A stretch of 64,000 nucleotides of DNA, taken from the NCBI RefSeq assembly GCF_900638685.1, contig NZ_LR134533.1, positions 62,001 to 126,000 of the forward strand, given 5' to 3'. The stretch is from Neisseria weaveri. GTDB lineage: Bacteria; Pseudomonadota; Gammaproteobacteria; Burkholderiales; Neisseriaceae. The translations under genes and the position numbers were made by a program. This document shows positions 1 to 64,000 of the stretch, in pieces. Positions within the stretch are counted from its first letter, which is position 1. Each line of letters opens with the position of its first letter. The notes under the pieces are model-generated. The model made no database searches. It saw nothing but the letters and a program-made list of their open reading frames with translations, and was not told the DNA's origin.

Positions 1-1
1 C

Positions 2-364
2 GGCATGGAAGTCAAAGAAATTGAAGTCAAAGGCCGGAATTTGGCAGAAGGTATTCCCCGCTCATTCACAATCAGCTCCAACGAAGTCTTAGAAGCTTTG
101 ACAGAACCTTTAAACCAAATCGTTCAATCTGTAAAAAATGCGTTGGAACAAACGCCCCCTGAGTTGGGAGCAGATATCGCCGAGCGCGGTTTGGTATTAA
201 CCGGTGGCGGTGCTCTTTTGAAGGGATTGGATCGTTTATTGGCTGAAGAAACCGGCTTGCCGGTAATGATTGCGGAAGATCCTTTGACTTGTGTTGCACG
301 AGGCTCAGGCAAAGCTCTGGATATGATCGGAAAATTAAATTCCGTATTTGTTGTTAACCCGTAA
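2..364 (+). CDS. mreB: MreB rod-shape actin homologue, C-terminal part (cut by window edge)
   Basis: The frame is open from the first bases of the window and holds about 120 residues, so the 5' end lies outside. The sequence matches the last third of MreB: the ATP-binding [15 protein letters not shown] stretch, followed by the typical ending with [14 protein letters not shown]. MreB forms membrane-bound filaments that direct lateral wall synthesis. The gene is followed after 23 bp by mreC, which confirms the assignment through the conserved mreBCD order. Confidence 0.95.
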
Positions 365-387
365 GAATTTCAGTTACCGACTTCATT

Positions 388-1221
388 ATGGCCGAACAGC
401 CCTTAAACTTTACCCAAAAAGGCATCCGACCAATCAATAAACTGCTTATGTTGTCGTTAGTCAGCATTATATTGATGGTATTGGATAATCGGTATTCAGC
501 CGTTCAGCAAGCTAAAAGCATTGCTGCAACGGCTTTATACCCGTTGCAATGGTTTGCAAACCAACCTGTTCGGCTGTATGAATATATTAGTAGCTTCACT
601 CAAGCTCAAGCAGCTTTATTAACTGAAAATCAGAGCCTTAAACAAGAAAATGGCCGTCTGAAAATTTTAATCAAGCAAAATGAAATACAGCAAGCGGAAT
701 TAAACGAATTAAAAAATCTTCATGCTTTAAAGCAAAACGGAATTCGATCGGCCATTACAGCGGAAGTTATTTCAAACGGCAAAAATCCTTTATCTGATAA
801 GCTGATTATCAATCGAGGCAGCAATCAAGGTGTTAATTCCGGTGATGCAGTCGTGGATTCAAACGGTCTGATTGGCCAAATTACGCAAACCCAAGCTTTC
901 AGTTCGGAATTGACTCTACTTACCAACAGCCAAAATGTTATTCCGGTCATGATTGCGAGAACGGGAGTAAGAAGCCTGCTTTACGGTAGCGGCGGTTCGG
1001 TAAGCCTTCGCTATTTCCCAATTGATGCGGATTTGCGCCCTGACGATATTTTAGTTACCTCCGGGTTGGACAGTATTTATCCTATGGGAATACCTATCGC
1101 AAAAACCACACAAGTCATTCGTGTTCAAGGTTCTCCTTACTATCGGGTTACATTGGAGCCGCTGTCTCATTTTAGAAGCAGTAAATACGTTATGGTATTG
1201 CCTCAAAAAAACTCCCCGTAG
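388..1221 (+). CDS. mreC: Rod shape-determining protein MreC
   Basis: A 277-residue protein of usual MreC length. It has a short cytoplasmic N-terminus, one membrane segment around residues 18-35, a coiled-coil at about residues 70-110 (TENQSLKQENGRLK) and a periplasmic beta domain with ITAEVISNGKNPLSDKLIIN and RGSNQGVNSGDAVVDSNGL, which are family hallmarks. MreC links the MreB filament to penicillin-binding proteins in the periplasm. It lies between mreB and mreD in one co-directional run and is probably co-transcribed with both. Confidence 0.95.
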   Translation: MAEQPLNFTQKGIRPINKLLMLSLVSIILMVLDNRYSAVQQAKSIAATALYPLQWFANQPVRLYEYISSFTQAQAALLTENQSLKQENGRLKILIKQNEIQQAELNELKNLHALKQNGIRSAITAEVISNGKNPLSDKLIINRGSNQGVNSGDAVVDSNGLIGQITQTQAFSSELTLLTNSQNVIPVMIARTGVRSLLYGSGGSVSLRYFPIDADLRPDDILVTSGLDSIYPMGIPIAKTTQVIRVQGSPYYRVTLEPLSHFRSSKYVMVLPQKNSP

Positions 1222-1278
1222 ACAATTCAAGAAAATCCTGCCGAACATAAATAATAATATCCGAGCCGATTAGCGATC

Positions 1279-1782
1279 ATGACAGATTTTGAAGATTTCC
1301 ATAACCGGATACCCAAAAAAATAATTACCTTGAGCTTTGTATTGACGATGCTCTTAGACTTTATGCCTTTTCCGCACGACATTTTTTTTTGGATTCCTCA
1401 ATTTACCGCTTTAATGCTGTTGTACTGGGTCATTAACCGACCCCATTCAGTAGGTGTCGGCATTGCTTTTATTGTGGGACTGCTAGTTGATGTCGGTACA
1501 GCCTCCCCTGTCGGGCAACATGCCCTGTCTTATATGCTAATTACTTTTCTAACCCAACAGCAACAGCGTCAGATTACTCTATACAGTTATGGTTTTCAGG
1601 CAATTGCGGTATTGATTGCTTTGCTGGCCAACCAAATTATTTTAATGCTAATTCAATTGATACACAGCCACCGTTTTTCAGGTTGGCTTGATTTTTCAGC
1701 TCCTTTTGTGGGTGCATTCTTATGGCCCCTATTGAGTAAAATAATGTTGGCTGTTCTTAACTCCCGCCATATATACAGATGA
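1279..1782 (+). CDS. mreD: Rod shape-determining protein MreD
   Basis: A small 167-residue inner-membrane protein made almost entirely of hydrophobic segments (for example residues 18-60, 65-85, 100-125 and 140-160). Length, hydropathy and position between mreC and mrdA identify MreD, whose sequence is otherwise poorly conserved. Its stop overlaps the start of mrdA (ATGA), which suggests translational coupling. The 57-bp gap to mreC shows no terminator. Confidence 0.9.
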   Translation: MTDFEDFHNRIPKKIITLSFVLTMLLDFMPFPHDIFFWIPQFTALMLLYWVINRPHSVGVGIAFIVGLLVDVGTASPVGQHALSYMLITFLTQQQQRQITLYSYGFQAIAVLIALLANQIILMLIQLIHSHRFSGWLDFSAPFVGAFLWPLLSKIMLAVLNSRHIYR

Positions 1783-3842
1783 AAACACCCCGTCAGCATA
1801 CGCAAACTGTAAAAGATGAGGCCGCATTGCAAAAAGATTTTTTGCTGCGGCTTGTTGTTGCTTTCATCTTCATTATCATTTTGTTTGTAGTTCTGCTTAG
1901 CCGATTTGTTTATCTTCAAATCATAAAACATGAAGAATTTACTACCAAAGCCGTCAATAACCGTGTTTCACTGATTCCCACTCCACCTACCAGGGGAGAA
2001 ATTATTGACGTTAACGGTGTCGTATTGGCACATAACTACCCTGCTTATTCTCTAGAAATTATTCCGAATCAATTGGAGGGTAAAGTAGATGAAGTTATTG
2101 AGTTGCTCAAACAATATGTTGACATTACAGAAACGGATTTAAAGCGTTTTAAAAAATTTCGAGCAGAATTTAGTTCTTATGAAAAAATCCCGCTAAAACT
2201 AAAATTAAATGCCGATGAAGCGGCGCAACTGGCTGCCCAGCTTTACCGTTTTAAAGGTGTGGAAATTAACGCACGCACATTTAGAGAATATCCTTACGGA
2301 GAATTGACTGCCCATTTTCTAGGTTATATCGGTCGTATCAGTGACAGAGATCAAAAAAAGCTTAATGAAGATAACCTAGCTTCTCTTTATAGAGGTAGTA
2401 CGCACATAGGAAAGTCTGGCCTGGAAAGCTATTACGAATCGCAATTACACGGCCTGCCTGGATACCAAGAAGTTGAAAAAGATGCATACGGGCATGTTGT
2501 GCGTGTTTTAAAAACTGTTCCTGCTCAAACCGGCCAAACTTTGCGCTTGGCTATGGATATCCGTTTGCAACGTGAAGCAGACCGTTTAATGAGCGGTCGT
2601 CGTGGCGCAATGATTGCGATTGATCCGCAAACAGGAGGGGTATTGGCTTTTGTATCAAAACCAACTTTTGATCCCAATTTGTTTATTGACGGCATTGATA
2701 GTGAAACTTGGAAAAAACTCAACGACGACTGGCAGCGCCCACTAATTAATCGGGTTACTCAGGGCCTATATCCGCCAGGTTCCACTTTCAAACCTTTTAT
2801 GGGTATGGCATTACTTGAAAGCGGAAAAATTAATCAAAGCAGCATTGTGCCGGCTCCCGGTGCTTGGAGTATTCCGGGTACCCGTCATTTATTTCGAGAT
2901 TCAGTCAGAAGCGGACACGGTTCTGCCAATTTAAGCAAAGCAATACAAGTTTCATCCGATACGTTTTTTTATCGGTTGGGTTACGAGTTGGGCATTGATA
3001 AAACCGCCCCTTATTTAGCCGAATTCGGTCTTGGCGAACCTACAGGCATCGATCTTCCTCATGAATATCGTGGCGTATTGCCTTCTAAAGAATGGAAAGC
3101 GAAACGTTTTGCTAAATCAAAAAATCCATCGCAACGAAAATGGAATCCTGCAGAGATGGTATCCGTCAGTATCGGGCAAGGTTACAACACCTATACTCCT
3201 TTGCAAATGGCGCATGCAACGGCTTCATTGGCCAACGACGGTGTTGTCTACAGACCTCATATGGTAAAAGAATTATTGGATCACGAACGCCAGCAAATTA
3301 CGGTTATCGAACCTAAACCGACAAAGTTGATTCCATTTAAGCGGAGCAATTTTGAATACATTAAGCAATCTATGGTTAAAGTATTGAAACCCGGAGGCAC
3401 GGCTTGGAGAGTTGGTAGTGGGCTGCAATATACTATGGGAGGAAAAACGGGGACCGCACAAGTAGTACAAATTAAACAAGGTCAAACCTATAATGCGGCT
3501 GCTTTGGCAGAACAGCATCGCGACCACGCTTGGTTCATTTCTTTCGCACCCTTAGATAGCCCCCAAATTGCCATTGCTGTGATTTTAGAAAATGGTGGCT
3601 GGGGTGCAAATGCCGCACCGTTAGCCCGAAGTTTGAGCGATTTTTATCTACTGAAACTTCGCGGCGGAAATGCAGGATTTAGTGAAGAAGATGCCAAATC
3701 TGTCAAAACCTCTCCTAAAAAACAAGATAACTTATTATTGGCAACTAGTCTTCCGACTTCTAAGCTGAACACATCTATTTATCAAAAAGCTTATGAAGCA
3801 GTGAATAATGCTTCAGCCTCAGGAATCCGCACAAATGAATAA
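1779..3842 (+). CDS. mrdA: Penicillin-binding protein 2 (peptidoglycan transpeptidase of the elongasome)
   Basis: A 687-residue class B PBP. One membrane anchor lies at about residues 24-47, followed by the PBP dimer domain (PTRGEIIDVNGVVLAHN) and the transpeptidase domain with the three active-site motifs SxxK (YPPGSTFKPF), SxD/N (VSSDTFF) and KTG (GGKTGTAQ). It cross-links peptidoglycan during cell elongation together with RodA, which follows directly. The first codon overlaps the mreD stop. The tail after the transpeptidase domain, about 50 residues rich in Lys, Ser and Asn, looks disordered. Confidence 0.95.
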   Translation: MKTPRQHTQTVKDEAALQKDFLLRLVVAFIFIIILFVVLLSRFVYLQIIKHEEFTTKAVNNRVSLIPTPPTRGEIIDVNGVVLAHNYPAYSLEIIPNQLEGKVDEVIELLKQYVDITETDLKRFKKFRAEFSSYEKIPLKLKLNADEAAQLAAQLYRFKGVEINARTFREYPYGELTAHFLGYIGRISDRDQKKLNEDNLASLYRGSTHIGKSGLESYYESQLHGLPGYQEVEKDAYGHVVRVLKTVPAQTGQTLRLAMDIRLQREADRLMSGRRGAMIAIDPQTGGVLAFVSKPTFDPNLFIDGIDSETWKKLNDDWQRPLINRVTQGLYPPGSTFKPFMGMALLESGKINQSSIVPAPGAWSIPGTRHLFRDSVRSGHGSANLSKAIQVSSDTFFYRLGYELGIDKTAPYLAEFGLGEPTGIDLPHEYRGVLPSKEWKAKRFAKSKNPSQRKWNPAEMVSVSIGQGYNTYTPLQMAHATASLANDGVVYRPHMVKELLDHERQQITVIEPKPTKLIPFKRSNFEYIKQSMVKVLKPGGTAWRVGSGLQYTMGGKTGTAQVVQIKQGQTYNAAALAEQHRDHAWFISFAPLDSPQIAIAVILENGGWGANAAPLARSLSDFYLLKLRGGNAGFSEEDAKSVKTSPKKQDNLLLATSLPTSKLNTSIYQKAYEAVNNASASGIRTNE

Positions 3843-4941
3843 TAACAACGATTGGCTGGCCAAAATCAAATACTATATTTGGAAGCCGATGGATCCGTGG
3901 CTTTTTTATGCCATGTTAACCATCTACGTAATGAGCCTGTTTCTCCTTTATTCAGCAGACGGACAAGAAATCAGGCAACTTGAAAATAAAACCATACACA
4001 CCGTTTTGGCTTTTATATTATTGTGGTTCGTAGCCAGAACCCGCCCTCAATTTTTAGCAAATTTCGCTCTACCGATGTATGTAACGGGCGTTATTCTGCT
4101 TATCGGCGTGCATTTTTTTGGTGTAACGGTTAACGGCTCTACACGATGGCTTAATATAGGTATAGGTAGAATACAGCCGTCTGAAATTATGAAAATTGCT
4201 TTGCCTATGATGGTTGCTTGGTATTTTCAGAAATACGAAATGTCTTTGAAGTGGTACCACTATGCCGTTGCACTTTTTTTGGTTGCTATTCCCGGAGTTT
4301 TGATATTAAAACAGCCTGACTTAGGAACGGCTACTCTTATTATGGCTTCCGGACTGTTTGTGGTATTTTTTGCCGGTTTGCCTTGGAAAGTAATCGCTAC
4401 TGCCGTGATCGGATTTTTAGCCGCACTACCTCTAATTTGGAATTACGGCATGCACGATTATCAAAAAGTACGTGTCATGACCCTTCTGGATCCCACAAAA
4501 GATCCACTTGGAGCCGGTTATCATATTATCCAATCTATGATTGCCATTGGTTCCGGCGGTCTCTGGGGAAAAGGTTGGCTTAATGGTACGCAAACCCATT
4601 TGGATTATATTCCAGAAGCCACGACTGATTTTATCTTCGCAGTTTACGGGGAAGAATTCGGTTTGATTGGCAATATTTTATTATTGGCCATTTATCTTTT
4701 AATCTTAGGCAGAGGCCTATACATTGCCGCCAAAGCCCCTACTCTTTACAGCCGTTCATTAGCGGGTGCGCTGACTATGACTTTCTTCTGCTATGCCTTT
4801 GTAAATATGGGTATGGTCAGCGGTATTTTACCGGTCGTAGGCGTGCCTTTGCCGCTAGTCAGCTACGGTGGGACCGCAACCTTATCTATTATGATGGTAC
4901 TTGCATTATTAATGGGTATTTCCAACCAAAGACAAAACTAA
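3835..4941 (+). CDS. rodA: Peptidoglycan glycosyltransferase RodA (SEDS family)
   Basis: A polytopic SEDS protein of about 368 residues, with GSTRWLNIG, PSEIMKI, KQPDLGTA and the C-terminal PLVSYGGTA block typical of RodA/FtsW. It polymerises glycan strands with PBP2. The ATG at 3835 is preferred because an AGGA ribosome site lies about 10 bases upstream. An upstream in-frame ATG at 3808 would add nine residues. The gene overlaps the end of mrdA by 8 bp, so the pair is probably translationally coupled. Confidence 0.93.
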   Translation: MNNNNDWLAKIKYYIWKPMDPWLFYAMLTIYVMSLFLLYSADGQEIRQLENKTIHTVLAFILLWFVARTRPQFLANFALPMYVTGVILLIGVHFFGVTVNGSTRWLNIGIGRIQPSEIMKIALPMMVAWYFQKYEMSLKWYHYAVALFLVAIPGVLILKQPDLGTATLIMASGLFVVFFAGLPWKVIATAVIGFLAALPLIWNYGMHDYQKVRVMTLLDPTKDPLGAGYHIIQSMIAIGSGGLWGKGWLNGTQTHLDYIPEATTDFIFAVYGEEFGLIGNILLLAIYLLILGRGLYIAAKAPTLYSRSLAGALTMTFFCYAFVNMGMVSGILPVVGVPLPLVSYGGTATLSIMMVLALLMGISNQRQN

Positions 4942-4967
4942 TAAAAAGATAAATACGAGGAACAATT

Positions 4968-5627
4968 ATGGGATTAGAAGTCAGTAAAATTATTTTGGCA
5001 TTCATGGTTTTGATTAACCCGTTTGGCGCATTATCACTTTTTTTGGATCTAACAAAAAATAATAGTACCCGAGAAAGAAAAAAAGTTGCCCAAGTTTCAG
5101 CATTAACAGTGTTGATCGTCATCACAATTTTTACAGTAAGCGGTGGCTGGTTGCTAAAAATTTTAGGAATCAGCGTCGGCTCATTCCAAGTTGGCGGTGG
5201 GATTTTGGTATTGCTTATTGCAATTTCTATGATGAGTGGCAACAACAATCCGGCTAAACCGGATTTAGGTACAGACGAAGGCCGTGAAATTACTATTCAA
5301 CAACCTAAACACAATCAAAGTATCGCCGCAATTGCCGTTGTTCCTCTTGCCATCCCAATGATGATTGGCCCGGGAGGTATTTCAACCGTCATTATTTATG
5401 CTTCTGCTGCAAAGAATTATTGGGATACAGCCTCTATTTTGATTGCCGGTTTGATTATCAGCTTGATTTGTTATCTGACACTTATTGCCGCGTCAAAGGT
5501 CAGCAAAATATTGGGAGAAACGGGATTAACAATTTTAAACCGTGTAATGGGTATGTTGCTTGCTGCAGTATCTATTGAAATTATCGTCGCAGGTTTAAAA
5601 AATCTTTTCCCTCAGCTCATAGGTTAA
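4968..5627 (+). CDS. MarC family integral membrane protein
   Basis: 219 residues with about six membrane segments and the family features LINPFGALSLFLDLT near the N-terminus and AVVPLAIPMMIGPGG in the middle. MarC (UPF0056) proteins were once linked to antibiotic resistance or amino-acid transport, and their substrate is not firmly established. A GAGGAA ribosome site precedes the ATG. The gene follows rodA by only 26 bp and may be read through from the shape operon. It ends at a bidirectional terminator shared with lpdA. Confidence 0.85.
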   Translation: MGLEVSKIILAFMVLINPFGALSLFLDLTKNNSTRERKKVAQVSALTVLIVITIFTVSGGWLLKILGISVGSFQVGGGILVLLIAISMMSGNNNPAKPDLGTDEGREITIQQPKHNQSIAAIAVVPLAIPMMIGPGGISTVIIYASAAKNYWDTASILIAGLIISLICYLTLIAASKVSKILGETGLTILNRVMGMLLAAVSIEIIVAGLKNLFPQLIG

Positions 5628-5703
5628 CAAGTAGTAAAATATGAAATCAGCATTAAATTAGCTTTTCGCCTCAATTTGAAGCAACTTTAATAATTCATAA
5701 TAC

Positions 5704-5740
5704 AAAAAAGGCCGTCTGAATTTTCAGACGGCCTTTTTTT
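5704..5740. terminator. Bidirectional terminator built from paired DUS
   Basis: Two copies of AGGCCGTCTGAA face each other across a two-base loop, flanked by A-run and T-run, so the hairpin has a U-tail in both directions. It sits between convergent marC-family and lpdA genes. Confidence 0.9.
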
Positions 5741-5748
5741 CTAGAAAG

Positions 5749-7539
5749 TTACTTTTTCTTTCTTTGGGGAGGCAAGTCGGTACAAGTACCTAAAGCCACC
5801 TCTGCAGACATACCGATGCTCTCACCCAAAGTCGGATGAGGATGAATGGTTTTACCGATATCGGCAGCATCACAACCCATTTCGATTGCCAAACAAATTT
5901 CACCGATCATATCACCGGCATGCGTACCGACAATGCCGCCACCGATAACTTGACCTGTTTCAGCATCAAAAATTAATTTGGTGAAACCTTCATCCCGACC
6001 ATTGGCAATGGCGCGACCAGACGCCGCCCACGGGAATGCAGATTTGGTAATTTTGATGCCGTCACGTTTTGCTATTTCTTCCGTTACCCCAACCCAAGCA
6101 ACTTCCGGGTCTGTATAGGCCACGCCGGGGATAACCCTTGCATCGAAGAATGCTTTATGTCCTGCACAATTTTCTGCTGCTACATGACCTTCATGTACGG
6201 CTTTATGAGCCAACATCGGCTGTCCTACCACATCGCCAATTGCATAGATATGAGGCACATTAGTCCGCTGCTGTTTATCTACTTCGATAAAACCGCGATC
6301 AGTTACAGCAACACCGGCTTTTTCGGCCCCACATAATTTTCCATTCGGCGCACGACCCGCTGCAACTAAAACCAAGTCATAGCGTTGCGGCTCTTTAGGG
6401 GCTTTTTCACCTTCAAAAGAGACATAAATGCCATCTTCTTTAGCCTCTACGCCAACGGTTTTGGTGTTAGTCATAATATTGTCGAAGCGGTGCTCGTTCA
6501 TTTTTTGCCAAACTTTCACCAAATCGCGATCTGCACCTTGCATTAAGCCGTCCATCATTTCGACTACGTCTAAGCGGGCTCCCAAAGTGCTATATACAGT
6601 ACCCATTTCCAAACCGATAATACCACCACCGATAATCAGCATTTTTTCAGGTACCTGACGTAACTCCAATGCACCGGTACTATCTACAATACGCGGATCC
6701 TGTGGAATAAAAGGCAAATTAACTACTCGGCTGCCGACGGCTATAATTGCATTTTTGAAAGTAATGGTTTTTTTCTCGCCGGTTTCAGTAGCTTTCTCAT
6801 ATTCGCTGCTCTCGGTTAAAGCTACGTCGATATGATTAGCACCAACAAATTCGCCCCGCCCTTGAATCAACTCCACTTTACGGGCTTTGGCCATACCGGC
6901 TAAACCACCGGTCAGTTTGCCGATAACTTTTTCTTTATAGCCGCGCAGCATGTCGATATCAATCTCCGGCTCAGGATATTTGATACCGTTTGCAGCCAAA
7001 TGTTTTACTTCATCAATGACCGCAGCATTATGCAGCAAAGCTTTAGAAGGAATACAGCCAACATTCAGACATACACCACCTAATGTGCTGTATTGCTCGA
7101 TAATGGCAACTTTCAAGCCTTCGTCCGCTGCGGCAAATGCAGCGGAATAGCCGCCTGGGCCGCCGCCCAGCACCACTACGTCGTATTCGGCATCGGCAGA
7201 ACCGCTAAATTGCGCGGCTTGCGGTGCAGGTGCAGCCGCTTTCGGTGCTTCTTGCACAGGTGCGGGGGCAGCTTCTGCTTTGGGTGCTTCGGCTGCTGCA
7301 CCGGCAGCCTCAATCACGGCAATCACTCCGCCTTCGGAAATTTTGTCGCCTACTTTGACTTTTACTTCTTTCACCACGCCGGCAGCTTCGGCGGGCACGT
7401 CCATAGTCGCTTTGTCGGTTTCCAAAGTAACCAACGTATCTTCAAGCGCCACGGTATCGCCTGCTTTGATTTCCACGGCGATGATGTCCACGTTTTCGTG
7501 GCCGCCGATATCGGGAACCTTGAGTTCAATCAAGCTCAT
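5749..7539 (-). CDS. lpdA: Dihydrolipoyl dehydrogenase (E3) with N-terminal lipoyl domain
   Basis: 596 residues, about 120 longer than plain E3 enzymes because a lipoyl domain is fused at the N-terminus. The lipoylated Lys43 lies in ETDKATM, followed by an Ala/Pro linker at about residues 80-115. The E3 part begins with the FAD motif LGGGPGG and carries the redox pair CLNVGC (Cys157, Cys162) and the C-terminal HPHPTLGES catalytic block. It reoxidises dihydrolipoamide with NAD+ in pyruvate dehydrogenase. The same fusion is known in meningococcal E3 (the p64k antigen). It is the last gene of the aceE-aceF-lpdA set. Confidence 0.96.
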   Translation of the reverse strand: MSLIELKVPDIGGHENVDIIAVEIKAGDTVALEDTLVTLETDKATMDVPAEAAGVVKEVKVKVGDKISEGGVIAVIEAAGAAAEAPKAEAAPAPVQEAPKAAAPAPQAAQFSGSADAEYDVVVLGGGPGGYSAAFAAADEGLKVAIIEQYSTLGGVCLNVGCIPSKALLHNAAVIDEVKHLAANGIKYPEPEIDIDMLRGYKEKVIGKLTGGLAGMAKARKVELIQGRGEFVGANHIDVALTESSEYEKATETGEKKTITFKNAIIAVGSRVVNLPFIPQDPRIVDSTGALELRQVPEKMLIIGGGIIGLEMGTVYSTLGARLDVVEMMDGLMQGADRDLVKVWQKMNEHRFDNIMTNTKTVGVEAKEDGIYVSFEGEKAPKEPQRYDLVLVAAGRAPNGKLCGAEKAGVAVTDRGFIEVDKQQRTNVPHIYAIGDVVGQPMLAHKAVHEGHVAAENCAGHKAFFDARVIPGVAYTDPEVAWVGVTEEIAKRDGIKITKSAFPWAASGRAIANGRDEGFTKLIFDAETGQVIGGGIVGTHAGDMIGEICLAIEMGCDAADIGKTIHPHPTLGESIGMSAEVALGTCTDLPPQRKKK

Positions 7540-7592
7540 TGTTAAACCTTTCTGTAAAGCAGTTTATACACACTGCTTTCATTACAATCTCG

Positions 7593-7631
7593 TTTTCAGA
7601 CGGCCTCTGATTGCCAAAGGCCGTCTGAAAA
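7593..7631. terminator. DUS inverted pair between aceF and lpdA
   Basis: Fourteen-base arms (TTTTCAGACGGCCT and its complement) surround an 11-base loop in the aceF-lpdA gap. It may act as a partial terminator or a 3'-end stabiliser within the operon. No strong U-tail follows on the minus strand. Confidence 0.55.
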
Positions 7632-7634
7632 GCC

Positions 7635-9293
7635 TTACAGCACCACGCGGCGGAAGTCTTTCAACAGGTTCGCCAGATACACGGTAAAGCGCATACCGGC
7701 CGCACCATCGATCACGCGGTGGTCGAACGACAGGCTCAACGGGCACATCAGGCGCGGTTCAAAAGCCGAGCCGTTCCATACCGGTTTCATTTGTGATTTG
7801 CACACGCCCAAAATGGCCACTTCGGGAGCGTTCACAATCGGCGTGAAGCTTGTGCCGCCGATGCCGCCCAAGCTGGAAATGGTAAAGCAGGCACCTTGCA
7901 TTTCGTTGGGCTTGAGCTTGCCTTCGCGGGCTTTTTTGCTCAACTCGGTCAGCTCTTGGGAAATTTCTTTCAAGCCTTTTTTGTCCACGTCTTTGATTAC
8001 CGGCACAACCAAGCCGTTGGGCGTGTCGGCGGCAAAGCCGATGTTGTAGTATTTCTTCAGAATCAGGTTTTCGCCGTCAAGAGAAGAATTGAACTCGGGG
8101 AAGGCTTTCAAGGCGGTTACGGAAGCCTTGATAATGAACGCCAACGGCGACAGTTTCAGGCCTTCGCGCTCCCACTCTTTGTTCAGCGTTTTGCGGAACT
8201 CTTCCAGCTCGGTCATATCGGCTTCTTCGTTCACGGTAACGTGGGGAATCATCACCCAGTTTCGCGACAGGTTTTGACCGGAAATTTTTTTAATGCGGGA
8301 AAGTTCTTTCACTTCGATTTCGCCGAACTTGCTGAAATCGACTTTCGGCCACGGCAGCAAGTCCAAACCACCGCCCAATGAAGCAGTTGCAGCAGCAGGC
8401 GCAGCTTTGCCCGCAACGCCTTGCATAGCGGCTTTCACGAAGGCTTTGATGTCTTCGCCGACGATACGGCCTTTCAAGCCCGTACCTTTAACTAAGCTCA
8501 AATCCACGCCCAACTCGCGCGCCAGTTTGCGTGCAGACGGGCCGGCATGGGCTTTGGCAAATGCGGCTTCGTTTACCGGCGTATTGCCGAATGCGGCAAC
8601 CGGAGCGGCATCGGCTTTAGGCGCGGCAGGAGCCGGAGCAGCTTGCGGCGCAGGTGCAGCGGCTTGAGGCGCTTCTTGTGCGGGAGCTGCGGCAGGAGCG
8701 GCAGCGGCACCGCCTGCGGTTTCTACTTCGATAATTTGAGTGCCTTGGGAAACTTTGTCGCCCACTTTCACATACACGGCTTTCACTACGCCGGCAGCGG
8801 TGCTCGGCACATCCATAGTGGCTTTGTCGGTTTCCAAAGTAATCAGCGTATCGTCTTCGGATACGGTGTCGCCCACTTTGATTTCAACGGCAATCACGTC
8901 CACATTTTCGTGGCCGCCGATATCAGGCACTTCCACTTTTACAGTTGCACCGCCCGCAGCAGGAGCAGCAGCGGGGGCTGCTTGTGCAGGTGCGGCGGCA
9001 GGAGCAGGCTCGGCTGCTTTTTCGGTGGCGGGCGCTGCTTGAGCGGCGGCACCGGCGGCTTCAACCAAGACAATCACGCTGCCTTCGGAAACTTTGTCGC
9101 CCACGTTGACTTTAACTTCTTTCACCACGCCCGCGGCATCGGCGGGTACGTCCATGGTGGCTTTGTCGGTTTCCAGCGTAATCAGGGTATCGTCGACAGC
9201 GATGGTGTCGCCCGCTTTCACTTCAACGGCAATCACGTCTACATTTTCATGGCCGCCGATGTCGGGTACTTTGATTTCTACGATTTGACTCAT
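7635..9293 (-). CDS. aceF: Pyruvate dehydrogenase E2, dihydrolipoamide acetyltransferase
   Basis: 552 residues with two lipoyl domains (Lys44 and Lys157, each in ETDKATM), separated and followed by Ala/Pro-rich linkers. A peripheral subunit-binding domain ([15 protein letters not shown]) and the catalytic acyltransferase domain ending in the active-site block DHRVIDGA come after. It moves acetyl groups from lipoamide to CoA and forms the core of the complex. The ATG at 9293 is chosen because AAGGA lies seven bases upstream. An in-frame start 18 bases further up would cover that site. Confidence 0.96.
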
Positions 9294-9379
9294 CGTGCTT
9301 TCCTTTAACAACCGCAGCAGCCATGTGCTGCGGCATGTTGTTTTGTTGTAAGACTTAAAACGGTTTCAAGCGGATATTC

Positions 9380-9420
9380 TTTTCAGACGGCCTCATTCAT
9401 TTTCAGAGGCCGTCTGAAAA
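9380..9420. terminator. DUS inverted pair between aceE and aceF
   Basis: Two 14-base DUS arms with a 13-base loop directly after aceE on the minus strand. As with the pair before lpdA, it may lower read-through or protect the upstream mRNA end. Confidence 0.55.
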
Positions 9421-9425
9421 TATCA

Positions 9426-12095
9426 TTACCGCTTCCAGCTCGGTGCAGTATCGGTTTTGATGCCGTACTTATCGATAGCCAGCTGAACGGTCTCTTTTGT
9501 TACTTTGCCCTGTTTCGCTAGAGCATTCAGTGCAGCAACCACAACATGGCGGCTGTCCACTTCAAAGAAATCGCGCAGGTTAGCACGGGAATCGCTGCGG
9601 CCGAAACCGTCAGTACCTAAAACATGATAGTCGTTCGGCACATAGGCGCGGATACGGTCGGCAAAGCTGCGGATATAATCGGTTGAAGCAATGACAGGAC
9701 CGTCACGACCTTGCAGTTGTTGTGTTACAAACGGCAACTTTTCCGCTTCCATCGGGTGCAGACGGTTGTAGCGTTCAACTTCGATGGCATCACGGTGCAG
9801 CATATTAAACGAAGGTACCGACCAAATATCCGCATCTACGCCGAAATCGTTTTTCAGCAATTCGGCGGCTTTAATCACTTCGTTCAGAATGACACCGGAA
9901 CCCATCAGTTGTACTTTCTTATCACCGTTATCGCCGGCTTTCAGCAGATACATACCTTTCAGGATTTCTTCTTCGACACCTTCGCGTTGCGGCATAGCAG
10001 GGTGAACATAGTTTTCGTTCATCACGGTCAGGTAGTAGAACACGTCTTCTTGTTCTACATACATGCGGCGCAAACCGTCTTGGATAATCACAGCCAATTC
10101 GTATTGGAAAGTCGGGTCGTAAGACAAGCAGTTCGGGATCAGATCAGCTTGAATGTGGCTGTGGCCGTCTTCGTGTTGCAAGCCTTCGCCGTTCAGCGTG
10201 GTGCGGCCTGCGGTACCGCCTACCAAGAAGCCGCGTGCGTGCATGTCACCGGCCGCCCAAGCCAAATCGCCTACGCGTTGGAAACCGAACATTGAGTAGT
10301 AAATGTAGAACGGAATCATGGCGTAACGGTTGTTGGCATAGCTGGTTGCCGCGGCAATCCAGTCGGCCATCGCGCCCGGCTCGTTAATACCTTCCTGCAA
10401 CATTTGACCGTCTACAGATTCTTTGTAGAACATCAATTGATCTTTGTCTTGCGGGGTATATTGCTGACCTTTGGGGTTCCAAATACCGTATTGGCGGAAC
10501 ATGCCTTCCATACCGAAAGTACGGCTTTCATCGGGCACGATCGGCACAATGCGTTTGCCCAATTGCTTGTCTTTCAACAAGGTCGACAAAATGCGGACAA
10601 ATGCCATAGTAGTCGAGAATTCGCGATCGCCACTGCTTTGCAATTGAGCGTCAAATGCAGACAACTCAGGCACAGGTAACGGTTCGGTATTCGGGTTGCG
10701 CTGAGGCAAGTAGCCACCCAATGCATTGCGGCGCTCACGCAAATATTGCATTTCCGCACTGTCTTCAGGGAAGCGGTAGTAAGGCAGATCACCACTTTCG
10801 ATTTGCTCGTCGGTCACCGGAATATTAAAACGGTTACGGAATTGTTTTAATGAAGCCACGTCCATTTTTTTGGCTTGGTGGGCAACGTTTTGACCTTCGC
10901 CTGATGCACCCATACCGTAACCTTTAATGGTTTTTGCCAAAATCACGGTCGGACGGCCACCTGCATTATTCACTGCTTCATAATAAGCCGCATAAACTTT
11001 GTGCGGATCATGACCACCACGGTTCAACAACCAAATTTCTTCGTCAGACATATTGGCAACCATGGCTTTCAGTTCGGGCGTATTGAAAAAGTGCTCGCGA
11101 ACATAGGCACCGTCTTTAGATTTATAAGTTTGGTAGTCACCATCCAAACATTCGTTCATACGTTGTTTCAATGCATTGTCATTGTCTCTCAACAGCAAAG
11201 CATCCCAACGACCGCCCCAAATAACTTTCAATACGTTCCAACCGGCACCGCGGAAGTTACCTTCCAATTCCTGAATGATTTTGCCGTTACCGCGTACCGG
11301 ACCGTCCAAGCGCTGCAGGTTACAGTTGATGACGAAAATCAGGTTGTCTAAGCCTTCGCGGGCGGCCAGAGAAATCGCGCCTTGGCTTTCAGGTTCGTCC
11401 ATTTCACCGTCACCGCAGAATACCCATACTTTGCGGCCTTTGGTTTTGGTCAGGCCGCGTGATTCCAGATACTTCAGGAAACGTGCTTGATAAATAGCCA
11501 TCAACGGGCCCAAACCCATTGATACGGTCGGGAACTGCCAGAAATCAGGCATCAAATGAGGGTGCGGATAAGAAGATAAACCTTCGCCGTCTACTTCTTG
11601 GCGGAAATTATCCAATTGTTCTTCAGTCAGACGGCCTTCAACAAAGGCGCGGGCATAAATACCGGGGGCGGCGTGACCTTGTACGAATACCATATCGCCT
11701 TCTTCACCGTCGCCTTTGGCTTTCCAGAAATGGTTGAAGCCGACGTCATACAATGTCGCTGCAGATTGGAAAGAAGCGATATGTCCACCCAACTCCAGAT
11801 TCTTTTTGCCGGCACGCAATACCATTGCAGCGGCATTCCAACGGATGATGGAACGGATACGGTGCTCCAATTCATGATTACCCGGTGATTTTTGCTCTTT
11901 GCCTACAGGAATCGTATTCAAATAAGCGGTTGTGGCATCAAACGGCATATGTACACCGCGACGGCGGGTATATTTCACCAATTGTTCCAGCAGGTAGTGC
12001 GCACGGCCTTCGCCTTCGGTTTCCAAAACCGAACTTAACGCATCTAACCACTCCTGGGTTTCAATCGGGTCAACGTCATTTATTTGGATGGACAT
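9426..12095 (-). CDS. aceE: Pyruvate dehydrogenase E1 component (homodimeric type)
   Basis: 889 residues, the usual length of the single-chain alpha2 E1 enzyme. The thiamine diphosphate site GDGEMDEPES and the N-terminal ETQEWLDALSSVL block identify AceE. It decarboxylates pyruvate and reductively acetylates the lipoyl groups of AceF. It is the first gene of the minus-strand set aceE-aceF-lpdA and is preceded by a 400-bp region that must hold the main promoter. The start has a modest GAAGGG site upstream. Confidence 0.96.
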   Translation of the reverse strand: MSIQINDVDPIETQEWLDALSSVLETEGEGRAHYLLEQLVKYTRRRGVHMPFDATTAYLNTIPVGKEQKSPGNHELEHRIRSIIRWNAAAMVLRAGKKNLELGGHIASFQSAATLYDVGFNHFWKAKGDGEEGDMVFVQGHAAPGIYARAFVEGRLTEEQLDNFRQEVDGEGLSSYPHPHLMPDFWQFPTVSMGLGPLMAIYQARFLKYLESRGLTKTKGRKVWVFCGDGEMDEPESQGAISLAAREGLDNLIFVINCNLQRLDGPVRGNGKIIQELEGNFRGAGWNVLKVIWGGRWDALLLRDNDNALKQRMNECLDGDYQTYKSKDGAYVREHFFNTPELKAMVANMSDEEIWLLNRGGHDPHKVYAAYYEAVNNAGGRPTVILAKTIKGYGMGASGEGQNVAHQAKKMDVASLKQFRNRFNIPVTDEQIESGDLPYYRFPEDSAEMQYLRERRNALGGYLPQRNPNTEPLPVPELSAFDAQLQSSGDREFSTTMAFVRILSTLLKDKQLGKRIVPIVPDESRTFGMEGMFRQYGIWNPKGQQYTPQDKDQLMFYKESVDGQMLQEGINEPGAMADWIAAATSYANNRYAMIPFYIYYSMFGFQRVGDLAWAAGDMHARGFLVGGTAGRTTLNGEGLQHEDGHSHIQADLIPNCLSYDPTFQYELAVIIQDGLRRMYVEQEDVFYYLTVMNENYVHPAMPQREGVEEEILKGMYLLKAGDNGDKKVQLMGSGVILNEVIKAAELLKNDFGVDADIWSVPSFNMLHRDAIEVERYNRLHPMEAEKLPFVTQQLQGRDGPVIASTDYIRSFADRIRAYVPNDYHVLGTDGFGRSDSRANLRDFFEVDSRHVVVAALNALAKQGKVTKETVQLAIDKYGIKTDTAPSWKR

Positions 12096-12494
12096 AATTA
12101 TCCCTTCTTCTGTTGAGAGTTTTATGGAATCAGGCTTTCAGCCTACTCTTGTTTCGTTTACGAAGCTTGCCCGTAGCCGAAAAAATTCAGTACGGGTCAA
12201 GTTTGGTATCGGTATATTTTTATGGTTCGGGCATTAAAATACCCTACTGCATATTTTCATTGCAAATGCTATCAGTTATCGGCTTCATATGCAAACACAG
12301 AAGCGTTGCTTTTCCAACAGAATTTTGTTTTTTTATAGGTCTAATAATTAAAAATTTTCTATTTAGAAAATAAATATTCAAAAATATTTCTTATTGTTTC
12401 GATTGTGAAAATTAATGATATTTAAACAGCAATCGGTATCATCAAATGAAAAGCAGGCAACTTGATTGAATTTCAGGGTTAAAACAAGTAAAAA
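12096..12494. other. Non-coding region upstream of aceE
   Basis: About 400 bp with no convincing gene. The part nearest aceE should carry its promoter and leader, but no single sigma70 match stands out. From about 12340 to 12440 the DNA is very AT-rich and holds a small inverted repeat, ATTTTCTA/TAGAAAAT, at 12354-12371. This lies just downstream of the Smr gene. Confidence 0.5.
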
Positions 12495-13115
12495 CTATTC
12501 GCTTTCTTTATTCCATTGGCGTTTTAATAAAATCCGTACGGCTCCGTCGTTTCCTTTTCTCGGCTCTGCGTAGGCCAATACATCGGGATGTGCCATCAGC
12601 CAACGGCGGACAAGATTTTTCAATACCGGTTTATAACCTGAGGACCCCAATCCGCTACCATGAATAATCTCGCCGCATACACCGCGTTTTTTAACAAATT
12701 CGATAAATTCGCTCAAAACCTGCTGCGCTTCTTCTTGGTTATAGCCGTGAAGATCGACATCCGCCACCACTTCCCAATGGCCGCTTTGCAGCCTTCTGAT
12801 GTCGTTTTGCCCCTGCCCGTTTTTGCTAAACGTATCGGGTACATCCACCCATTGCCCGTCGCCGACATAAAAATAATTGTCGTCTTCAAACTTATCGGCA
12901 TGTTTCGGACGCGGCTTAATCGGGCTTAAATCTCTTGGCGGTTCGTAACGCTGTGAATTTTTCAAGGGGGTAACACCTGCCATTTCTTTGGCAAAATCCA
13001 CCTCTTCAGCTTGCTGTTTTTTCCGCTCGGCTTCTTTTGCCGCTTTAACTTCTGCTTCTTGCTTGGCTTGTTGGCCTAAATTTTTTAAGGCCGTCTGAAA
13101 GTCTAGTTTTTCCAT
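12495..13115 (-). CDS. Smr-domain protein (MutS2/YdaL-like)
   Basis: About 206 residues. The N-terminal 60 residues are highly charged and rich in Ala, Glu and Lys (coiled-coil like). The C-terminal half is an Smr domain with the signature VDLHGYNQEEA and IHGSGLGSSG. Smr domains bind or cut nucleic acids, and in bacteria stand-alone forms have been linked to recombination and to rescue of collided ribosomes. The ATG at 13115 is chosen; a TTG 18 bases upstream also reads in frame. A DUS core lies inside the coding sequence near the N-terminus. Confidence 0.85.
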   Translation of the reverse strand: MEKLDFQTALKNLGQQAKQEAEVKAAKEAERKKQQAEEVDFAKEMAGVTPLKNSQRYEPPRDLSPIKPRPKHADKFEDDNYFYVGDGQWVDVPDTFSKNGQGQNDIRRLQSGHWEVVADVDLHGYNQEEAQQVLSEFIEFVKKRGVCGEIIHGSGLGSSGYKPVLKNLVRRWLMAHPDVLAYAEPRKGNDGAVRILLKRQWNKESE

Positions 13116-13197
13116 TATTATTTTTTGTTTCAATAATATAAAATTAAAATTTTGCCGATAAATTCCATTTCTGCCGGCATGATTTTTAGATTTGCCA

Positions 13198-13240
13198 GAG
13201 GCCGTCTGAAAATAAAACCGCCGAATTTTCAGACGGCCTC
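13198..13240. terminator. DUS-pair terminator after the SDR gene
   Basis: Sixteen-base arms (GAGGCCGTCTGAAAAT and complement) with an 11-base loop end two bases before the stop of the minus-strand dehydrogenase gene. Confidence 0.7.
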
Positions 13241-13242
13241 AG

Positions 13243-13989
13243 TTAGATATAGTCGCGTATATCTGCAATAATCGGGATATCTTCATCTATAGCATCTATC
13301 CATTCGGCAATTTGAGAAGCGGTTTCTTCAGGAGAAGACAAACCGCCTTGCCGTTTCAAATCCTGAAAACGCGGCTGCATGGGGAACATACCGGCATCGG
13401 CTGACCTGATTTTGTCCTGCATTTCCGTATCGATAACACCGGGAGCAAGGCTGATAACCTTAATCTGATTGTTTCTTTCTGCTTCAACACAACGGGCATG
13501 ATGATCCAATGCAGCTTTGGTTGCGCCGTATACGCTCCAACCGGGATAGCCTTTTCTGCCGGCACCACTGCTGATATGGACAATTTTCAAATGTGAATGC
13601 AGAGATTTATGTGCGGCGAGATGGTTGCTGAGCAATAAAGGCGCGGTAACATTAACAGCAACCGCTTTGGCAATCTGCTCGGTTTGCTGCCGCCCTAAAA
13701 CCGCATTCGGTTCGACCACACCTGCATTGTTAATCAGAACGATTTCTTCCGCATCGGCAATAAACGCTGCCAGTTCGCCCTGTTCCAGCCAAGCTGCCAA
13801 TAAACCGGTATCGGCAAGATCCAAAGAGTGCTGCCGTAGCATGAGGCCGTCTGAAATTTCAAGCATCCGACGGGAAATGCCGAATACGGTTGTACCTTGT
13901 GTCGCATAATATCCGGCCAAAGCTTTACCCAAGCCGCTGCTGTGCCCTGTAATGACGATTTTCTGTTTTGTCTGCATACTGTTTTTCAA
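13243..13989 (-). CDS. Short-chain dehydrogenase/reductase (SDR) family oxidoreductase
   Basis: 248 residues with the classical SDR layout: the cofactor loop TGHSSGLGKAL near the N-terminus, LINNAGV, and the catalytic Ser plus YxxxK (HISSGAG, then YGATKAALDHH). The C-terminal part resembles sepiapterin reductase-like SDRs, but the substrate cannot be told. The TTG at 13989 is proposed as start because AAGGA lies eight bases upstream. The ATG twelve bases downstream has no well-placed ribosome site. It lies downstream of lolD, about 75 bp away on the same strand. Confidence 0.85.
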   Translation of the reverse strand: MKNSMQTKQKIVITGHSSGLGKALAGYYATQGTTVFGISRRMLEISDGLMLRQHSLDLADTGLLAAWLEQGELAAFIADAEEIVLINNAGVVEPNAVLGRQQTEQIAKAVAVNVTAPLLLSNHLAAHKSLHSHLKIVHISSGAGRKGYPGWSVYGATKAALDHHARCVEAERNNQIKVISLAPGVIDTEMQDKIRSADAGMFPMQPRFQDLKRQGGLSSPEETASQIAEWIDAIDEDIPIIADIRDYI

Positions 13990-14063
13990 TAGAAAAATCC
14001 TTCAAACACCAACCGGCATTTAAAGGATTTCATTCGTTCCGATAAAAACCGGCTTCTCAGGTT

Positions 14064-14744
14064 TTATTTAGCGTGAAGTTGGCCGTCCCGCATTACCATT
14101 GTCCGATCGAAACGGCCTGCCAACCCGTCATCGTGAGTAACCACAATCAAAGCGGTGCCGAGTTCGTTTTTTAAGTCCAACATCATATCTAAAATATTGG
14201 CCGCATTTTTTCGGTCTAAATTTCCGGTCGGCTCATCTGCAAGCAGACATTTGGGGCGGGTTACCAAAGCACGAGCGATGGCGGCGCGCTGTCTTTCGCC
14301 GCCGGAAAGCTCGCTGGGACGGTGCAGCATACGTTCTTTCAAACCGACTTTTTCCAACATCGCCGATGCAGCCTGCTCTGCCTCCGCTTTCGGCTTTTTG
14401 CCGATCAACAGCGGCATCATCACATTTTCCAACGCGGAAAACTCGGGCAGCAAATGGTGAAACTGGTAAACAAAGCCCAAATATTGGTTGCGTAAATCGC
14501 CCAACTGTTTTTGGTTCATTTTACCCAAATCATTTCCCATCAAATAAACCGTACCTTCAGACGGCATATCCAAACCGCCCAAAATATGCAGAAGGGTTGA
14601 TTTTCCGCTTCCCGACGAGCCGATAATGCTGACGCTTTGGCCGCCTGAAACTTCAAGGTTTAAATTCGACAACACTTGGACATTCAACGCACCATCACTG
14701 TATTGCTTGCCGACACCGGCACATTTCAACACGGTATTATTCAT
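14064..14744 (-). CDS. lolD: Lipoprotein-releasing ABC transporter, ATP-binding subunit LolD
   Basis: 226 residues with Walker [10 protein letters not shown], the signature LSGGERQR, Walker [13 protein letters not shown] and the switch His in [25 protein letters not shown] is typical of LolD/MacB-type ATPases. It powers release of outer-membrane lipoproteins from the inner membrane to LolA. The start overlaps the end of the permease gene by 8 bp, so the two are translationally coupled. A weak hairpin at about 14045-14063 may end the unit. Confidence 0.93.
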
Positions 14745-15987
14745 AACGCAAAGCCTCCGCAGGTTGTGTTTTTGCCGCTCTCCAGCTCGGATACAGTGTG
14801 GCCAGGAAAGCCAGAGTCAAAGAAATGGCGGCAATCAATAATACGTCGCTCATGTTAACGTCGGACGGCAGATAATCGATGAAATATACCTGTGAATTAA
14901 TCAGATTAAAGCCGAATAGTTTTTCGAAAAATGCAACGATTTTACCGACGTTCCAACCCAATAACACTCCGCAAATCACGCCGACCAAAGTGCCGACAAA
15001 GCCGGCAAATGCACCCTGTATCATAAAAATTTTCATTACGCCTGCAGGAGACAAGCCTAAAGTGCGCAAAATCGCGATATCTGCTTGTTTTTCGGTTACC
15101 GCCATGACCAATGAAGACACCAGATTAAAGGCGGCAACAGCGATAATCAGCGTTAAAATGATGAACATCATGCGTTTTTCCAATTCAACCGCTTCAAAAT
15201 AGCTGCGGTTGGAAAACGTCCAATCCCTTACCCATATTTGCTCAAGTTTGTTTTCCGGAACCAATTTATGAATAAACGCAGGAGCATTTTGCGGATCGGC
15301 CAGACGCAGGCGTAAGCCGCTGACGCCTTCTCCGAAGCGGTACAAAACCTGTGCGTCTTTCAAATGAATCATGGCTAAAGTGTTGTCTACTTCATAAACG
15401 CCTGTTTTTACTACGCCGACTACATTAAACTGCTTCAAGCGCGGAACAACGCCTGCCGGCGTAATATTGCCTTCTGGCGTAATCAAGGTAACTTTACCCC
15501 CTTCGGACACCCCCAACGTATCGGCCAACCCGGTTCCTAAGACAATGTCAAACTCGCCCGGTTTTAAAGAATCAAAGCTGCCAAACGGCATATTATTGCC
15601 GTAATCGACGACATTTTTTTCCTCAGAAGGCAGAATACCGCGAATCTGAACACCGCGAACTTCACCGGAATTTACCAGCAACGCCTGATCGGAAATATAA
15701 GGCGCGCTGGCAAGCACTTCTTTTTTGTCTTTAATAAGCTCACGCAAATCCTGCCAATTACCCTCCGAACCGGTGTCGTAATATCCCAGCTCGGCATGGG
15801 GTGCTACGTTTAACAGCTGCCCGCGTATTTCTTTTTGGAAGCCGGCCATTACCGACAACACCACAATCAGCGCCGTCACCCCCAAAGCAATACCGGCAAT
15901 CGAAATCATCGTAATAAACGACATAAAGCCGTTGCGTTTTTTCGCCCGCAGATAACGCAGGCCTATCCAAGTTTCTAAAGAAGCCAT
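14737..15987 (-). CDS. lolC: Lipoprotein-releasing ABC transporter permease (LolC/LolE family)
   Basis: 416 residues with four membrane segments: one near residues 20-45 and three in the C-terminal 150 residues, around a large periplasmic domain. [21 protein letters not shown] at the N-terminus (here split by the family boundary) and the [18 protein letters not shown] ending are diagnostic. Only one permease gene accompanies lolD, whereas enterobacteria have lolC-lolD-lolE. The protein may therefore act as the single LolF-type permease, which is inference from this window only. Confidence 0.9.
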
Positions 15988-16060
15988 TTAACGGCAGCCT
16001 TTTTGTTATGTGTTAATCAAAAGTACGCCATTGTACCGTAAAACGTGTTAAATCGGTTTA

Positions 16061-16093
16061 ATGCCGTCTGAAAGGCGATTTTTCAGACGGCCT
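16061..16093. repeat. Mixed DUS pair (AT form and AG form, inverted)
   Basis: ATGCCGTCTGAA at 16061-16072 faces an inverted AGGCCGTCTGAA at 16082-16093. It lies between divergent lolC and the NlpC/P60 gene, so it is an uptake-signal pair and not an obvious terminator. Confidence 0.8.
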
Positions 16094-16101
16094 CATGTCG
16101 G

Positions 16102-16107
16102 TATAAT
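16102..16107 (+). promoter_or_regulatory. -10 element of the NlpC/P60 lipoprotein gene
   Basis: A perfect TATAAT lies 41 bases before the ATG at 16149. No convincing -35 hexamer is seen 16-18 bases upstream, where the DUS pair sits. Confidence 0.45.
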
Positions 16108-16148
16108 CTTTTTCCGTATACTACCAACATAACTGGAAAAGTTTTGCC

Positions 16149-16670
16149 ATGATCCCAAACCGTTTTATCCGTATCGGACTGCTCTCTTTCCTGCTTGCCC
16201 TGCTGACCGCTTGCAGTACCGCCAAACCGGAAAAGGCAGGCTATGCCCAATCAAAAGCCAAAGCCGTACGCATTACCCACATCGACCGCGAACAAGCCGC
16301 ACAGGAATTGATGCTGCACAGCATGAGCCTGATCGGAACGCCCTACCGCTATGGCGGCAGCAGCAACTCGACCGGTTTCGATTGCAGCGGGATGGTTCAG
16401 TTCGTTTACAAGAATGCTTTGAATGTCAATTTGCCGCGCACGGCGCGCGATATGGCCGCATCGTCCCGACCCATTTCAACAAGCCGTCTGAAAACCGGCG
16501 ATCTGGTCTTTTTCAATACAGGCGGCTCCGGCCGTTATTCACATGTCGGAATTTATATAGGCAATGGCGAATTCATTCACGCCCCTTCTTCCAAAGGTTC
16601 GATACGGCGGGAAAAAATGTCCAATCCGTATTTCAAAACACGTTTTATTGGAGCTCACACCTTTTTCTGA
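16149..16670 (+). CDS. NlpC/P60 (C40) cell-wall peptidase lipoprotein
   Basis: 173 residues. A lipoprotein signal peptide ends with lipobox LTAC (Cys22). The NlpC/P60 domain follows, with catalytic Cys79 (FDCSGMVQF), His132 (YSHVGIYIG) and a third polar residue at His144 (EFIHAPSS). Such enzymes of the Spr/MepS type cut peptide cross-links or stem peptides in peptidoglycan at the outer membrane. One DUS core is used as coding sequence (SRLK near residue 112). The gene is divergent from lolC. Confidence 0.92.
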   Translation: MIPNRFIRIGLLSFLLALLTACSTAKPEKAGYAQSKAKAVRITHIDREQAAQELMLHSMSLIGTPYRYGGSSNSTGFDCSGMVQFVYKNALNVNLPRTARDMAASSRPISTSRLKTGDLVFFNTGGSGRYSHVGIYIGNGEFIHAPSSKGSIRREKMSNPYFKTRFIGAHTFF

Positions 16671-16677
16671 GTATAAT
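16648..16677 (+). promoter_or_regulatory. Putative sigma70 promoter for ackA
   Basis: TTGGAG and TATAAT are separated by 18 bases. The -35 lies in the last codons of the preceding gene. Transcription would give a leader of about 115 bases containing a small CCTGC/GCAGG hairpin before ackA. Confidence 0.55.
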
Positions 16678-16802
16678 CGCGCCCTTGTTGGCATTTTATT
16701 ATTCGTTTTTACAGATTAATTTGCATTAACGCTATGCAAACACAATAACAACCATCTCAACACCGGCCTGCACAAGCAGGCTATTTATTATTAGGAGTTT
16801 GA

Positions 16803-17999
16803 ATGTCAAACAAATTGATTTTGGTATTGAACTGCGGCAGTTCTTCCCTGAAAGGTGCAGTGTTGGACAACGGCAGCGGAGAAGTTCTGTTGAGCTGCCT
16901 GGCTGAAAAATTAAATCTGTCGGATGCTTACATCACATTTAAAGTAAACGGCGAAAAACACAAAGTCGAACTGGCCGCAAAACCCGACCACACCGGTGCA
17001 GTCGAAGCTTTGATGGACGAATTGAAAAAACAAGGCCTGGACAGCAATATTGCCGCAGTCGGCCACCGCGTTGTGAGCGGCGGCGAGCTGTACAGCGAAT
17101 CTATTGTGATTACCGAAGAAGTGATTGCCGGCATTGAGAAATGTATCCCGCTGGCTCCTTTGCACAACCCTGCAAACTTGCTGGGCATCCGCGCCGCACA
17201 AAACATTTTCCAAGGCTTGCCAAACGTGGCCGTATTCGATACCGCTTTCCACCAAAGTATTCCCGAACATGCCTACACTTACGCTGTTCCGCGCGAACTT
17301 TACCGCAAATACGGCTTGCGCCGTTACGGTTTCCACGGCACCAGCTACCGTTTTGTAGCCGACGAAGCCGCCCGTTTCTTGGGTAAAGACAAAAACAGCC
17401 TGCGCATGGTTATTGCCCATTTGGGTAACGGCGCTTCTATTGCCGCCGTGGCCAACGGCGAGTGCAAAGATACCAGCATGGGCTTGACGCCGCTGGAAGG
17501 CTTGGTAATGGGTACACGCAGCGGTGATGTTGATCCGAGCATCTTCTCTTTCTTAGAACAAAATGCCAATATGAGCATCAACCAAATCACCGATTTGCTG
17601 AATAAAAAATCCGGCTTATTGGGTATTTCCGAGCTTTCAAACGACTGCCGCACCATTGAAGAAGAAGCCGGCAAAGGCCACGAGGGTGCCAAATTGGCTT
17701 TGGAAATCTTTGCCTACCGTTTGGCCAAATACGCGGCTTCTATGGCCGTAGCTGCCGGTGGTTTGGACGCCTTGGTATTTACCGGCGGTATCGGCGAAAA
17801 CTCCGATATTATCCGCGGCAAAGTTTTGGCTTACTTGGGCTTCTTAGGCTTGACCGAAGACAAAGAAGCCAACTTGAAAGCGCGCTTCGGCAACGCCGGC
17901 ATCATCACTTCTGCCGACAGCAAAGCTTCGGCAGTGGTTATCCCGACCAACGAAGAGCTGATGATTGCCCAAGATACGGCCCGTTTGTCAGGCTTGTAA
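16803..17999 (+). CDS. ackA: Acetate kinase
   Basis: 398 residues, the normal family length. Family motifs are NCGSSSLKGAV at the N-terminus, FDTAFHQSIP, the phosphate-binding HLGNGAS, TRSGDVDPS and FTGGIGENS. The enzyme converts acetyl phosphate and ADP to acetate and ATP (reversibly), linking acetyl-CoA from the nearby pyruvate dehydrogenase genes to energy yield. A TTAGGAGT ribosome site precedes the ATG. It ends in a classical GC hairpin with a T run. Confidence 0.97.
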   Translation: MSNKLILVLNCGSSSLKGAVLDNGSGEVLLSCLAEKLNLSDAYITFKVNGEKHKVELAAKPDHTGAVEALMDELKKQGLDSNIAAVGHRVVSGGELYSESIVITEEVIAGIEKCIPLAPLHNPANLLGIRAAQNIFQGLPNVAVFDTAFHQSIPEHAYTYAVPRELYRKYGLRRYGFHGTSYRFVADEAARFLGKDKNSLRMVIAHLGNGASIAAVANGECKDTSMGLTPLEGLVMGTRSGDVDPSIFSFLEQNANMSINQITDLLNKKSGLLGISELSNDCRTIEEEAGKGHEGAKLALEIFAYRLAKYAASMAVAAGGLDALVFTGGIGENSDIIRGKVLAYLGFLGLTEDKEANLKARFGNAGIITSADSKASAVVIPTNEELMIAQDTARLSGL

Positions 18000-18020
18000 T
18001 TTCAACGGATTGCCAACAAT

Positions 18021-18047
18021 GCCCTGCCTTCCGGCAGGGCTTTTTTT
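18021..18047 (+). terminator. Intrinsic terminator of ackA
   Basis: GCCCTGCC/GGCAGGGC stem with a TTCC-type loop followed by seven T. It is one of the few terminators here not made from DUS. A DUS starts directly in the T run. Confidence 0.92.
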
Positions 18048-18173
18048 CAGACGGCCTCAACCTACACCGAGACTATGTTTATCTCCAACCTTTATATGAA
18101 AATTGGTTAATCTAAAAAAACCGTTTCATATTTCTTATTGAGGCCGTCTGAAAATTTTATCCGGTTAAACAAC

Positions 18174-18206
18174 AAAAAAGCCGCCGTTTCAAAACGGCAG
18201 CTTTTA
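18174..18206 (-). terminator. Intrinsic terminator of putP
   Basis: AAAAGCCGCCGTTT pairs with AAACGGCAGCTTTT across two bases with one mismatch. On the minus strand it is followed by a U-rich tail, directly after the putP stop. Confidence 0.8.
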
Positions 18207-18220
18207 TCCGATAACTAAAC

Positions 18221-19714
18221 TTATGCGGCATCGCGATAAGCTTTATCGGCTTTCTCAAAGTTTTCCTGAACTTTTTCAGGTGCTTTGCCCAACATAGAAA
18301 CCACTACCACGGTAATGAAGCAGGCAATAAAGCCGGGAACAATCTCATACAGGCTGCTGCCGGTCGCTTTCCAAGCCACCACAACTACCGCACCGGCAAT
18401 CATACCCGCCAATGCACCCGCCGCAGTCATGCGTTTCCAGAATACCGACAAAATTACCACCGGGCCAAATGCCGCGCCGAAACCGGCCCAAGCATAAGAT
18501 ACCAAGCCCAATACTTTACTGCTCGGATCAGAAGCAATAATGATGGCGATAACCGCAACCGCCAAAACCATCAAACGGCCGATCCACACCAATTCCTGTT
18601 GCGGAGCATTCGGGCGCAGGAAGCCTTTATAGAAGTCTTCGGTAATCGCGCTTGAACATACCAGCAGTTGGCAAGACAAAGTCGACATTACCGCAGCCAA
18701 AATGGCAGACAGAATCACACCGGCAATCCACGGATTAAACAGAATGGTCGTCAGCGCAATAAAAATACGCTCGTTGTTGCCGTCCATTACCGCCACTTGA
18801 TCGGGATGTCCGCCAAAATAAGCGATACCGAAATAACCTACCGCACAGGCACCGGCCAAGCACAAAATCATCCAAGTCATACCGATACGGCGTGCCGCCA
18901 CCAGAGATTTCACATTTTCGGCAGCCATAAAGCGCGCCAAAATATGCGGTTGTCCGAAGTAGCCCAAACCCCATGCAGCAGTAGAAATAATGCCCATCAA
19001 AGTCGTACCGGCCAGCAGACTGCCGTATTCTTTACCGGTTGTCGCGGCAACGCTTTGAATAGCGGCATTCATTTCATCCGCACCGCCCAAAGCCAGATAA
19101 ACCATAATCGGAGTCAAAATCAAGGCGAAAATCATCAAAGTAGCCTGAATGGTATCGGTCCAACTTACCGCCAAGAAGCCGCCGATAAAGGTATAGGCAA
19201 TGGTTGCCCCCGCGCCCAGCCACATCGCTTGGGTATAAGTGATGTCAAACAGGCTTTGGAACAAACGCGCACCTGCCACCACACCGGAAGCACAATAAAT
19301 GGTAAAGAAAAACAAAATGATGGCTGCAGCAATCACTTTCATCGCTTTACCTTGCGCACCGAAACGGTGGAAGAAATAATCCGGCAAAGTCAGCGCGTTA
19401 TTATTGTATTCGGTATGAACACGCAAACGCCCTGCCACCAAAAGCCAGTTGAAATAAGCACCGACCGTCAACCCGATAGCGATCCAGGCTTCGTTCAAAC
19501 CGCTGGCATAAATCGCACCAGGCAGACCCATCAGCAACCAGCCCGACATGTCGGAAGCACCTGCCGACATAGCGGTTACAAAACTCCCCAAGCTGCGGCC
19601 GCCGAGAATATAGTCGTCAAAATTTCGAGTCGAGAAATACGCCGCCAAGCCGATTAACAACACGGCCACCAGGTAAATCCCGAAGGTTACATACATCGGA
19701 TTAAAGCTACCCAT
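18221..19714 (-). CDS. putP: Sodium/proline symporter PutP
   Basis: About 497 residues with some 12-13 membrane segments of the SSS (solute:sodium symporter) family. PutP-type features are SAGASDMSGWLLMGLPGA, GAYFNWLLVA and SAILAAVMSTLSCQLL. It imports proline with Na+ through the inner membrane. The ATG at 19714 is preferred because TGAGG lies a few bases upstream; a TTG further up overlaps that site. No putA neighbour is present here. Confidence 0.92.
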   Translation of the reverse strand: MGSFNPMYVTFGIYLVAVLLIGLAAYFSTRNFDDYILGGRSLGSFVTAMSAGASDMSGWLLMGLPGAIYASGLNEAWIAIGLTVGAYFNWLLVAGRLRVHTEYNNNALTLPDYFFHRFGAQGKAMKVIAAAIILFFFTIYCASGVVAGARLFQSLFDITYTQAMWLGAGATIAYTFIGGFLAVSWTDTIQATLMIFALILTPIMVYLALGGADEMNAAIQSVAATTGKEYGSLLAGTTLMGIISTAAWGLGYFGQPHILARFMAAENVKSLVAARRIGMTWMILCLAGACAVGYFGIAYFGGHPDQVAVMDGNNERIFIALTTILFNPWIAGVILSAILAAVMSTLSCQLLVCSSAITEDFYKGFLRPNAPQQELVWIGRLMVLAVAVIAIIIASDPSSKVLGLVSYAWAGFGAAFGPVVILSVFWKRMTAAGALAGMIAGAVVVVAWKATGSSLYEIVPGFIACFITVVVVSMLGKAPEKVQENFEKADKAYRDAA

Positions 19715-20016
19715 AAAAAACCTCAATATTTCTGTTTGATTGTAAGCGCCGAAACATTTTATTTATCAAAACGGACGGCTGTGTTTTTTCTCATGATCAT
19801 AAAATCTGCCGTATCCAAACCGGCAAATTGAAACAGCCCATGCGTCAATAAGCCGTTTGTAAAGCATTTAATATCAAACACTCAACTTAGTCAAGGTTTG
19901 TTAACTTAGGTTTAACGGTTTAATATGGCATAATATTTTTTATAGTCAACCGGCTGATTTTCATGGTGTGCGGCAAACTCCGCCAAAACAGGCCGTATGG
20001 ATATACACGAGTAAAA
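19715..20016. other. Non-coding region upstream of putP
   Basis: About 300 bp without a gene. It should carry the putP promoter on the minus strand, where a TTGACT with a weak TTAAAT 17 bases later is the best pair seen. On the plus strand a CATAAT at 19929 lies about 90 bases before a strong hairpin, but no matching -35 was found. Confidence 0.4.
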
Positions 20017-20065
20017 TAAAAAGGCCGTCTGAAAAACCTATATCGGATTTCAGACGGCCTTTTTT
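20017..20065. terminator. DUS-pair terminator after the SEC-C gene
   Basis: AAAAAGGCCGTCTGAAA and its complement form a 17-bp stem flanked by A and T runs, so it can end transcripts from both sides. It lies 20 bp after the minus-strand SEC-C gene. Confidence 0.85.
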
Positions 20066-20084
20066 GCATCGGATTAAAAAAGCA

Positions 20085-20744
20085 TTACTTACCGCAACAA
20101 GCCTTGTATTTTTTGCCGCTGCCGCATACGCAAGGATCATTCCTGCCGATTTTTTCCCCTTCCCGGCGAACGGTTTGCGGTTTGTTGATGATACTCTGCC
20201 AAAACCAGTAAATATCCAGCAGCGTATGCGGCAACTCGCCTTCCAGCATGGTGATTTCTTTTTCGGTGAGATTCAGCACGGCTTGGCCGTCTTCTTCATC
20301 GTCATAAATCCCGCCCAAGGCCATTACGGGATAAAACAAATCTTCAAAATCTTCGTTGTCCGCTTTTTCAAACCAGTCGGTCGGTACCACATCCAAAGCA
20401 TAAAGATAGGCATTGCACCAAGTATAAAAATCCGTATTGCCTTCGTCATCATCATAAAGATGCAGTTCGGGCAAGGCTTTTGCCGACAAGGCCGAGCGCA
20501 TGTCCGCCGCCCAGCTTAACACTAACTTTTCCACTTCCGCCGTTTCCGCTTCGTCAAACAGAGATTCGTCGCCCAACACCTCCGGCAGCCATTCCGCCGT
20601 GTTCAGCGCATCCGGACCGGACAGCAGTGCCATCATAAAGCCCTGCACTTCGTCGCAACGCATGGTATTGGCGGTTTCCGCTTTGGTATCGAGCAATTCG
20701 GCCAAACGCTGTTTGGATTTTTCGTCAAATGAATGTAATTGCAT
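20085..20744 (-). CDS. YecA-like UPF0149 protein with C-terminal SEC-C zinc motif
   Basis: 219 residues. The body is an acidic UPF0149/YecA-type domain ([18 protein letters not shown]). The last 20 residues are a SEC-C zinc-binding motif ([18 protein letters not shown]), like that at the end of SecA. Related proteins may bind ribosomes or SecYEG, but no firm role is assigned here. It stands alone, between putP and an rRNA/tRNA methyltransferase gene on the same strand. Confidence 0.85.
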
Positions 20745-20787
20745 AGTGGTTTCCTGATAATGTATTGAATATTCCGATTAACACTTA

Positions 20788-20812
20788 AGGCCGTCTGAAA
20801 TTCAGACGGCCT
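20788..20812. repeat. Perfect 25-bp DUS palindrome
   Basis: AGGCCGTCTGAA and its complement around one base. It follows the methyltransferase gene on the minus strand and may terminate it, although no T run follows. Confidence 0.65.
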
Positions 20813-20818
20813 GATTAA

Positions 20819-21604
20819 TTAAGCCTGCAGACGTTGGCGCATTTGCTCAAACAAGCATACCGTCGCCGCCATCGCCACATTTAAAGACTCGGTCGCGCCA
20901 AGCATGGGGATTTTCACGCAGCCGTCCACCGCCGACAACATAGCTTGGCCGACGCCGCTGCCTTCATTGCCGAACACCCAAGCGGCGGGCTGCTGCAAAT
21001 CCATTTCATATAAATTGAAATTATTGTGCTCGCTTAACGCAGTAGCCCAAACTTTATCGGTATACATTTTACGCCACTCGGATAAATCGACGCGGGTAAA
21101 CAGTTTCAGCAAAAAATGCGCCCCCATGCCCGAACGCAAAACTTTCGGCGACCACACATCGGCGCTATCGGCACTCAAAACCATCTGTTGGATACCGGCC
21201 GCCGCCGCGCTGCGTAAAACCGTTCCGACATTGCCCGGGTCCTGCACCTTATCCAATACCACGCAATCACCGCTTGCCGGCAGGCTTTCCTGCTGCGGAA
21301 TCCGGATCAGCGTCATTACTTCTTCAGCCTCCGTCAAACTGGTGATTTTCGACAAAGCGGCATCGCCGACAACGGTAATCAAATTGTCCGGCAATTCGGC
21401 ACGCAATGCTGAAATTTCATGAATATTTAATTTGGATTGGGGAATGTAAACCTGTAAAGGCTGAAAACCGTTTTGCAGGTAAACCTGTAAAAGATGCACG
21501 CCTTCCAATACGGTTTGCCCGTATTCTTTGCGTGCTTTGGCTTGAGAAAGCAGCTTGGCCAAATGCTTCAGCTGCTCGTTGTGTGCGGAAGTAATCTGTT
21601 TCAT
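20819..21604 (-). CDS. TrmH/SpoU family RNA 2'-O-methyltransferase
   Basis: 261 residues from the ATG at 21604. The C-terminal SPOUT domain shows all three motifs: QDPGNVGTVLRSA, FGNEGSG and IPMLGATESLNVAMAAT. The N-terminal part is a substrate-binding domain of the RlmB type. It methylates a ribose in rRNA or tRNA, and the exact target cannot be told. The longer frame upstream runs through a DUS and is unlikely to be coding. A -10 TATAAT lies only seven bases before this ATG, which suggests a leaderless mRNA. Confidence 0.88.
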   Translation of the reverse strand: MKQITSAHNEQLKHLAKLLSQAKARKEYGQTVLEGVHLLQVYLQNGFQPLQVYIPQSKLNIHEISALRAELPDNLITVVGDAALSKITSLTEAEEVMTLIRIPQQESLPASGDCVVLDKVQDPGNVGTVLRSAAAAGIQQMVLSADSADVWSPKVLRSGMGAHFLLKLFTRVDLSEWRKMYTDKVWATALSEHNNFNLYEMDLQQPAAWVFGNEGSGVGQAMLSAVDGCVKIPMLGATESLNVAMAATVCLFEQMRQRLQA

Positions 21605-21611
21605 AAGCGCT

Positions 21612-21617
21612 ATTATA
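21612..21617 (-). promoter_or_regulatory. -10 TATAAT directly before the TrmH-type gene
   Basis: A perfect -10 hexamer on the minus strand ends seven bases before the ATG at 21604, with a CATACA -35 candidate 17 bases further up. The spacer consists mostly of one DUS. The start of transcription would coincide with the start codon. Confidence 0.5.
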
Positions 21618-21698
21618 GCTTTCAGACGGCCTTTTGTATGCAGCGTTATCCGGAGGCCGTCTGAAAATAGCGGAAACATTTATATTGATTAAAAATGA

Positions 21699-21704
21699 TA
21701 TAAT
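21699..21704 (+). promoter_or_regulatory. -10 element of uvrA
   Basis: TATAAT about 42 bases before the uvrA ATG. The -35 side is AT-rich with no clear match. No SOS (LexA) box of the CTG-N10-CAG kind was seen. Confidence 0.4.
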
Positions 21705-21745
21705 GCACGGTTCATTTAATATATTTTTCAAGCAGTCAGGCCATC

Positions 21746-24580
21746 ATGAGCAAGCAAGACAACGACACCATCCGCATCCGCGGCGCACGCACCCATAATC
21801 TGAAAAACGTCGATCTCGACATTCCCCGCCACAAGCTCGTGGTGGTAACCGGTTTGTCGGGCAGCGGCAAATCCTCGCTCGCGTTCGACACGCTCTATGC
21901 CGAAGGCCAGCGCCGTTATGTGGAAAGCCTTTCCGCTTATGCGCGCCAGTTTTTGCAGATGATGGATAAGCCCGATGTCGATTTGATCGAAGGCTTGTCG
22001 CCCGCCATTTCAATCGAACAAAAGTCCACCAGCCACAACCCGCGCTCCACCGTCGGCACCGTTACCGAAATCCACGATTATCTTCGCCTTCTGTATGCCC
22101 GCGTCGGCACGCCGCATTGCCCCGAACACGATTTGCCTTTGAGCAGCCAAACCGTTTCGCAAATGGTGGATGCCGTCTTAAAACTGCCTGAAGACACCCG
22201 CGTGATGATCCTCGCCCCCGCCGTGCGCGAACGCAAAGGCGAATTTGTCGATTTCTTTGCCGACTTGCAGGCGCAGGGCTTTGCCCGCGTGCGCGTGGAC
22301 GGCGAAGTCTATCAGCTCGACGAAGTGCCCAAGCTCGAAAAAAACATCAAGCACAATATCGACGTGGTCATCGACCGCGTGAAAGTGAAAGCCGACATCA
22401 AACAGCGGCTGGCCGAAAGTTTTGAAACCGCCCTGCGCCACGGCGGCGAACGCGCACTGGCAATGGAAATGGACAGCGGCGAAGAACATTGGTTTTCCTC
22501 GCAATTCGCCTGCCCCGTGTGTTCATACAGCCTGCCCGAACTCGAACCGCGCCTGTTTTCCTTCAACAACCCCGTCGGTGCCTGCCCCACCTGCGACGGC
22601 TTGGGCAATATGAATTTCTTCGACCCCGAGCGCGTGGTCATGCACCCCGAGCTTTCCTTGGCCGCCGGTGCGATTAAAGGTTGGGACAAACGCAACCAGT
22701 TTTACTTTCAAATGATTCAATCGCTGGCCGCACATTACGGCTTCGATGTCGACACCCCATTTGAAGGGCTGCCTGAAAAAGTAAAAAAAGTGATTTTGCA
22801 CGGCTCCGGCAAAGACGTTATCGACTTCCGCTACCTTTCCGAAAAAGGCACCACCTTCAACCGCAGCCACGCTTTTGAAGGCATCATCCCCAATCTCGAA
22901 CGCCGTTTCCGCGAAACCGATTCCAACACCGTGCGCGAAGAGTTGTTGCAATACCAAAGCCACCGCGCCTGCCCGAGCTGCGGCGGCGCACGTTTGCGCA
23001 AAGAGGCGCGTTATGTTTATGTGGGCAAACAGCCGCTGCACGAAATTTCCGCATGGCCGCTCACCCAAACGCACCAATTTTTTGAAACCCTCGATTTGGA
23101 AGGCAACAAAAAACACATCGCCGAAAAAATCCTCAAAGAAATCACCGAGCGCTTGGGCTTTCTGATTAACGTCGGCCTCGATTATCTGAATCTCAGCCGC
23201 AGCGCCGAAACCCTTTCCGGCGGCGAAGCCCAGCGCATCCGCCTCGCTAGCCAAATCGGCAGCGGCCTCACCGGCGTGATGTACGTGTTGGACGAACCCT
23301 CCATCGGCCTGCACCAGCGCGACAACGACCGCCTGCTCGCCACCCTCAAACGCCTGCGCGACCTCGGCAACAGCGTCATCGTGGTCGAACACGACGAAGA
23401 TGCCATCCGCGAAGCCGATTTCGTGATCGACATGGGCCCCGGCGCGGGCGAACACGGCGGCAACGTTATCATCGCCGACACCCCCGACAAAGTCTCCGCC
23501 TGCACCGATTCCGTTACCGGCCAATACCTCAGCGGCAAAAAAGCCATTGCCGTGCCGTCTGAAAGAACGCCCGTCAACCCCAAAAGAATGCTGGTGCTCA
23601 AAGGCGCACGCGGCAATAATCTCAAAAACGTTACCCTCGAGCTGCCTTTAGGTTTGATTACCTGCATCACCGGCGTATCCGGCAGCGGCAAATCCACCCT
23701 GATTAACGACACCCTCGCCAAAATCACCGCCCGCGAACTCAACCGCGCTCACGAAGAACCCGCGCCCTACGACAACATCACCGGCCTCGAACACCTCGAC
23801 AAAGTCATCAACGTTGACCAATCCCCCATCGGCCGCACGCCCCGCTCCAACCCCGCCACCTACACCGGCCTCTTTACTCCCATCCGCGAACTCTTCGCCG
23901 GCGTACCGCTTGCCCGCGAACGCGGCTACAACGTCGGCCGCTTCTCGTTCAACGTCAAAGGCGGCCGCTGCGAAGCCTGCCAAGGCGACGGCGTAATCAA
24001 AGTAGAAATGCACTTCCTGCCCGACGTTTACGTGCCCTGCGAAGTGTGCCACGGCAAACGCTACAACCGCGAAACCCTCGAAGTGCAATACAAAGGCAAA
24101 AACATCAGCCAAGTGCTCGACATGACCGTAGAAGAAGCCCGCGAATTCTTCGACGCCGTGCCCACCGTATCCCGCAAACTGCAAACCCTGATGGACGTAG
24201 GCTTAGGCTACATCCGCCTCGGCCAATCCGCCACCACCCTCTCCGGCGGCGAAGCCCAACGCGTCAAACTCGCCCTCGAACTCTCCAAACGCGACACCGG
24301 CCGCACCCTCTACATCCTAGACGAACCCACCACCGGCCTGCACTTCGCCGACATCGCCCTGCTGCTGGAAGTAATCGGCCGTCTGAAAGGCAAAGGCAAC
24401 TCGATTGTGATTATCGAGCATAATTTAGATGTGATTAAAACGGCGGATTATATTGTTGACTTGGGGCCGGAAGGCGGTGATGGAGGGGGGCGGATTATTG
24501 CTTGCGGAGCGCCTGAAAGCGTTGTAAAAATGGAAAAAATTAGTCATACTGCAAAATATTTGAAACAGGTTTTAAAATAA
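21746..24580 (+). CDS. uvrA: Excinuclease ABC subunit A
   Basis: 944 residues, full length. Two ABC ATPase modules are present: Walker [10 protein letters not shown] (residues 36-44) and GVSGSGKST, with signatures [12 protein letters not shown] and [12 protein letters not shown]. CxxC zinc pairs occur in CPVCSYS/CPTCDG and [14 protein letters not shown]. It recognises bulky DNA damage and loads UvrB. The gene is GC-rich with C-ending codons up to about 24380. The last 60 codons, after an in-gene DUS at 24377-24388, switch to AT-rich codons like the next gene, which suggests a recombination joint. Confidence 0.97.
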
Positions 24581-24608
24581 TTTTAAGAAACTAAATTAGA
24601 GTTTTGAT

Positions 24609-26750
24609 ATGAAATTTCCACAATATATTGAAGGTTATGGTATTTGGTACTCTTCTCTTTTAGAGGAAATTAAAAAGAAAACTATAGAACCATTACAACC
24701 TATCTTTGAAGCTTTTACTAATGCTTTAGAATCTATCCGCATTTTAAATTCCCAAAATTTATCTAATAATATCAAAGATTCTGAAATAATTATTTCCGTA
24801 TATTTAATTAGTGAATTATTTTCTCAAGAAAATAAAAAATATGATTTTCAAAAAATTGTTATTGAAGACACTGGTATTGGCTTTAATGATACCGAGTGGA
24901 ATAGATTTATTACACTAAAAGACAATAGGAAAAATTTTAATAACAAAGGGACTGGCCGTATTCAATTTCTTCATTTTTTTGAAAAAACTAAAATTATTAG
25001 CCAATATCAAGAGGGGGATTATTTCTACGAAAGAGCAATTACCTTATCCAAAAATAAAGAGTTTTTAGATAAAAATGCTATTATCCGCTTAGATCGGCAA
25101 GAAAAAATTGATAAAATTCATTCTACAGGCAGTCAAATAATTTTTGAAAATCCATTAACAGATAAAGATAGAGAGAATTATAGTAAACTGAATTCAGATT
25201 CTCTTAAAAAATATTTAATTCATCATTATTTAGCATGGTTTTGTGAAAATAGAGACAATTTACCTAAAATTGTAATAAAAATATTTCATGACGATAAAGT
25301 AGTTGGTACAAACTCTATTTGTACAAATGACATACCAGAGCCTGATAAATCATCCAATATACAAGTATTTTATCGTAAATTAAATACAAGAGATCTAGAT
25401 AGAACTCTCCGTAGTGAAGAAATCACGCTTAGAATATTTAAAATCTCAGATAAGGATCTAGTGCAAAACCAATTATACTTAACAAGCAAAGGGGAGATTG
25501 CTCAAAGTATTGATTTTAATTCTTTAAGTCCCAAAGAATCAATTAAAGGCAATAGATTTCTATGTTTATTATCAAGTTCATATATTGACGAAAGGGATAG
25601 TGATGTTCGCGGTAATATCTGTATCCCATCCCTTAATGAATTAAAGAAGAATTCATCTTCTGAATTATTTTATGATGAAGCTATTGTATTAGATGATATT
25701 GAATATGAAGCCAATAGGACACTACGTCGTTTATACCCCGAAATAATTGAATTGAGACAGAAACAAGCCAAAAATTTAGAGAAATTAAAAAAAATGTTTT
25801 TGTTAAATCAACGTACACTAGACAAATTAAAAGGTAAAATTGACGTTAACTCAACAGATGAAGAAATTTTAAAAAAAGTTTACCAAGCTGATGCTGAAAT
25901 TATTGCTGAAAAAGATGCTGAGTTGAAAAAAGTTGTAGAACAAGTAGAACATTTAAATCCTAAAGATAAGCATTATCAAGATATACTTCTTCGCACTATA
26001 GATGATTTTGTAAAAACCGTTCCTTTACAAAATAGGACCGCATTAACTCAATATGTAGCGAGAAGAAAATTAGTTATTGATATTTTTCAAAAAATACTTG
26101 ATAAGGAATTAGACAATCTAAAAAACAATGGTAGGATTGATGAAGATTTATTACATAATTTAATTTTTCAACAATCATCAAATGATACCGAAAATAGTGA
26201 TTTATGGTTAATAAATGAAGACTTTATATATTTCAAAGGAACTTCTGAAATCAAGTTAGAAAATATTACTATTGACCAAAAACGGATTTTCAAAAAAAAT
26301 TTTTCTAAAAAAGAACAAGAAATTCTTAATGAAAATAATAAAAACAGATTAATTAAGCGGCCAGATATTTTACTTTTTCCAGAGGAAGGTAAATGTATTA
26401 TTATTGAATTCAAAGCTCCTGATGTTGATGTATCTGACTATTTGGCTCAAATTAATAAATATGCTGGTTTAATTAGGAATTTTACTGAAGATGAATTTCA
26501 AATTACCACTTTTTATGGTTATTTAATTGGTGAAGATATTAGTGCAACAGATATTAGAATGGCTGATTCTGATTTTGTTCATTCTTACCACCTTGATTTT
26601 TGGTTTAGAGCGTCTAAAATTGTTCCATCTTTTTTTGATGACAGAAGAGATGGAAATATTTATACAGAAATAATTAAATTTTCAACATTATTAGAGCGCG
26701 CTAAATTAAGAAATAAAATTTTTATCAGTAAATTAGACAATTTAAATTAA
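24609..26750 (+). CDS. GHKL (MORC/MutL-like) ATPase fused to a PD-(D/E)XK-type nuclease; candidate defence gene
   Basis: 713 residues; I do not recognise a named family. The N-terminus has the three GHKL ATP-site boxes: N-box FEAFTNALES (Glu34, Asn38), G1 box EDTGIGF (Asp87, Gly89, Gly91) and G2 box NNKGTGRIQF (Gly114, Gly116). A middle region around residues 370-460 is Lys/Glu-rich and helical. The C-terminus has a nuclease core: RPDILLF (Asp586), IIIEFKAP (Glu600, Lys602) and QINKYAGL (Gln614). An ATP-gated DNA-cutting enzyme, perhaps anti-phage, is inferred. The gene is far AT-richer than its neighbours, starts 28 bp after uvrA and ends directly at a long repeat, all signs of transfer. Confidence 0.75.
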   Translation: MKFPQYIEGYGIWYSSLLEEIKKKTIEPLQPIFEAFTNALESIRILNSQNLSNNIKDSEIIISVYLISELFSQENKKYDFQKIVIEDTGIGFNDTEWNRFITLKDNRKNFNNKGTGRIQFLHFFEKTKIISQYQEGDYFYERAITLSKNKEFLDKNAIIRLDRQEKIDKIHSTGSQIIFENPLTDKDRENYSKLNSDSLKKYLIHHYLAWFCENRDNLPKIVIKIFHDDKVVGTNSICTNDIPEPDKSSNIQVFYRKLNTRDLDRTLRSEEITLRIFKISDKDLVQNQLYLTSKGEIAQSIDFNSLSPKESIKGNRFLCLLSSSYIDERDSDVRGNICIPSLNELKKNSSSELFYDEAIVLDDIEYEANRTLRRLYPEIIELRQKQAKNLEKLKKMFLLNQRTLDKLKGKIDVNSTDEEILKKVYQADAEIIAEKDAELKKVVEQVEHLNPKDKHYQDILLRTIDDFVKTVPLQNRTALTQYVARRKLVIDIFQKILDKELDNLKNNGRIDEDLLHNLIFQQSSNDTENSDLWLINEDFIYFKGTSEIKLENITIDQKRIFKKNFSKKEQEILNENNKNRLIKRPDILLFPEEGKCIIIEFKAPDVDVSDYLAQINKYAGLIRNFTEDEFQITTFYGYLIGEDISATDIRMADSDFVHSYHLDFWFRASKIVPSFFDDRRDGNIYTEIIKFSTLLERAKLRNKIFISKLDNLN

Positions 26751-26848
26751 GCAAGCCGCAGCCTGTATAAAACCTAAATCCCATGCGTAGGGTGTGTGCG
26801 GTACGCACGCACGCGTCATTCGGGCTTCTGTTCCAATGCCGTCTGAAA
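26751..26848 (+). repeat. Long repeat, copy A (about 98 bp)
   Basis: It starts right after the stop codon of the GHKL-nuclease gene and ends in an ATGCCGTCTGAAA uptake sequence. It is about 90% identical to copy B at 27119-27212, allowing one four-base gap (an extra CGCA). The core GTAGGGTGTGTG...ACGCACGC is partly self-complementary. Confidence 0.85.
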
Positions 26849-26869
26849 CTTTCTTTTCAGACGGCATTG
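26834..26869. terminator. AT-form DUS hairpin after the GHKL-nuclease gene
   Basis: CAATGCCGTCTGAAA pairs with its complement across six bases and is followed by a TTTTGT tail. It is a good terminator for the GHKL-nuclease gene and overlaps the end of repeat copy A. Confidence 0.8.
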
Positions 26870-26937
26870 TTTTGTACATAAATAATGTGGCGTGATTTTA
26901 AAATCTTTGTAGCCGATATACGCTGTTCCATTCAAAA

Positions 26938-26975
26938 CCGCGTGCGTGGCTGCGCCACACACCCTACCGATGGGT
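26938..26975 (-). repeat. Inverted, diverged third copy of the repeat core
   Basis: Read on the minus strand this stretch gives CCCATCGGTAGGGTGTGTGG followed by ...CCACGCACGCGGT. It resembles the core of copies A and B in opposite orientation and contains a GTGGC/GCCAC hairpin. Confidence 0.6.
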
Positions 26976-27004
26976 TAACGTTTTGCTGTTTCAAACCTAG
27001 ATCC

Positions 27005-27105
27005 GTAGGTCGGATTCTCGAATCCGACTTATCCCCCTGATATATCTCGGTATCACAGCATATCCTTATTTTGTCGGATACAAGTATCCGACCTACCAAG
27101 CTGTT
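27005..27105. repeat. Two REP-like palindromes (GTCGGAT...ATCCGAC)
   Basis: GTCGGATTCTCGAATCCGAC at 27009-27028 and GTCGGATACAAGTATCCGAC at 27073-27092 are near-perfect palindromes facing each other, each joined to GTAGG or CCTAC. Similar short palindromic units are dispersed in many bacterial genomes. Confidence 0.65.
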
Positions 27106-27118
27106 TGAATTTTCAAAA

Positions 27119-27212
27119 GCAAGCCGTAGCCTGTACAAAAGCTAAATCCTATGCGTAGGGTGTGTGGAGTACGCACGCGTTGTTCGGGCTTCTGTGCCAA
27201 TGCCGTCTGAAA
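27119..27212 (+). repeat. Long repeat, copy B (about 94 bp)
   Basis: Direct repeat of copy A, ending in ATGCCGTCTGAAA next to the trxA terminator. Together the two copies bracket a 270-bp segment that contains the inverted copy and the palindromes. The 26751-27262 interval holds no supportable gene. Confidence 0.85.
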
Positions 27213-27248
27213 AAAAAGGCCGTCTGAAATTTTCAGACGGCCTTTTTT
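27212..27248 (-). terminator. Terminator of trxA (DUS pair with U-tail)
   Basis: AAAAAAGGCCGTCTGAAA and its complement form an 18-bp near-perfect stem with T runs in both directions, 15 bp after the trxA stop. Confidence 0.9.
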
Positions 27249-27262
27249 ATCTTTATGCCCGA

Positions 27263-27592
27263 TTACAGCGAAGCATTGATAAACGCTACCAATTGACCTT
27301 TGGCCAATGCGCCTACTTTGGTAGCCACGTTTTGACCGTCTTTGAAAATCATCAAAGTCGGAATGCCGCGTACGCCGAATTGAGCCGGAGATTGGTCGTT
27401 TTCGTCAATATTAACTTTAACCACTTTCAGACGGCCTTCAAATTCGGCGGCCACTTCGTCCAAAATCGGGGCGATCATTTTGCAGGGGCCGCACCACGGT
27501 GCCCAAAAGTCCAACAATACGGGTACGTCTGATTTCAAAACGTCTTGCTCGAAAGTCGCGTCGGTGGCGTGTACGATTAAATTGCTGCTCAT
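27263..27592 (-). CDS. trxA: Thioredoxin
   Basis: 109 residues with the thioredoxin active site [10 protein letters not shown] (Cys34, Cys37), the conserved Pro loop RGIPTLMIF and the [11 protein letters not shown] end. It is the general cytoplasmic dithiol reductant. AAGGA lies eight bases before the ATG. It follows yejF on the same strand but has a promoter of its own (27652-27680). A DUS is used as coding sequence (EGRLKVVK). Confidence 0.97.
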
Positions 27593-27651
27593 AATTCTTT
27601 TCCTTATTGAAGTCGCGGATGTGAGGTGAAATAAATTTCATCGTTTGCCCT

Positions 27652-27680
27652 AGAATAGGGGCATCCGGCAGAAATTTCAA
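27652..27680 (-). promoter_or_regulatory. Sigma70 promoter of trxA
   Basis: TTGAAA and TATTCT on the minus strand with 17-base spacing, about 60 bases before the ATG. The -35 overlaps the stop codon of yejF. Confidence 0.6.
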
Positions 27681-29218
27681 GCATTGTGATGGATTAATAG
27701 ATTTTTTGTATAGTCCGCATCGGGTTTGGCAAACACTTTTTCCAATTCGCCCTGCTCGATTACGCGCCCGTCTTTCAGCACCATTACGCGGTGCGATAAA
27801 GCGCGGATCACGGCCAAATCGTGGCTTATGATGATTAAGCTCAAACCGTGTTTGCTTTGCAAATCAGCCAGTAATGCCAAAATCTGCTGCTGCCACTGCA
27901 CATCGAGCGCGCTGGTGGGTTCGTCGAGCACCAGCACCTTCGGGTGCACGATAATGGCTCGGGCAATCGCCAACCGCTGCCGCTGACCGCCTGAAAAAGC
28001 GTGCGGATAGCGGTCGAGAATATCCTCTGGCAGGCCGACTTGCTGCAGCACTTCCACCACACGGGAGCGCATGGTTTCGCGGCTCATTTTCGGTTCGTGC
28101 ACACGCAGGGCTTCGGAGACAATATCAAACACATTCATACGCGGGTTAAACGCGCCGAACGGGTCTTGAAACACCATCTGCACGGCTTTTCTCAATTCCG
28201 GCCGCCACGGTGCGCCGTTGATTTTCAGACGGCCTTCCGACTCCATCAAACGCATCACCGCTTTGGCCAATGTGGTTTTACCGCTGCCGCTTTCGCCGAT
28301 AATGCCCAGCGTTTCGCCCGCTTTCAAGTCGAACGACACCGGTTCGAGCAGCATTTTGCGCCGTTTTTTAAACCAACCAGCCCGCTCGCCCACCGCCACG
28401 CTGATGTTTTCCGCCTCGAGCACGGTTGCGGCATGTTCGGCCAAAGGCTGCACCTGTCGCACCGCTCCGGCGTTCAGCAGCATTTTGGTGTATTCGTGCT
28501 GCGGACGGGCAAACACCTGCGCCGCCTCGCCCTGCTCGACAATCCGCCCGTGCCGCATCACGGCGATATCGTCGGCGAAACGGCGCACCAAATTCAAATC
28601 GTGGCTGATGTACACCAAAGTCATGTTGTGGCCGGCCTGCAAGCGCGAAAGCAAATCGAGAATCTGCGCTTGCACGGCCACATCCAGCGCGGTAGTCGGC
28701 TCGTCGGCAATCAGCAATTTAGGTTCCGCCGCCACCGCCATCGCAATCATCGCCCGCTGCCGCTGACCGCCCGAAAGCTGAAACGGAAAGGCAGACACTT
28801 TCTCTTCGGGATTCTGAATACCCGTTTCCGCCAGCAACTCCACCGCCCGCGCCCACGCCTGCTTGGGCGGCAAACCCAGATGCAGCGCCAACACTTCGGC
28901 AATCTGTTTGCCCACGCGCATCACGGGGTTCAAAGCCGTCATCGGCTCTTGAAACACCATGCCGATTTCCCTGCCGCGCCATTTTTGCAATTCACGCGGC
29001 GGTTTATCGAGCAGGTTTTCGCCGTTGAATTTCAGACGGCCTTCAAACGACACCGCCGGATTCAACTGCATCATGCCCTGCGCCAACACGGTTTTACCAC
29101 TGCCGCTCTCGCCTACAATCGCCAACTTCCGGCCTTGTTTGACGTTGAGATTAATATCGTGCAGCACCTGTTTGCCGGGGAAAGAGGCGTTTAGGTTTTG
29201 GATTTCGAGAATGTTCAT
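27677..29218 (-). CDS. yejF: Peptide ABC transporter ATPase with two ATP-binding domains (YejF type)
   Basis: 513 residues with two fused ABC domains: Walker A GESGSGKT twice, signatures LSGGQRQR and FSGGQRQR, Walker B LLIADEPTTALD and VLVLDEPTSALD. This tandem arrangement is that of YejF, the motor of the YejABEF importer (microcin C and other small peptides). Its permeases are elsewhere in the window: yejB at 36362 and yejE at 41416. No yejA is present. Two in-gene DUS encode GRLK inserts. A single DUS lies upstream at about 29264. Confidence 0.9.
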   Translation of the reverse strand: MNILEIQNLNASFPGKQVLHDINLNVKQGRKLAIVGESGSGKTVLAQGMMQLNPAVSFEGRLKFNGENLLDKPPRELQKWRGREIGMVFQEPMTALNPVMRVGKQIAEVLALHLGLPPKQAWARAVELLAETGIQNPEEKVSAFPFQLSGGQRQRAMIAMAVAAEPKLLIADEPTTALDVAVQAQILDLLSRLQAGHNMTLVYISHDLNLVRRFADDIAVMRHGRIVEQGEAAQVFARPQHEYTKMLLNAGAVRQVQPLAEHAATVLEAENISVAVGERAGWFKKRRKMLLEPVSFDLKAGETLGIIGESGSGKTTLAKAVMRLMESEGRLKINGAPWRPELRKAVQMVFQDPFGAFNPRMNVFDIVSEALRVHEPKMSRETMRSRVVEVLQQVGLPEDILDRYPHAFSGGQRQRLAIARAIIVHPKVLVLDEPTSALDVQWQQQILALLADLQSKHGLSLIIISHDLAVIRALSHRVMVLKDGRVIEQGELEKVFAKPDADYTKNLLIHHNA

Positions 29219-29332
29219 AATACAAAGTGGTGGTTAAACAGCATACCTGTGCCCAAAAGCAAAGGCCGTCTGAAAATATGCCTGAATTATATAGCTTCTC
29301 AACCGTATTTCCCAAACGGCACAAGACAGGAT

Positions 29333-29373
29333 AATAAAATACGCCCGAACAGCCAACCGCTGTATCGGGCGTA
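29333..29373 (-). terminator. Terminator of the fimbrial operon
   Basis: TACGCCCGA+ACAGC pairs with GCTGT+TCGGGCGTA (one bulged base), giving a long stem. On the minus strand it is followed by TTTTATT. It lies 23 bp after the last fimbrial gene and is not DUS-derived. Confidence 0.8.
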
Positions 29374-29395
29374 ATCTGCCATGCGCAAACCGATA

Positions 29396-30385
29396 TCAAT
29401 AATAATTTAACGTGATCATAGCCGTAGCATTGACCGAGCCGGGAATCACGGGGTTACCGGTATTGACATACTTGGCTTCAAATTTGAGACCGCTTCTTTT
29501 TTCAGCTTCTGAGAGAAACCATTTATGCTCCGCATTCAAAACATTATCCGCCACAACCGGCCCATAGCTGAGCGGATCTGCGTTCCCACCCTTGCGATAT
29601 AGTCTGATCCCTACATTTTGGGCGCTATTCGGATCATTTTTAATGCTTAAAATATTACCGGTATTGCTTTGGTCATTCATATCCGTCAGCGCAGCAACGG
29701 CTTCAACTCCGGTATCGCACTCTATACCGAGATTAAAATCGGCTCCGTGAAACTCTTTACCCGGCCTTCTGATGTCGTTTGCCGAGATAGTTTTCAGTTG
29801 CACTGTTTTACCGTTGAAATCCGATTGATTCGGTCGGCAAGTGCTGACTTTAATGGTAGAATCAACCTTATCGACAACAATATCCCAAATTTTATTTTGA
29901 ATTTGAATCTGTACAACCGGAGTATGGCCGTCTGAAAGCACATACCTTCCCGCCCCAACATCACCAAACCGTTTGTAATCAAGCTTGAAATTAAGCACTT
30001 TATTATGCACACCGGGAGCAAGCTCGCCGATTTTCACCCATTCTTTGGATAAAAGCTTGGCACTGTTCAGCTCCACATCAATACCGATACGGTTATTGCC
30101 CTGGTTAAATGGAATCATCGCTTTGTCGTCATTTATCCTGGCTTTAATTTCAACAGACTCATCAAACTTACCGTCTAAAGTAATCAACTTTTCGACATGA
30201 CATAAAGTTTGCTCATGAGCTGCATTTATCCTTCTATACTGTGCATCGCATTGAGACGGCATAGACAACCGCATAATTTCAGGTTGAAATATCAGAGCAT
30301 GATTATCGGTACTGTTGGCGGAAGCGGATAAGGGCAACCATGCTGCCGATGCGCAAGCGGAAATAACAGCAAAATGTTTGTTCAT
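29396..30385 (-). CDS. Fimbrial tip or adhesin-like subunit (chaperone-usher)
   Basis: 329 residues from the ATG at 30385, which has AGGA six bases upstream. A signal peptide (about residues 1-23, ending in SASA) is followed by about 300 residues, longer than the 207-residue pilin. The end SVNATAMITLNYY has the alternating pattern and penultimate Tyr of subunits that complement a PapD-type chaperone. Paired Cys residues occur in the first half. It follows the usher gene by 25 bp and is the last gene of the operon, the usual place for a tip adhesin. The receptor is unknown. Confidence 0.72.
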   Translation of the reverse strand: MNKHFAVISACASAAWLPLSASANSTDNHALIFQPEIMRLSMPSQCDAQYRRINAAHEQTLCHVEKLITLDGKFDESVEIKARINDDKAMIPFNQGNNRIGIDVELNSAKLLSKEWVKIGELAPGVHNKVLNFKLDYKRFGDVGAGRYVLSDGHTPVVQIQIQNKIWDIVVDKVDSTIKVSTCRPNQSDFNGKTVQLKTISANDIRRPGKEFHGADFNLGIECDTGVEAVAALTDMNDQSNTGNILSIKNDPNSAQNVGIRLYRKGGNADPLSYGPVVADNVLNAEHKWFLSEAEKRSGLKFEAKYVNTGNPVIPGSVNATAMITLNYY

Positions 30386-30410
30386 CATAATTCCTTTTTC
30401 AGACGTCCCC

Positions 30411-32900
30411 CTATTCGGGCAGGCATTTTGCAGGATAAATATTATATTCATTTTTATCCTTTTCGAGATTATATGACACCACACACTTATTGTTGTTATT
30501 TTCACCAAAAGAAACAGTCAACCTACCAACAGGTTTGATATCGCGCACAAACAGACGGCCTTCTTGAACACTGTATCCGACCACGCGGCCATGCTCGTTT
30601 TTAACTTCGGCAAACATCGGGATAGAGCTATCTCCCTGAGTTTCAACATCAAAATAAGCAATGATTTCTTTTTTAGCTCCCATATCAATCAAACTGGCCG
30701 TGTTGGCTCGAGGAATGATGACTTTTTCCGTTGCTCCGACTTCAATGTTGTCCGGAAGATACGTTGCATCAATACCGATATAATTTAAGCGGTATGGCGT
30801 TACACTCGACACAATACCGTTGCCCCACCTATCCAGCTTACTGCCATAACCGTTTTTAATCGGCACACCGGCAGCACCTTTAGCGCGGACAATGGCAAAC
30901 GTATCGCCGATTTCATGATTTAAAGTAATGCCGTAAGGATGGGCAACCACTGCACCGGTTAAGTTATAAGAAAGCTGACGGTTTCTGCCGCTTCCGTGGG
31001 CTTTTACCCCGGCTTTAACAAACGGCAGGTTGTAGTTGGCATAAGCACTGTATTGGTTCTTACCCGAATCCGGTTTAGCCAAAGACAAACCGTAGCTGAA
31101 TTGGCTTTGACTGCCGTAAACGCCGCTCAAGCCGACTCTCGAATAAGTATGCCCCGCATTGTCTCTGGAATGTGCGGCACTCAGCCAATTGGAACTCAAA
31201 CCTTTCCTATCCAGCGGAATCGACAAGGTAAAATGAGCCTGCTTATCTTGCTTACCGGTTAGCAAATTTTGATTTTGAGAAAAACTCATATTGTATTGCA
31301 TACCCCGGAAGCTGTTGCCGTAACCGATTTGATACGAATGCTGATAGCCTTTGCTGTTCCGGTATTTTCTGGAAAGCCCGCTGACATACAAACTTCCCCA
31401 GGATTTTCCCAAACTCTGGTTTACGGAAACCTGATACTGGCTTTTTAAAGGATTGCCGTAACGGCGGCTGAAAACGGAATCGTTTTCCTTGAAAGAAACC
31501 GCGTCTTGCAAACCGTAAAAATATCGGGACAAATTCTGATGCGTGCCAATCTGCAAGAAAGTACCGGTCTGAGGAAAGAATTTATTGTAAGAAATACGAA
31601 ACTGGGAGCCGTTGCGCTTACGTTTCTCCGCATCGGTCAAACTGTTTACCGACCAACCTGCCGATACCGAACCTGCCTTACCGCCCCATACCATGCCGAA
31701 CAATCCCGAAGCATAATTACTCGTCGCCATTGCACCGCTCTGAAGCGTAATCTGATTATTTAAACCGTATTGCAACGAGCCTTGCACCACAGCCGTATCG
31801 TAAATTTTCCGGTTTTCGCGATATTTACCTGCCGTTAACGCATAACGCAGCCTTCTCGGACGCAATAAATTGTGTCCTCCGGCAAAAGGCACAACAAACG
31901 AACGGCGCTGCCCGTCTGCTTCAATAATTTCCACTTTAACTTCGCCGCTATAAGAGCCTAAAGTCAAATCTCGGATAACAAACGGACCCGGCGCAACCGT
32001 TGTTTCATAAACAATATTGTCATTATGGTAAATCTTAATCTGCGCATTGGTGTTGGCAACACCTTGAATCTGCGGAGCATAACCGGTTTGCGAATCAGGC
32101 AGCATACGGTCGTCTGAAGACAGCGAAATACCACGCAATCCGAAGCTGTCCATAACATTGCTGTAAGAGAAGAAATCCCCGGCACGGATACGGCCTTTTA
32201 ATGCGTCCACATCACGCTGAACATAAAATTCATGATGGTAGTATTTTCTCTCTTGACCGCTTCCGGCAGACTGCGAACCTTGCTGTCTTAGCGCCCAACC
32301 GCCGGCATTCATGCCGGAACGGATACCTAAAAACTGGCTTTTCCAGTTTCCGCCGTTTTCAGACTGATCATAATGTTCTCGGAAATCATAATGAAGAAAT
32401 GAAGCCGGCACTCCGTTTTGCCAGCGTGACGGCGGAATATAGCCATCGGGATGAATCACCATTAATGCTTGAGGAACCTGTACATTCAGGCGCTGCTCAC
32501 CGATATTGAAATTCAGTTTGAGATTCGGCAAGGCCTTAACCGCGCTGACGCACTGAGTGCTGTCCGGTTTCAAAACAACGGCTTCGGGCTGAAGCTCCAG
32601 CAACTCCATAAGCTCCGGCGACCAACACATTCCCTGCATCGGATCGCCATCGGTTTCAATAAATTTAATCAGTAACGAGCCACGGAACTTTCCGTTAACA
32701 AAAACATCCGACAAATGCTCTCCGGCCGGAATCGGAGTACCGAATTTAAAGCGATTAACGTCAATAGAGGCCCGGCCTGTCTCCCGCTCTTTGAAAAAAG
32801 AGGCATCAAACTCAAACTCATCTGCCGCATAAGCAGATGAAATGCCTATCAGCGAAACAGCCAAACTTAAAGTCGTTAAGCAATGATTTCTTGTTTTCAT
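30411..32900 (-). CDS. Fimbrial outer-membrane usher protein
   Basis: 829 residues, usual for FimD/PapC ushers. A signal peptide ends at AYA (about residue 25). The N-terminal chaperone-binding domain (FEFDASFFKERE) is followed by a 24-strand barrel region rich in Tyr/Ser/Gly, and a C-terminal domain with GRLFVRDIKPVGRLTVSF and a Cys pair near the end. The usher recruits chaperone-subunit complexes and threads the fibre through the outer membrane. Third gene of the operon. Confidence 0.95.
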   Translation of the reverse strand: MKTRNHCLTTLSLAVSLIGISSAYAADEFEFDASFFKERETGRASIDVNRFKFGTPIPAGEHLSDVFVNGKFRGSLLIKFIETDGDPMQGMCWSPELMELLELQPEAVVLKPDSTQCVSAVKALPNLKLNFNIGEQRLNVQVPQALMVIHPDGYIPPSRWQNGVPASFLHYDFREHYDQSENGGNWKSQFLGIRSGMNAGGWALRQQGSQSAGSGQERKYYHHEFYVQRDVDALKGRIRAGDFFSYSNVMDSFGLRGISLSSDDRMLPDSQTGYAPQIQGVANTNAQIKIYHNDNIVYETTVAPGPFVIRDLTLGSYSGEVKVEIIEADGQRRSFVVPFAGGHNLLRPRRLRYALTAGKYRENRKIYDTAVVQGSLQYGLNNQITLQSGAMATSNYASGLFGMVWGGKAGSVSAGWSVNSLTDAEKRKRNGSQFRISYNKFFPQTGTFLQIGTHQNLSRYFYGLQDAVSFKENDSVFSRRYGNPLKSQYQVSVNQSLGKSWGSLYVSGLSRKYRNSKGYQHSYQIGYGNSFRGMQYNMSFSQNQNLLTGKQDKQAHFTLSIPLDRKGLSSNWLSAAHSRDNAGHTYSRVGLSGVYGSQSQFSYGLSLAKPDSGKNQYSAYANYNLPFVKAGVKAHGSGRNRQLSYNLTGAVVAHPYGITLNHEIGDTFAIVRAKGAAGVPIKNGYGSKLDRWGNGIVSSVTPYRLNYIGIDATYLPDNIEVGATEKVIIPRANTASLIDMGAKKEIIAYFDVETQGDSSIPMFAEVKNEHGRVVGYSVQEGRLFVRDIKPVGRLTVSFGENNNNKCVVSYNLEKDKNEYNIYPAKCLPE

Positions 32901-32987
32901 TTTTGCGTTTCCCCTAAGAATTTCATTGCTTTGCCGTTTAACCGACGGATTGTAGGGTTACCGTCCATTAATACGGCAAAATATCTA

Positions 32988-33734
32988 TTAATACTGCAAC
33001 ACGCTGCGGCCTTTACCAATGCCGCCAAAATCATTAATCAACTGCCACTCAACACTGTCTGCCTTGCTGTTGCCCGGCTTGCTCAATTCAAATACGGACT
33101 CGGAAAAAGGCGCAACCATATCCGTTTGTTTCGCAGTTTGCTCCACCTTGTCTTTCGACATCAGGCTTACGGCAGAATAAGTAATAAAATAAGGCGTAGG
33201 ATTTTTTACCACCACGGTATTATTACTACCGATATGCCAAGTTACTTTTTCATATGCCTCGTCCACACCGTATGGCAATCCCTTGGGTCTGAAGAAAAAT
33301 TTCAGACGGCTGGTAATTGCAAACTGCATATAATTTCCACTGCCTGTCAATTGTTCTTTTTTCGGTTTGGGCGGAACATCCAACACATTTAAATAAAACA
33401 GAGATTCCCTGTCTTCCGCAAGCGGTTCGCCGGTATAGCGGATGCGCAGTGTTTGGCGCGTTTTGGCTTCGATTCTGGCAACAGGCGGACTGATAATAAA
33501 AGGCAGTTTTTTATTTTCGTGTGCTTTGTCTTGTTTGTCTTGCGGCTGTTCTGCCGCGTATTCCAGCCAAGATTTCATTAAAGACGGAACTTCTCCGGAA
33601 TTCTCCAATTGAACCGCTGCTACCGGCTTGCTGCCATCGAATATCACACGGGTCGTATGTATCATAACTCCCGCATGAACGGGTAATGCCAACGAACCAA
33701 TCAGCAAAGCGGATAAAAATTTTCCCATATGCAT
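32988..33734 (-). CDS. Periplasmic fimbrial chaperone (PapD/FimC family)
   Basis: About 248 residues. A signal peptide ends in PVHA. Two Ig-like domains follow with the subunit-binding Arg/Lys strand region (GVMIHTTRVIFDG), PPVARIEAKTRQTLRIRY, and the signature ESLFYLNVLDVPPKP. It folds pilins and donates a strand to them. The ATG at 33734 is preferred because AGGGGG lies nine bases upstream; that site touches the alternative ATG at 33743. An attenuator-like hairpin separates it from the pilin gene. Confidence 0.93.
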   Translation of the reverse strand: MHMGKFLSALLIGSLALPVHAGVMIHTTRVIFDGSKPVAAVQLENSGEVPSLMKSWLEYAAEQPQDKQDKAHENKKLPFIISPPVARIEAKTRQTLRIRYTGEPLAEDRESLFYLNVLDVPPKPKKEQLTGSGNYMQFAITSRLKFFFRPKGLPYGVDEAYEKVTWHIGSNNTVVVKNPTPYFITYSAVSLMSKDKVEQTAKQTDMVAPFSESVFELSKPGNSKADSVEWQLINDFGGIGKGRSVLQY

Positions 33735-33756
33735 ATAATTCATCCCCCTTTTGTAA

Positions 33757-33787
33757 AAACACTCTCCCTGTTAAAGCAGGGAGAGTG
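33757..33787 (-). terminator. Attenuator-like hairpin between pilin and chaperone genes
   Basis: CACTCTCCCTG (33760-33770) pairs perfectly with CAGGGAGAGTG (33777-33787) around six bases. On the minus strand a TTTTT run follows. It should stop most transcripts after the pilin gene. Confidence 0.75.
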
Positions 33788-33811
33788 AGCTATACAGCTA
33801 CTAAAATCAAA

Positions 33812-34435
33812 TTATTTATAATCGATTTTAAAATTAACAGAGCTTTCTACATAGCCGGGAGTTGCAGCGCCAGTTGCAAAGTAACGGGCTCTGAATGGGA
33901 AACTTAATTCGCCATTCTGACTTGCATTTGCAAGCGCAAGACTCTCTGAGTGTTCTCTCAAGTTGATACCTCTATCCTTGCCAGGCTGTAACAATTCAAT
34001 CTCTACATTGGTAGCAGCATTGCTATTGGCGGTATTTGTCAGGCGACTACCTTCAGTATTAAGCGCAGGACTAGTTGCATCAAATGAGAGTACTACATTA
34101 GACAAACGGCCTTGCGGACCAGTCGCTACTAAAGGGCAATTTGTCAGCTTGATTGAGAAATTTTTTTCGTTTGCAGTCTGGCTTTCACGTCTTAATAAGT
34201 TACTTTCTACTTGACCCAAATCAACTGTTTGGTTATCAGTTCCATCAACAAACCTACAAGTACTAGCGGCAACTACACCCATGAAACGAACTTGTCCGGT
34301 ATTTTTTACCACAGCTACTGTCTCGGGAGCTTCACTATGATCAGCTTCAAGCACTATCTCATCACCAGCCAAAGCAGAAGCAGATGCCATTGCCAACAAA
34401 GTAGCAACGCTTAAAGTTTTCAACATTTTATTCAT
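33812..34435 (-). CDS. Major fimbrial pilin subunit (chaperone-usher type)
   Basis: 207 residues. A signal peptide (about residues 1-23, ALAG) is followed by a type-1-like pilin: Cys in AASTCRFVDG pairs with Cys in KLTNCPL, and the C-terminus PGYVESSVNFKIDYK has the alternating donor-strand pattern. It forms the fibre shaft. It is the first gene of the operon, with a strong promoter and a leader of about 105 bases, and is followed by a terminator-like hairpin, which fits high expression of the major subunit. An AAGGAGATATCA ribosome site precedes the ATG. Confidence 0.9.
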   Translation of the reverse strand: MNKMLKTLSVATLLAMASASALAGDEIVLEADHSEAPETVAVVKNTGQVRFMGVVAASTCRFVDGTDNQTVDLGQVESNLLRRESQTANEKNFSIKLTNCPLVATGPQGRLSNVVLSFDATSPALNTEGSRLTNTANSNAATNVEIELLQPGKDRGINLREHSESLALANASQNGELSFPFRARYFATGAATPGYVESSVNFKIDYK

Positions 34436-34516
34436 TGATATCTCCTTGAATAAACTTCCGATAATTATAAACTAACTAACTATATATTTCTTACCGAAGT
34501 AATTATATAAATTAAC

Positions 34517-34544
34517 AAAACCTAAGATAAGCGCATTAGGTTTT
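34517..34544 (-). other. Hairpin at the start of the fimbrial leader
   Basis: AAAACCTAA and TTAGGTTTT form a perfect nine-base stem with a ten-base loop right at the predicted transcription start. It may stabilise the pilin mRNA 5' end or serve as a regulatory structure. Confidence 0.5.
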
Positions 34545-34547
34545 TAC

Positions 34548-34576
34548 ATTATCTAAATGAGTTTTTATATTGTCAA
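34548..34576 (-). promoter_or_regulatory. Sigma70 promoter of the fimbrial operon
   Basis: A perfect TTGACA is followed after exactly 17 bases by GATAAT on the minus strand. This is the best promoter match seen in the window. The start of transcription would be near 34541, about 105 bases before the pilin ATG. Confidence 0.8.
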
Positions 34577-34874
34577 TTATTAAATACAAGATTATTTCGT
34601 TAAATTGCATATTTTAGAATATACCAAATAATTTATAAATTTAAGTCATTGTTTTAAAATAAAAATAATAATAACTAAATTAACAGTAAAATATATAAAA
34701 TATGTTAAAAAACTAATTTTAATGTAAAAAAGTAACACAAATTATATGCAAACATCATTATTTGACTTTGTTTTTATGCTTATAAATTACAATGTTTACT
34801 ATTATCTATAAAATTAAATATAGTTAATATATTTTTTTGAAATAAATAAAATTCATCATAAACATGCTATGATG

Positions 34875-34888
34875 ATGATTTAAATCAT
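34875..34888. promoter_or_regulatory. 14-bp palindrome resembling an FNR/CRP-type site upstream of cca
   Basis: ATGATTTAAATCAT is a perfect palindrome with the TGAT-N4-ATCA core of FNR boxes, 17 bp before the cca start. In this AT-rich stretch a chance match is quite possible. Confidence 0.25.
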
Positions 34889-34905
34889 TAAGATATGTAT
34901 TTTCT

Positions 34906-36150
34906 ATGCAGATTTATCTTGTAGGCGGCGCGGTACGGGATGCTTTGTTGAATATTCCGGTGAAAGACAAGGATTGGGTGGTAGTCGGCGCGGATGCGGA
35001 AGAAATGGTTAAAGCCGGCTATCAACCGGTGGGAAAAGACTTTCCCGTGTTTCTTCACCCTGAAACCCGTGAAGAATACGCGCTTGCCCGTACCGAACGT
35101 AAAACGGCTAAGGGCTATGCGGGCTTTGCTTTTTATGCGGACAAAACGATTTCGCTCGAGCAAGACTTGCTTAGGCGTGATTTGACCATTAATGCGATGG
35201 CTCAAAATTCAGACGGCCTGATTATCGATCCCTTCGGTGGCCGCAAAGATTTGGAAAACGGCATCCTGCGCCATGTTTCTCCTGCTTTTGCCGAAGATCC
35301 TGTGCGGATTTTGCGTATTGCCCGTTTTGCCGCGCGATACGGTTTTAAGATAGCCGGTGAAACCATGCTGTTGATGAAATCTATGGTGGCTTCGGGAGAG
35401 GTGGATGCTTTGGTGGCCGAGCGCGTGTGGCAGGAGTTGGCCAAAGGTTTAATGGAAAAGCAGCCGCAACGTATGATTGAAGTGTTGCACGAATGCGGTG
35501 CGTTAAAAATTCTGCTGCCCGAGGTGGATGCTTTGTTTGGCGTGCCGCAGCGTGCCGACTATCATCCGGAAGTGGACAGCGGTATTCATACTTTGATGGT
35601 GCTGGAGAAAGCGGCGTCTATGAATTTGAGCCTGCCCGAGCGCTATGCCGCCCTGCTTCATGATTTGGGCAAGGCGCTGACTCCTGCCGACATTCTGCCG
35701 AAGCATTACGGCCATGATTTGGCCGGTGTGATTCCGGTGCAAAACGTTAACCGCCGCTGGAAAGTGCCGAAACCATGTGCCGAACTGGCGGAGATGGTTT
35801 GCCGCTGGCACATTATTTTTCACTCAGTATTCACTCTGCAGGCCAAAACGGTGTTGAAGACTTTAAAACAGGCCGATGCTTTCCGCCGCCCCGAACGTTT
35901 TAAAGCTGCGTTGAATGTATGTATTGCAGACATCAGAGGCCGCCTGAATTTTGAAAATGCTCCTTATCCTCAGCGCGAACATTGGCTGTCTATGTTGGCA
36001 TTGGCCGAACAAATCGACACGGCAGCCATCGCCGCTGAATTTAAAGAGAGGCCGAAGCTGATTGCCGATGCCATAGACCGTGCCCGTTTGGCGGCAATGA
36101 AAACGGCACACGAAGCGCAACGCAAAGAGCATGAAGGGCAACGGCATTAG
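34906..36150 (+). CDS. cca: CCA-adding tRNA nucleotidyltransferase (multifunctional, with HD domain)
   Basis: 414 residues. The class II nucleotidyltransferase head shows YLVGGAVRDALL and the catalytic Asp21/Asp23 in KDKDW. The RRDLTINAMA block and RNA-binding region follow, then an HD domain (YAALLHDLGKALTP) as in the long enterobacterial-type enzyme with phosphatase activity. It adds or repairs CCA ends of tRNAs. No Shine-Dalgarno sequence is visible upstream of this ATG. A DUS pair terminates it. Confidence 0.95.
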   Translation: MQIYLVGGAVRDALLNIPVKDKDWVVVGADAEEMVKAGYQPVGKDFPVFLHPETREEYALARTERKTAKGYAGFAFYADKTISLEQDLLRRDLTINAMAQNSDGLIIDPFGGRKDLENGILRHVSPAFAEDPVRILRIARFAARYGFKIAGETMLLMKSMVASGEVDALVAERVWQELAKGLMEKQPQRMIEVLHECGALKILLPEVDALFGVPQRADYHPEVDSGIHTLMVLEKAASMNLSLPERYAALLHDLGKALTPADILPKHYGHDLAGVIPVQNVNRRWKVPKPCAELAEMVCRWHIIFHSVFTLQAKTVLKTLKQADAFRRPERFKAALNVCIADIRGRLNFENAPYPQREHWLSMLALAEQIDTAAIAAEFKERPKLIADAIDRARLAAMKTAHEAQRKEHEGQRH

Positions 36151-36202
36151 CCTCTGCCGGCCGGCTGATGGATTGCGGTATATTTATTCTTATGTTGGGC
36201 AC

Positions 36203-36228
36203 AGGCCGTCTGAAAATTCAGACGGCCT
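36203..36228 (+). terminator. DUS-pair terminator after cca
   Basis: AGGCCGTCTGAA and complement with a two-base loop, followed by TTTATAATT, 53 bp after the cca stop. Confidence 0.7.
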
Positions 36229-36309
36229 TTATAATTGCGTATTGCGGGTTCAATCAAGTAATAAACGGTATTACTTTTGAAATACAGTCGTGTAAACGAT
36301 ACAAAGGAT

Positions 36310-36339
36310 AAAAAGGCCGTCTGAATTTTCAGACGGCCT
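36310..36339 (-). terminator. DUS-pair terminator after yejB
   Basis: AGGCCGTCTGAA and complement around two bases, followed on the minus strand by TTTTTATCC, 22 bp after the yejB stop. Confidence 0.75.
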
Positions 36340-36361
36340 ACCGTTTGTATGAATGCTGCTT

Positions 36362-37414
36362 TTATTTCTGCCCGCCAAAATGAATGCGCGGATCCACCCA
36401 CGAATAGGAGATATCGGAAAGCAGCTTGGCCAGCAAACCCATCAGGGTAAAGATATACAGCGTTCCCATCACTACGGGATAATCACGCTTCATGACGGCT
36501 TCGTAAGACAATAAGCCCAAGCCGTCTAAAGAAAACAAGGTTTCAATCAGCAAGCTGCCGGTAAAGAATGCGCCGATAAAAGCCGCAGGAAAACCGGTAA
36601 TCAGCAGAATCATGGCATTGCGGAATATATGCCCGAATAAAATCCGCCGTTCCGGCAAACCTTTGGCTCTGGCGGTGTAAACATATTGCCGCCGCATTTC
36701 TTCGAGAAATACATTTTTGGTCAGCACCGTCATAACGGCGAGATTACCGGCAACGGAAGCGGTAATCGGTAAAACCATATGCCAAAGATAATCGCCTATT
36801 TTTCCGGCCAAGCTGAGATTTTCCCAATCGTCGCCGACCAAGCCGCCCTGCGGAAACCAAGCCCAAAAACTGCCGCCGCCAAACAAAACCAGCAACACCA
36901 AACCCAATACAAACGGCGGAATGGTATAGCCGACCAAAATCACAATCCCCGTTACCGCATCAAAACGCGAACCGTCGCGAACTGCTTTGGCAATGCCCAA
37001 AGGAATGCAGATTAAATAAGTCAGAAAAAACGTCCACAGCCCCAAGCTCATCGACACGGGCATTTTTTCCTTAATCAAATCCCATACCGTCTGATGATGG
37101 AAAAAGCTTTCGCCTAAATCGAAACGGGCAAAGCGGACCAACATATCGAAAAAACGCGTTAACGGCGGTTTGTCGAAACCGTATAAAGCATTTAACGCCG
37201 CCATATCTTCCGGGCTTAAGCCGTTACCGCCTTTCAACAGCATACCGCCCGACTTCGCCGCCGTTTCGCCGCCGACGCCGCTCTGGGTCAGCTGCTGCAC
37301 CATCTGCTCGACAGGCCCGCCGGGAACAAACTGGATAATGGCGAATGTAACCGCCAAAATGCCTAGCAACGTCGGAATCAGCAGCAATAAACGCTTTAAA
37401 ACATACGACCACAT
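36362..37414 (-). CDS. yejB: Peptide ABC transporter permease YejB
   Basis: 350 residues with about six membrane segments. The start MWSYVLKRLLLLIPTLLGI and the EAA loop TARAKGLPERRILFGHIFRN are typical of DppB/OppB-type permeases. VPGGPVEQMVQQL and the length point to YejB. It forms the importer channel with YejE (41416-42435) and is driven by YejF (27677-29218). In most genomes these are adjacent, but here cca and the fimbrial operon lie between yejB and yejF. A DUS-pair terminator directly follows. Confidence 0.9.
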   Translation of the reverse strand: MWSYVLKRLLLLIPTLLGILAVTFAIIQFVPGGPVEQMVQQLTQSGVGGETAAKSGGMLLKGGNGLSPEDMAALNALYGFDKPPLTRFFDMLVRFARFDLGESFFHHQTVWDLIKEKMPVSMSLGLWTFFLTYLICIPLGIAKAVRDGSRFDAVTGIVILVGYTIPPFVLGLVLLVLFGGGSFWAWFPQGGLVGDDWENLSLAGKIGDYLWHMVLPITASVAGNLAVMTVLTKNVFLEEMRRQYVYTARAKGLPERRILFGHIFRNAMILLITGFPAAFIGAFFTGSLLIETLFSLDGLGLLSYEAVMKRDYPVVMGTLYIFTLMGLLAKLLSDISYSWVDPRIHFGGQK

Positions 37415-37461
37415 CTGATCTTTACCCGAAAATCTTCAATCCCGATATCTTAACAATATCA

Positions 37462-37494
37462 AGGCCGTCTGAACATGAAGATTTCAGACGGCCT
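37462..37494 (-). terminator. DUS-pair hairpin between the DUF2788 gene and yejB
   Basis: AGGCCGTCTGAA and complement around a nine-base loop, 32 bp after the small gene and upstream of yejB. Confidence 0.6.
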
Positions 37495-37526
37495 CCCCGA
37501 TACCTACGCTTATTCCGCCGACGGCT

Positions 37527-37733
37527 TTATTTGCTCAAGACGAAAAACTCGATAATCACGTTTTTAAAAATAAAACCGAATACGCCCAAGCCCAGCACCA
37601 AAAACAGGATAAACATACCGAATTTACCGGCTTTCGATTCCTTACCCAAATTCCAAACAATAAAGCCCAAAAAAACAATCAGCACCGTCAGGCAGATTTT
37701 CAACGCCCATTCGGCAAACAACGCTTCATCCAT
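37527..37733 (-). CDS. Small membrane protein, DUF2788-like
   Basis: 68 residues with two hydrophobic segments (about residues 9-29 and 39-65) joined by a short polar loop NLGKESKAGKFG. Length and sequence look like the DUF2788 family found in beta- and gammaproteobacteria, whose function is unknown. The ATG at 37733 has AGGTGA five bases upstream; a GTG nine bases further up overlaps this site. It lies between metZ and yejB, with hairpins on both sides. Confidence 0.75.
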   Translation of the reverse strand: MDEALFAEWALKICLTVLIVFLGFIVWNLGKESKAGKFGMFILFLVLGLGVFGFIFKNVIIEFFVLSK

Positions 37734-37754
37734 AATCGTCACCTATGCAGATTC

Positions 37755-37784
37755 CAGACGGCCCCAATCGGATCAGGCCGTCTG
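37755..37784 (-). terminator. DUS-pair hairpin after metZ
   Basis: CAGACGGCC and GGCCGTCTG arms around a 12-base loop directly follow the metZ stop on the minus strand. Confidence 0.6.
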
Positions 37785-37791
37785 AAATATA

Positions 37792-38967
37792 TTACAACAA
37801 AGCCAAAGCCTGTTCCAAATCATCAATCAAATCATCGACATTTTCCAAGCCGACCGATAAACGCAGCAAGCCTTCGCGGATGCCGACCGCCTCTTTGGCT
37901 TCCGCCGCCATTCTGCCGTGCGTGGTCGTCCAAGGATGCGTGATCGTAGAGCGTACATCGCCCAAGTTGGCCGTTTTGGAAAACAAGGCTACGGAATCAA
38001 TCACTTTCCAAGCCGCATCCCTGCCGCCAGCCACTTCAAAAGCCACCACGATACCGCCGTTTGCCTGTTGCTGCGCCACCAATGCCGCCTGCGGATGATC
38101 AGGCAAACCCGCATAATAAACATTCAGCACCTTTGCATGACTTTGCAGCCACCGGGCAACCTTCAGCGCATTGCTGCCCTGCTTTTCCATACGCACCATC
38201 AAAGTTTCCGCGCCGCTCAACAAAACCCACGCATTGAAAGGCGATAAAGCCAAACCGGCAGAATTGGTATACATCGCGATTTCCTTAACCAACGCTTGTG
38301 CGCCCACAACGATACCGCCCAACACCCGCCCTTGACCGTCAATGGCTTTGGTTGCCGACTGAACGGATAAATCCGCACCGAAACGTAAAGGCTGCTGCAA
38401 AGCAGGCGAACAAAAGCTGTTGTCCACCACCAATAATGCACCGGCTTCATGGGCGATTTCCGCCAACGCAGCCAAGTCGGCTACTTCGTTTAAAGGATTG
38501 GACGGCGTTTCCAGAAAAAATACTTTGGTATTCGGACGAACCGCCGCACGCCATTGCTCCAAATCCGTTTGCCCAACCAAAGTAATTTCAATCCCGAATT
38601 TCGCAACCACACCGCTTAAAAAGCCGGCCGTCGTGCCAAACAAGCTGCGGCTGGCAACCAAATGGTCTCCGGCTTTCAAAAAAGTCAGCAAGGCCGCCTG
38701 AATGGCAGACATTCCGGTTGACGTTGCCACACCGGCTTCCCCTGCTTCCAAACAGGCAATTCTTTTTTCAAATGCAGCAACCGTCGGATTGGCCGTCCTT
38801 GAATACGTATAGCCCTCAACCTCTTTCGCAAACAGGGCCGCACCGTGCGCGGCATCGTCAAACATAAAGCTGCTGCTTAAAAACAAAGCCTGATTGTGTT
38901 CGTTATATTCCGTTTGGCTTTTCGAGCCTCTGATTGCGAGTGTTTCAGGATGAAGCTTTCTTGTCAT
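37792..38967 (-). CDS. metZ: O-succinylhomoserine sulfhydrylase (Cys/Met metabolism PLP enzyme)
   Basis: 391 residues of the cystathionine-gamma-synthase-like family. Motifs are YTYSRTANPTV, the cofactor contact LETPSNPLNEV and the PLP lysine in SATKAIDGQGRVLGG. The GQGRVLGG variant after the lysine is typical of MetZ, which makes homocysteine directly from O-succinylhomoserine and sulfide. Other family members (MetB, MetC, MetY) are possible but fit less well. It is transcribed away from the Ca2+/Na+ exchanger across a 300-bp intergenic region. Confidence 0.88.
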   Translation of the reverse strand: MTRKLHPETLAIRGSKSQTEYNEHNQALFLSSSFMFDDAAHGAALFAKEVEGYTYSRTANPTVAAFEKRIACLEAGEAGVATSTGMSAIQAALLTFLKAGDHLVASRSLFGTTAGFLSGVVAKFGIEITLVGQTDLEQWRAAVRPNTKVFFLETPSNPLNEVADLAALAEIAHEAGALLVVDNSFCSPALQQPLRFGADLSVQSATKAIDGQGRVLGGIVVGAQALVKEIAMYTNSAGLALSPFNAWVLLSGAETLMVRMEKQGSNALKVARWLQSHAKVLNVYYAGLPDHPQAALVAQQQANGGIVVAFEVAGGRDAAWKVIDSVALFSKTANLGDVRSTITHPWTTTHGRMAAEAKEAVGIREGLLRLSVGLENVDDLIDDLEQALALL

Positions 38968-39264
38968 TCAAATCTCCGACATCTTTTGCTGGGTTTGCGC
39001 CAAAATCATTAAAAAACCGGTTTACCCATGCCAATGATAATAATATGAGTCAAACCGCACGACATTTTGCGCCCATTTTGAATCCGTTTCAACCTTAACA
39101 GCCTCCCAAAGTCAAATTTTTCATATAAGCTGTTTACCATACGGAGAAACAACAAACCCGTAAATTATGATCAAAAACCTGTTTTAATTCGCAGCAAAGC
39201 AGCACGATTCAGGTAAAATAAGCCGTTTTGCACATATAACATATATAAATATAAAAGGAATCTT
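38968..39264. other. Divergent intergenic region metZ / exchanger
   Basis: Nearly 300 bp without a gene. On the plus strand AT-rich TATATAAATAT sequence precedes the exchanger start. On the minus strand TTGACT and TATTAT lie too close together to be a clear promoter. No riboswitch-like structure is evident. Confidence 0.4.
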
Positions 39265-40230
39265 ATGATTTGGGCAATCTTGGCCGTGGTCGTCGGTTTG
39301 GTTCTGCTGACATACAGCGCCGACCGTTTTATTGACGGTGCAGCAATTACCGCACGCCACTTTGGCATGTCTCCACTCTTTATCGGTATGGTTATTGTCG
39401 GTTTCGGCACTTCCGCTCCGGAAGTTATTGTTTCCATTCTTTCCGCCATAGAAGGCGCGCCCGGCATCGCTTTAGGCAATGCCTATGGCTCGAACATCAC
39501 CAATATCGCCCTGATTTTGGGTATTACTGCATTAATCAGCCCCATTCTGGTACAAAAAGACATTATTTATCGTGAATTTCCGATTCTCATTGCCGTGACT
39601 GCTTTAACCGTTCTGCTGCTTTGGGACGGTCATATTTCCCGTTGGGACGGCATTATTCTAATAGGGGCATTAGCAGCCTCTTTTATTCCTACTGTCTTAA
39701 AAAGCTTTAAAGGCGCAGACAACATCATTGAAGACTTGGCCGTCGAATTGGAAAATGAAGAAAACAAAACGCCACTGCGCCGTGCTTTGATTATGTTGGT
39801 AGTAGGATTGATTATCTTGGTATTAAGCTCCCGAATGCTGGTGTGGGGGGCAGTCAGCATCGCGCAAAATTTCGGCGTATCCGACCTGGTTATCGGTTTG
39901 ACGGTTGTCGCCGTCGGTACTTCCCTGCCTGAACTGGCTTCATCCGTCATTGCCGCACGTAAAGGCGAACATGATATTGCCATGGGCAATGTTATCGGCT
40001 CAAACCTTTTCAATACCTTGGCCGTAGTCGGACTTGCCGCATTAATCAATCCTTTACAAGCCGCTCCTGAAGTATTGAACAGAGATGTTCTGATTATGAG
40101 CGCTTTAACCGTAGGCGTGTTTGCCCTTTCCTGGTTGCTGAAAGGCAAGCTCAACCGAGGCATAGGCGTATTGCTGCTTTTATGTTACGCGGCCTATACC
40201 GTTTACTTGATCGCCACCGCCACAGCATAA
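39265..40230 (+). CDS. Calcium/sodium antiporter (CaCA family, YrbG-like)
   Basis: 321 residues with about ten membrane segments in two inverted halves. Each half carries an alpha-repeat: GFGTSAPEVIVSI with GNAYGSNITNIALILG, and AVGTSLPELASSV with GNVIGSNLFNTLAVVG. The acidic residues in GTSxPE bind cations. It exchanges Ca2+ or other cations for Na+ or K+ in the inner membrane. AAAAGGAATCTT supplies the ribosome site. It stands alone, before tRNA-Ser. Confidence 0.92.
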   Translation: MIWAILAVVVGLVLLTYSADRFIDGAAITARHFGMSPLFIGMVIVGFGTSAPEVIVSILSAIEGAPGIALGNAYGSNITNIALILGITALISPILVQKDIIYREFPILIAVTALTVLLLWDGHISRWDGIILIGALAASFIPTVLKSFKGADNIIEDLAVELENEENKTPLRRALIMLVVGLIILVLSSRMLVWGAVSIAQNFGVSDLVIGLTVVAVGTSLPELASSVIAARKGEHDIAMGNVIGSNLFNTLAVVGLAALINPLQAAPEVLNRDVLIMSALTVGVFALSWLLKGKLNRGIGVLLLLCYAAYTVYLIATATA

Positions 40231-40238
40231 AGCATGAC

Positions 40239-40267
40239 TTGCAAATTATAGGAAGGGGCTATATAAT
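40239..40267 (+). promoter_or_regulatory. Sigma70 promoter of tRNA-Ser
   Basis: TTGCAA and a perfect TATAAT with 17-base spacing, followed 17 bases later by the tRNA 5' end. Confidence 0.75.
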
Positions 40268-40283
40268 TCTCTCCTTACGCAAT

Positions 40284-40374
40284 AGAGAGGTGGATGAGTG
40301 GTTGAAGTCGCACGCCTGGAAAGCGTGTATACGTGAATAGCGTATCGAGGGTTCGAATCCCTTCCTCTCTGCCA
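40284..40374 (+). tRNA. tRNA-Ser (anticodon GGA)
   Basis: 91 bases including an encoded CCA. The acceptor arm AGAGAGG pairs with CCTCTCT before the discriminator G. The anticodon loop CTGGAAA gives GGA, reading TCC/TCT codons. A long class II variable arm (TATACGTGAATAGCGTAT region) and the T-loop GGTTCGAATCC are present. The gene has its own promoter and terminator, so it is a single-gene unit. Confidence 0.97.
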
Positions 40375-40380
40375 AATACC

Positions 40381-40411
40381 AATCCCAAGCCGTTACAGCT
40401 TGGGATTTTTT
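40381..40411 (+). terminator. Terminator of tRNA-Ser
   Basis: AATCCCAAGC and GCTTGGGATT form a perfect ten-base stem with a seven-base loop and a T run, seven bases after the tRNA. Confidence 0.92.
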
Positions 40412-40513
40412 GTTATCTTTTATTTGTTACGAAAATCTTTGCATGCTGTCAGCGCATATCCAAGCTATAACATCAATTCCTTCATTTTTATCAAGATTAT
40501 TTCAAGCAGAATA

Positions 40514-40547
40514 GAATAGGCCGTCTGAAATTTCAGACGGCCTATTC
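40514..40547. terminator. Perfect 34-bp DUS palindrome after the small lipoprotein gene
   Basis: GAATAGGCCGTCTGAAA and its complement without a loop, 23 bp after the minus-strand lipoprotein gene. It is a likely terminator, although T runs are short. Confidence 0.65.
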
Positions 40548-40570
40548 CAAGATATCATTCTTAAACAGAT

Positions 40571-40894
40571 TTAGAATGCATGCTTGATATGCGTAATCGT
40601 ACCGACAATACCGTTAAGGATACCTAAAGCACCAGCAGTTGTACCCATAGTTTCGCGCATACCCTCGTGTTTATTACGACGTTTTTCGCGTTCGAGAGCC
40701 AATTCTTCGGAAGTATTGGCACGTTGTCTGCGGTGCTGTTCCAATTGCGCACGGCTGACTTGTGCTTCCGCACGGTTACGGCCTGCATTGATAGCCATAG
40801 AATCATCGCCGATAGCCAAATTGCCTACTGAGTTGGGAGAAGCGCAAGCTGCCAAAGTAGAAGCTACCAAAAGGGCAACAGCAATTTTCTTCAT
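40571..40894 (-). CDS. Small hypothetical lipoprotein
   Basis: 107 residues. A lipoprotein signal with lipobox LAAC (Cys17) is followed by about 60 residues of charged, Arg/Glu/Gln-rich helix (RAQLEQHRRQRANTSEELA) and a glycine-rich, weakly hydrophobic end (GTTAGALGILNGIVGTITH) that could insert in or lie on a membrane. The family is not recognised. An AAGGATATCA ribosome site is present. A similar small lipoprotein gene lies just upstream on the same strand, and the two may be co-transcribed. Confidence 0.75.
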   Translation of the reverse strand: MKKIAVALLVASTLAACASPNSVGNLAIGDDSMAINAGRNRAEAQVSRAQLEQHRRQRANTSEELALEREKRRNKHEGMRETMGTTAGALGILNGIVGTITHIKHAF

Positions 40895-40927
40895 AATTGA
40901 TATCCTTCTTAATGTCTTAATGTGAGA

Positions 40928-41173
40928 TTAGCGAATAATATAAATTCTTTTACTGCCTTCATTGGCGCGCTTGATGGCATCAGCGGTATCCATCATTTCC
41001 TGACGGCGCTCGGCACGGCGCTCGGCGCGTTCTGCGCGTTCGGCTGCATTTACTGCAGCGGCGTTCGCTCTCAACTCTTCAGGCGATTGGTTGGTAACAA
41101 AACGTTGGTCTGCATAGGTGCAGGCACCCAACATTAAAATCGAACCTAATGTGAACAGCAATTTTGCTTTCAT
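40928..41173 (-). CDS. Very small Arg/Ala-rich lipoprotein
   Basis: 81 residues. Signal peptide with lipobox LGAC (Cys18), then an extremely charged helix with the repeated AERAERAERRAERR pattern and a basic end. The helix resembles the charged segment of the neighbouring 107-residue lipoprotein. Function unknown; such a helix might bind peptidoglycan, LPS or nucleic acid, but this is a guess. An AAAGGAATAAA ribosome site precedes the ATG. Confidence 0.72.
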   Translation of the reverse strand: MKAKLLFTLGSILMLGACTYADQRFVTNQSPEELRANAAAVNAAERAERAERRAERRQEMMDTADAIKRANEGSKRIYIIR

Positions 41174-41415
41174 TTTTATTCCTTTGAATCTAAACCGTTA
41201 TCAGATATAACAACTCAATACATTTCTTAACGATATCTACACTTTCCCGCTATTAATGTCAACAATCTTCTTGGAAATGTTTAATTTTAATCAAATTTAT
41301 TTACCAGCTTCCCGAAAGTATAAATTATATTCAAACATTCAATAACTTAAGAAATAAACACTAACGTATTTGTATGTATCGGCAATTAAATGATATCGCG
41401 CCGTTACTCCGAAAA

Positions 41416-42435
41416 CTATCTGGCTCTGACATCAAAGGCCTGTCTCAAACCTTCTCCTATCATCACCAGCAGCAACAGCATGACGGACAATGCGCCAAAG
41501 GCAGACAAACCGATCCACCAAGCATCTAAATTGTCTTTGCCTTGCGCCAACAATTCCCCCAAGCTGGCCTGTGAAGCCGGCACGCCCAGGCCGAGAAAAT
41601 CCAAGCTGGTCAAAGCCAAAACAGCACCGGAAATCCGGAACGGCAAAAAGGCCAAAACCGGCGTCAGACTGTTGGGCAGGATGTGGCGGCGGATAATGGT
41701 GCGGTTGCTTACACCCATACTTTTTGCCGCCATCACATAATCGGCCTGACGGTTTTTTAAAAACTCGGCCCGAACATAATCGGACAACACCATCCAGCCG
41801 AACAGTGAAAGCAACACAAACAAAACCAACAAACCCGGATTGAAAAACGACGACAAAATAATCAGAAGATACAGCTCCGGCAAACCGCCCCAAATTTCCA
41901 AGAAACGCTGCATAAGCAAATCGGTTTTACCGCCGAAATAACCCTGCACCGCTCCGGCAAACACACCAATCAACGTCGTCACTGCCGTCAATGCCAAAGC
42001 AAACAATAAAGAATCTCGAAATCCGTAAACCAACCGCGCCAACACGTCCCTGCCCCGATTATCCGTACCCAATACATGTGCAGATGAAGGCGATGCGGGA
42101 TTGGGCTCGGTATCAAAATCGTTCAAAGTATTGGCCGAATAGGGATTGGGCAGATATAAAGCGTCATTGCCGTTTGTAGTGATATTGCGCTTGACCAGCG
42201 GATCGAGGTAATCGGCCGGCGTTTCGAAATCGCCTCCGAACTGCGTTTCATTATAGGTTTTGAATAACGGGAAATAGTGCTGCCCCTCATAGCGCACCCA
42301 CAAAGGCTTGTCGTTGCTCCACAACGGAGCGGAAACGGAAACGGCAAAAAGCAGAGCCAAACAGATCAAACTGAAATAGCCCCGCTTATGTTGTTTAAAT
42401 GCCTGCCAAACGGTTCGGGAAGAGTGGAAATTCAT
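41416..42435 (-). CDS. yejE: Peptide ABC transporter permease YejE
   Basis: 339 residues. One membrane segment near residues 20-38, a periplasmic insertion containing PYSANTLNDFDTEPN, then five more segments. HVLGTDNRGRDVLARLVYG and the EAA loop AAKSMGVSNRTIIRRHILPN are typical of OppC/DppC-type permeases, and the long periplasmic insertion is typical of YejE. Partner of YejB and YejF, which lie 4 kb and 12 kb away. No terminator was seen behind it. Confidence 0.9.
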   Translation of the reverse strand: MNFHSSRTVWQAFKQHKRGYFSLICLALLFAVSVSAPLWSNDKPLWVRYEGQHYFPLFKTYNETQFGGDFETPADYLDPLVKRNITTNGNDALYLPNPYSANTLNDFDTEPNPASPSSAHVLGTDNRGRDVLARLVYGFRDSLLFALALTAVTTLIGVFAGAVQGYFGGKTDLLMQRFLEIWGGLPELYLLIILSSFFNPGLLVLFVLLSLFGWMVLSDYVRAEFLKNRQADYVMAAKSMGVSNRTIIRRHILPNSLTPVLAFLPFRISGAVLALTSLDFLGLGVPASQASLGELLAQGKDNLDAWWIGLSAFGALSVMLLLLVMIGEGLRQAFDVRAR

Positions 42436-42526
42436 AAATATCGCTGTTTAGACAATACAGGCTAAGGATAGCGTTTTTCAGACGGCCTTGCCATAGGCTG
42501 AAACAAACAAAACGTTTGTATAACAA

Positions 42527-42554
42527 GAGGCCGTCTGAATTTTCAGACGGCCTC
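42527..42554 (-). terminator. DUS-pair terminator after tpx
   Basis: GAGGCCGTCTGAA and complement around two bases, 23 bp after the tpx stop on the minus strand. Confidence 0.75.
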
Positions 42555-42577
42555 TCAAGCTCAAATCAGAGAACGGC

Positions 42578-43072
42578 TCATAATACGGCCAAAGCGGCTT
42601 GATAATCCGGCTCTTGCGCGATTTCCGGCACCAGTTCGCTGTGCAGTACGGCATTGTTTTCGTCCAATACCACAACTGCGCGGGCGGTTAATCCTGCCAA
42701 CGGGCCGCTTTCCATCGCCACGCCGTATTCTTTGGCGAAACTGCTGCGGAAAGAAGACAGCATGGTTACATTCTCAATACCTTCCGCACCGCAGAAACGG
42801 CCTTGTGCAAACGGCAGGTCGGCAGAAACGCACAATACGGCGGTATTGGCCAATGCAGCGGCTTTTTCGTTGAATGTGCGTACGGATTGCGCGCACACGC
42901 CGGTATCGATACTCGGGAAAATGTTCAAAACTTTGCGTTTGCCGGCAAAATCCGCCAGCGTTTTTTGCGACAAGTCGCCTGCGGTCAAAGAAAAATCGGG
43001 AGCTGACGCGCCTTTAACGGGAAATTCGCCGCCGACTTCCACCGCATTGCCTCTTAAAGTTACTTGTGCCAT
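42578..43072 (-). CDS. tpx: Thiol peroxidase (Tpx, atypical 2-Cys peroxiredoxin)
   Basis: 164 residues from the ATG at 43072, which has AAGGA six bases upstream. The peroxidatic Cys lies in [16 protein letters not shown], and the resolving Cys in [23 protein letters not shown] is a Tpx hallmark. It reduces alkyl hydroperoxides using thioredoxin. A longer frame upstream would overlap the preceding gene and is not needed. It lies 32 bp after the DUF4230 gene and may be co-transcribed with it. Confidence 0.95.
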
Positions 43073-43104
43073 ATATTGTCCTTTCTTATTCGTTGCTACA
43101 AAAA

Positions 43105-43719
43105 TCAATTTACCTTGCATACCGGTACAGCAGCAGGATAAACAGACACTTTTGTCTGTGTCAACGCAAACAGGGTTTCCAACTGCTGTTGCACCTGAGT
43201 TTGCGCATGCTCCAGAATTTTTGCCTCACAGGCACTGGCCAACACCTGCTGCTTGGCTTGGGTCTGCACGGTTTCCAAAACGCTGTGGTCTGCCGGATGC
43301 AGATTCAACGAGCCGGTTTTCATGTCGTAAACTTCGATATTGTCTAGACTGACGCTCAGAATTTCTACGGGCGGCAACTTGATGATTACCCTATCGTCGA
43401 GAATATCGACATTATCCCGGCTTAATTTATTCAAGTCCACGCCGGCCACCACGCTGCCGCGCGCGATAAACAAACCGGTTTGCGCATCTTGCCACAAGGC
43501 ATACCAATTGCCCTGTTTCTGTGTTTTGATCACGGTATCGATATGGAAAGACGTGCTTTCCAAGCGGTTGAGATGGCGGATTTGCGCCAAAACGGCAGTG
43601 CTGTCCAACACTTGGTGAAGCGGCCGGTTTCGATCGGCCTGCCCCCTTGCAAACCAAGCGGCATAAGCTACGGCGGCCATCAACACCGCCAACAGCATCA
43701 AACGGATAAAACTTTTCAT
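43105..43719 (-). CDS. DUF4230 membrane-anchored protein
   Basis: 204 residues. One N-terminal membrane segment (about residues 5-22) anchors a periplasmic domain. [17 protein letters not shown] and the later [18 protein letters not shown] stretch fit the DUF4230 family, which has no known function. The ATG at 43719 is chosen; a GTG directly before it is also in frame. The C-terminal third is Gln/Thr/Ala-rich and helical. Confidence 0.75.
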
Positions 43720-43798
43720 CACGGCTTGTTCTCAATCAAACAAAAATCTGCATTGAATATAATGCGATTCAGCAATTTTTCAATCGCAAACCCGGCAT

Positions 43799-44785
43799 TT
43801 AAACCAAATCCAGTTCCGATAAGGCCGTCTGAAGCTGTTTGCTATTCCATGCCTGCGAAACCGCCAATGTCAGCAAGGCCGTGGCGGTTTCCAGATTGGC
43901 CTTGCCACCATTTACGACACCGGCATGACGCAACGCACTGCCTTGTGCATACACGGCTTCTGCGCAGCCTTTCTGAACTTGGCTGATATTCAGCACCAAA
44001 CCGCCGCGCGCTGTAAACGACCGTACCGCGCTAATCAATGCTTCATTGCTCGGCGCGTTGCCGTGCCCGTAGCTCTGCAAAACCACCGCACCCGCTTGGG
44101 AATGCAACAGGCCGTCTGAAATTTCCTGAACCGAAAAACCCGGAATTAAAGTATGGCAAACAACTTTTGCTTTCGTGTCCAAATTAAAAATTTTCAGACG
44201 GCCTGATTTTTCAGACGGCCTCACAGCCGGATTTTGCCAACCTGTCTGCGCCGACCACTCGCCCAAAACGCCGAAATGGGCATTGAGAAAGCCGTCAGCA
44301 TCTTCCGTGCTGACTTTACTGCTGCCGACGGCCGGAAAAAGTTTACCGTTAAAAGCCAAAGCCACACCGGCAAAATCTGGAATATCAAACGCGGCAACAG
44401 CCGTAGCCAAGTTAAAAGGCGCATCACTGTTTTCTGTACCAAACGGCCATTGCGAACCGGTTAAAACCACCGGCTTATCCAAATCCTGCAAAAACAAAGT
44501 CAATATATTGGCGGTATAAGCCAGCGTATCCGTGCCGTGCAAAATCAAAATACCGTCATAATCGGCAATCTTGTCCGCCAAAATATTCAGCCATTGCTGC
44601 CAGTTTGACAAAGTTACTGCCGAAGAATCAATCAGGGGCGTACAGATATGCCAATCGAAATCCCATCGTTCCGCAAACGGCTGCAATGCTTTTTCCGCCA
44701 ACGCCGTATCCGGTTTCAGACCTTCCGGGCTTTGGCTCATGCCGATGGTTCCGCCCGTATACAATACAAAAATCCGCTGTTTCAT
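43799..44785 (-). CDS. ansA: L-asparaginase
   Basis: 328 residues. Both catalytic threonine motifs are present: YTGGTIGM at the N-terminus and LHGTDTLAYTA. VVLTGSQWPFG and GHGNAPSN are further family blocks. No signal peptide is seen, so a cytoplasmic type I enzyme (asparagine to aspartate and ammonia) is likely. An insertion of about 12 residues near position 190 is made of two tandem DUS read in different frames (RPSEK, then GRLKIF), an unusual in-gene location. Two further DUS fall in the same gene. Confidence 0.92.
   Translation of the reverse strand: MKQRIFVLYTGGTIGMSQSPEGLKPDTALAEKALQPFAERWDFDWHICTPLIDSSAVTLSNWQQWLNILADKIADYDGILILHGTDTLAYTANILTLFLQDLDKPVVLTGSQWPFGTENSDAPFNLATAVAAFDIPDFAGVALAFNGKLFPAVGSSKVSTEDADGFLNAHFGVLGEWSAQTGWQNPAVRPSEKSGRLKIFNLDTKAKVVCHTLIPGFSVQEISDGLLHSQAGAVVLQSYGHGNAPSNEALISAVRSFTARGGLVLNISQVQKGCAEAVYAQGSALRHAGVVNGGKANLETATALLTLAVSQAWNSKQLQTALSELDLV
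44193..44221 (-). repeat. Tandem DUS inside ansA
   Basis: Two same-orientation AGGCCGTCTGAA copies with 17-base period lie inside the asparaginase coding sequence. Because 17 is not a multiple of three, they are translated in different frames. Confidence 0.9.
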
Positions 44786-44802
44786 TTGCTTCCCGTAAAG
44801 AG

Positions 44803-44827
44803 AGGCCGTCTGAATTTCAGACGGCCT
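44803..44827 (-). terminator. DUS palindrome after speB
   Basis: AGGCCGTCTGAA and complement around one base, between speB and ansA on the minus strand. Confidence 0.6.
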
Positions 44828-44841
44828 GTTGATTCAACTGT

Positions 44842-45816
44842 TTACCATTTCCCGTTTACTTTTTTATTGCGCATCAGACACAGCATATCCGCCGCCACAT
44901 GTGCCGCCGCAATCGCCGTAATCTCGGCATTGTCATAAGCCGGTGCCACTTCCACAACATCCATACCGACAATATTCAAATCGCCCAAGCTGCGGATAAT
45001 GCTCAAAGCCGTATGCGAATTTAATCCGCCGGGTACCGGCGTACCCGTACCCGGTGCAAATGCAGGATCCAAACAGTCAATGTCGAACGTCAGGTAAACC
45101 GGATTATCACCGATAACATCGTAAATCCGTTTTACGGTTGCTTCCACGCCGTTTTCATTAATCCACGGGGCAAACAGCATATTCATTCCCATGAAATCGC
45201 TGTTCCAAGTACGGATACCGACCTGCGCGGAAGTTTTCGGGTCAATCAAACCGTTTTTCACTGCTTTGTAAAACATCGTACCGTGATTGAGCGATTCTTC
45301 GGCATCGTCCGGCCAAGTATCGCAATGCGCATCAAAATGCAGCAGGCTCAAAGGTTTGCCGTATTTCTCTGCATGGGCTTGCAACAGAGGATAGGTAATG
45401 TAGTGGTCGCCGCCGAAAGTCAGCATTTTGGCATTGGAATTCCGGATAATATCGCGCGCATGTTGAACGATGGTTTCGCGAATCGTCCACGGCTGGTGTG
45501 CATCAAACCAGCAATCGCCGTAATCGATCACCGCCAAATCGTCAAACGGATCAAATCCCCACGGAAACAGATTCAGTTCGGCAAGCTGCACGCTGGCCGC
45601 ACGGATGGCGGCAGGCCCCAAGCGCGCACCCGGACGGAATGTAGTGGCCAAATCCAAAGGCACACCCGAAACCACAACATCCGCACCTTCCAAATTGCGC
45701 GTGTATGTGCGGCGCATAAACGATAACGCACCCGCATAGGTATTCTCGACAATACTGCCCATCAGACCTTCCCGGCGGAAAGCACCGTCACCGTAAATTT
45801 TATTACTCATATTCAT
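44842..45816 (-). CDS. speB: Agmatinase (ureohydrolase family)
   Basis: 324 residues with the manganese-binding motifs of the arginase/agmatinase fold: GGDHYITYPLL, LLHFDAHCDTW and FDIDCLDPAFAPGTGTPVPGG. The last is typical of agmatinases, which split agmatine to putrescine and urea. Related enzymes (guanidinobutyrase, guanidinopropionase) cannot be excluded. The ATG at 45816 is given; an ATG six bases downstream is better spaced from a GGGA site and may be the true start. Confidence 0.87.
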   Translation of the reverse strand: MNMSNKIYGDGAFRREGLMGSIVENTYAGALSFMRRTYTRNLEGADVVVSGVPLDLATTFRPGARLGPAAIRAASVQLAELNLFPWGFDPFDDLAVIDYGDCWFDAHQPWTIRETIVQHARDIIRNSNAKMLTFGGDHYITYPLLQAHAEKYGKPLSLLHFDAHCDTWPDDAEESLNHGTMFYKAVKNGLIDPKTSAQVGIRTWNSDFMGMNMLFAPWINENGVEATVKRIYDVIGDNPVYLTFDIDCLDPAFAPGTGTPVPGGLNSHTALSIIRSLGDLNIVGMDVVEVAPAYDNAEITAIAAAHVAADMLCLMRNKKVNGKW

Positions 45817-45957
45817 GTTCCCAAATCAATACAACCAACCTGAAAAATCAAAGCCGGAGAAAATAAAAAAACCAAAAAACGCTGTAAACAGATTGCAATA
45901 GTATGCCGTCAAGCTTCCTTATCACGGCAAAATATTACCTTCAATATCAATATATTG

Positions 45958-45995
45958 AGGCCGTCTGAAAATTATTCGGTTATTTCAGACGGCCT
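45958..45995 (-). terminator. DUS-pair hairpin after dedA
   Basis: AGGCCGTCTGAAA and complement around a 12-base loop, 22 bp after the DedA-family gene on the minus strand. Confidence 0.6.
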
Positions 45996-46017
45996 TCAAG
46001 ATAAATTTTATAGCAGT

Positions 46018-46710
46018 TTATCCGTTATCAGCATGATTGTTATCGATATTATTCAGTTTTTTTGCCATTCTCCGCTTCTCTCGAAGCTCGGACAATTTTT
46101 GACGGTAAAAACGGATACGCTGCCGTTTCTTCCACCAAAAATACAGTATTACCAACGCCCCCAAGCCTAAAACAATAAACAGCACCGATTGAAATTGATG
46201 TACTTTTTCCATCAGCCAATCGGTTTGTTGCGCACCGTAATCGCCCAAATAAACCCAAACGGGAACGGAAATCAAAGCGGCAAAACCGTCCATCATCAAA
46301 AACTGCCAGTATGAAATCTTACGGCTGATACCGGCAGTAATATAAATCGGCGTACGCAAGCCCGGTAAAAAACGGGCGACAAATAAAACACGGTTGCCGT
46401 ATTTATCAAATTTTTCCTGCACCTGAGCATAACGCTTGGGTGTCATAATCTTGGCAATAAAGCGTACTTTCAGAATTTTATGCCCGTAAATCCGCCCTGC
46501 CGCAAACATCAAACCGTCGCCGACCAACACGCCGAGCATACCGACTACCACCATAATATGGACATTTGCATAACCCAAACCGGAAATCACACCGCCAGTA
46601 ACCAGCGTAATGTCTTCAGGAATCGGCACACCAAACCCGCACGCAACCAAAACCAGAAAAACGGCTGCATATCCGTATTGGGTAAAAAATGCTTCCAAAA
46701 TGGCGAACAT
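46018..46710 (-). CDS. DedA family inner-membrane protein
   Basis: 230 residues with the DedA (SNARE-associated/VTT) domain: ACGFGVPIPEDITLVTGG, the acidic-basic motif GRIYGHKILKVRF and VARFLPGLRTPIYITAG. DedA proteins are membrane transporters, some being undecaprenyl-phosphate or phospholipid flippases; the substrate here is unknown. The C-terminal 40 residues are basic. Single gene, ended by a DUS pair. Confidence 0.9.
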   Translation of the reverse strand: MFAILEAFFTQYGYAAVFLVLVACGFGVPIPEDITLVTGGVISGLGYANVHIMVVVGMLGVLVGDGLMFAAGRIYGHKILKVRFIAKIMTPKRYAQVQEKFDKYGNRVLFVARFLPGLRTPIYITAGISRKISYWQFLMMDGFAALISVPVWVYLGDYGAQQTDWLMEKVHQFQSVLFIVLGLGALVILYFWWKKRQRIRFYRQKLSELREKRRMAKKLNNIDNNHADNG

Positions 46711-46756
46711 CGGTTCGATTATCCCTGTAATAAAATCGTTATTCTAACAAAACAAC

Positions 46757-46789
46757 GGCAGTCTGCCCTAACAATTCAGACAGACTGCC
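46757..46789 (-). terminator. Hairpin after glmM made of decayed DUS-like arms
   Basis: GGCAGTCTG and CAGACTGCC arms around a 15-base loop, ten bases after glmM. The arms look like DUS cores with one or two substitutions. Confidence 0.5.
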
Positions 46790-46798
46790 CTAAACAGC

Positions 46799-48133
46799 TT
46801 ATTGCTGTTCGATAGCGGCAGCAATACGCTCCGCACCTTTTTTAGCCAAATCCGCCTGTTTGGCTTCAACCATCACACGCACAACAGGTTCGGTACCCGA
46901 AGCACGCAATACCACACGGCCTTTGCCTTCCAATTCCGCTTCCACTTCTTTCAATGCTTCTTCGGAAGCTTTTTGCCAATCTTGGCCTTTTTTCAGACGG
47001 ACATTAATCATGGTTTGCGGATAAGGCTGCCACTCGGCACACACGGTAGCCAAGTCTTGTTGCAGGGTTCTGAGTGCCGCCAACACCTGCAAAGCGGAAA
47101 TCGTGCCGTCGCCGGTATTGTGTTTATCCATGCACAACACATGACCGCTGGCTTCACCGCCGATCAGCCAACCGCGCTGTTGGAGCTGTTCCAAAACATA
47201 ACGGTCGCCGACTTTGGCACGGCAAAACTCGATACCCTGATCGCGCAAAGCTACTTCCATCGCCATATTGGTCATGACCGTTCCGACCACACCGCCAATA
47301 TTCACGCCTTCGTGTACTCTTGCCTTGGCAATCACATAAATCAAGCTGTCGCCGTCGTAAACTTTGCCGTGACGGTCAACCATAATCACACGGTCGCCGT
47401 CGCCGTCCAAAGCAATGCCGTAATCGGCTTCATTCTGCAATACGGCTGCCTGCAAAGCCTTGGGATGGGTTGCGCCGACTTTATCATTGATATTGTAGCC
47501 GTTCGGCTCATCACCGATAGACACCACTTCCGCGCCCAATTCGTGGAATACTTTCGGTGCAACGTGATAACCCGCACCGTTAGCCGTATCCACCACCAAT
47601 TTTAATCCGCGCAAATCCAAGTGGGCCGGAAAAGTCGACTTACAAAACTCGATATAGCGGTCATCCGATCCGTTGATACGGCGGGCACGACCCAATCTCA
47701 CAGAAGGTAAGGTTTTCATTTCTTTGTCGATCTGGGCTTCGATTTCCATCTCGACTTCATCACTCAACTTAACACCGCCTTCGGCAAAAAATTTGATACC
47801 GTTGTCGGAATACACATTATGCGATGCGGAAATCATGACGCCTGCGGACAAACGCAATGCACGGGTCAGATAAGCCACACCGGGTGTCGGCAACGGACCG
47901 GTCTGAATCACATTGACTCCCGCTGCAGTAAAACCCGCAATCAGCGCTGCTTCCAGCATATAGCCTGAAATACGGGTGTCTTTACCGATCAGAACCGTCG
48001 GCTTGTGGTCGCTTTCGTGTCTTACCAAAACCTGACCTGCCGCATAACCCAACTTCAATACGAAATCAGGCGTAATCGGAAACTGCCCTACTTCACCTCG
48101 CACACCATCGGTACCGAAATATTTTTTTGCCAT
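46799..48133 (-). CDS. glmM: Phosphoglucosamine mutase
   Basis: 444 residues from the ATG at 48133, with GGAG seven bases upstream; a farther ATG sits on that site. Motifs: YFGTDGVRG, the phosphoserine loop [12 protein letters not shown], the metal loop [11 protein letters not shown], the sugar-binding GGEASGHV and the C-terminal phosphate loop [11 protein letters not shown]. It makes glucosamine-1-phosphate for peptidoglycan and LPS. The order rlmE-ftsH-folP-glmM matches that in E. coli. Confidence 0.97.
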
Positions 48134-48303
48134 GAGAAACTCCATTCAAAGTCTGACGATATTGTAAAGCAGCCGGATAGCCTCTTCCAAACATTTCAAA
48201 ACAGCTTTACATTTTCTTGATATAACCCAATAAACAGAAGAATCCTACTTGCATGCTGTCAATTTAGCGTTTCACAGACATGTCGCACACCGTTTGTTTT
48301 CCT

Positions 48304-49155
48304 TCAAACAGATACGCCTAATGCCCGCCATACTTTTACCGCCTCAACGGTTTCCTTTACATCATGCACGCGTATAACCTGTGCGCCCCTTGCCAATGCT
48401 GCCAACGCGGCAGCAACGCTGCCTGTTACGCGCTCAAGCGGATTCTCCACTCCGGTCAGCTCGCCAATCATGCGTTTTCTGGACACGCCGACCAATAAAG
48501 GTAATTGGATTAGAGTATCGAATTCATTCAAATGTTTCATCAATTCGATATTATGCTGCAAGGTTTTTCCGAAGCCGAAGCCCGGATCTAAAACAATCCT
48601 GTCTTTCCGGATTCCTGCGCGGCTGCATTCAGCAACGCGTTCAGCAAGAAAATCAGCCACTTCTCGAACCACATCATGATATTGGGGATTTTGCTGCATG
48701 GTTTTTGGGGCACCCTGCATATGCATCAAACAAATCCCAATATCTTGATAAGAAGCCAAACAAGATACCGCACCTTCATCAGTCAATGCTGCTACATCGT
48801 TGATAATGTCTGCATAGCCGTTCTCCAAAACCTTTTCCATCACCCAAGTCCGACGGGTATCGACGCTTAACGGAATATTCCACGTTATCAGTTCTGCCAA
48901 AACAGGTTCAAGCCTGCTCCATTCTTCTTCAACCGCCACTTCATCCGAACCCGGACGAGTAGATTCTCCGCCAATATCCAAAATATCGGCACCGTCTTTC
49001 AGTAATTGTTCAGCGTGCTTTAAAGCTGAGCCGATATTTTTTGAATACAGGCCGCCGTCTGAAAAAGAATCCGGTGTTGCATTTACAATCCCCATAATTT
49101 GCGGTTGCGACAACTCTAATTTAAAACGGCCGCAATGCCATTGATATGCCTGCAT
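48304..49155 (-). CDS. folP: Dihydropteroate synthase
   Basis: 283 residues from the ATG at 49155, with AAAGGT eight bases upstream. Motifs are [34 protein letters not shown] and [11 protein letters not shown]. It joins p-aminobenzoate to the pterin in folate synthesis and is the target of sulfonamides. The DSFSDGG loop overlaps a DUS core. It follows ftsH, but a strong 40-bp palindrome lies between, so it probably has its own promoter or relies on read-through. Confidence 0.96.
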
Positions 49156-49208
49156 AATCTTTACCTTTAAAACTAAAACTTTTCCGACAAACATTATAAA
49201 TGTAAATA

Positions 49209-49248
49209 TAAAAGAGGCCGTCTGAAAATTTTCAGACGGCCTCTTTTA
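49209..49248. terminator. Perfect 40-bp DUS palindrome after ftsH
   Basis: TAAAAGAGGCCGTCTGAAAA is followed at once by its exact complement, with T-rich ends. It is the longest loop-free palindrome seen here and should terminate ftsH transcripts. Confidence 0.85.
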
Positions 49249-49259
49249 AAGTTTCACTT

Positions 49260-51290
49260 TTACAGTTTGTTGCTGTTGTTTTGTGAATCAGTATCAGCCC
49301 CTGCCGCATCCGTTGCACTGCTATCTGCGACCTTAATTTCAGTCGCGGAACTTTGAGCTTCAGACTGATCGTTTTTTTGATCTAACACCCGTACTTCCTT
49401 GGCAGGCTCTGAAACGGCATCCGCATCGCTACGGATATTGTGGCTGTAATCTTTCGGCGGACTAGGCTGCTTACCTGCCATAATCTCCAATACTTGATCA
49501 CGGTCGATGGTCTCCCAATCCATCAAAGCTTTGCACATGGTTTCCATCTTATCGCGGTTTTGATCCAAAATCTGATAAGCAATAGCGTATTGCTCGTCCA
49601 GAATACGGCGGATTTCCGCATCCACTTTCTGTTGGGTTTTCTCCGAAATATGCTGAGAGCGGGTAATCGAGCGGCCCAAGAATACTTCACCTTCATTTTC
49701 CGCATACACCATCACACCCATTTTGTCGCTCATACCGTAACGGGTAACCATTTCACGGGCAATTTGTGTTGCACGCTCAAAGTCATTCGAAGCACCGGTA
49801 GAAATACGGCCGACAAAAATATCTTCGGCAATGCGTCCGCCAAACAGAATCGAAATTTGGTTCAGCATTTGATCTTTGTACATGCTGATGCGGTCGCGTT
49901 CCGGCAGCTGCCAAGTCAAGCCCAATGCACGGCCGCGCGGCATAATGGTCACTTTGTGAACAGGATCGGTGCCTTCCAAACTCTCCGCAACGATAGCGTG
50001 ACCCGATTCATGGTAGGCAGTTGCACGTTTTTCATCTTCGTGCATCACCATGCTGCGGCGCTCAGGACCCATGTAGATTTTGTCTTTGGCATCTTCAAAA
50101 TCGCTTTGGTCAACTTTAGTCTTATTGCGACGGCCAGCAAACAGCGCGGCTTCATTCACCAAGTTGGCCAAATCCGCACCCGAAAAACCGGGCGTGCCGC
50201 GAGCCAGCGAGTTTAAATCCACGGAAACATCCAAAGGCACTTTCTTCGCATGTACTTTTAAAATTTGTTCGCGACCGCGAATATCCGGCAACGGAACCAC
50301 AACCTGACGGTCGAAACGGCCCGGACGCTGCAACGCAGGATCCAACACATCAGGACGGTTGGTAGCCGCAATCACAATCACGGTTTGATTACTTTCAAAG
50401 CCGTCCATCTCAACCAACAATTGGTTCAGTGTCTGTTCGCGTTCGTCGTTACCGCCACCTAAACCGGCACCGCGCTGACGGCCTACGGCATCAATCTCGT
50501 CGATAAAGATAATGCACGGCGAGTTTTTCTTCGCCTGCTCGAACATATCGCGAACACGGGAAGCACCTACGCCGACAAACATTTCCACGAAATCAGAGCC
50601 GGAGATACTGAAAAACGGTACGCCTGCCTCACCGGCAATAGCTTTGGCCAACAAGGTTTTACCGGTACCCGGACTACCTGCCAGCAAAATACCGCGGGGA
50701 ACTCGGCCGCCCAAACTTTGATAACGGTTCGGCGCTTTCAGGTAATCAACGATTTCCTGAACTTCTTCTTTCGCTTCATCGCAACCGGCCACATCGGCAA
50801 AAGTAACTTTATTGGTATCTTTGTCCAATAATTTGGCACGGCTTTTACCGAACGAAAACGCACCGCCCTTACCGCCTCCGCCACTCTGCATACGCATGAA
50901 ATAAAACCATGCGGCAATCAGCAGCATCACCGGCAACAAGCTGAAAAACAGACTGGCCAGCATACTCGGTTTTTCTTCCGGAGTAACTTTAACGCGGACT
51001 TTTTTATCCAACAGCGTCTGAACCAAATTGTCATCCAACGGCGCATTGGTAAAGAACTGGCTCTTATCCGCCCGCTCGCCTTTGATCAAATAACCGCTGA
51101 CTACCGAACCTTCAATATTGACGCTGGCAACCTCGCCTTTATTGACTTGCTCGATAAACTGCGAATATTCAATCTGCTGCTTACTGTCGCGATTTTCGGT
51201 GACGGCATTGTATGCCGCCATCAGGCAGACACCCAACACCAACCAGACCAATAGATTTTTGATGGTATTCCCCACTGAAACAGGCTCCAT
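49260..51290 (-). CDS. ftsH: ATP-dependent zinc metalloprotease FtsH
   Basis: 676 residues. Two N-terminal membrane segments (about residues 9-26 and 110-130) flank a periplasmic domain. The AAA module has Walker [14 protein letters not shown] and [14 protein letters not shown], and the protease has HESGH. The hexamer degrades membrane and short-lived soluble proteins. The start may instead be the GTG at 51275: a GGAG site lies nine bases before it, while the ATG given has none. The C-terminal 60 residues are acidic and Ser/Asp-rich. Confidence 0.95.
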
Positions 51291-51345
51291 TAATGAATAA
51301 GGATTGAATAATAGAAACGGATTGTAAATCAGGCCATGCGCCTTG

Positions 51346-51966
51346 TCAGCGTTTATTTTTACCTAATAAATAAATCTCACTGGAGCGATTGCGAGAAGCT
51401 TCCGGCTTGCGCGTCTGTACCGTAACGAATACTTCGCGCATCGCAGCCATATACTCCTGATAGCCCGCTCCCTGAAATACTTTTACCAGAAAATTACCGC
51501 CCGTTTTCAAATGCTCGGAGGCGAAATCCAGCGCCAATTCGCACAAATAAAAACTACGTGCCTGATCAGTTACCGCATTTCCCGACATATTGGGTGCCAT
51601 ATCGCAAATTACAAGGTCTAAGAGGCGGTTATCCAATAACGATTCAAATTGGTTTAATACTTGTTCTTCACGGAAGTCGCCCTGAATAAACGATACGCCT
51701 TCGATATCGTCCATCGGAAGGATATCCAATGCGAAAACCTGTCCGTTTTTACCGACCAATTTTGCCGCGACTTGAGACCAACTGCCCGGCGCACTGCCTA
51801 AGTCCGCCAAAATCGTACCCGGTTTGATTAACTTATCTTTTTCATTGATTTCCAAAAGCTTATAAGCCGCACGTGCACGATAGCCGTCTTTTTGTGCCAT
51901 ATGCACATAATGATCATTTACATGCTCGTTCAGCCATGCTTTGGAGGATTTGGAACGGACTGCCAT
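51346..51966 (-). CDS. rlmE: 23S rRNA (uridine-2'-O)-methyltransferase RlmE (FtsJ)
   Basis: 206 residues with RSRAAYKL-like [13 protein letters not shown], the SAM site [14 protein letters not shown] and the catalytic K-D-K-E set (including DMAPNMSG and FLVKVFQG). It methylates U2552 (E. coli numbering) in 23S rRNA. It lies directly upstream of ftsH, as in E. coli, and divergent from yhbY. Confidence 0.96.
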
Positions 51967-52073
51967 AATTTTCCGAACAATTTACACAAAGCGCCCATTG
52001 TACGTTATTTTCTCCCGAAACGCCGCTAATTAACGTACAATAGACGCTTTGCCAATTATTTCAAACGATAAAA

Positions 52074-52355
52074 ATGACAGACAAACTCAGCACAAAACAA
52101 ATTCTCGAGCTCAAAGCTCAGGCACATCATCTCAACCCTGTGGTGATGATCGGCCAACACGGCTTAACCGATTCCGTTATTAAAGAAACCGACTCCGCAC
52201 TGACGGCACACGAGTTGATCAAAGTAAGGGTACTCGGCGACGACCGTGAAGAACGCATCGAAATCTGCAACGCGTTATGCGAAGCGGTGGACGCTCAATT
52301 GGTACAACACATCGGCAAACTCTTGGTGTTGTACAGAAAAAATCTGGAAGCTTAA
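52074..52355 (+). CDS. yhbY: CRM-domain RNA-binding protein YhbY
   Basis: 93 residues forming one CRM domain, with the loop MIGQHGLTDSV in place of the GxxG motif, and a C-terminal LYRK. YhbY associates with pre-50S ribosomal subunits. Divergent from rlmE, the same arrangement as in E. coli. A TACAAT -10 candidate lies at 52036-52041 without a clear -35. Terminated by a DUS pair. Confidence 0.93.
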   Translation: MTDKLSTKQILELKAQAHHLNPVVMIGQHGLTDSVIKETDSALTAHELIKVRVLGDDREERIEICNALCEAVDAQLVQHIGKLLVLYRKNLEA

Positions 52356-52384
52356 ACCGCTTTTAGAGGCTTAACATATATAAA

Positions 52385-52443
52385 CAGGCCGTCTGAAAAT
52401 ATAACTTTAAAGCCGTTTAGAGTTGAAATTTTCAGACGGCCTG
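52385..52443 (+). terminator. DUS-pair hairpin after yhbY
   Basis: CAGGCCGTCTGAAAAT and complement around a 27-base loop, 30 bp after the yhbY stop. Confidence 0.55.
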
Positions 52444-52573
52444 ATTGTATCTTCAGCCCTATACCGCCATGGCTCAAGCAGTCGGATTCCGGCTTCGGCA
52501 ATATTGAAAATTGTCAACAATCGGCGCATAATCAGCGCAATCTTTTATTGATCAGAACGAAGGATATTTCGAC

Positions 52574-53761
52574 ATGCAAAACTACCTGACTCCCAATTTT
52601 TCTTTTGCTCCCGTTATCCCCGACCGCGCACTCGGCAGCCGCCTCTGGGACACGGAGGGCAAAGAATATATAGACTGGGCGGGCGGTATTGCAGTCAATG
52701 CTTTGGGACATTGCCATCCCGAATTGGTCAAAACCTTAACCGAACAAGCCCAAAAAATGTGGCATGTTTCCAATATCTACACCACGCTTCCGGCTCAAGA
52801 TTTAGCAAGAAAACTGGTTGAGCATACTTTTGCCGACAAAGTATTTTTCTGCAACTCCGGCGCGGAAGCCAATGAAGCCGCACTCAAACTGGCGAGAAAA
52901 TATGCGCGAGACCATTACGGCCCGGAAAAATGCGAAATCATCGCCTGCATCAACGGCTTTCACGGACGCACACTGTTTACCGTTTCAGTCGGCGGCCAAC
53001 CGAAATACAGCCAAGATTTCGCTCCCCTGCCGCCAGCCATTACCCATATTCCTTTTAACGATATTTCCGCCTTAGAAGTTGCAGTCAGCGAACGCACTTG
53101 CGCCGTGATTATCGAGCCGGTTCAGGGCGAAAGCGGCGTTTTACCAGCAGAACGCGAGTTTCTTCAAACCGCACGCCGTCTGTGCAACCGGCACCACGCC
53201 TTGCTGATTTTAGACGAAGTGCAAACCGGTATGGGGCGCAGCGGCAAGCTGTTTGCCTACGAACATTACGGTATTGTTCCCGATATCCTCAGCAGTGCCA
53301 AAGCCTTAGGTTGCGGCTTTCCGATCGGTGCCATGTTGACCACCGACAAAATCGCGCCCAGCTTCGGACCGGGTACTCACGGCTCCACATTCGGCGGCAA
53401 CCCTTTGGCTTGTGCCGTCGGCAGCCGTGCTTTCGATCTGATTCACAACGAAGCGACGTATCGGAATATCGAAAAACAAAGCGAAAAACTGCAAACCGGC
53501 TTAGCAGAACTCGGCAAAGAAACCGGCTTATTCCAAACCGTTCGCGGTAAAGGCCTGCTGATCGGCTGTGTATTAGCCGAAGGTTACGAAAATCAGGCAG
53601 CAGTGCTAACCCAAGTTGCCCTAAAACACGGATTGATGGTTCTGGTTGCCGGCAGCAATGTTTTGCGTCTTGCCCCCAGTCTGCTGCTCAACAACGAAGA
53701 CGTTGAAGAAGGCTTGATACGTTTACGTGCGGCAATGACAGATTTCTTAAGCGGACATTAA
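52574..53761 (+). CDS. argD: Acetylornithine aminotransferase
   Basis: 395 residues, class III PLP aminotransferase. Motifs are WDTEGKEYIDWAGGIAVNALG, FCNSGAEANEAALKLARK, LDEVQTGMGRSGKLFAYE and the PLP lysine in SSAKALGCGFPIGAM. ArgD converts N-acetylglutamate semialdehyde to N-acetylornithine in arginine synthesis and often also serves in lysine synthesis. GAAGGA lies ten bases before the ATG. Single gene followed by a strong terminator. Confidence 0.93.
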   Translation: MQNYLTPNFSFAPVIPDRALGSRLWDTEGKEYIDWAGGIAVNALGHCHPELVKTLTEQAQKMWHVSNIYTTLPAQDLARKLVEHTFADKVFFCNSGAEANEAALKLARKYARDHYGPEKCEIIACINGFHGRTLFTVSVGGQPKYSQDFAPLPPAITHIPFNDISALEVAVSERTCAVIIEPVQGESGVLPAEREFLQTARRLCNRHHALLILDEVQTGMGRSGKLFAYEHYGIVPDILSSAKALGCGFPIGAMLTTDKIAPSFGPGTHGSTFGGNPLACAVGSRAFDLIHNEATYRNIEKQSEKLQTGLAELGKETGLFQTVRGKGLLIGCVLAEGYENQAAVLTQVALKHGLMVLVAGSNVLRLAPSLLLNNEDVEEGLIRLRAAMTDFLSGH

Positions 53762-53776
53762 ATTGTGCTTAACAAC

Positions 53777-53819
53777 AAAGGCCGTCTGAAAAAACATGAT
53801 TTTTTTCAGACGGCCTTTT
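53777..53819 (+). terminator. Terminator of argD (DUS pair)
   Basis: AAAGGCCGTCTGAAAAAA and complement, 18-bp stem with a six-base loop and a T-rich tail. Confidence 0.85.
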
Positions 53820-53876
53820 CCCGCATTGTCGGATTCGGAATAATATATTTGTCTTAATTTATATAGGGCTGTAGTG

Positions 53877-54560
53877 ATGAAAACATGTGTCATATTAAGT
53901 GGAGCCGGCATCAGTGCCGACAGCGGCTTACAGACTTTCCGCGATACCGGCGGTTTGTGGGAAGGCTATCGGATTGAAGAAGTCTGCACGCCGGAAGCGT
54001 TTCAAAATCAGCCGCAAAAGGTGATTGATTTTTATAACCTCCGCCGCGAACAAGCCGAAGCTGCCGAGCCGAATGCGGCACATTTGGCTTTGGTTGAATT
54101 GGAACGGCATTACCAAGTCGAAATCGTTACACAAAACGTAGACGACCTTCACGAGCGCGCCGGCAGCAAACATGTACTGCATTTACACGGCGAATTGAAC
54201 AAGCTGAGAAGCTGTACCGATGAAAGCGAAATTATCGCCTGGCGCGGCAAGCAAAACCCGACCGACACCGACAGCCGAGGAAATCCGCTGCGTCCGCATA
54301 TCGTTTGGTTCGGTGAAGACGTACCGTTGTTTCCACAAGCAGTGGAAACCGTTGCCCGTGCCGATATTTTGATTATTGTCGGCACGTCTTTACAGGTTTA
54401 TCCCGCCGCCTCCCTCATGCATTACGCCAAACCGATGGCAGAAATCTATTTGGTTGACCCCAAGCCGCAAACCCGGCTGCCGCATATTGAAGTGATTTCC
54501 AAAACGGCTGCCGAAGGCGTGCCGGGTCTGGTGGAATATTTAATCTCAAAAGCAGGCTAA
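53877..54560 (+). CDS. Sir2-family NAD-dependent protein deacylase (sirtuin)
   Basis: 227 residues from the ATG at 53877; a GTG directly before it is also in frame. NAD-site motifs LSGAGISADSGLQTFRD, TQNVDDLHERAG, catalytic His in HLHGE, HIVWFGEDVP and GTSLQVYPA are intact. The zinc-binding module between HGE and HIVWFGE keeps only one Cys (RSCTDES), so the usual Cys4 site is absent. A similar zinc-less form occurs in some other bacterial sirtuins. It removes acyl groups from lysines; targets are unknown. Confidence 0.9.
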   Translation: MKTCVILSGAGISADSGLQTFRDTGGLWEGYRIEEVCTPEAFQNQPQKVIDFYNLRREQAEAAEPNAAHLALVELERHYQVEIVTQNVDDLHERAGSKHVLHLHGELNKLRSCTDESEIIAWRGKQNPTDTDSRGNPLRPHIVWFGEDVPLFPQAVETVARADILIIVGTSLQVYPAASLMHYAKPMAEIYLVDPKPQTRLPHIEVISKTAAEGVPGLVEYLISKAG

Positions 54561-54657
54561 CCGACCTGCCAACACAGCAGGTAAACTTTTGGCACATTAA
54601 CGCGCTTACCGTTTCAGCTGCCGTTATCCGGTACTATCCGCATCAGTGAAGCCTTTT

Positions 54658-54695
54658 TCAGACGGCCTTATCAACACGGCTCAAGGCCGTCTGAA
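54658..54695. terminator. DUS pair between convergent sirtuin and lipoprotein genes
   Basis: TTCAGACGGCCTT and its complement around a 12-base loop. It lies between convergent genes and closest to the minus-strand lipoprotein gene. Confidence 0.55.
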
Positions 54696-54702
54696 CATTG
54701 AT

Positions 54703-55233
54703 TTATCTCCGTCTGAAAGCAAACAAACCCGTATTGTCGACATCCAGCACATAACGTCCGTCTTGAACGGCGGCATAAGTGTCTTTATCCGATAAAGGCT
54801 GCAACCCGGCATGGGCAAGCAGGTAGGCCGTTACCGCATCGGCATCTGCCACGACATTATCGGCCAAAGCACGGAAAGCGGTATGGCAAACACCGCCGGC
54901 AGGCCAGCCCAGTTTTTTGCCGTCGTCCGCATATTCCATACATTTGCCGCCGAGAGACTCGGCATTATCCCTGTGCTCCCCGGTCAAATCGATAAAATTT
55001 TCGTCAGACAAACCGTTGATAGCAAAGCGTACTACAGCTTTTCCGTCTTTTGAAAACTCAGACTGCAGGCTAACCGGCATACGATTCATCACCACCGCTT
55101 CATCTATATATTTGACGGTAAACGCAGGCTTGGGCGGCACCGCTTCTTGTGCCGCAGGCTCTCCGCTTTGGCCGCAGGCACACAACCAAGCCGACATTGC
55201 GACAACACCCAGTTTTTTCATTATTGCATTCAT
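54703..55233 (-). CDS. Hypothetical lipoprotein
   Basis: 176 residues. Signal peptide with lipobox LCAC (Cys20) followed by a Gly/Ala/Pro linker and a 140-residue soluble domain containing two further Cys (GKCMEYADD, GGVCHTAF) that could pair. The family is not recognised. It would be an outer- or inner-membrane-anchored periplasmic protein. It lies 21 bp downstream of glxK (same strand), so it could be read with the glycerate genes. Confidence 0.72.
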   Translation of the reverse strand: MNAIMKKLGVVAMSAWLCACGQSGEPAAQEAVPPKPAFTVKYIDEAVVMNRMPVSLQSEFSKDGKAVVRFAINGLSDENFIDLTGEHRDNAESLGGKCMEYADDGKKLGWPAGGVCHTAFRALADNVVADADAVTAYLLAHAGLQPLSDKDTYAAVQDGRYVLDVDNTGLFAFRRR

Positions 55234-55254
55234 ATTTCCAACCGTTTCATAACA

Positions 55255-56394
55255 TTATTTCGATAACTTCATATCCAACAAACGTGCAATATTGCCGGCC
55301 GCGGATTGAAGATTTGCTTCCGCCTGTCGCAATGCCGTTTCCAAACCTCCGGCCGTACGGATAATCGGGAAAACCGCATCAATGCCGTGCTCGTAAACCA
55401 CCGCATAATCATCGCCCAGACTGCCCACCAAAGCAATGACAGGCTTGCCAAACTGCTTGGCCGCACGGGCCACGCCCACAGGTGTTTTACCTTGAATACT
55501 CTGCGCATCCATACGCCCTTCGCCGGTTATCACCCAATCTGCATCTTTAACCTGTTCCGCCAGCCGGACGGCTTCGATAACAATCTGCACACCGGATTTC
55601 AATACCACATTCGGCAACAGTTGCAAACCTGCGCCCATGCCGCCTGCCGCCCCCGAACCGGGCGTATCGGCAATCTCCAAGCCGGTATCGCGGCGCACTA
55701 CTGCGGCAAAATTCGACAAAGCCGCATCCAGCCGCGCCACCATATCAGGGGTTGCGCCTTTTTGCGGTCCGAATACCGCCGAAGCACCGTTATGACCACA
55801 CAAAGGATTGCCGACATCACAAGCCACTTCAATATGCACATTTTTCAGACGGCCGTCCAAACCGTTTAAATCGATATCGGCCAACTCCGACAAAGCTGAG
55901 CCACCACATGCAATAGGCATACCGTTTTTATCCGTCAGCACCGCACCCAAAGCCTGCAACATACCTGCCCCGCCGTCATTGGTGGCACTGCCACCAATGC
56001 CTAAAATAATTTTATCGACACCCAAGTCCAAAGCCGCAGCAATCAGCTCGCCGGTTCCGTAACTGCCGGTCAGCATAGGATTGCGTTTTTCAGACGGCAC
56101 CAGATGCAGCCCCGATGCGGCGGCCATTTCGATCACCGCCGTTTTACCGTCTCCTGAAACACCGAATACGGCTTTAACTTTATCACCCAACGGCGCACAC
56201 ACTTCAACTTCATGCAATACGCCGCCTGTGGCATCCGTCAACGACCGAACCGTGCCCTCTCCACCGTCTGCCATCGGAATTTTGACATATTCCGCGTCCG
56301 GCCACACCGTTCTCAAACCCGCTTCAACCGCATCGGCCACTTCCGCCGCGCTTAGACTTTCCTTAAACGAATCGGGCGCAATCACTATCTTCAT
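55255..56394 (-). CDS. glxK: Glycerate 2-kinase (GlxK/GarK type)
   Basis: 379 residues with MKIVIAPDSFKESLSA at the N-terminus, MADGGEGTVRSLTDATGG, GIGGSATNDGGAGML and GEGRMDAQSIQGKTPVGVA, all characteristic of class I glycerate kinases. It makes 2-phosphoglycerate from D-glycerate and ATP, feeding glycolysis. Starts nine bases after the permease gene, so the pair is an operon and the permease may import glycerate. Confidence 0.93.
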   Translation of the reverse strand: MKIVIAPDSFKESLSAAEVADAVEAGLRTVWPDAEYVKIPMADGGEGTVRSLTDATGGVLHEVEVCAPLGDKVKAVFGVSGDGKTAVIEMAAASGLHLVPSEKRNPMLTGSYGTGELIAAALDLGVDKIILGIGGSATNDGGAGMLQALGAVLTDKNGMPIACGGSALSELADIDLNGLDGRLKNVHIEVACDVGNPLCGHNGASAVFGPQKGATPDMVARLDAALSNFAAVVRRDTGLEIADTPGSGAAGGMGAGLQLLPNVVLKSGVQIVIEAVRLAEQVKDADWVITGEGRMDAQSIQGKTPVGVARAAKQFGKPVIALVGSLGDDYAVVYEHGIDAVFPIIRTAGGLETALRQAEANLQSAAGNIARLLDMKLSK

Positions 56395-56403
56395 CGCACT
56401 ATC

Positions 56404-57666
56404 CTATCCGAACATACCGTAAATCAGTGTCGATACCGATGCCATCGTCAAACCGACCAAACTTTCATAAGGAATCAGCTTCAAACGCTCTTTCATATCC
56501 ATAGACACACTGCCGCCGGTAGCATGAAAAAACGAACCGTGCGGCATATGGTCGAACACGGTTGCACCAGCGTGAATCATCGCCGCACCGGCCAATGCAC
56601 CCACACCCAACTCCAATAAAGTGCCGCTGAATACCTGCGACGCCACCACCGTACCGGCAGTTGTCGAAGCTGTTGCCAGCGACATCATCGCACCCGAAAC
56701 GGAAGCCAATAAATAAGCAGGCAAACCTAATGCCGTCAGCAGCTCAATCAACACATTTTTCAAACTCGAATGCGCGATTATGCCGGCCAAAGCCCCCGTA
56801 CCCAGCAGCATAATGGCAACAGGTGCCATTTTTGCCAGCCCGCTTAACGCATAATGATTGGCCTGCTTCCATTTGCCCATCGCCAACACGCCAACCAATC
56901 CGCCCGCCGGCAACGCCACCAAAGGATCAATTTTAATGTCGGCCAGCGGACGCAGAGCCAGCAGCACAATAGCCGTCAACGGCGCGGCAACCGCTGCCAA
57001 AAAAGACGGCAAATCCTGCCTGTTTTGCCAAGACACTTCCCCGCTGCCGACTTTACTGCCCTTGCCCGACAAACGTCCGGCCAAAACATAGGTTACCGCC
57101 AATCCCAACAGCGCAGGCACCATGCCCGCCGCCATTACCGAAGTCAACGGCACTTGAAACGTATCCGCCGCTGCAATCGCATTCGGATTCGGCGATATCA
57201 GATTGCCTGCTTTACCGCCGCCAATCATGGCCAGCAACACAGCCTGCTTGGATAAATCGACTCTTTGCGCCAAAGCCAAAGCAATCGGTGCGGCAGTAAT
57301 CACGGCAACATCGACAAACACGCCGACTGCCGTCAACATCATCGCAGCCAATGCCAACGCCAGCAGCGCGCGCTTTTCACCGAGTTGCTTCACAATCGTT
57401 TCCGCAATCACAACGGCCGCACCCGATTCAATCAGCACACCGGCCAACACGCCCGCAGCCAAAATCCTCATGACCGCCGTAGTAATGCCCTGCGCTCCCT
57501 GTATCATCAGCGCGACGGTTTCTGCCAAACCCGCTCCACCGACCAAACCGCCGACCAATGCGCCCAACATCATGCCGTAGGCAGGAGAAACTTTTTTCAA
57601 TATCAGGAAAATCGCAAGAACCAGTGCGGCAACGGCACCAAATGCGGAAACGGAAATTTCAGTCAT
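56404..57666 (-). CDS. GntP-family sugar-acid permease
   Basis: 420 residues from the ATG at 57666, with about 12 membrane segments. GKAGNLISPNPNAIAAADTF and HAGATVFDHMPHGSFFHATGG are typical of the GntP family (gluconate and related acids, with H+). Because glycerate kinase follows directly, glycerate or a close sugar acid is the likely substrate (inference). The in-frame extension upstream carries a DUS and is unlikely to be translated. Confidence 0.87.
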   Translation of the reverse strand: MTEISVSAFGAVAALVLAIFLILKKVSPAYGMMLGALVGGLVGGAGLAETVALMIQGAQGITTAVMRILAAGVLAGVLIESGAAVVIAETIVKQLGEKRALLALALAAMMLTAVGVFVDVAVITAAPIALALAQRVDLSKQAVLLAMIGGGKAGNLISPNPNAIAAADTFQVPLTSVMAAGMVPALLGLAVTYVLAGRLSGKGSKVGSGEVSWQNRQDLPSFLAAVAAPLTAIVLLALRPLADIKIDPLVALPAGGLVGVLAMGKWKQANHYALSGLAKMAPVAIMLLGTGALAGIIAHSSLKNVLIELLTALGLPAYLLASVSGAMMSLATASTTAGTVVASQVFSGTLLELGVGALAGAAMIHAGATVFDHMPHGSFFHATGGSVSMDMKERLKLIPYESLVGLTMASVSTLIYGMFG

Positions 57667-57704
57667 GATTGCAGTGATACGGTAACAAAATGAAAAACAA
57701 AAAA

Positions 57705-57735
57705 CAGACGGCCTCAATCTTGAAGAGGCCGTCTG
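57705..57735 (-). terminator. Terminator after the ricin-type lipoprotein gene
   Basis: GAGGCCGTCTG and complement around nine bases with a TTTTTTGTTTTT tail on the minus strand. Confidence 0.8.
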
Positions 57736-57744
57736 AAAAATCAA

Positions 57745-58332
57745 TTAAGGTCTGACAATATAGAAGTCTTGGCCGCGGCTGCCGTCACAACGGTGCATAC
57801 GCACTTGGCTGCCGTATTTGCCCGCATCCAAACATTTACCGTTCAAACGGCTGCGGATAGTGCGGCCCTCGCGATACCATTTCTGATTGTCGCCGCCGTG
57901 GCATTGGTAGGCAATCACTTCCGCCCCGTTATGGCCTTTGTCGCCGGCCACATCCAAGCACAAACCTTCCACACGGATGGTGTTGCCGACGATGCTGAAG
58001 CGTTGATTGCTGTCACCGTGACAAGAGTAGGCAATCAAACCTTTGTAGCCGCTGCGGCTGCGGTCGAGACATTTACCGCTGTCGGTTTCGATCAACACGG
58101 TTCTGCCCGTATTCGGCAAACGGCGTTCCGAATCACGTTCGCTGCTTCTGCGGTCTTCGTGCCTTCGTTCATCATACTTGTTGCGCTCATCGCTTTTCCT
58201 TTCAGGAAAACGGTCGCCCACATCGATACGGTAGCTGCCGTTCGGATCGACATAAATGCCGCCGTTCGGATCAACGTACACACAGCCGCCGACTAATGCC
58301 GCCGAAACCAATAAAATACTTTGCAATTTCAT
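57745..58332 (-). CDS. Lipoprotein with ricin-type beta-trefoil lectin domain
   Basis: 195 residues from the ATG at 58332, which has AAAGGAG seven bases upstream. Lipobox VGGC (Cys17), then DPNG repeats (VDPNGGIYVDPNGSY) and a 40-residue Arg/Asp/Glu-rich linker. The last 125 residues are a ricin B-like trefoil with three repeats carrying GKCLD or GLCLD and QxW/QxF ends (NQRFSI, NQKWYR, GQDFYI). It may bind sugars at the cell surface. Three Cys pairs fit the three lobes. Confidence 0.85.
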   Translation of the reverse strand: MKLQSILLVSAALVGGCVYVDPNGGIYVDPNGSYRIDVGDRFPERKSDERNKYDERRHEDRRSSERDSERRLPNTGRTVLIETDSGKCLDRSRSGYKGLIAYSCHGDSNQRFSIVGNTIRVEGLCLDVAGDKGHNGAEVIAYQCHGGDNQKWYREGRTIRSRLNGKCLDAGKYGSQVRMHRCDGSRGQDFYIVRP

Positions 58333-58363
58333 GATTGCTCCTTTCCTGATAAAACCTGCTGAT

Positions 58364-58421
58364 TTTTCAGACGGCCTCCCGCTTATACAACCTTCCATAC
58401 CTCCGGAAGGCCGTCTGAAAA
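58364..58421 (-). terminator. DUS-pair hairpin between two lipoprotein genes
   Basis: TTTTCAGACGGCCT and complement around a 30-base interior containing a further GGAAGG/CCTTCC match. It lies directly after the 72-residue lipoprotein gene. Confidence 0.55.
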
Positions 58422-58423
58422 TA

Positions 58424-58642
58424 TTAATCGCCAATGTAGCGTTGCGGATAACGCGCCGGCAAAGGCTGCGCCTCCTGATAAATTACGGTCGAGCCGGCCG
58501 GTGCATGGACAGTAATATTTTTATTGACCGTCGTTTGCCGCTGCACCGGCCAATCCACCACCGCCACACGGCCGTAAGGGCTTTCCGCATAAACGCAGCC
58601 GCCGAGCACCGCCATACCAATCACACACCAAACCATTTTCAT
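58424..58642 (-). CDS. Very small lipoprotein related to its neighbour at the N-terminus
   Basis: 72 residues from the ATG at 58642. Lipobox LGGC (Cys16) followed by VYAESPYGRVAVVDWPVQRQ. The LGGCVY-x-x-P-x-G stretch parallels VGGCVYVDPNG in the ricin-type lipoprotein downstream, which suggests shared ancestry. The rest is Gln/Thr/Pro-rich and not recognised. The much longer frame upstream overlaps the methyltransferase gene and a DUS, so the short form is preferred. Confidence 0.7.
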   Translation of the reverse strand: MKMVWCVIGMAVLGGCVYAESPYGRVAVVDWPVQRQTTVNKNITVHAPAGSTVIYQEAQPLPARYPQRYIGD

Positions 58643-58682
58643 ACTTTCCCGTCTCACCGCTTTAATCAAGGCCGTCTGAAAA

Positions 58683-59630
58683 TCAGGGCTTATGCCGTAT
58701 TTCCCAACACTGATGAATCTTTTTATTGCGGAAATCGTCCGGAACCGATTGTTTGGAAACATCTTTTACCGAATATTTTTCCGCCACGCCTGCACACAAT
58801 TCAAAGCTGCGCAGATTATTGGAAAAAAACAAAAGGCCGTCTGAATCCAGCAAATCCATCGCACCGTCTATCAAACGCGTATGGTCGCGTTGGATGTCGA
58901 GAATATCGAGCATTTTTTTGCTGTTGGAAAAACTCGGCGGATCCATCACAATCAAATCAAACCGTTTGCCTTGTTCATAGGCCGTCTGAAGATACTGAAA
59001 CACATCCGCCCTTATGATTTGGTGCTGTTCCGTATCGATTTGGTTCAATTCAAAATTACGCTTGGCCCAATCTAAATACGTATTGGATAAGTCTACCGTT
59101 TCACTGCTTACCGCACCGCCTGTCGCCGCATAAACAGTAAAACTGCCCGTGTAGGAAAAAAGATTGAGAAAACGCTTGCCCGAAGCCGTCTCACCGACTC
59201 TTTTACGGGTATTGCGGTGATCGAGAAACAGGCCGGTATCAAGATATTTATCCAAATTCACCCAAAATTTACGGCCGTTTTCCGTCACAATAAAATCTTC
59301 GCCCTGCTTACCGGTTCTTTCATACTGCTGCGTCCCCTTTTGACGCTCGCGGCGTTTGAAATGAATTTGCTCAGGTGCGAACCCGGTTACAAACGAAACC
59401 GCTTCCAGCACTTCAGCCAACCACGCTTCGTATTCTTCAGGCTGCATCAGCCAGCCGGTATCGTATTCCTGCAAGTGAACCTGGTCGCCGTAAACATCAA
59501 CGGCAAAAGGAAACTGCGGAATATCACGGTCATATATGCGCCATGCTTCGATATCGTTGCGGCGCGCCCACTTCAGATAATGCTTGATGTTTTTGCCCAA
59601 GCGGTTGGCAAACGGTGTAATGTCGGTCAT
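58683..59630 (-). CDS. Class I SAM-dependent rRNA methyltransferase (RlmK-like)
   Basis: 315 residues matching the C-terminal (RlmK) half of E. coli RlmKL: TGLFLDHRNTRKRVGE, LNLFSYTGSFTVYAATGGA, the catalytic VMDPPSFSNSKKM and LLFFSNNLRSF, ending in KIHQCWEI. In E. coli this part makes m7G2069 in 23S rRNA. Here it stands alone without the THUMP/RlmL half. A DUS is used within the coding region. Confidence 0.85.
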   Translation of the reverse strand: MTDITPFANRLGKNIKHYLKWARRNDIEAWRIYDRDIPQFPFAVDVYGDQVHLQEYDTGWLMQPEEYEAWLAEVLEAVSFVTGFAPEQIHFKRRERQKGTQQYERTGKQGEDFIVTENGRKFWVNLDKYLDTGLFLDHRNTRKRVGETASGKRFLNLFSYTGSFTVYAATGGAVSSETVDLSNTYLDWAKRNFELNQIDTEQHQIIRADVFQYLQTAYEQGKRFDLIVMDPPSFSNSKKMLDILDIQRDHTRLIDGAMDLLDSDGLLFFSNNLRSFELCAGVAEKYSVKDVSKQSVPDDFRNKKIHQCWEIRHKP

Positions 59631-59696
59631 GCTTTACTTTCAGACGGCCTCGGTTTAATCAAAACGCGCATTTTACCGCACTTAACACCTTTACGC

Positions 59697-59725
59697 TTGA
59701 CCGTTTGGACACAACTCTTTATTAT
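59697..59725 (+). promoter_or_regulatory. Sigma70 promoter of rhlE
   Basis: TTGACC and TATTAT with 17-base spacing, giving a start near 59732 and a leader of about 234 bases. Confidence 0.7.
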
Positions 59726-59824
59726 CCAGGCTCGTCTTTATTGAAGCCATCGTCTTCAGCCAACCCTTAAACGGTTTTCCCCGTTCTTTCTTTTAAACAT
59801 CAGTTTAAATAAGTCTGACTTGCA

Positions 59825-59868
59825 GGTTGTCGCCGATGTTAACCACAAGCACCATGCTTGCGACAACC
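59825..59868 (+). promoter_or_regulatory. Two-level hairpin in the rhlE leader
   Basis: GGTTGTCGC (59825-59833) pairs perfectly with GCGACAACC (59860-59868), and inside the loop CAAGC pairs with GCTTG (59846-59860 region). A stable structured element is likely. Confidence 0.6.
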
Positions 59869-59918
59869 AACGTTATCTCCGCCGTCGCGGACTGCTTTTT
59901 CCGTTCCATTGCTTCAGG

Positions 59919-59961
59919 CTGCCCGATAGCGGGCAGAATGCGTTGTTGTTCCTTTCAGGAA
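59919..59961 (+). promoter_or_regulatory. Second leader hairpin and ribosome-site hairpin of rhlE
   Basis: CTGCCCG/CGGGCAG with a four-base loop at 59919-59936, followed by TTCCT/AGGAA at 59949-59961. The latter pairs the AGGA ribosome site itself, five bases before the ATG region, and could limit translation. Confidence 0.55.
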
Positions 59962-59965
59962 AACC

Positions 59966-61321
59966 ATGTCGATCAAATTTGCCGACTTAAACTTAGATAA
60001 AAACATTCTTTCCGCCCTAACAGCAGCAGGTTACGAATCCCCCACTCCCATTCAAGCCCAAGCCGTACCCCACGCTTTAAACAACCGCGATATCATGGCT
60101 TCCGCGCAAACCGGCTCCGGCAAAACCGCGGCTTTTCTACTGCCGACCCTGCAACACTTGACCAAACGCAGCGACAAACCCGGCAAAGGCCCGCGCGCGC
60201 TGGTGTTGACGCCTACACGCGAATTGGCGGCGCAAGTTGAAAAAAATGCGCAAACCTATGCCAAAAACATGAAATGGCTGCGTACCGTTACCTTAGTCGG
60301 CGGTTCATCTTTCGGCCCGCAAATCCGCGCATTGGACCGCCCGGTTGATCTGATTGTTGCCACACCGGGACGCCTGATGGACCATATGCGCAGCGGCCGT
60401 ATCAGCTTCGACCGCTTGGAAGTGCTGATTTTGGACGAAGCCGACCGCATGCTGGATATGGGTTTCATCGACGACATTGAAACCATCGTCGCCGCCACAC
60501 CCGAAAGCCGTCAAACCTTATTGTTTTCCGCTACTTGGGACGGAGCGGTAGGCAAGCTGGCCCGCAAATTAACCAAAAATCCGGAAATTGTCGAAATCGA
60601 ACGCGTTGACGAGCAAGGCAAAATCGAAGAACAGCTGTTGTATTGCGACGATCTCCGCCACAAAAACCGCCTGCTTGACCACATCTTGCGCGATGCCAAC
60701 ATTGACCAATGCGTTATCTTTACTTCTACCAAAGTCATGAGCGAACAGCTGGCAGACGAGTTGTACGAAAAAGGCTTTTCCGCCAACTGTCTGCACGGTG
60801 ACATGCCTCAAAGCTGGCGTAACCGTACATTGATGGATTTGCGCAAAGGCCGCTGCAAAATCTTGGTCGCCACCGATGTTGCCGCACGCGGTATCGACGT
60901 CCCCACCATCACGCATGTGATCAACTACGACTTGCCCAAACAAGCGGAAGACTACGTTCACCGTATTGGCCGTACCGGACGCGCCGGACGCACGGGCTTA
61001 GCCATCACGTTTGCCGAAGTTAACGAATACGTCAAAGTACACAAGATCGAGAAATATATCGGCCGCAAACTGCCTGAAATGACCATCGAAGGCATGGAGC
61101 CGACCCGCAAGCGCAACAAAGCCGGCGCCGGCAAACCGAAAGGTAAAGGCAACTGGGGCGGCAAAGGCAGTTACGGCGACCGCAAACCCGGCGATAAAAA
61201 ATTCGGCGGCAAGCCCAAAGGCGAAGGCGGTTTCGGAAAAAAACCGGCCGGCGGATTCAAAGGCAAAAAGAAAACTTCCGGCAGCGGAAGTTTCAGCAAA
61301 CCGTCCAGAGCACCTAAATAA
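59966..61321 (+). CDS. rhlE: DEAD-box RNA helicase RhlE
   Basis: 451 residues. Q-motif PTPIQAQAVP, Walker A SAQTGSGKT (residues 46-54), PTRELAAQV, the DEAD box LDEADRMLDMG, SAT, and HRIGRTGRAGR. The C-terminal 75 residues are a Gly/Lys-rich basic tail (GGKGSYGDRKPGDKKFGGKP) typical of RhlE. It remodels RNA in ribosome assembly or decay and in the cold. The long structured leader suggests control at the mRNA level. Confidence 0.94.
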   Translation: MSIKFADLNLDKNILSALTAAGYESPTPIQAQAVPHALNNRDIMASAQTGSGKTAAFLLPTLQHLTKRSDKPGKGPRALVLTPTRELAAQVEKNAQTYAKNMKWLRTVTLVGGSSFGPQIRALDRPVDLIVATPGRLMDHMRSGRISFDRLEVLILDEADRMLDMGFIDDIETIVAATPESRQTLLFSATWDGAVGKLARKLTKNPEIVEIERVDEQGKIEEQLLYCDDLRHKNRLLDHILRDANIDQCVIFTSTKVMSEQLADELYEKGFSANCLHGDMPQSWRNRTLMDLRKGRCKILVATDVAARGIDVPTITHVINYDLPKQAEDYVHRIGRTGRAGRTGLAITFAEVNEYVKVHKIEKYIGRKLPEMTIEGMEPTRKRNKAGAGKPKGKGNWGGKGSYGDRKPGDKKFGGKPKGEGGFGKKPAGGFKGKKKTSGSGSFSKPSRAPK

Positions 61322-61357
61322 TCGGGTTTAGCGGTTTTTAATTTACCCATTAAAAAC

Positions 61358-61387
61358 AAAGGCCGTCTGAAAATTCAGACGGCCTTT
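61358..61387. terminator. Bidirectional DUS terminator
   Basis: AAAGGCCGTCTGAA and complement around two bases, with T runs on both sides, between convergent rhlE and the beta-helix gene. Confidence 0.85.
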
Positions 61388-61427
61388 TATCAATCTCAAC
61401 AACAATACAATCGAGTATTCATCCGGA

Positions 61428-63947
61428 TTACATCAAATTGCCACTGTGCTGGTCCATCGCCGCATCATGCATTTTTCCTGCCGATACACCGCCATATTGA
61501 TAAGCCTCGTTTGATGTATCCACCGCATCCGCTTTATCGACATCGACCGGTTTTTCTTTGGAAGACAACCCTAAAGAAGAAGTGACTTTTTTAAAGAATC
61601 TCGAGCCGATGGAAACTTTCGGCGGATCGACTTCTACACGGATACCTTTATTAAACTCACCGCTAGTCAGGGTTTTTACGAAAGACATCAGTTTGGATTC
61701 GTTATGGCTGTTGCCGTTGACACTCGCATCTAAGTTTTTAAAGGTGGTCCAACCGCGATACATTTTGCTGCGGTCGGTAATCAAGCTGTTGTCTTGCACA
61801 ACCAAATGCGCCAATTCGCCTTTGGTTACGTCGCCGTTCACATTTAAAATCGGGTGATTCAACTTGCCATGTATCTCAAACTTATTGTTGCTGATATCGT
61901 AATGACGGGCATTGCCGTTTAAATGAAGCCCTTCCGAATATCCTTGCGAATCTTCCGAAATATTGATGTGGTTTCGCTTAAAGTTAACCGAACCGTGCAG
62001 CTTGCCGTTGTGGTTTTTCTCTTCCACATACACCGGTACCGCACCGGAATGGATACGCTCGATATTGGCTTTATTGCCGATGATGTTGATCTCGCCCGAA
62101 CCGATACCGGCCGTTTTGCTGTGGCGGTTGAATGTATCGTTGATGACCGCAATCAGGTATTTGGTTCCTTTTCCGCTGATTTCATTGTCAACAATGTCCA
62201 GCTGATAATCCATTTGGTGTTCGTGGTTGCGGAATTCGATTCCATAAGTATGAATGGAATTTTTATAAACGCCCAAGCCGCTGATTTTATTGCCTTTGAT
62301 AATAAAACTGCCGTCTTTGGTATCAAAGTTTCTAAATTGTGTGTTGGTTTGGATTTGAATACCTGTATAGCCGTCGTATTTATTAAGCCCCCAGTCATCG
62401 TCTTTGCTCAAACGGAAAGACGCATCCTGCTCGACCTTATTATTGAGAATTTTCACATTGTTCATCTCAAACATACGGTTATAAACGGCTATACCGTATA
62501 GTCTGTCTCCAATGGAAACATTGTTTTCAATCAGAATATCGTTGCCGTCATGTACGTCCAAGCCTTTGCGGTAGTTATGATCAGTCGTATTCTTACGGAA
62601 AACCAAGCCTTGATTGTAGGAACCTGCCATAGCTGCGATGCCATAGCCCGTACCGCCGTCGTCTTCGTGACCGTTCCACGCAAGCTTATTGCCCTCTGCC
62701 AAAAATTTACGTTGGAAAGCCAAACCCACGCCGGCAATGCGGTTATGGTGAAGGTAGCTGTTAATAACCTTATTGTTATCTCCAAACGATAAGCCGGGAT
62801 AACTTTCATCAATTTCTTTAGTAGACAAACGCTCTACATAAGAAGCCTGACCGCGCACTTCGGGCTGGCCCATTTTGACCGATGTAAATAAAATTCCGGA
62901 GCCGTTGGCACCGGAAACTTCAACACCGTCAATCACAGTATTGTCCGCGTCGGTAACCAATATGCCGTTCACTTTACCGAATGAGCTTTTCCCTTTACGG
63001 TAAAAATCTTCCGGCTTACTGTGAATATATTTGAGCGACAAACCTGAAACGGCTTTATTATTTTGCCCGTCAATCAAAATACCCGCTTCTTTCCGATAAT
63101 CTACGCTGTGCGAGCTAACCCGGTTTTCACCCTCTTGGCTGAAGTGGTAATTGATTTTGGCTTTATCCATCCCGTCGCCAAAAATTGCGCGGACACCGGA
63201 AGTTTCGTGATTAATAGCAATTTGTTTGGTAGTTTTGAACGTGCCGTGAAAATAAACCGCCGCCTTTAACAAATGAGCCACTTCCATGGCTTTTGCAATC
63301 GCTTCCGAGCTGTCTTGAATTCCGAAAGCATCCGCACCGAAATCACGGACATCTACATAATCACCATACTCTCTATGGTAATAAATCTTGGCTTTATCAT
63401 GTTCCTCACCGGGCACGGAAACAACCCGATGATACTTTGCCGCCATACGGAAGCCTGAAAATCCTGCTGAGGGTTTATGATTAGCAGCAACCTCCGTTGC
63501 TGCTTTTACATCAACATGCTTACCCGAAGCCGGCTCTTTTCCGCTGTTACTTAAAACCGCATTCCCCTTCTCAACGGCTGATACTTTTTCAAGCACAGCC
63601 TGCTTATCAGATAAAAGTCCTTTAGAAGAAACACTTTCTTTTTGAAAATCCGACTGACTTGATACCAAACTGCCGGTGGCTTTCGGAGCAGCAGACGCAT
63701 AATTTTGAGAAGGTAAAACATCTTCCATATCCAGCTCGAGCTGCTGGTAGTCTAAACTGATGTCTTTCATCTCAAAATCCAACAAACCTTTATCCGTGAG
63801 ATGTTTTTTTTTCTTATCCGCCGCACTTAACAAGGTGTTTAAGTCGGTTTTTTTGTTCATGTCCAGATGAGACAGTGCATCAATATTTTTTATCACTCTG
63901 TCCGAGCGCAAAGAGTCATTGTTACTTCTAACCTCTTTTTTTAACAT
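61428..63947 (-). CDS. Large right-handed beta-helix protein, possible polysaccharide epimerase or lyase
   Basis: 839 residues. Residues 1-160 are polar, Ser/Lys/Glu-rich and without a signal peptide. From about 196 a pectate-lyase-3-like start (YVDVRDFGADAFGIQDSSEA) leads into a long parallel beta-helix of repeating N-N-x-I/V rungs (ILIENNVSIG, VKILNNKV, LDIVDNEISG). KGLDVHDGND (Asp464, His466) resembles the DPHE catalytic motif of AlgE-type mannuronan C5-epimerases. No RTX repeats are seen. Role inferred as acting on or binding surface polysaccharide; the export route is unknown. AAAGGT precedes the ATG by nine bases. Confidence 0.7.
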   Translation of the reverse strand: MLKKEVRSNNDSLRSDRVIKNIDALSHLDMNKKTDLNTLLSAADKKKKHLTDKGLLDFEMKDISLDYQQLELDMEDVLPSQNYASAAPKATGSLVSSQSDFQKESVSSKGLLSDKQAVLEKVSAVEKGNAVLSNSGKEPASGKHVDVKAATEVAANHKPSAGFSGFRMAAKYHRVVSVPGEEHDKAKIYYHREYGDYVDVRDFGADAFGIQDSSEAIAKAMEVAHLLKAAVYFHGTFKTTKQIAINHETSGVRAIFGDGMDKAKINYHFSQEGENRVSSHSVDYRKEAGILIDGQNNKAVSGLSLKYIHSKPEDFYRKGKSSFGKVNGILVTDADNTVIDGVEVSGANGSGILFTSVKMGQPEVRGQASYVERLSTKEIDESYPGLSFGDNNKVINSYLHHNRIAGVGLAFQRKFLAEGNKLAWNGHEDDGGTGYGIAAMAGSYNQGLVFRKNTTDHNYRKGLDVHDGNDILIENNVSIGDRLYGIAVYNRMFEMNNVKILNNKVEQDASFRLSKDDDWGLNKYDGYTGIQIQTNTQFRNFDTKDGSFIIKGNKISGLGVYKNSIHTYGIEFRNHEHQMDYQLDIVDNEISGKGTKYLIAVINDTFNRHSKTAGIGSGEINIIGNKANIERIHSGAVPVYVEEKNHNGKLHGSVNFKRNHINISEDSQGYSEGLHLNGNARHYDISNNKFEIHGKLNHPILNVNGDVTKGELAHLVVQDNSLITDRSKMYRGWTTFKNLDASVNGNSHNESKLMSFVKTLTSGEFNKGIRVEVDPPKVSIGSRFFKKVTSSLGLSSKEKPVDVDKADAVDTSNEAYQYGGVSAGKMHDAAMDQHSGNLM

Positions 63948-64000
63948 TATATATACCTTTCTGAATATATATCTAAATTATTATATTTAATAATATTAAA
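63948..64000 (-). other. AT-rich upstream region of the beta-helix gene (cut by window edge)
   Basis: Fifty-three bases, almost all A/T, carrying the ribosome site and perhaps part of the promoter. Confidence 0.4.

What the first reader, a model, noticed from the sequence alone, without database searches (positions are those of the whole stretch)
24609..26750. Single-gene GHKL ATPase-nuclease fusion, a candidate undescribed defence system
Seen: intact GHKL ATP-site boxes (Glu34/Asn38, Asp87/Gly89/Gly91, Gly114/Gly116) at the N-terminus and a PD-(D/E)XK-like core (Asp586, Glu600, Lys602, Gln614) at the C-terminus of one 713-residue protein, joined by a helical region. The gene is far AT-richer than uvrA and trxA beside it. 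Known: prokaryotic MORC/MutL-type GHKL ATPases are associated with restriction-like systems, and nuclease domains of this type are common in anti-phage effectors such as Shedu. Inferred: an ATP-gated clamp-nuclease acting alone against invading DNA.
Basis: partly seen in the sequence, partly recalled or inferred. Interest (0 to 1): 0.78.

Follow-up and report, generated by a model that had tools for sequence, protein, structure and literature searches.

The report
GHKL-nuclease gene in a defence hotspot
A Neisseria gene that joins an ATP-driven clamp to a DNA-cutting domain is real, sits in a chromosomal slot that related species fill mostly with other anti-virus genes, and belongs to an unnamed family whose relatives in other bacteria often lie inside restriction-enzyme operons; its overall design was already known from a tested anti-phage protein.

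Summary
The 713-aa ORF is intact and about 27% GC; its GHKL boxes and PD-(D/E)XK residues are (nearly) invariant in 197 aligned rows. Models show an Hsp90/MORC/MutL-like N-terminal half and a restriction-fold C-terminal domain whose top three ranked PDB rows are Shedu nucleases, tied with other nucleases.

'Undescribed' holds only in part: the architecture is paraMORC3 (2008), and VcSduA, a GHKL+DUF4263 protein, was shown in 2025 to be anti-phage. This family is a separate branch without a DUF4263 match.

New here: 17 of 80 relatives sit beside type I R-M genes (5 exactly hsdS-[gene]-hsdR) and 4 beside type III-like mod genes; the own genome shows no HsdM_N match. The Neisseria copy occupies a slot just after uvrA: in 30 of 30 loci read a co-directional, mostly AT-rich ORF follows uvrA; sampled cargo includes AIPR/AbiU, TIR-STAND, GmrSD, Kiwa and Abi types and one sister GHKL-nuclease.

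Best reading: a stand-alone ATP-gated clamp nuclease for defence. No biochemistry was done.

The parts
24609..26750 (+). GHKL ATPase-nuclease fusion gene, 713 aa (the cassette)
24609..25178 (+). GHKL (Bergerat) ATP-binding domain, about residues 1-190; E34/N38, D87-x-G89-x-G91, G114-x-G116
   Evidence: invariance; model and PDB matches (residues about 10-390 match Hsp90/TRAP1, MORC3, SMCHD1, MutL). Domain limits read off the model by eye
25194..25658 (+). S5/transducer-like alpha-beta domain, about residues 196-350, with conserved K294 (possible ATP-site lysine finger, inference)
   Evidence: K294 in 182 of 197 rows
25689..26123 (+). helical connector, about residues 361-505
   Evidence: secondary structure of the model, (confidence mostly 50-80 from residue 391 on)
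26124..26747 (+). PD-(D/E)XK nuclease domain, about residues 506-713; E512, D586 (26364-26366), E600 (26406-26408), K602 (26412-26414), Q614
   Evidence: (pLDDT 90.0, pTM 0.87, for residues 493-713)
21746..24580 (+). uvrA, the anchor gene of the slot; its last codons (from about 24502) differ between genomes
26834..26869 (+). inverted pair of Neisseria DNA-uptake sequences (GCCGTCTGAA) forming a terminator-like hairpin 83 bp after the gene
   Evidence: the name and role of this motif are recalled

Best explanation
The gene is a mobile, single-gene defence cassette. It encodes an ATP-gated DNA-clamp nuclease: the GHKL and S5 domains bind ATP and close a dimer around DNA, as in MutL, Hsp90 and MORC; the helical part passes this state on; the C-terminal restriction-fold domain then cuts the DNA. 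It probably destroys invading DNA such as phage DNA directly, as its authors infer for VcSduA. In this Neisseria it most likely works without a partner and may be transcribed with uvrA. Shown here: the gene, both active sites and their invariance, the predicted folds, horizontal acquisition, the slot and its sampled cargo. Inferred: dimer closing, ATP gating, DNA as target, direct restriction rather than cell suicide, co-transcription with uvrA, and what marks DNA as foreign.
Confidence: 0.66

Rival explanations
1. It is a detached part of a type I or III restriction-modification system. In relatives it is translationally coupled between hsdS and hsdR and works as the R-M complex's second nuclease, or as a back-up effector released when the R-M enzyme is inhibited (as PrrC is, recalled). 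In Neisseria it would be inactive or re-purposed without that partner.
For: 17 of 80 loci have at least two of the HsdM, HsdS and HsdR families within five called ORFs on either side; in 12 of 80 the gene directly follows hsdS, in 8 of 80 it directly precedes hsdR, in 5 of 80 it is between them, with gaps of -3 to +5 nt on both sides in four of those five. mod-[gene]-res in 2 of 80 and [gene]-mod in 2 of 80. The type I label needs 11 changes on the tree, at least 9 forced by starred branches.
Against: 57 of 80 loci show none of these families, though many are cut by contig ends. The own genome has no HsdM_N match and only a 31% match over 243 residues of an EcoEI-type HsdR, yet the active sites are intact there and in the five relatives at 75-78% identity. 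HsdR in these operons keeps at least part of its own HSDR_N domain in 4 of 4 tested.
Confidence: 0.16
2. A DNA-repair factor working with uvrA: a MutL-like ATPase-nuclease that processes lesions.
For: It lies 28 nt behind uvrA on the same strand. The GHKL half resembles MutL among others and the nuclease is tied with the mismatch and repair nucleases EndoMS and 2vld.
Against: In 29 of 29 other uvrA loci read, uvrA is followed by other DNA, and the gene is absent full-length from the other 45 genomes; the sampled replacements are mostly defence genes. Relatives elsewhere often lie next to R-M or other defence genes.
Confidence: 0.06
3. A defence protein that works by cell suicide: once triggered, the nuclease degrades the host chromosome (abortive infection) instead of restricting the invader selectively.
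For: Several cassettes in the same slot match abortive-infection types (AIPR/AbiU in 3, Abi_alpha, TIR-STAND). No methyltransferase or other self/non-self mark is encoded beside it.
Against: The tested protein of the same architecture, VcSduA, protected at all MOIs, read by its authors as direct restriction. EcSduA binds and cuts near DNA ends according to a review passage (PMC12904381); the same passage reports toxicity of Shedu systems on heterologous expression, which would fit suicide too.
Confidence: 0.1

Closest known systems
VcSduA (Shedu type I-D, Vibrio cholerae WASA lineage; PMC12137116, section 12 and passages read)
   Same: One gene; N-terminal GHKL ATPase, clamp-like middle, C-terminal PD-(D/E)XK nuclease; patchy distribution; mobile island or slot context.
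   Different: VcSduA carries DUF4263; this family gives no SduA_C match. Against family A3 (GHKL proteins, 2 of 40 with a precomputed PF14082 call, my stand-in for VcSduA) the profile comparison reaches only probability 46, E 2e-4, over 74 columns of the nuclease. VcSduA itself was not compared: I had no sequence of it.
paraMORC3 (Iyer, Abhiman and Aravind 2008; PMC2292703, sections 4 and 5 read)
   Same: GHKL + S5 + C-terminal restriction-fold nuclease with E-D-ExK; proteobacteria and Bacteroidetes; paraMORCs in R-M neighbourhoods, a subset of paraMORC3 standalone.
   Different: Their member list could not be checked, so whether this branch was among their sequences is unknown. The two sections read do not single out type I hsdS-[gene]-hsdR operons for paraMORC3.
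620-aa GHKL-nuclease family (A2; members named 'ATP-binding protein', e.g. Neisseria zalophi)
   Same: Full-length profile match: probability 99.9, E 1.6e-32, 559 columns across both domains. Found between pheS and pheT (G043), beside pheS (G044) and in the same uvrA slot (G037).
   Different: About 90 residues shorter; 21% identity in the profile alignment; HATPase Pfam hits in 52 of 52, against 15 of 59 in this family.
Shedu SduA of E. coli and B. cereus (PDB 8ps4, 8ps5, 8ti9)
   Same: The top three fold matches of the nuclease domain.
   Different: No GHKL domain (recalled); 14-20% identity over the aligned part; tied within 1 Z unit with EndoMS, 2vld and BspD6I.
Minimal mobile elements of Neisseria (definition from passages of PMC3082526 and PMC3898611)
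   Same: Different whole-gene cassettes beside conserved genes, taken up by homologous recombination; the pheS/pheT locus content differs between strains, and many such cassettes are R-M systems (passage of PMC4269198).
   Different: Here only one side, uvrA, was found fixed across the species sampled, and the uvrA tail changes with the cassette. Whether uvrA is on the 2007 published list could not be checked (paper not held).

Membership tests
Shedu (incl. type I-D, VcSduA) | DUF4263/SduA_C nuclease domain by sequence profile | tested here: not met
   No PF14082 hit at E up to 1 in the protein, nor in 59 relatives at E up to 0.01 (7 families listed, not this one); no PF14082 match in the genome.
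Shedu (incl. type I-D, VcSduA) | Shedu-type PD-(D/E)XK fold | tested here: inconclusive
Shedu (incl. type I-D, VcSduA) | anti-phage activity needing ATPase and nuclease residues | not testable with these tools
   Needs phage assays.
paraMORC3 | N-terminal GHKL with conserved ATP-binding motifs followed by an S5 domain | tested here: met
paraMORC3 | C-terminal restriction-fold nuclease with E-D-ExK | tested here: met
   E512, D586, E600-x-K602, each in 197 of 197 rows; fold. That E512 is the 'E' of the published motif is my assignment.
paraMORC3 | sequence membership in the published alignment | not testable with these tools
   The supplement and the figures are not held.
MORC proper | family-specific GhXhhpXXRhl motif in S5 | not tested
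   Only general fold similarity to MORC3 was seen.
type I restriction-modification component | hsdM and hsdS in the same operon | tested here: not met
   Not met for the Neisseria copy: neighbours are uvrA and trxA, and no HsdM_N match in the genome while 9 of 14 control genomes ring. 17 of 80 relatives have at least two of the three hsd families nearby.
minimal mobile element | different whole-gene cassettes at one place beside a conserved gene | tested here: met
   No two first genes of 20 genomes plus the window cluster at 30% identity over half the length. Among the 30 loci, two (L152 from G040 and L166 from G005) begin with the same sequence after uvrA, so not every genome is unique. Tested between species, not strains.
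minimal mobile element | the same conserved gene on both sides | tested here: inconclusive
   The left side is uvrA throughout. trxA is matched in 46 of 46 genomes (in G029 only weakly), but in the 29 other loci read no close uvrA match lies within 1.5 kb of it; in G022 the two are about 6 kb apart. No strain-level comparison was possible.

The most novel reading that the evidence does not exclude
One ATP-gated GHKL clamp nuclease family serves in two modes. Coupled inside type I and type III restriction operons, it is a second nuclease licensed by, or guarding, the restriction machine. Freed from it, as in Neisseria, it is a self-sufficient defence gene carried in a uvrA-tail slot that works as an expression site for interchangeable, promoterless defence cassettes.
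Probability: 0.3. Interest if true: 0.75.

Novelty: new variant of a known kind. Interest (0 to 1): 0.52.

Why it matters
It adds a family for which PADLOC's 2023 models give only weak Cas4 and PDC-S hits to the GHKL-nuclease defence proteins, of which VcSduA is the only tested one that I know of. Its repeated place between hsdS and hsdR suggests that restriction operons recruit an ATP-gated second nuclease, which can be tested directly. The uvrA tail in Neisseria gives a simple place to look for more single-gene defence systems: of 10 cassette proteins tested, L183 (901 aa) and L176 (551 aa) match no PADLOC model at 1e-5.

Tried and rejected
Split-HsdR idea (the GHKL protein supplying the nuclease that HsdR lost): rejected, because 4 of 4 tested HsdR proteins keep an HSDR_N segment, one of them weakly (E 0.0089). 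Single-protein profile searches and the PDB sequence searches were little use. Viral-contig scan with the single protein: no relative. E. coli genomes by DNA: no match. Phage records: 1 weak match at 21% in 50,697 records. Plasmids: 18 of 72,556 records, all under 60% identity. Viral fold library: general GHKL proteins such as RIIA and topoisomerases. A direct comparison with VcSduA was not possible for want of its sequence; family A3 was used as a stand-in. The structure look-ups show only the best rows; families not listed are not excluded. Close-looking uvrA hits of 28-34% were read as a neighbouring ABC-transporter ATPase.

Literature: searches showed me no paper describing this family in type I operons or the uvrA slot; I saw listings, and opened 8 papers. 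Against novelty: PMC8011034 (passages) reports another paraMORC-like GHKL family near type II and type I R-M genes, and PMC2292703 already ties paraMORCs to R-M operons. The two papers holding 'uvrA' with 'minimal mobile element' mention uvrA only as an expressed repair gene (passages). The library holds only open-licence papers.

Limits and rows dropped: 80 of 114 relatives were kept by the tool; 59 of 120 listed proteins went into A1; L075 and L082 (partial or split) were left out of the tree, and L019, L055, L075 and L082 out of the residue count; 30 of 45 uvrA matches came as loci, 20 of the 29 others were extended (two of them cut by contig ends); 10 of 26 cassette proteins, mostly the larger ones, went to PADLOC; 129 of 189 eligible neighbour proteins went into A4. 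ORFs were called by a simple script, not a gene finder; ORFs running off the end of the stretch were counted on the + strand only, which could hide a long minus-strand ORF, but on longer stretches gives the same direction in 20 of 20. The uvrA tail of L162 reads oddly and was not resolved. The FastTree carries long-branch warnings; type I labels are clustered (6 of 500 shuffles as low).

Full report
What is there. The ORF at 24609-26750 encodes 713 residues without interruption and is single-copy in its 2.24 Mb genome. It is about 27% GC, between uvrA at 56-60% and trxA and the next gene at 47-61%. The genome belongs with Neisseria: genus-mates G044 and G043 have contig lengths (2,423,693 and 2,645,607) equal to those listed for proteins named from Neisseria zalophi and N. 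yangbaofengii.

Active sites. Aligned with locus proteins and 120 database proteins (197 rows, not de-duplicated), E34, N38, D87, G91, G114, G116, E512, D586, E600 and K602 are 197 of 197; G89 is 196 and Q614 is 194. The protein itself scores poorly against profiles: HATPase_c_3 E 0.045, VRR_NUC E 0.044, Cas4 E 6e-4, nothing above its cut-off in NCBIfam. Relatives score better: of 59, HSDR_N in 37 (best 1.4e-6), HATPase_c_3 in 15, HATPase_c in 9, and SduA_C not among the seven families found at E 0.01. PADLOC gives only weak Cas4 and PDC-S hits in the 59 (best E 1.8e-4).

Relatives. The protein search gave 401 hits among the 7994 candidates scored, the best 120 listed: apart from the query itself, five at 75-78% identity and the rest at or below 55%, nearly all full-length. 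In the genus, a full-length copy is found in 1 of 46 genomes; two others give 29% partial matches that belong to a second family. In the class, 1 of 369 is full-length and two more give partial matches. In named genomes 114 relatives were found and 80 kept, mostly Bacteroidota by title, also Sulfurovum, Sulfurimonas, Spirochaetes, Trichlorobacter, Acidobacteria and others. Plasmid and phage records hold only distant relatives.

Place among known families. Family A2 (620 aa) is a full-length relative: profile probability 99.9, E 1.6e-32, 559 columns. Family A3 (about 660 aa; 2 of its 40 members carry a precomputed PF14082 call and one is named 'BbrUII/HgiDII family restriction enzyme') matches A2 over most of its length (probability 95.7, E 9.5e-9, 455 columns) but matches this family only over 74 columns of the nuclease (probability 46, E 2e-4). 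The three look like branches of one architecture, this one the farthest from A3. In print, the architecture is paraMORC3. VcSduA, a GHKL protein with DUF4263, protects against phages and needs both active sites. VcSduA itself was not compared. I therefore say that this protein works like VcSduA and do not file it as a Shedu member, because the defining DUF4263 match was tested and not found.

R-M operons. Around the 80 loci I called up to five ORFs on each side. Three families recur: HsdS-like in 17 loci, HsdM-like in 17, HsdR-like in 16; Pfam confirms Methylase_S, N6_Mtase/HsdM_N and ResIII/EcoEI_R_C in the examples tested. 17 of 80 loci have at least two of the three. In 12 of 80 the gene directly follows hsdS, in 8 it directly precedes hsdR, in 5 both, with overlaps such as -3/-3 in L030. 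Four more loci have a type III-like mod gene adjacent, two of them as mod-[gene]-res (Pfam run on L005 only). 57 of 80 show none of these families. By my rough estimate from typical gene numbers, fewer than 1 in 100 random genes would lie this close to hsd genes; this was not run as a control. On a FastTree of 86 rows the type I label needs 11 changes, of which starred branches force 9 (shuffled mean 14.7; 6 of 500 shuffles as low), so association was gained or lost many times although it is somewhat clustered. The window's copy groups with R-M-linked and unlinked relatives. The own genome has no HsdM_N match (9 of 14 control genomes ring) and only a 31% match over 243 residues to an EcoEI-type HsdR. 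Type III genes and lone hsdS were not searched for in it. Other neighbours of the family (129 of 189 eligible proteins, hsd families left out) include Gabija-, Septu- and PARIS-type ATPase matches in up to 7 of 129 (such ATPase models cross-match, so this is weak).

The uvrA slot. The end of uvrA was matched in 45 of 46 genomes of the genus, one of them only trivially. In the 30 loci fetched (29 others plus the own), the next ORF is on the uvrA strand, median gap 28 nt, GC 0.25-0.45; trxA flanks in 29 genomes average 0.56. Most UvrA proteins read end with an (S/H)(Y/H)T(G/A)KYLK-like stretch, after which the last residues vary. Two of the 30 (G005 and G040) begin with the same sequence after uvrA. 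In 20 genomes extended by up to 10 kb, the first called gene is on the uvrA strand in 20 of 20, and no two first genes cluster at 30% identity over half the length. Ten cassette proteins against PADLOC: AbiU in three (E 1.5e-79, 2.6e-105, 8.1e-27), HEC-01A 1.5e-181, PDC-S60/TIR 3.1e-81, a Septu/PARIS-like ATPase 1.1e-32, a helicase 1e-28; none for L176, L182 and L183. L182 is in fact an A2-family GHKL-nuclease (649 bits). Pfam over 26 cassette proteins (38 families, 25 shown): AIPR in 3, and GmrSD N and C, Abi_alpha, KwaB, RelA_SpoT, TIR, NB-ARC, NACHT, N6_N4_Mtase and others in 1 each. No PADLOC control outside the slot was run. Two genus-mates carry an A2 gene beside pheS, in G043 between pheS and pheT, both named by eye from their translations; the pheS/pheT locus is reported to vary between meningococcal strains (PMC3082526 passage). 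So the window's gene sits in a slot used for interchangeable defence genes. With promoter-like patterns no more frequent than in shuffles (13 found, 13.1 expected) and a DUS hairpin terminator-like site after the gene, read-through from uvrA is likely but unproven.

How it probably works. ATP binding closes the GHKL dimer, forming a clamp on DNA; the nuclease domains are then placed and licensed to cut. Trigger and self/non-self discrimination are unknown; DNA-end sensing by EcSduA (PMC12904381 passage) is one candidate. In R-M operons the same clamp could be loaded by, or stand guard over, the restriction complex. Only the anatomy, conservation, distribution and context were established here.

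Verdict. New here are the branch, its R-M coupling and, as far as my searches reach, the uvrA slot. Interest 0.52, new variant of a known kind.

Noticed in passing
window 24502-24608, and L139-L167 (uvrA 3' ends of 29 other genomes of the genus): The last codons of uvrA and the mostly AT-rich DNA behind it differ between species (two of 30, L152 and L166, start alike); in 30 of 30 loci the next ORF is co-directional. Looks like a general defence-cassette slot.
   Followed up: partly
L183:145-2850 and L176:248-1903: Large uvrA-slot cassette genes (901 and 551 aa) with no PADLOC match at 1e-5: candidate unknown defence genes.
   Followed up: no
L169, L174, L175, L176, L177, L180, L181, L182, L184: In 9 of 20 genomes an ORF of 135-176 aa of one family lies after the uvrA cassette; it looks like a REP-associated (RAYT/Y1) transposase by its PNHLHAIW motif (recalled, not profile-tested).
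   Followed up: no
L196:6040-7917 (-), L003:1372-3234 (+), L182:130-2025 (+): A sister GHKL-nuclease family (about 620 aa) lies between pheS and pheT in G043, directly after pheS in G044 (its other side was not read), and in the uvrA slot of G037.
   Followed up: yes
window 26753-27260: The intergenic stretch after the gene holds paired DNA-uptake sequences (two hairpins, 26834-26869 and 27212-27248) and 'gtagggtgtgtg...' and 'gtaggtcggat...' stretches that look like dispersed REP-type repeats.
   Followed up: no
window 29396-34435: ORFs that read like a chaperone-usher fimbrial operon (usher-like 829 aa, chaperone-like 251 aa, subunit-like 207 and 370 aa) on the minus strand beside the locus; named by eye from the translations.
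   Followed up: no
P0345 and family A3: A GHKL-nuclease family with 5773 hits among 7995 scored candidates has a member named 'BbrUII/HgiDII family restriction enzyme': type II restriction names and GHKL-nuclease proteins overlap in annotation.
   Followed up: no
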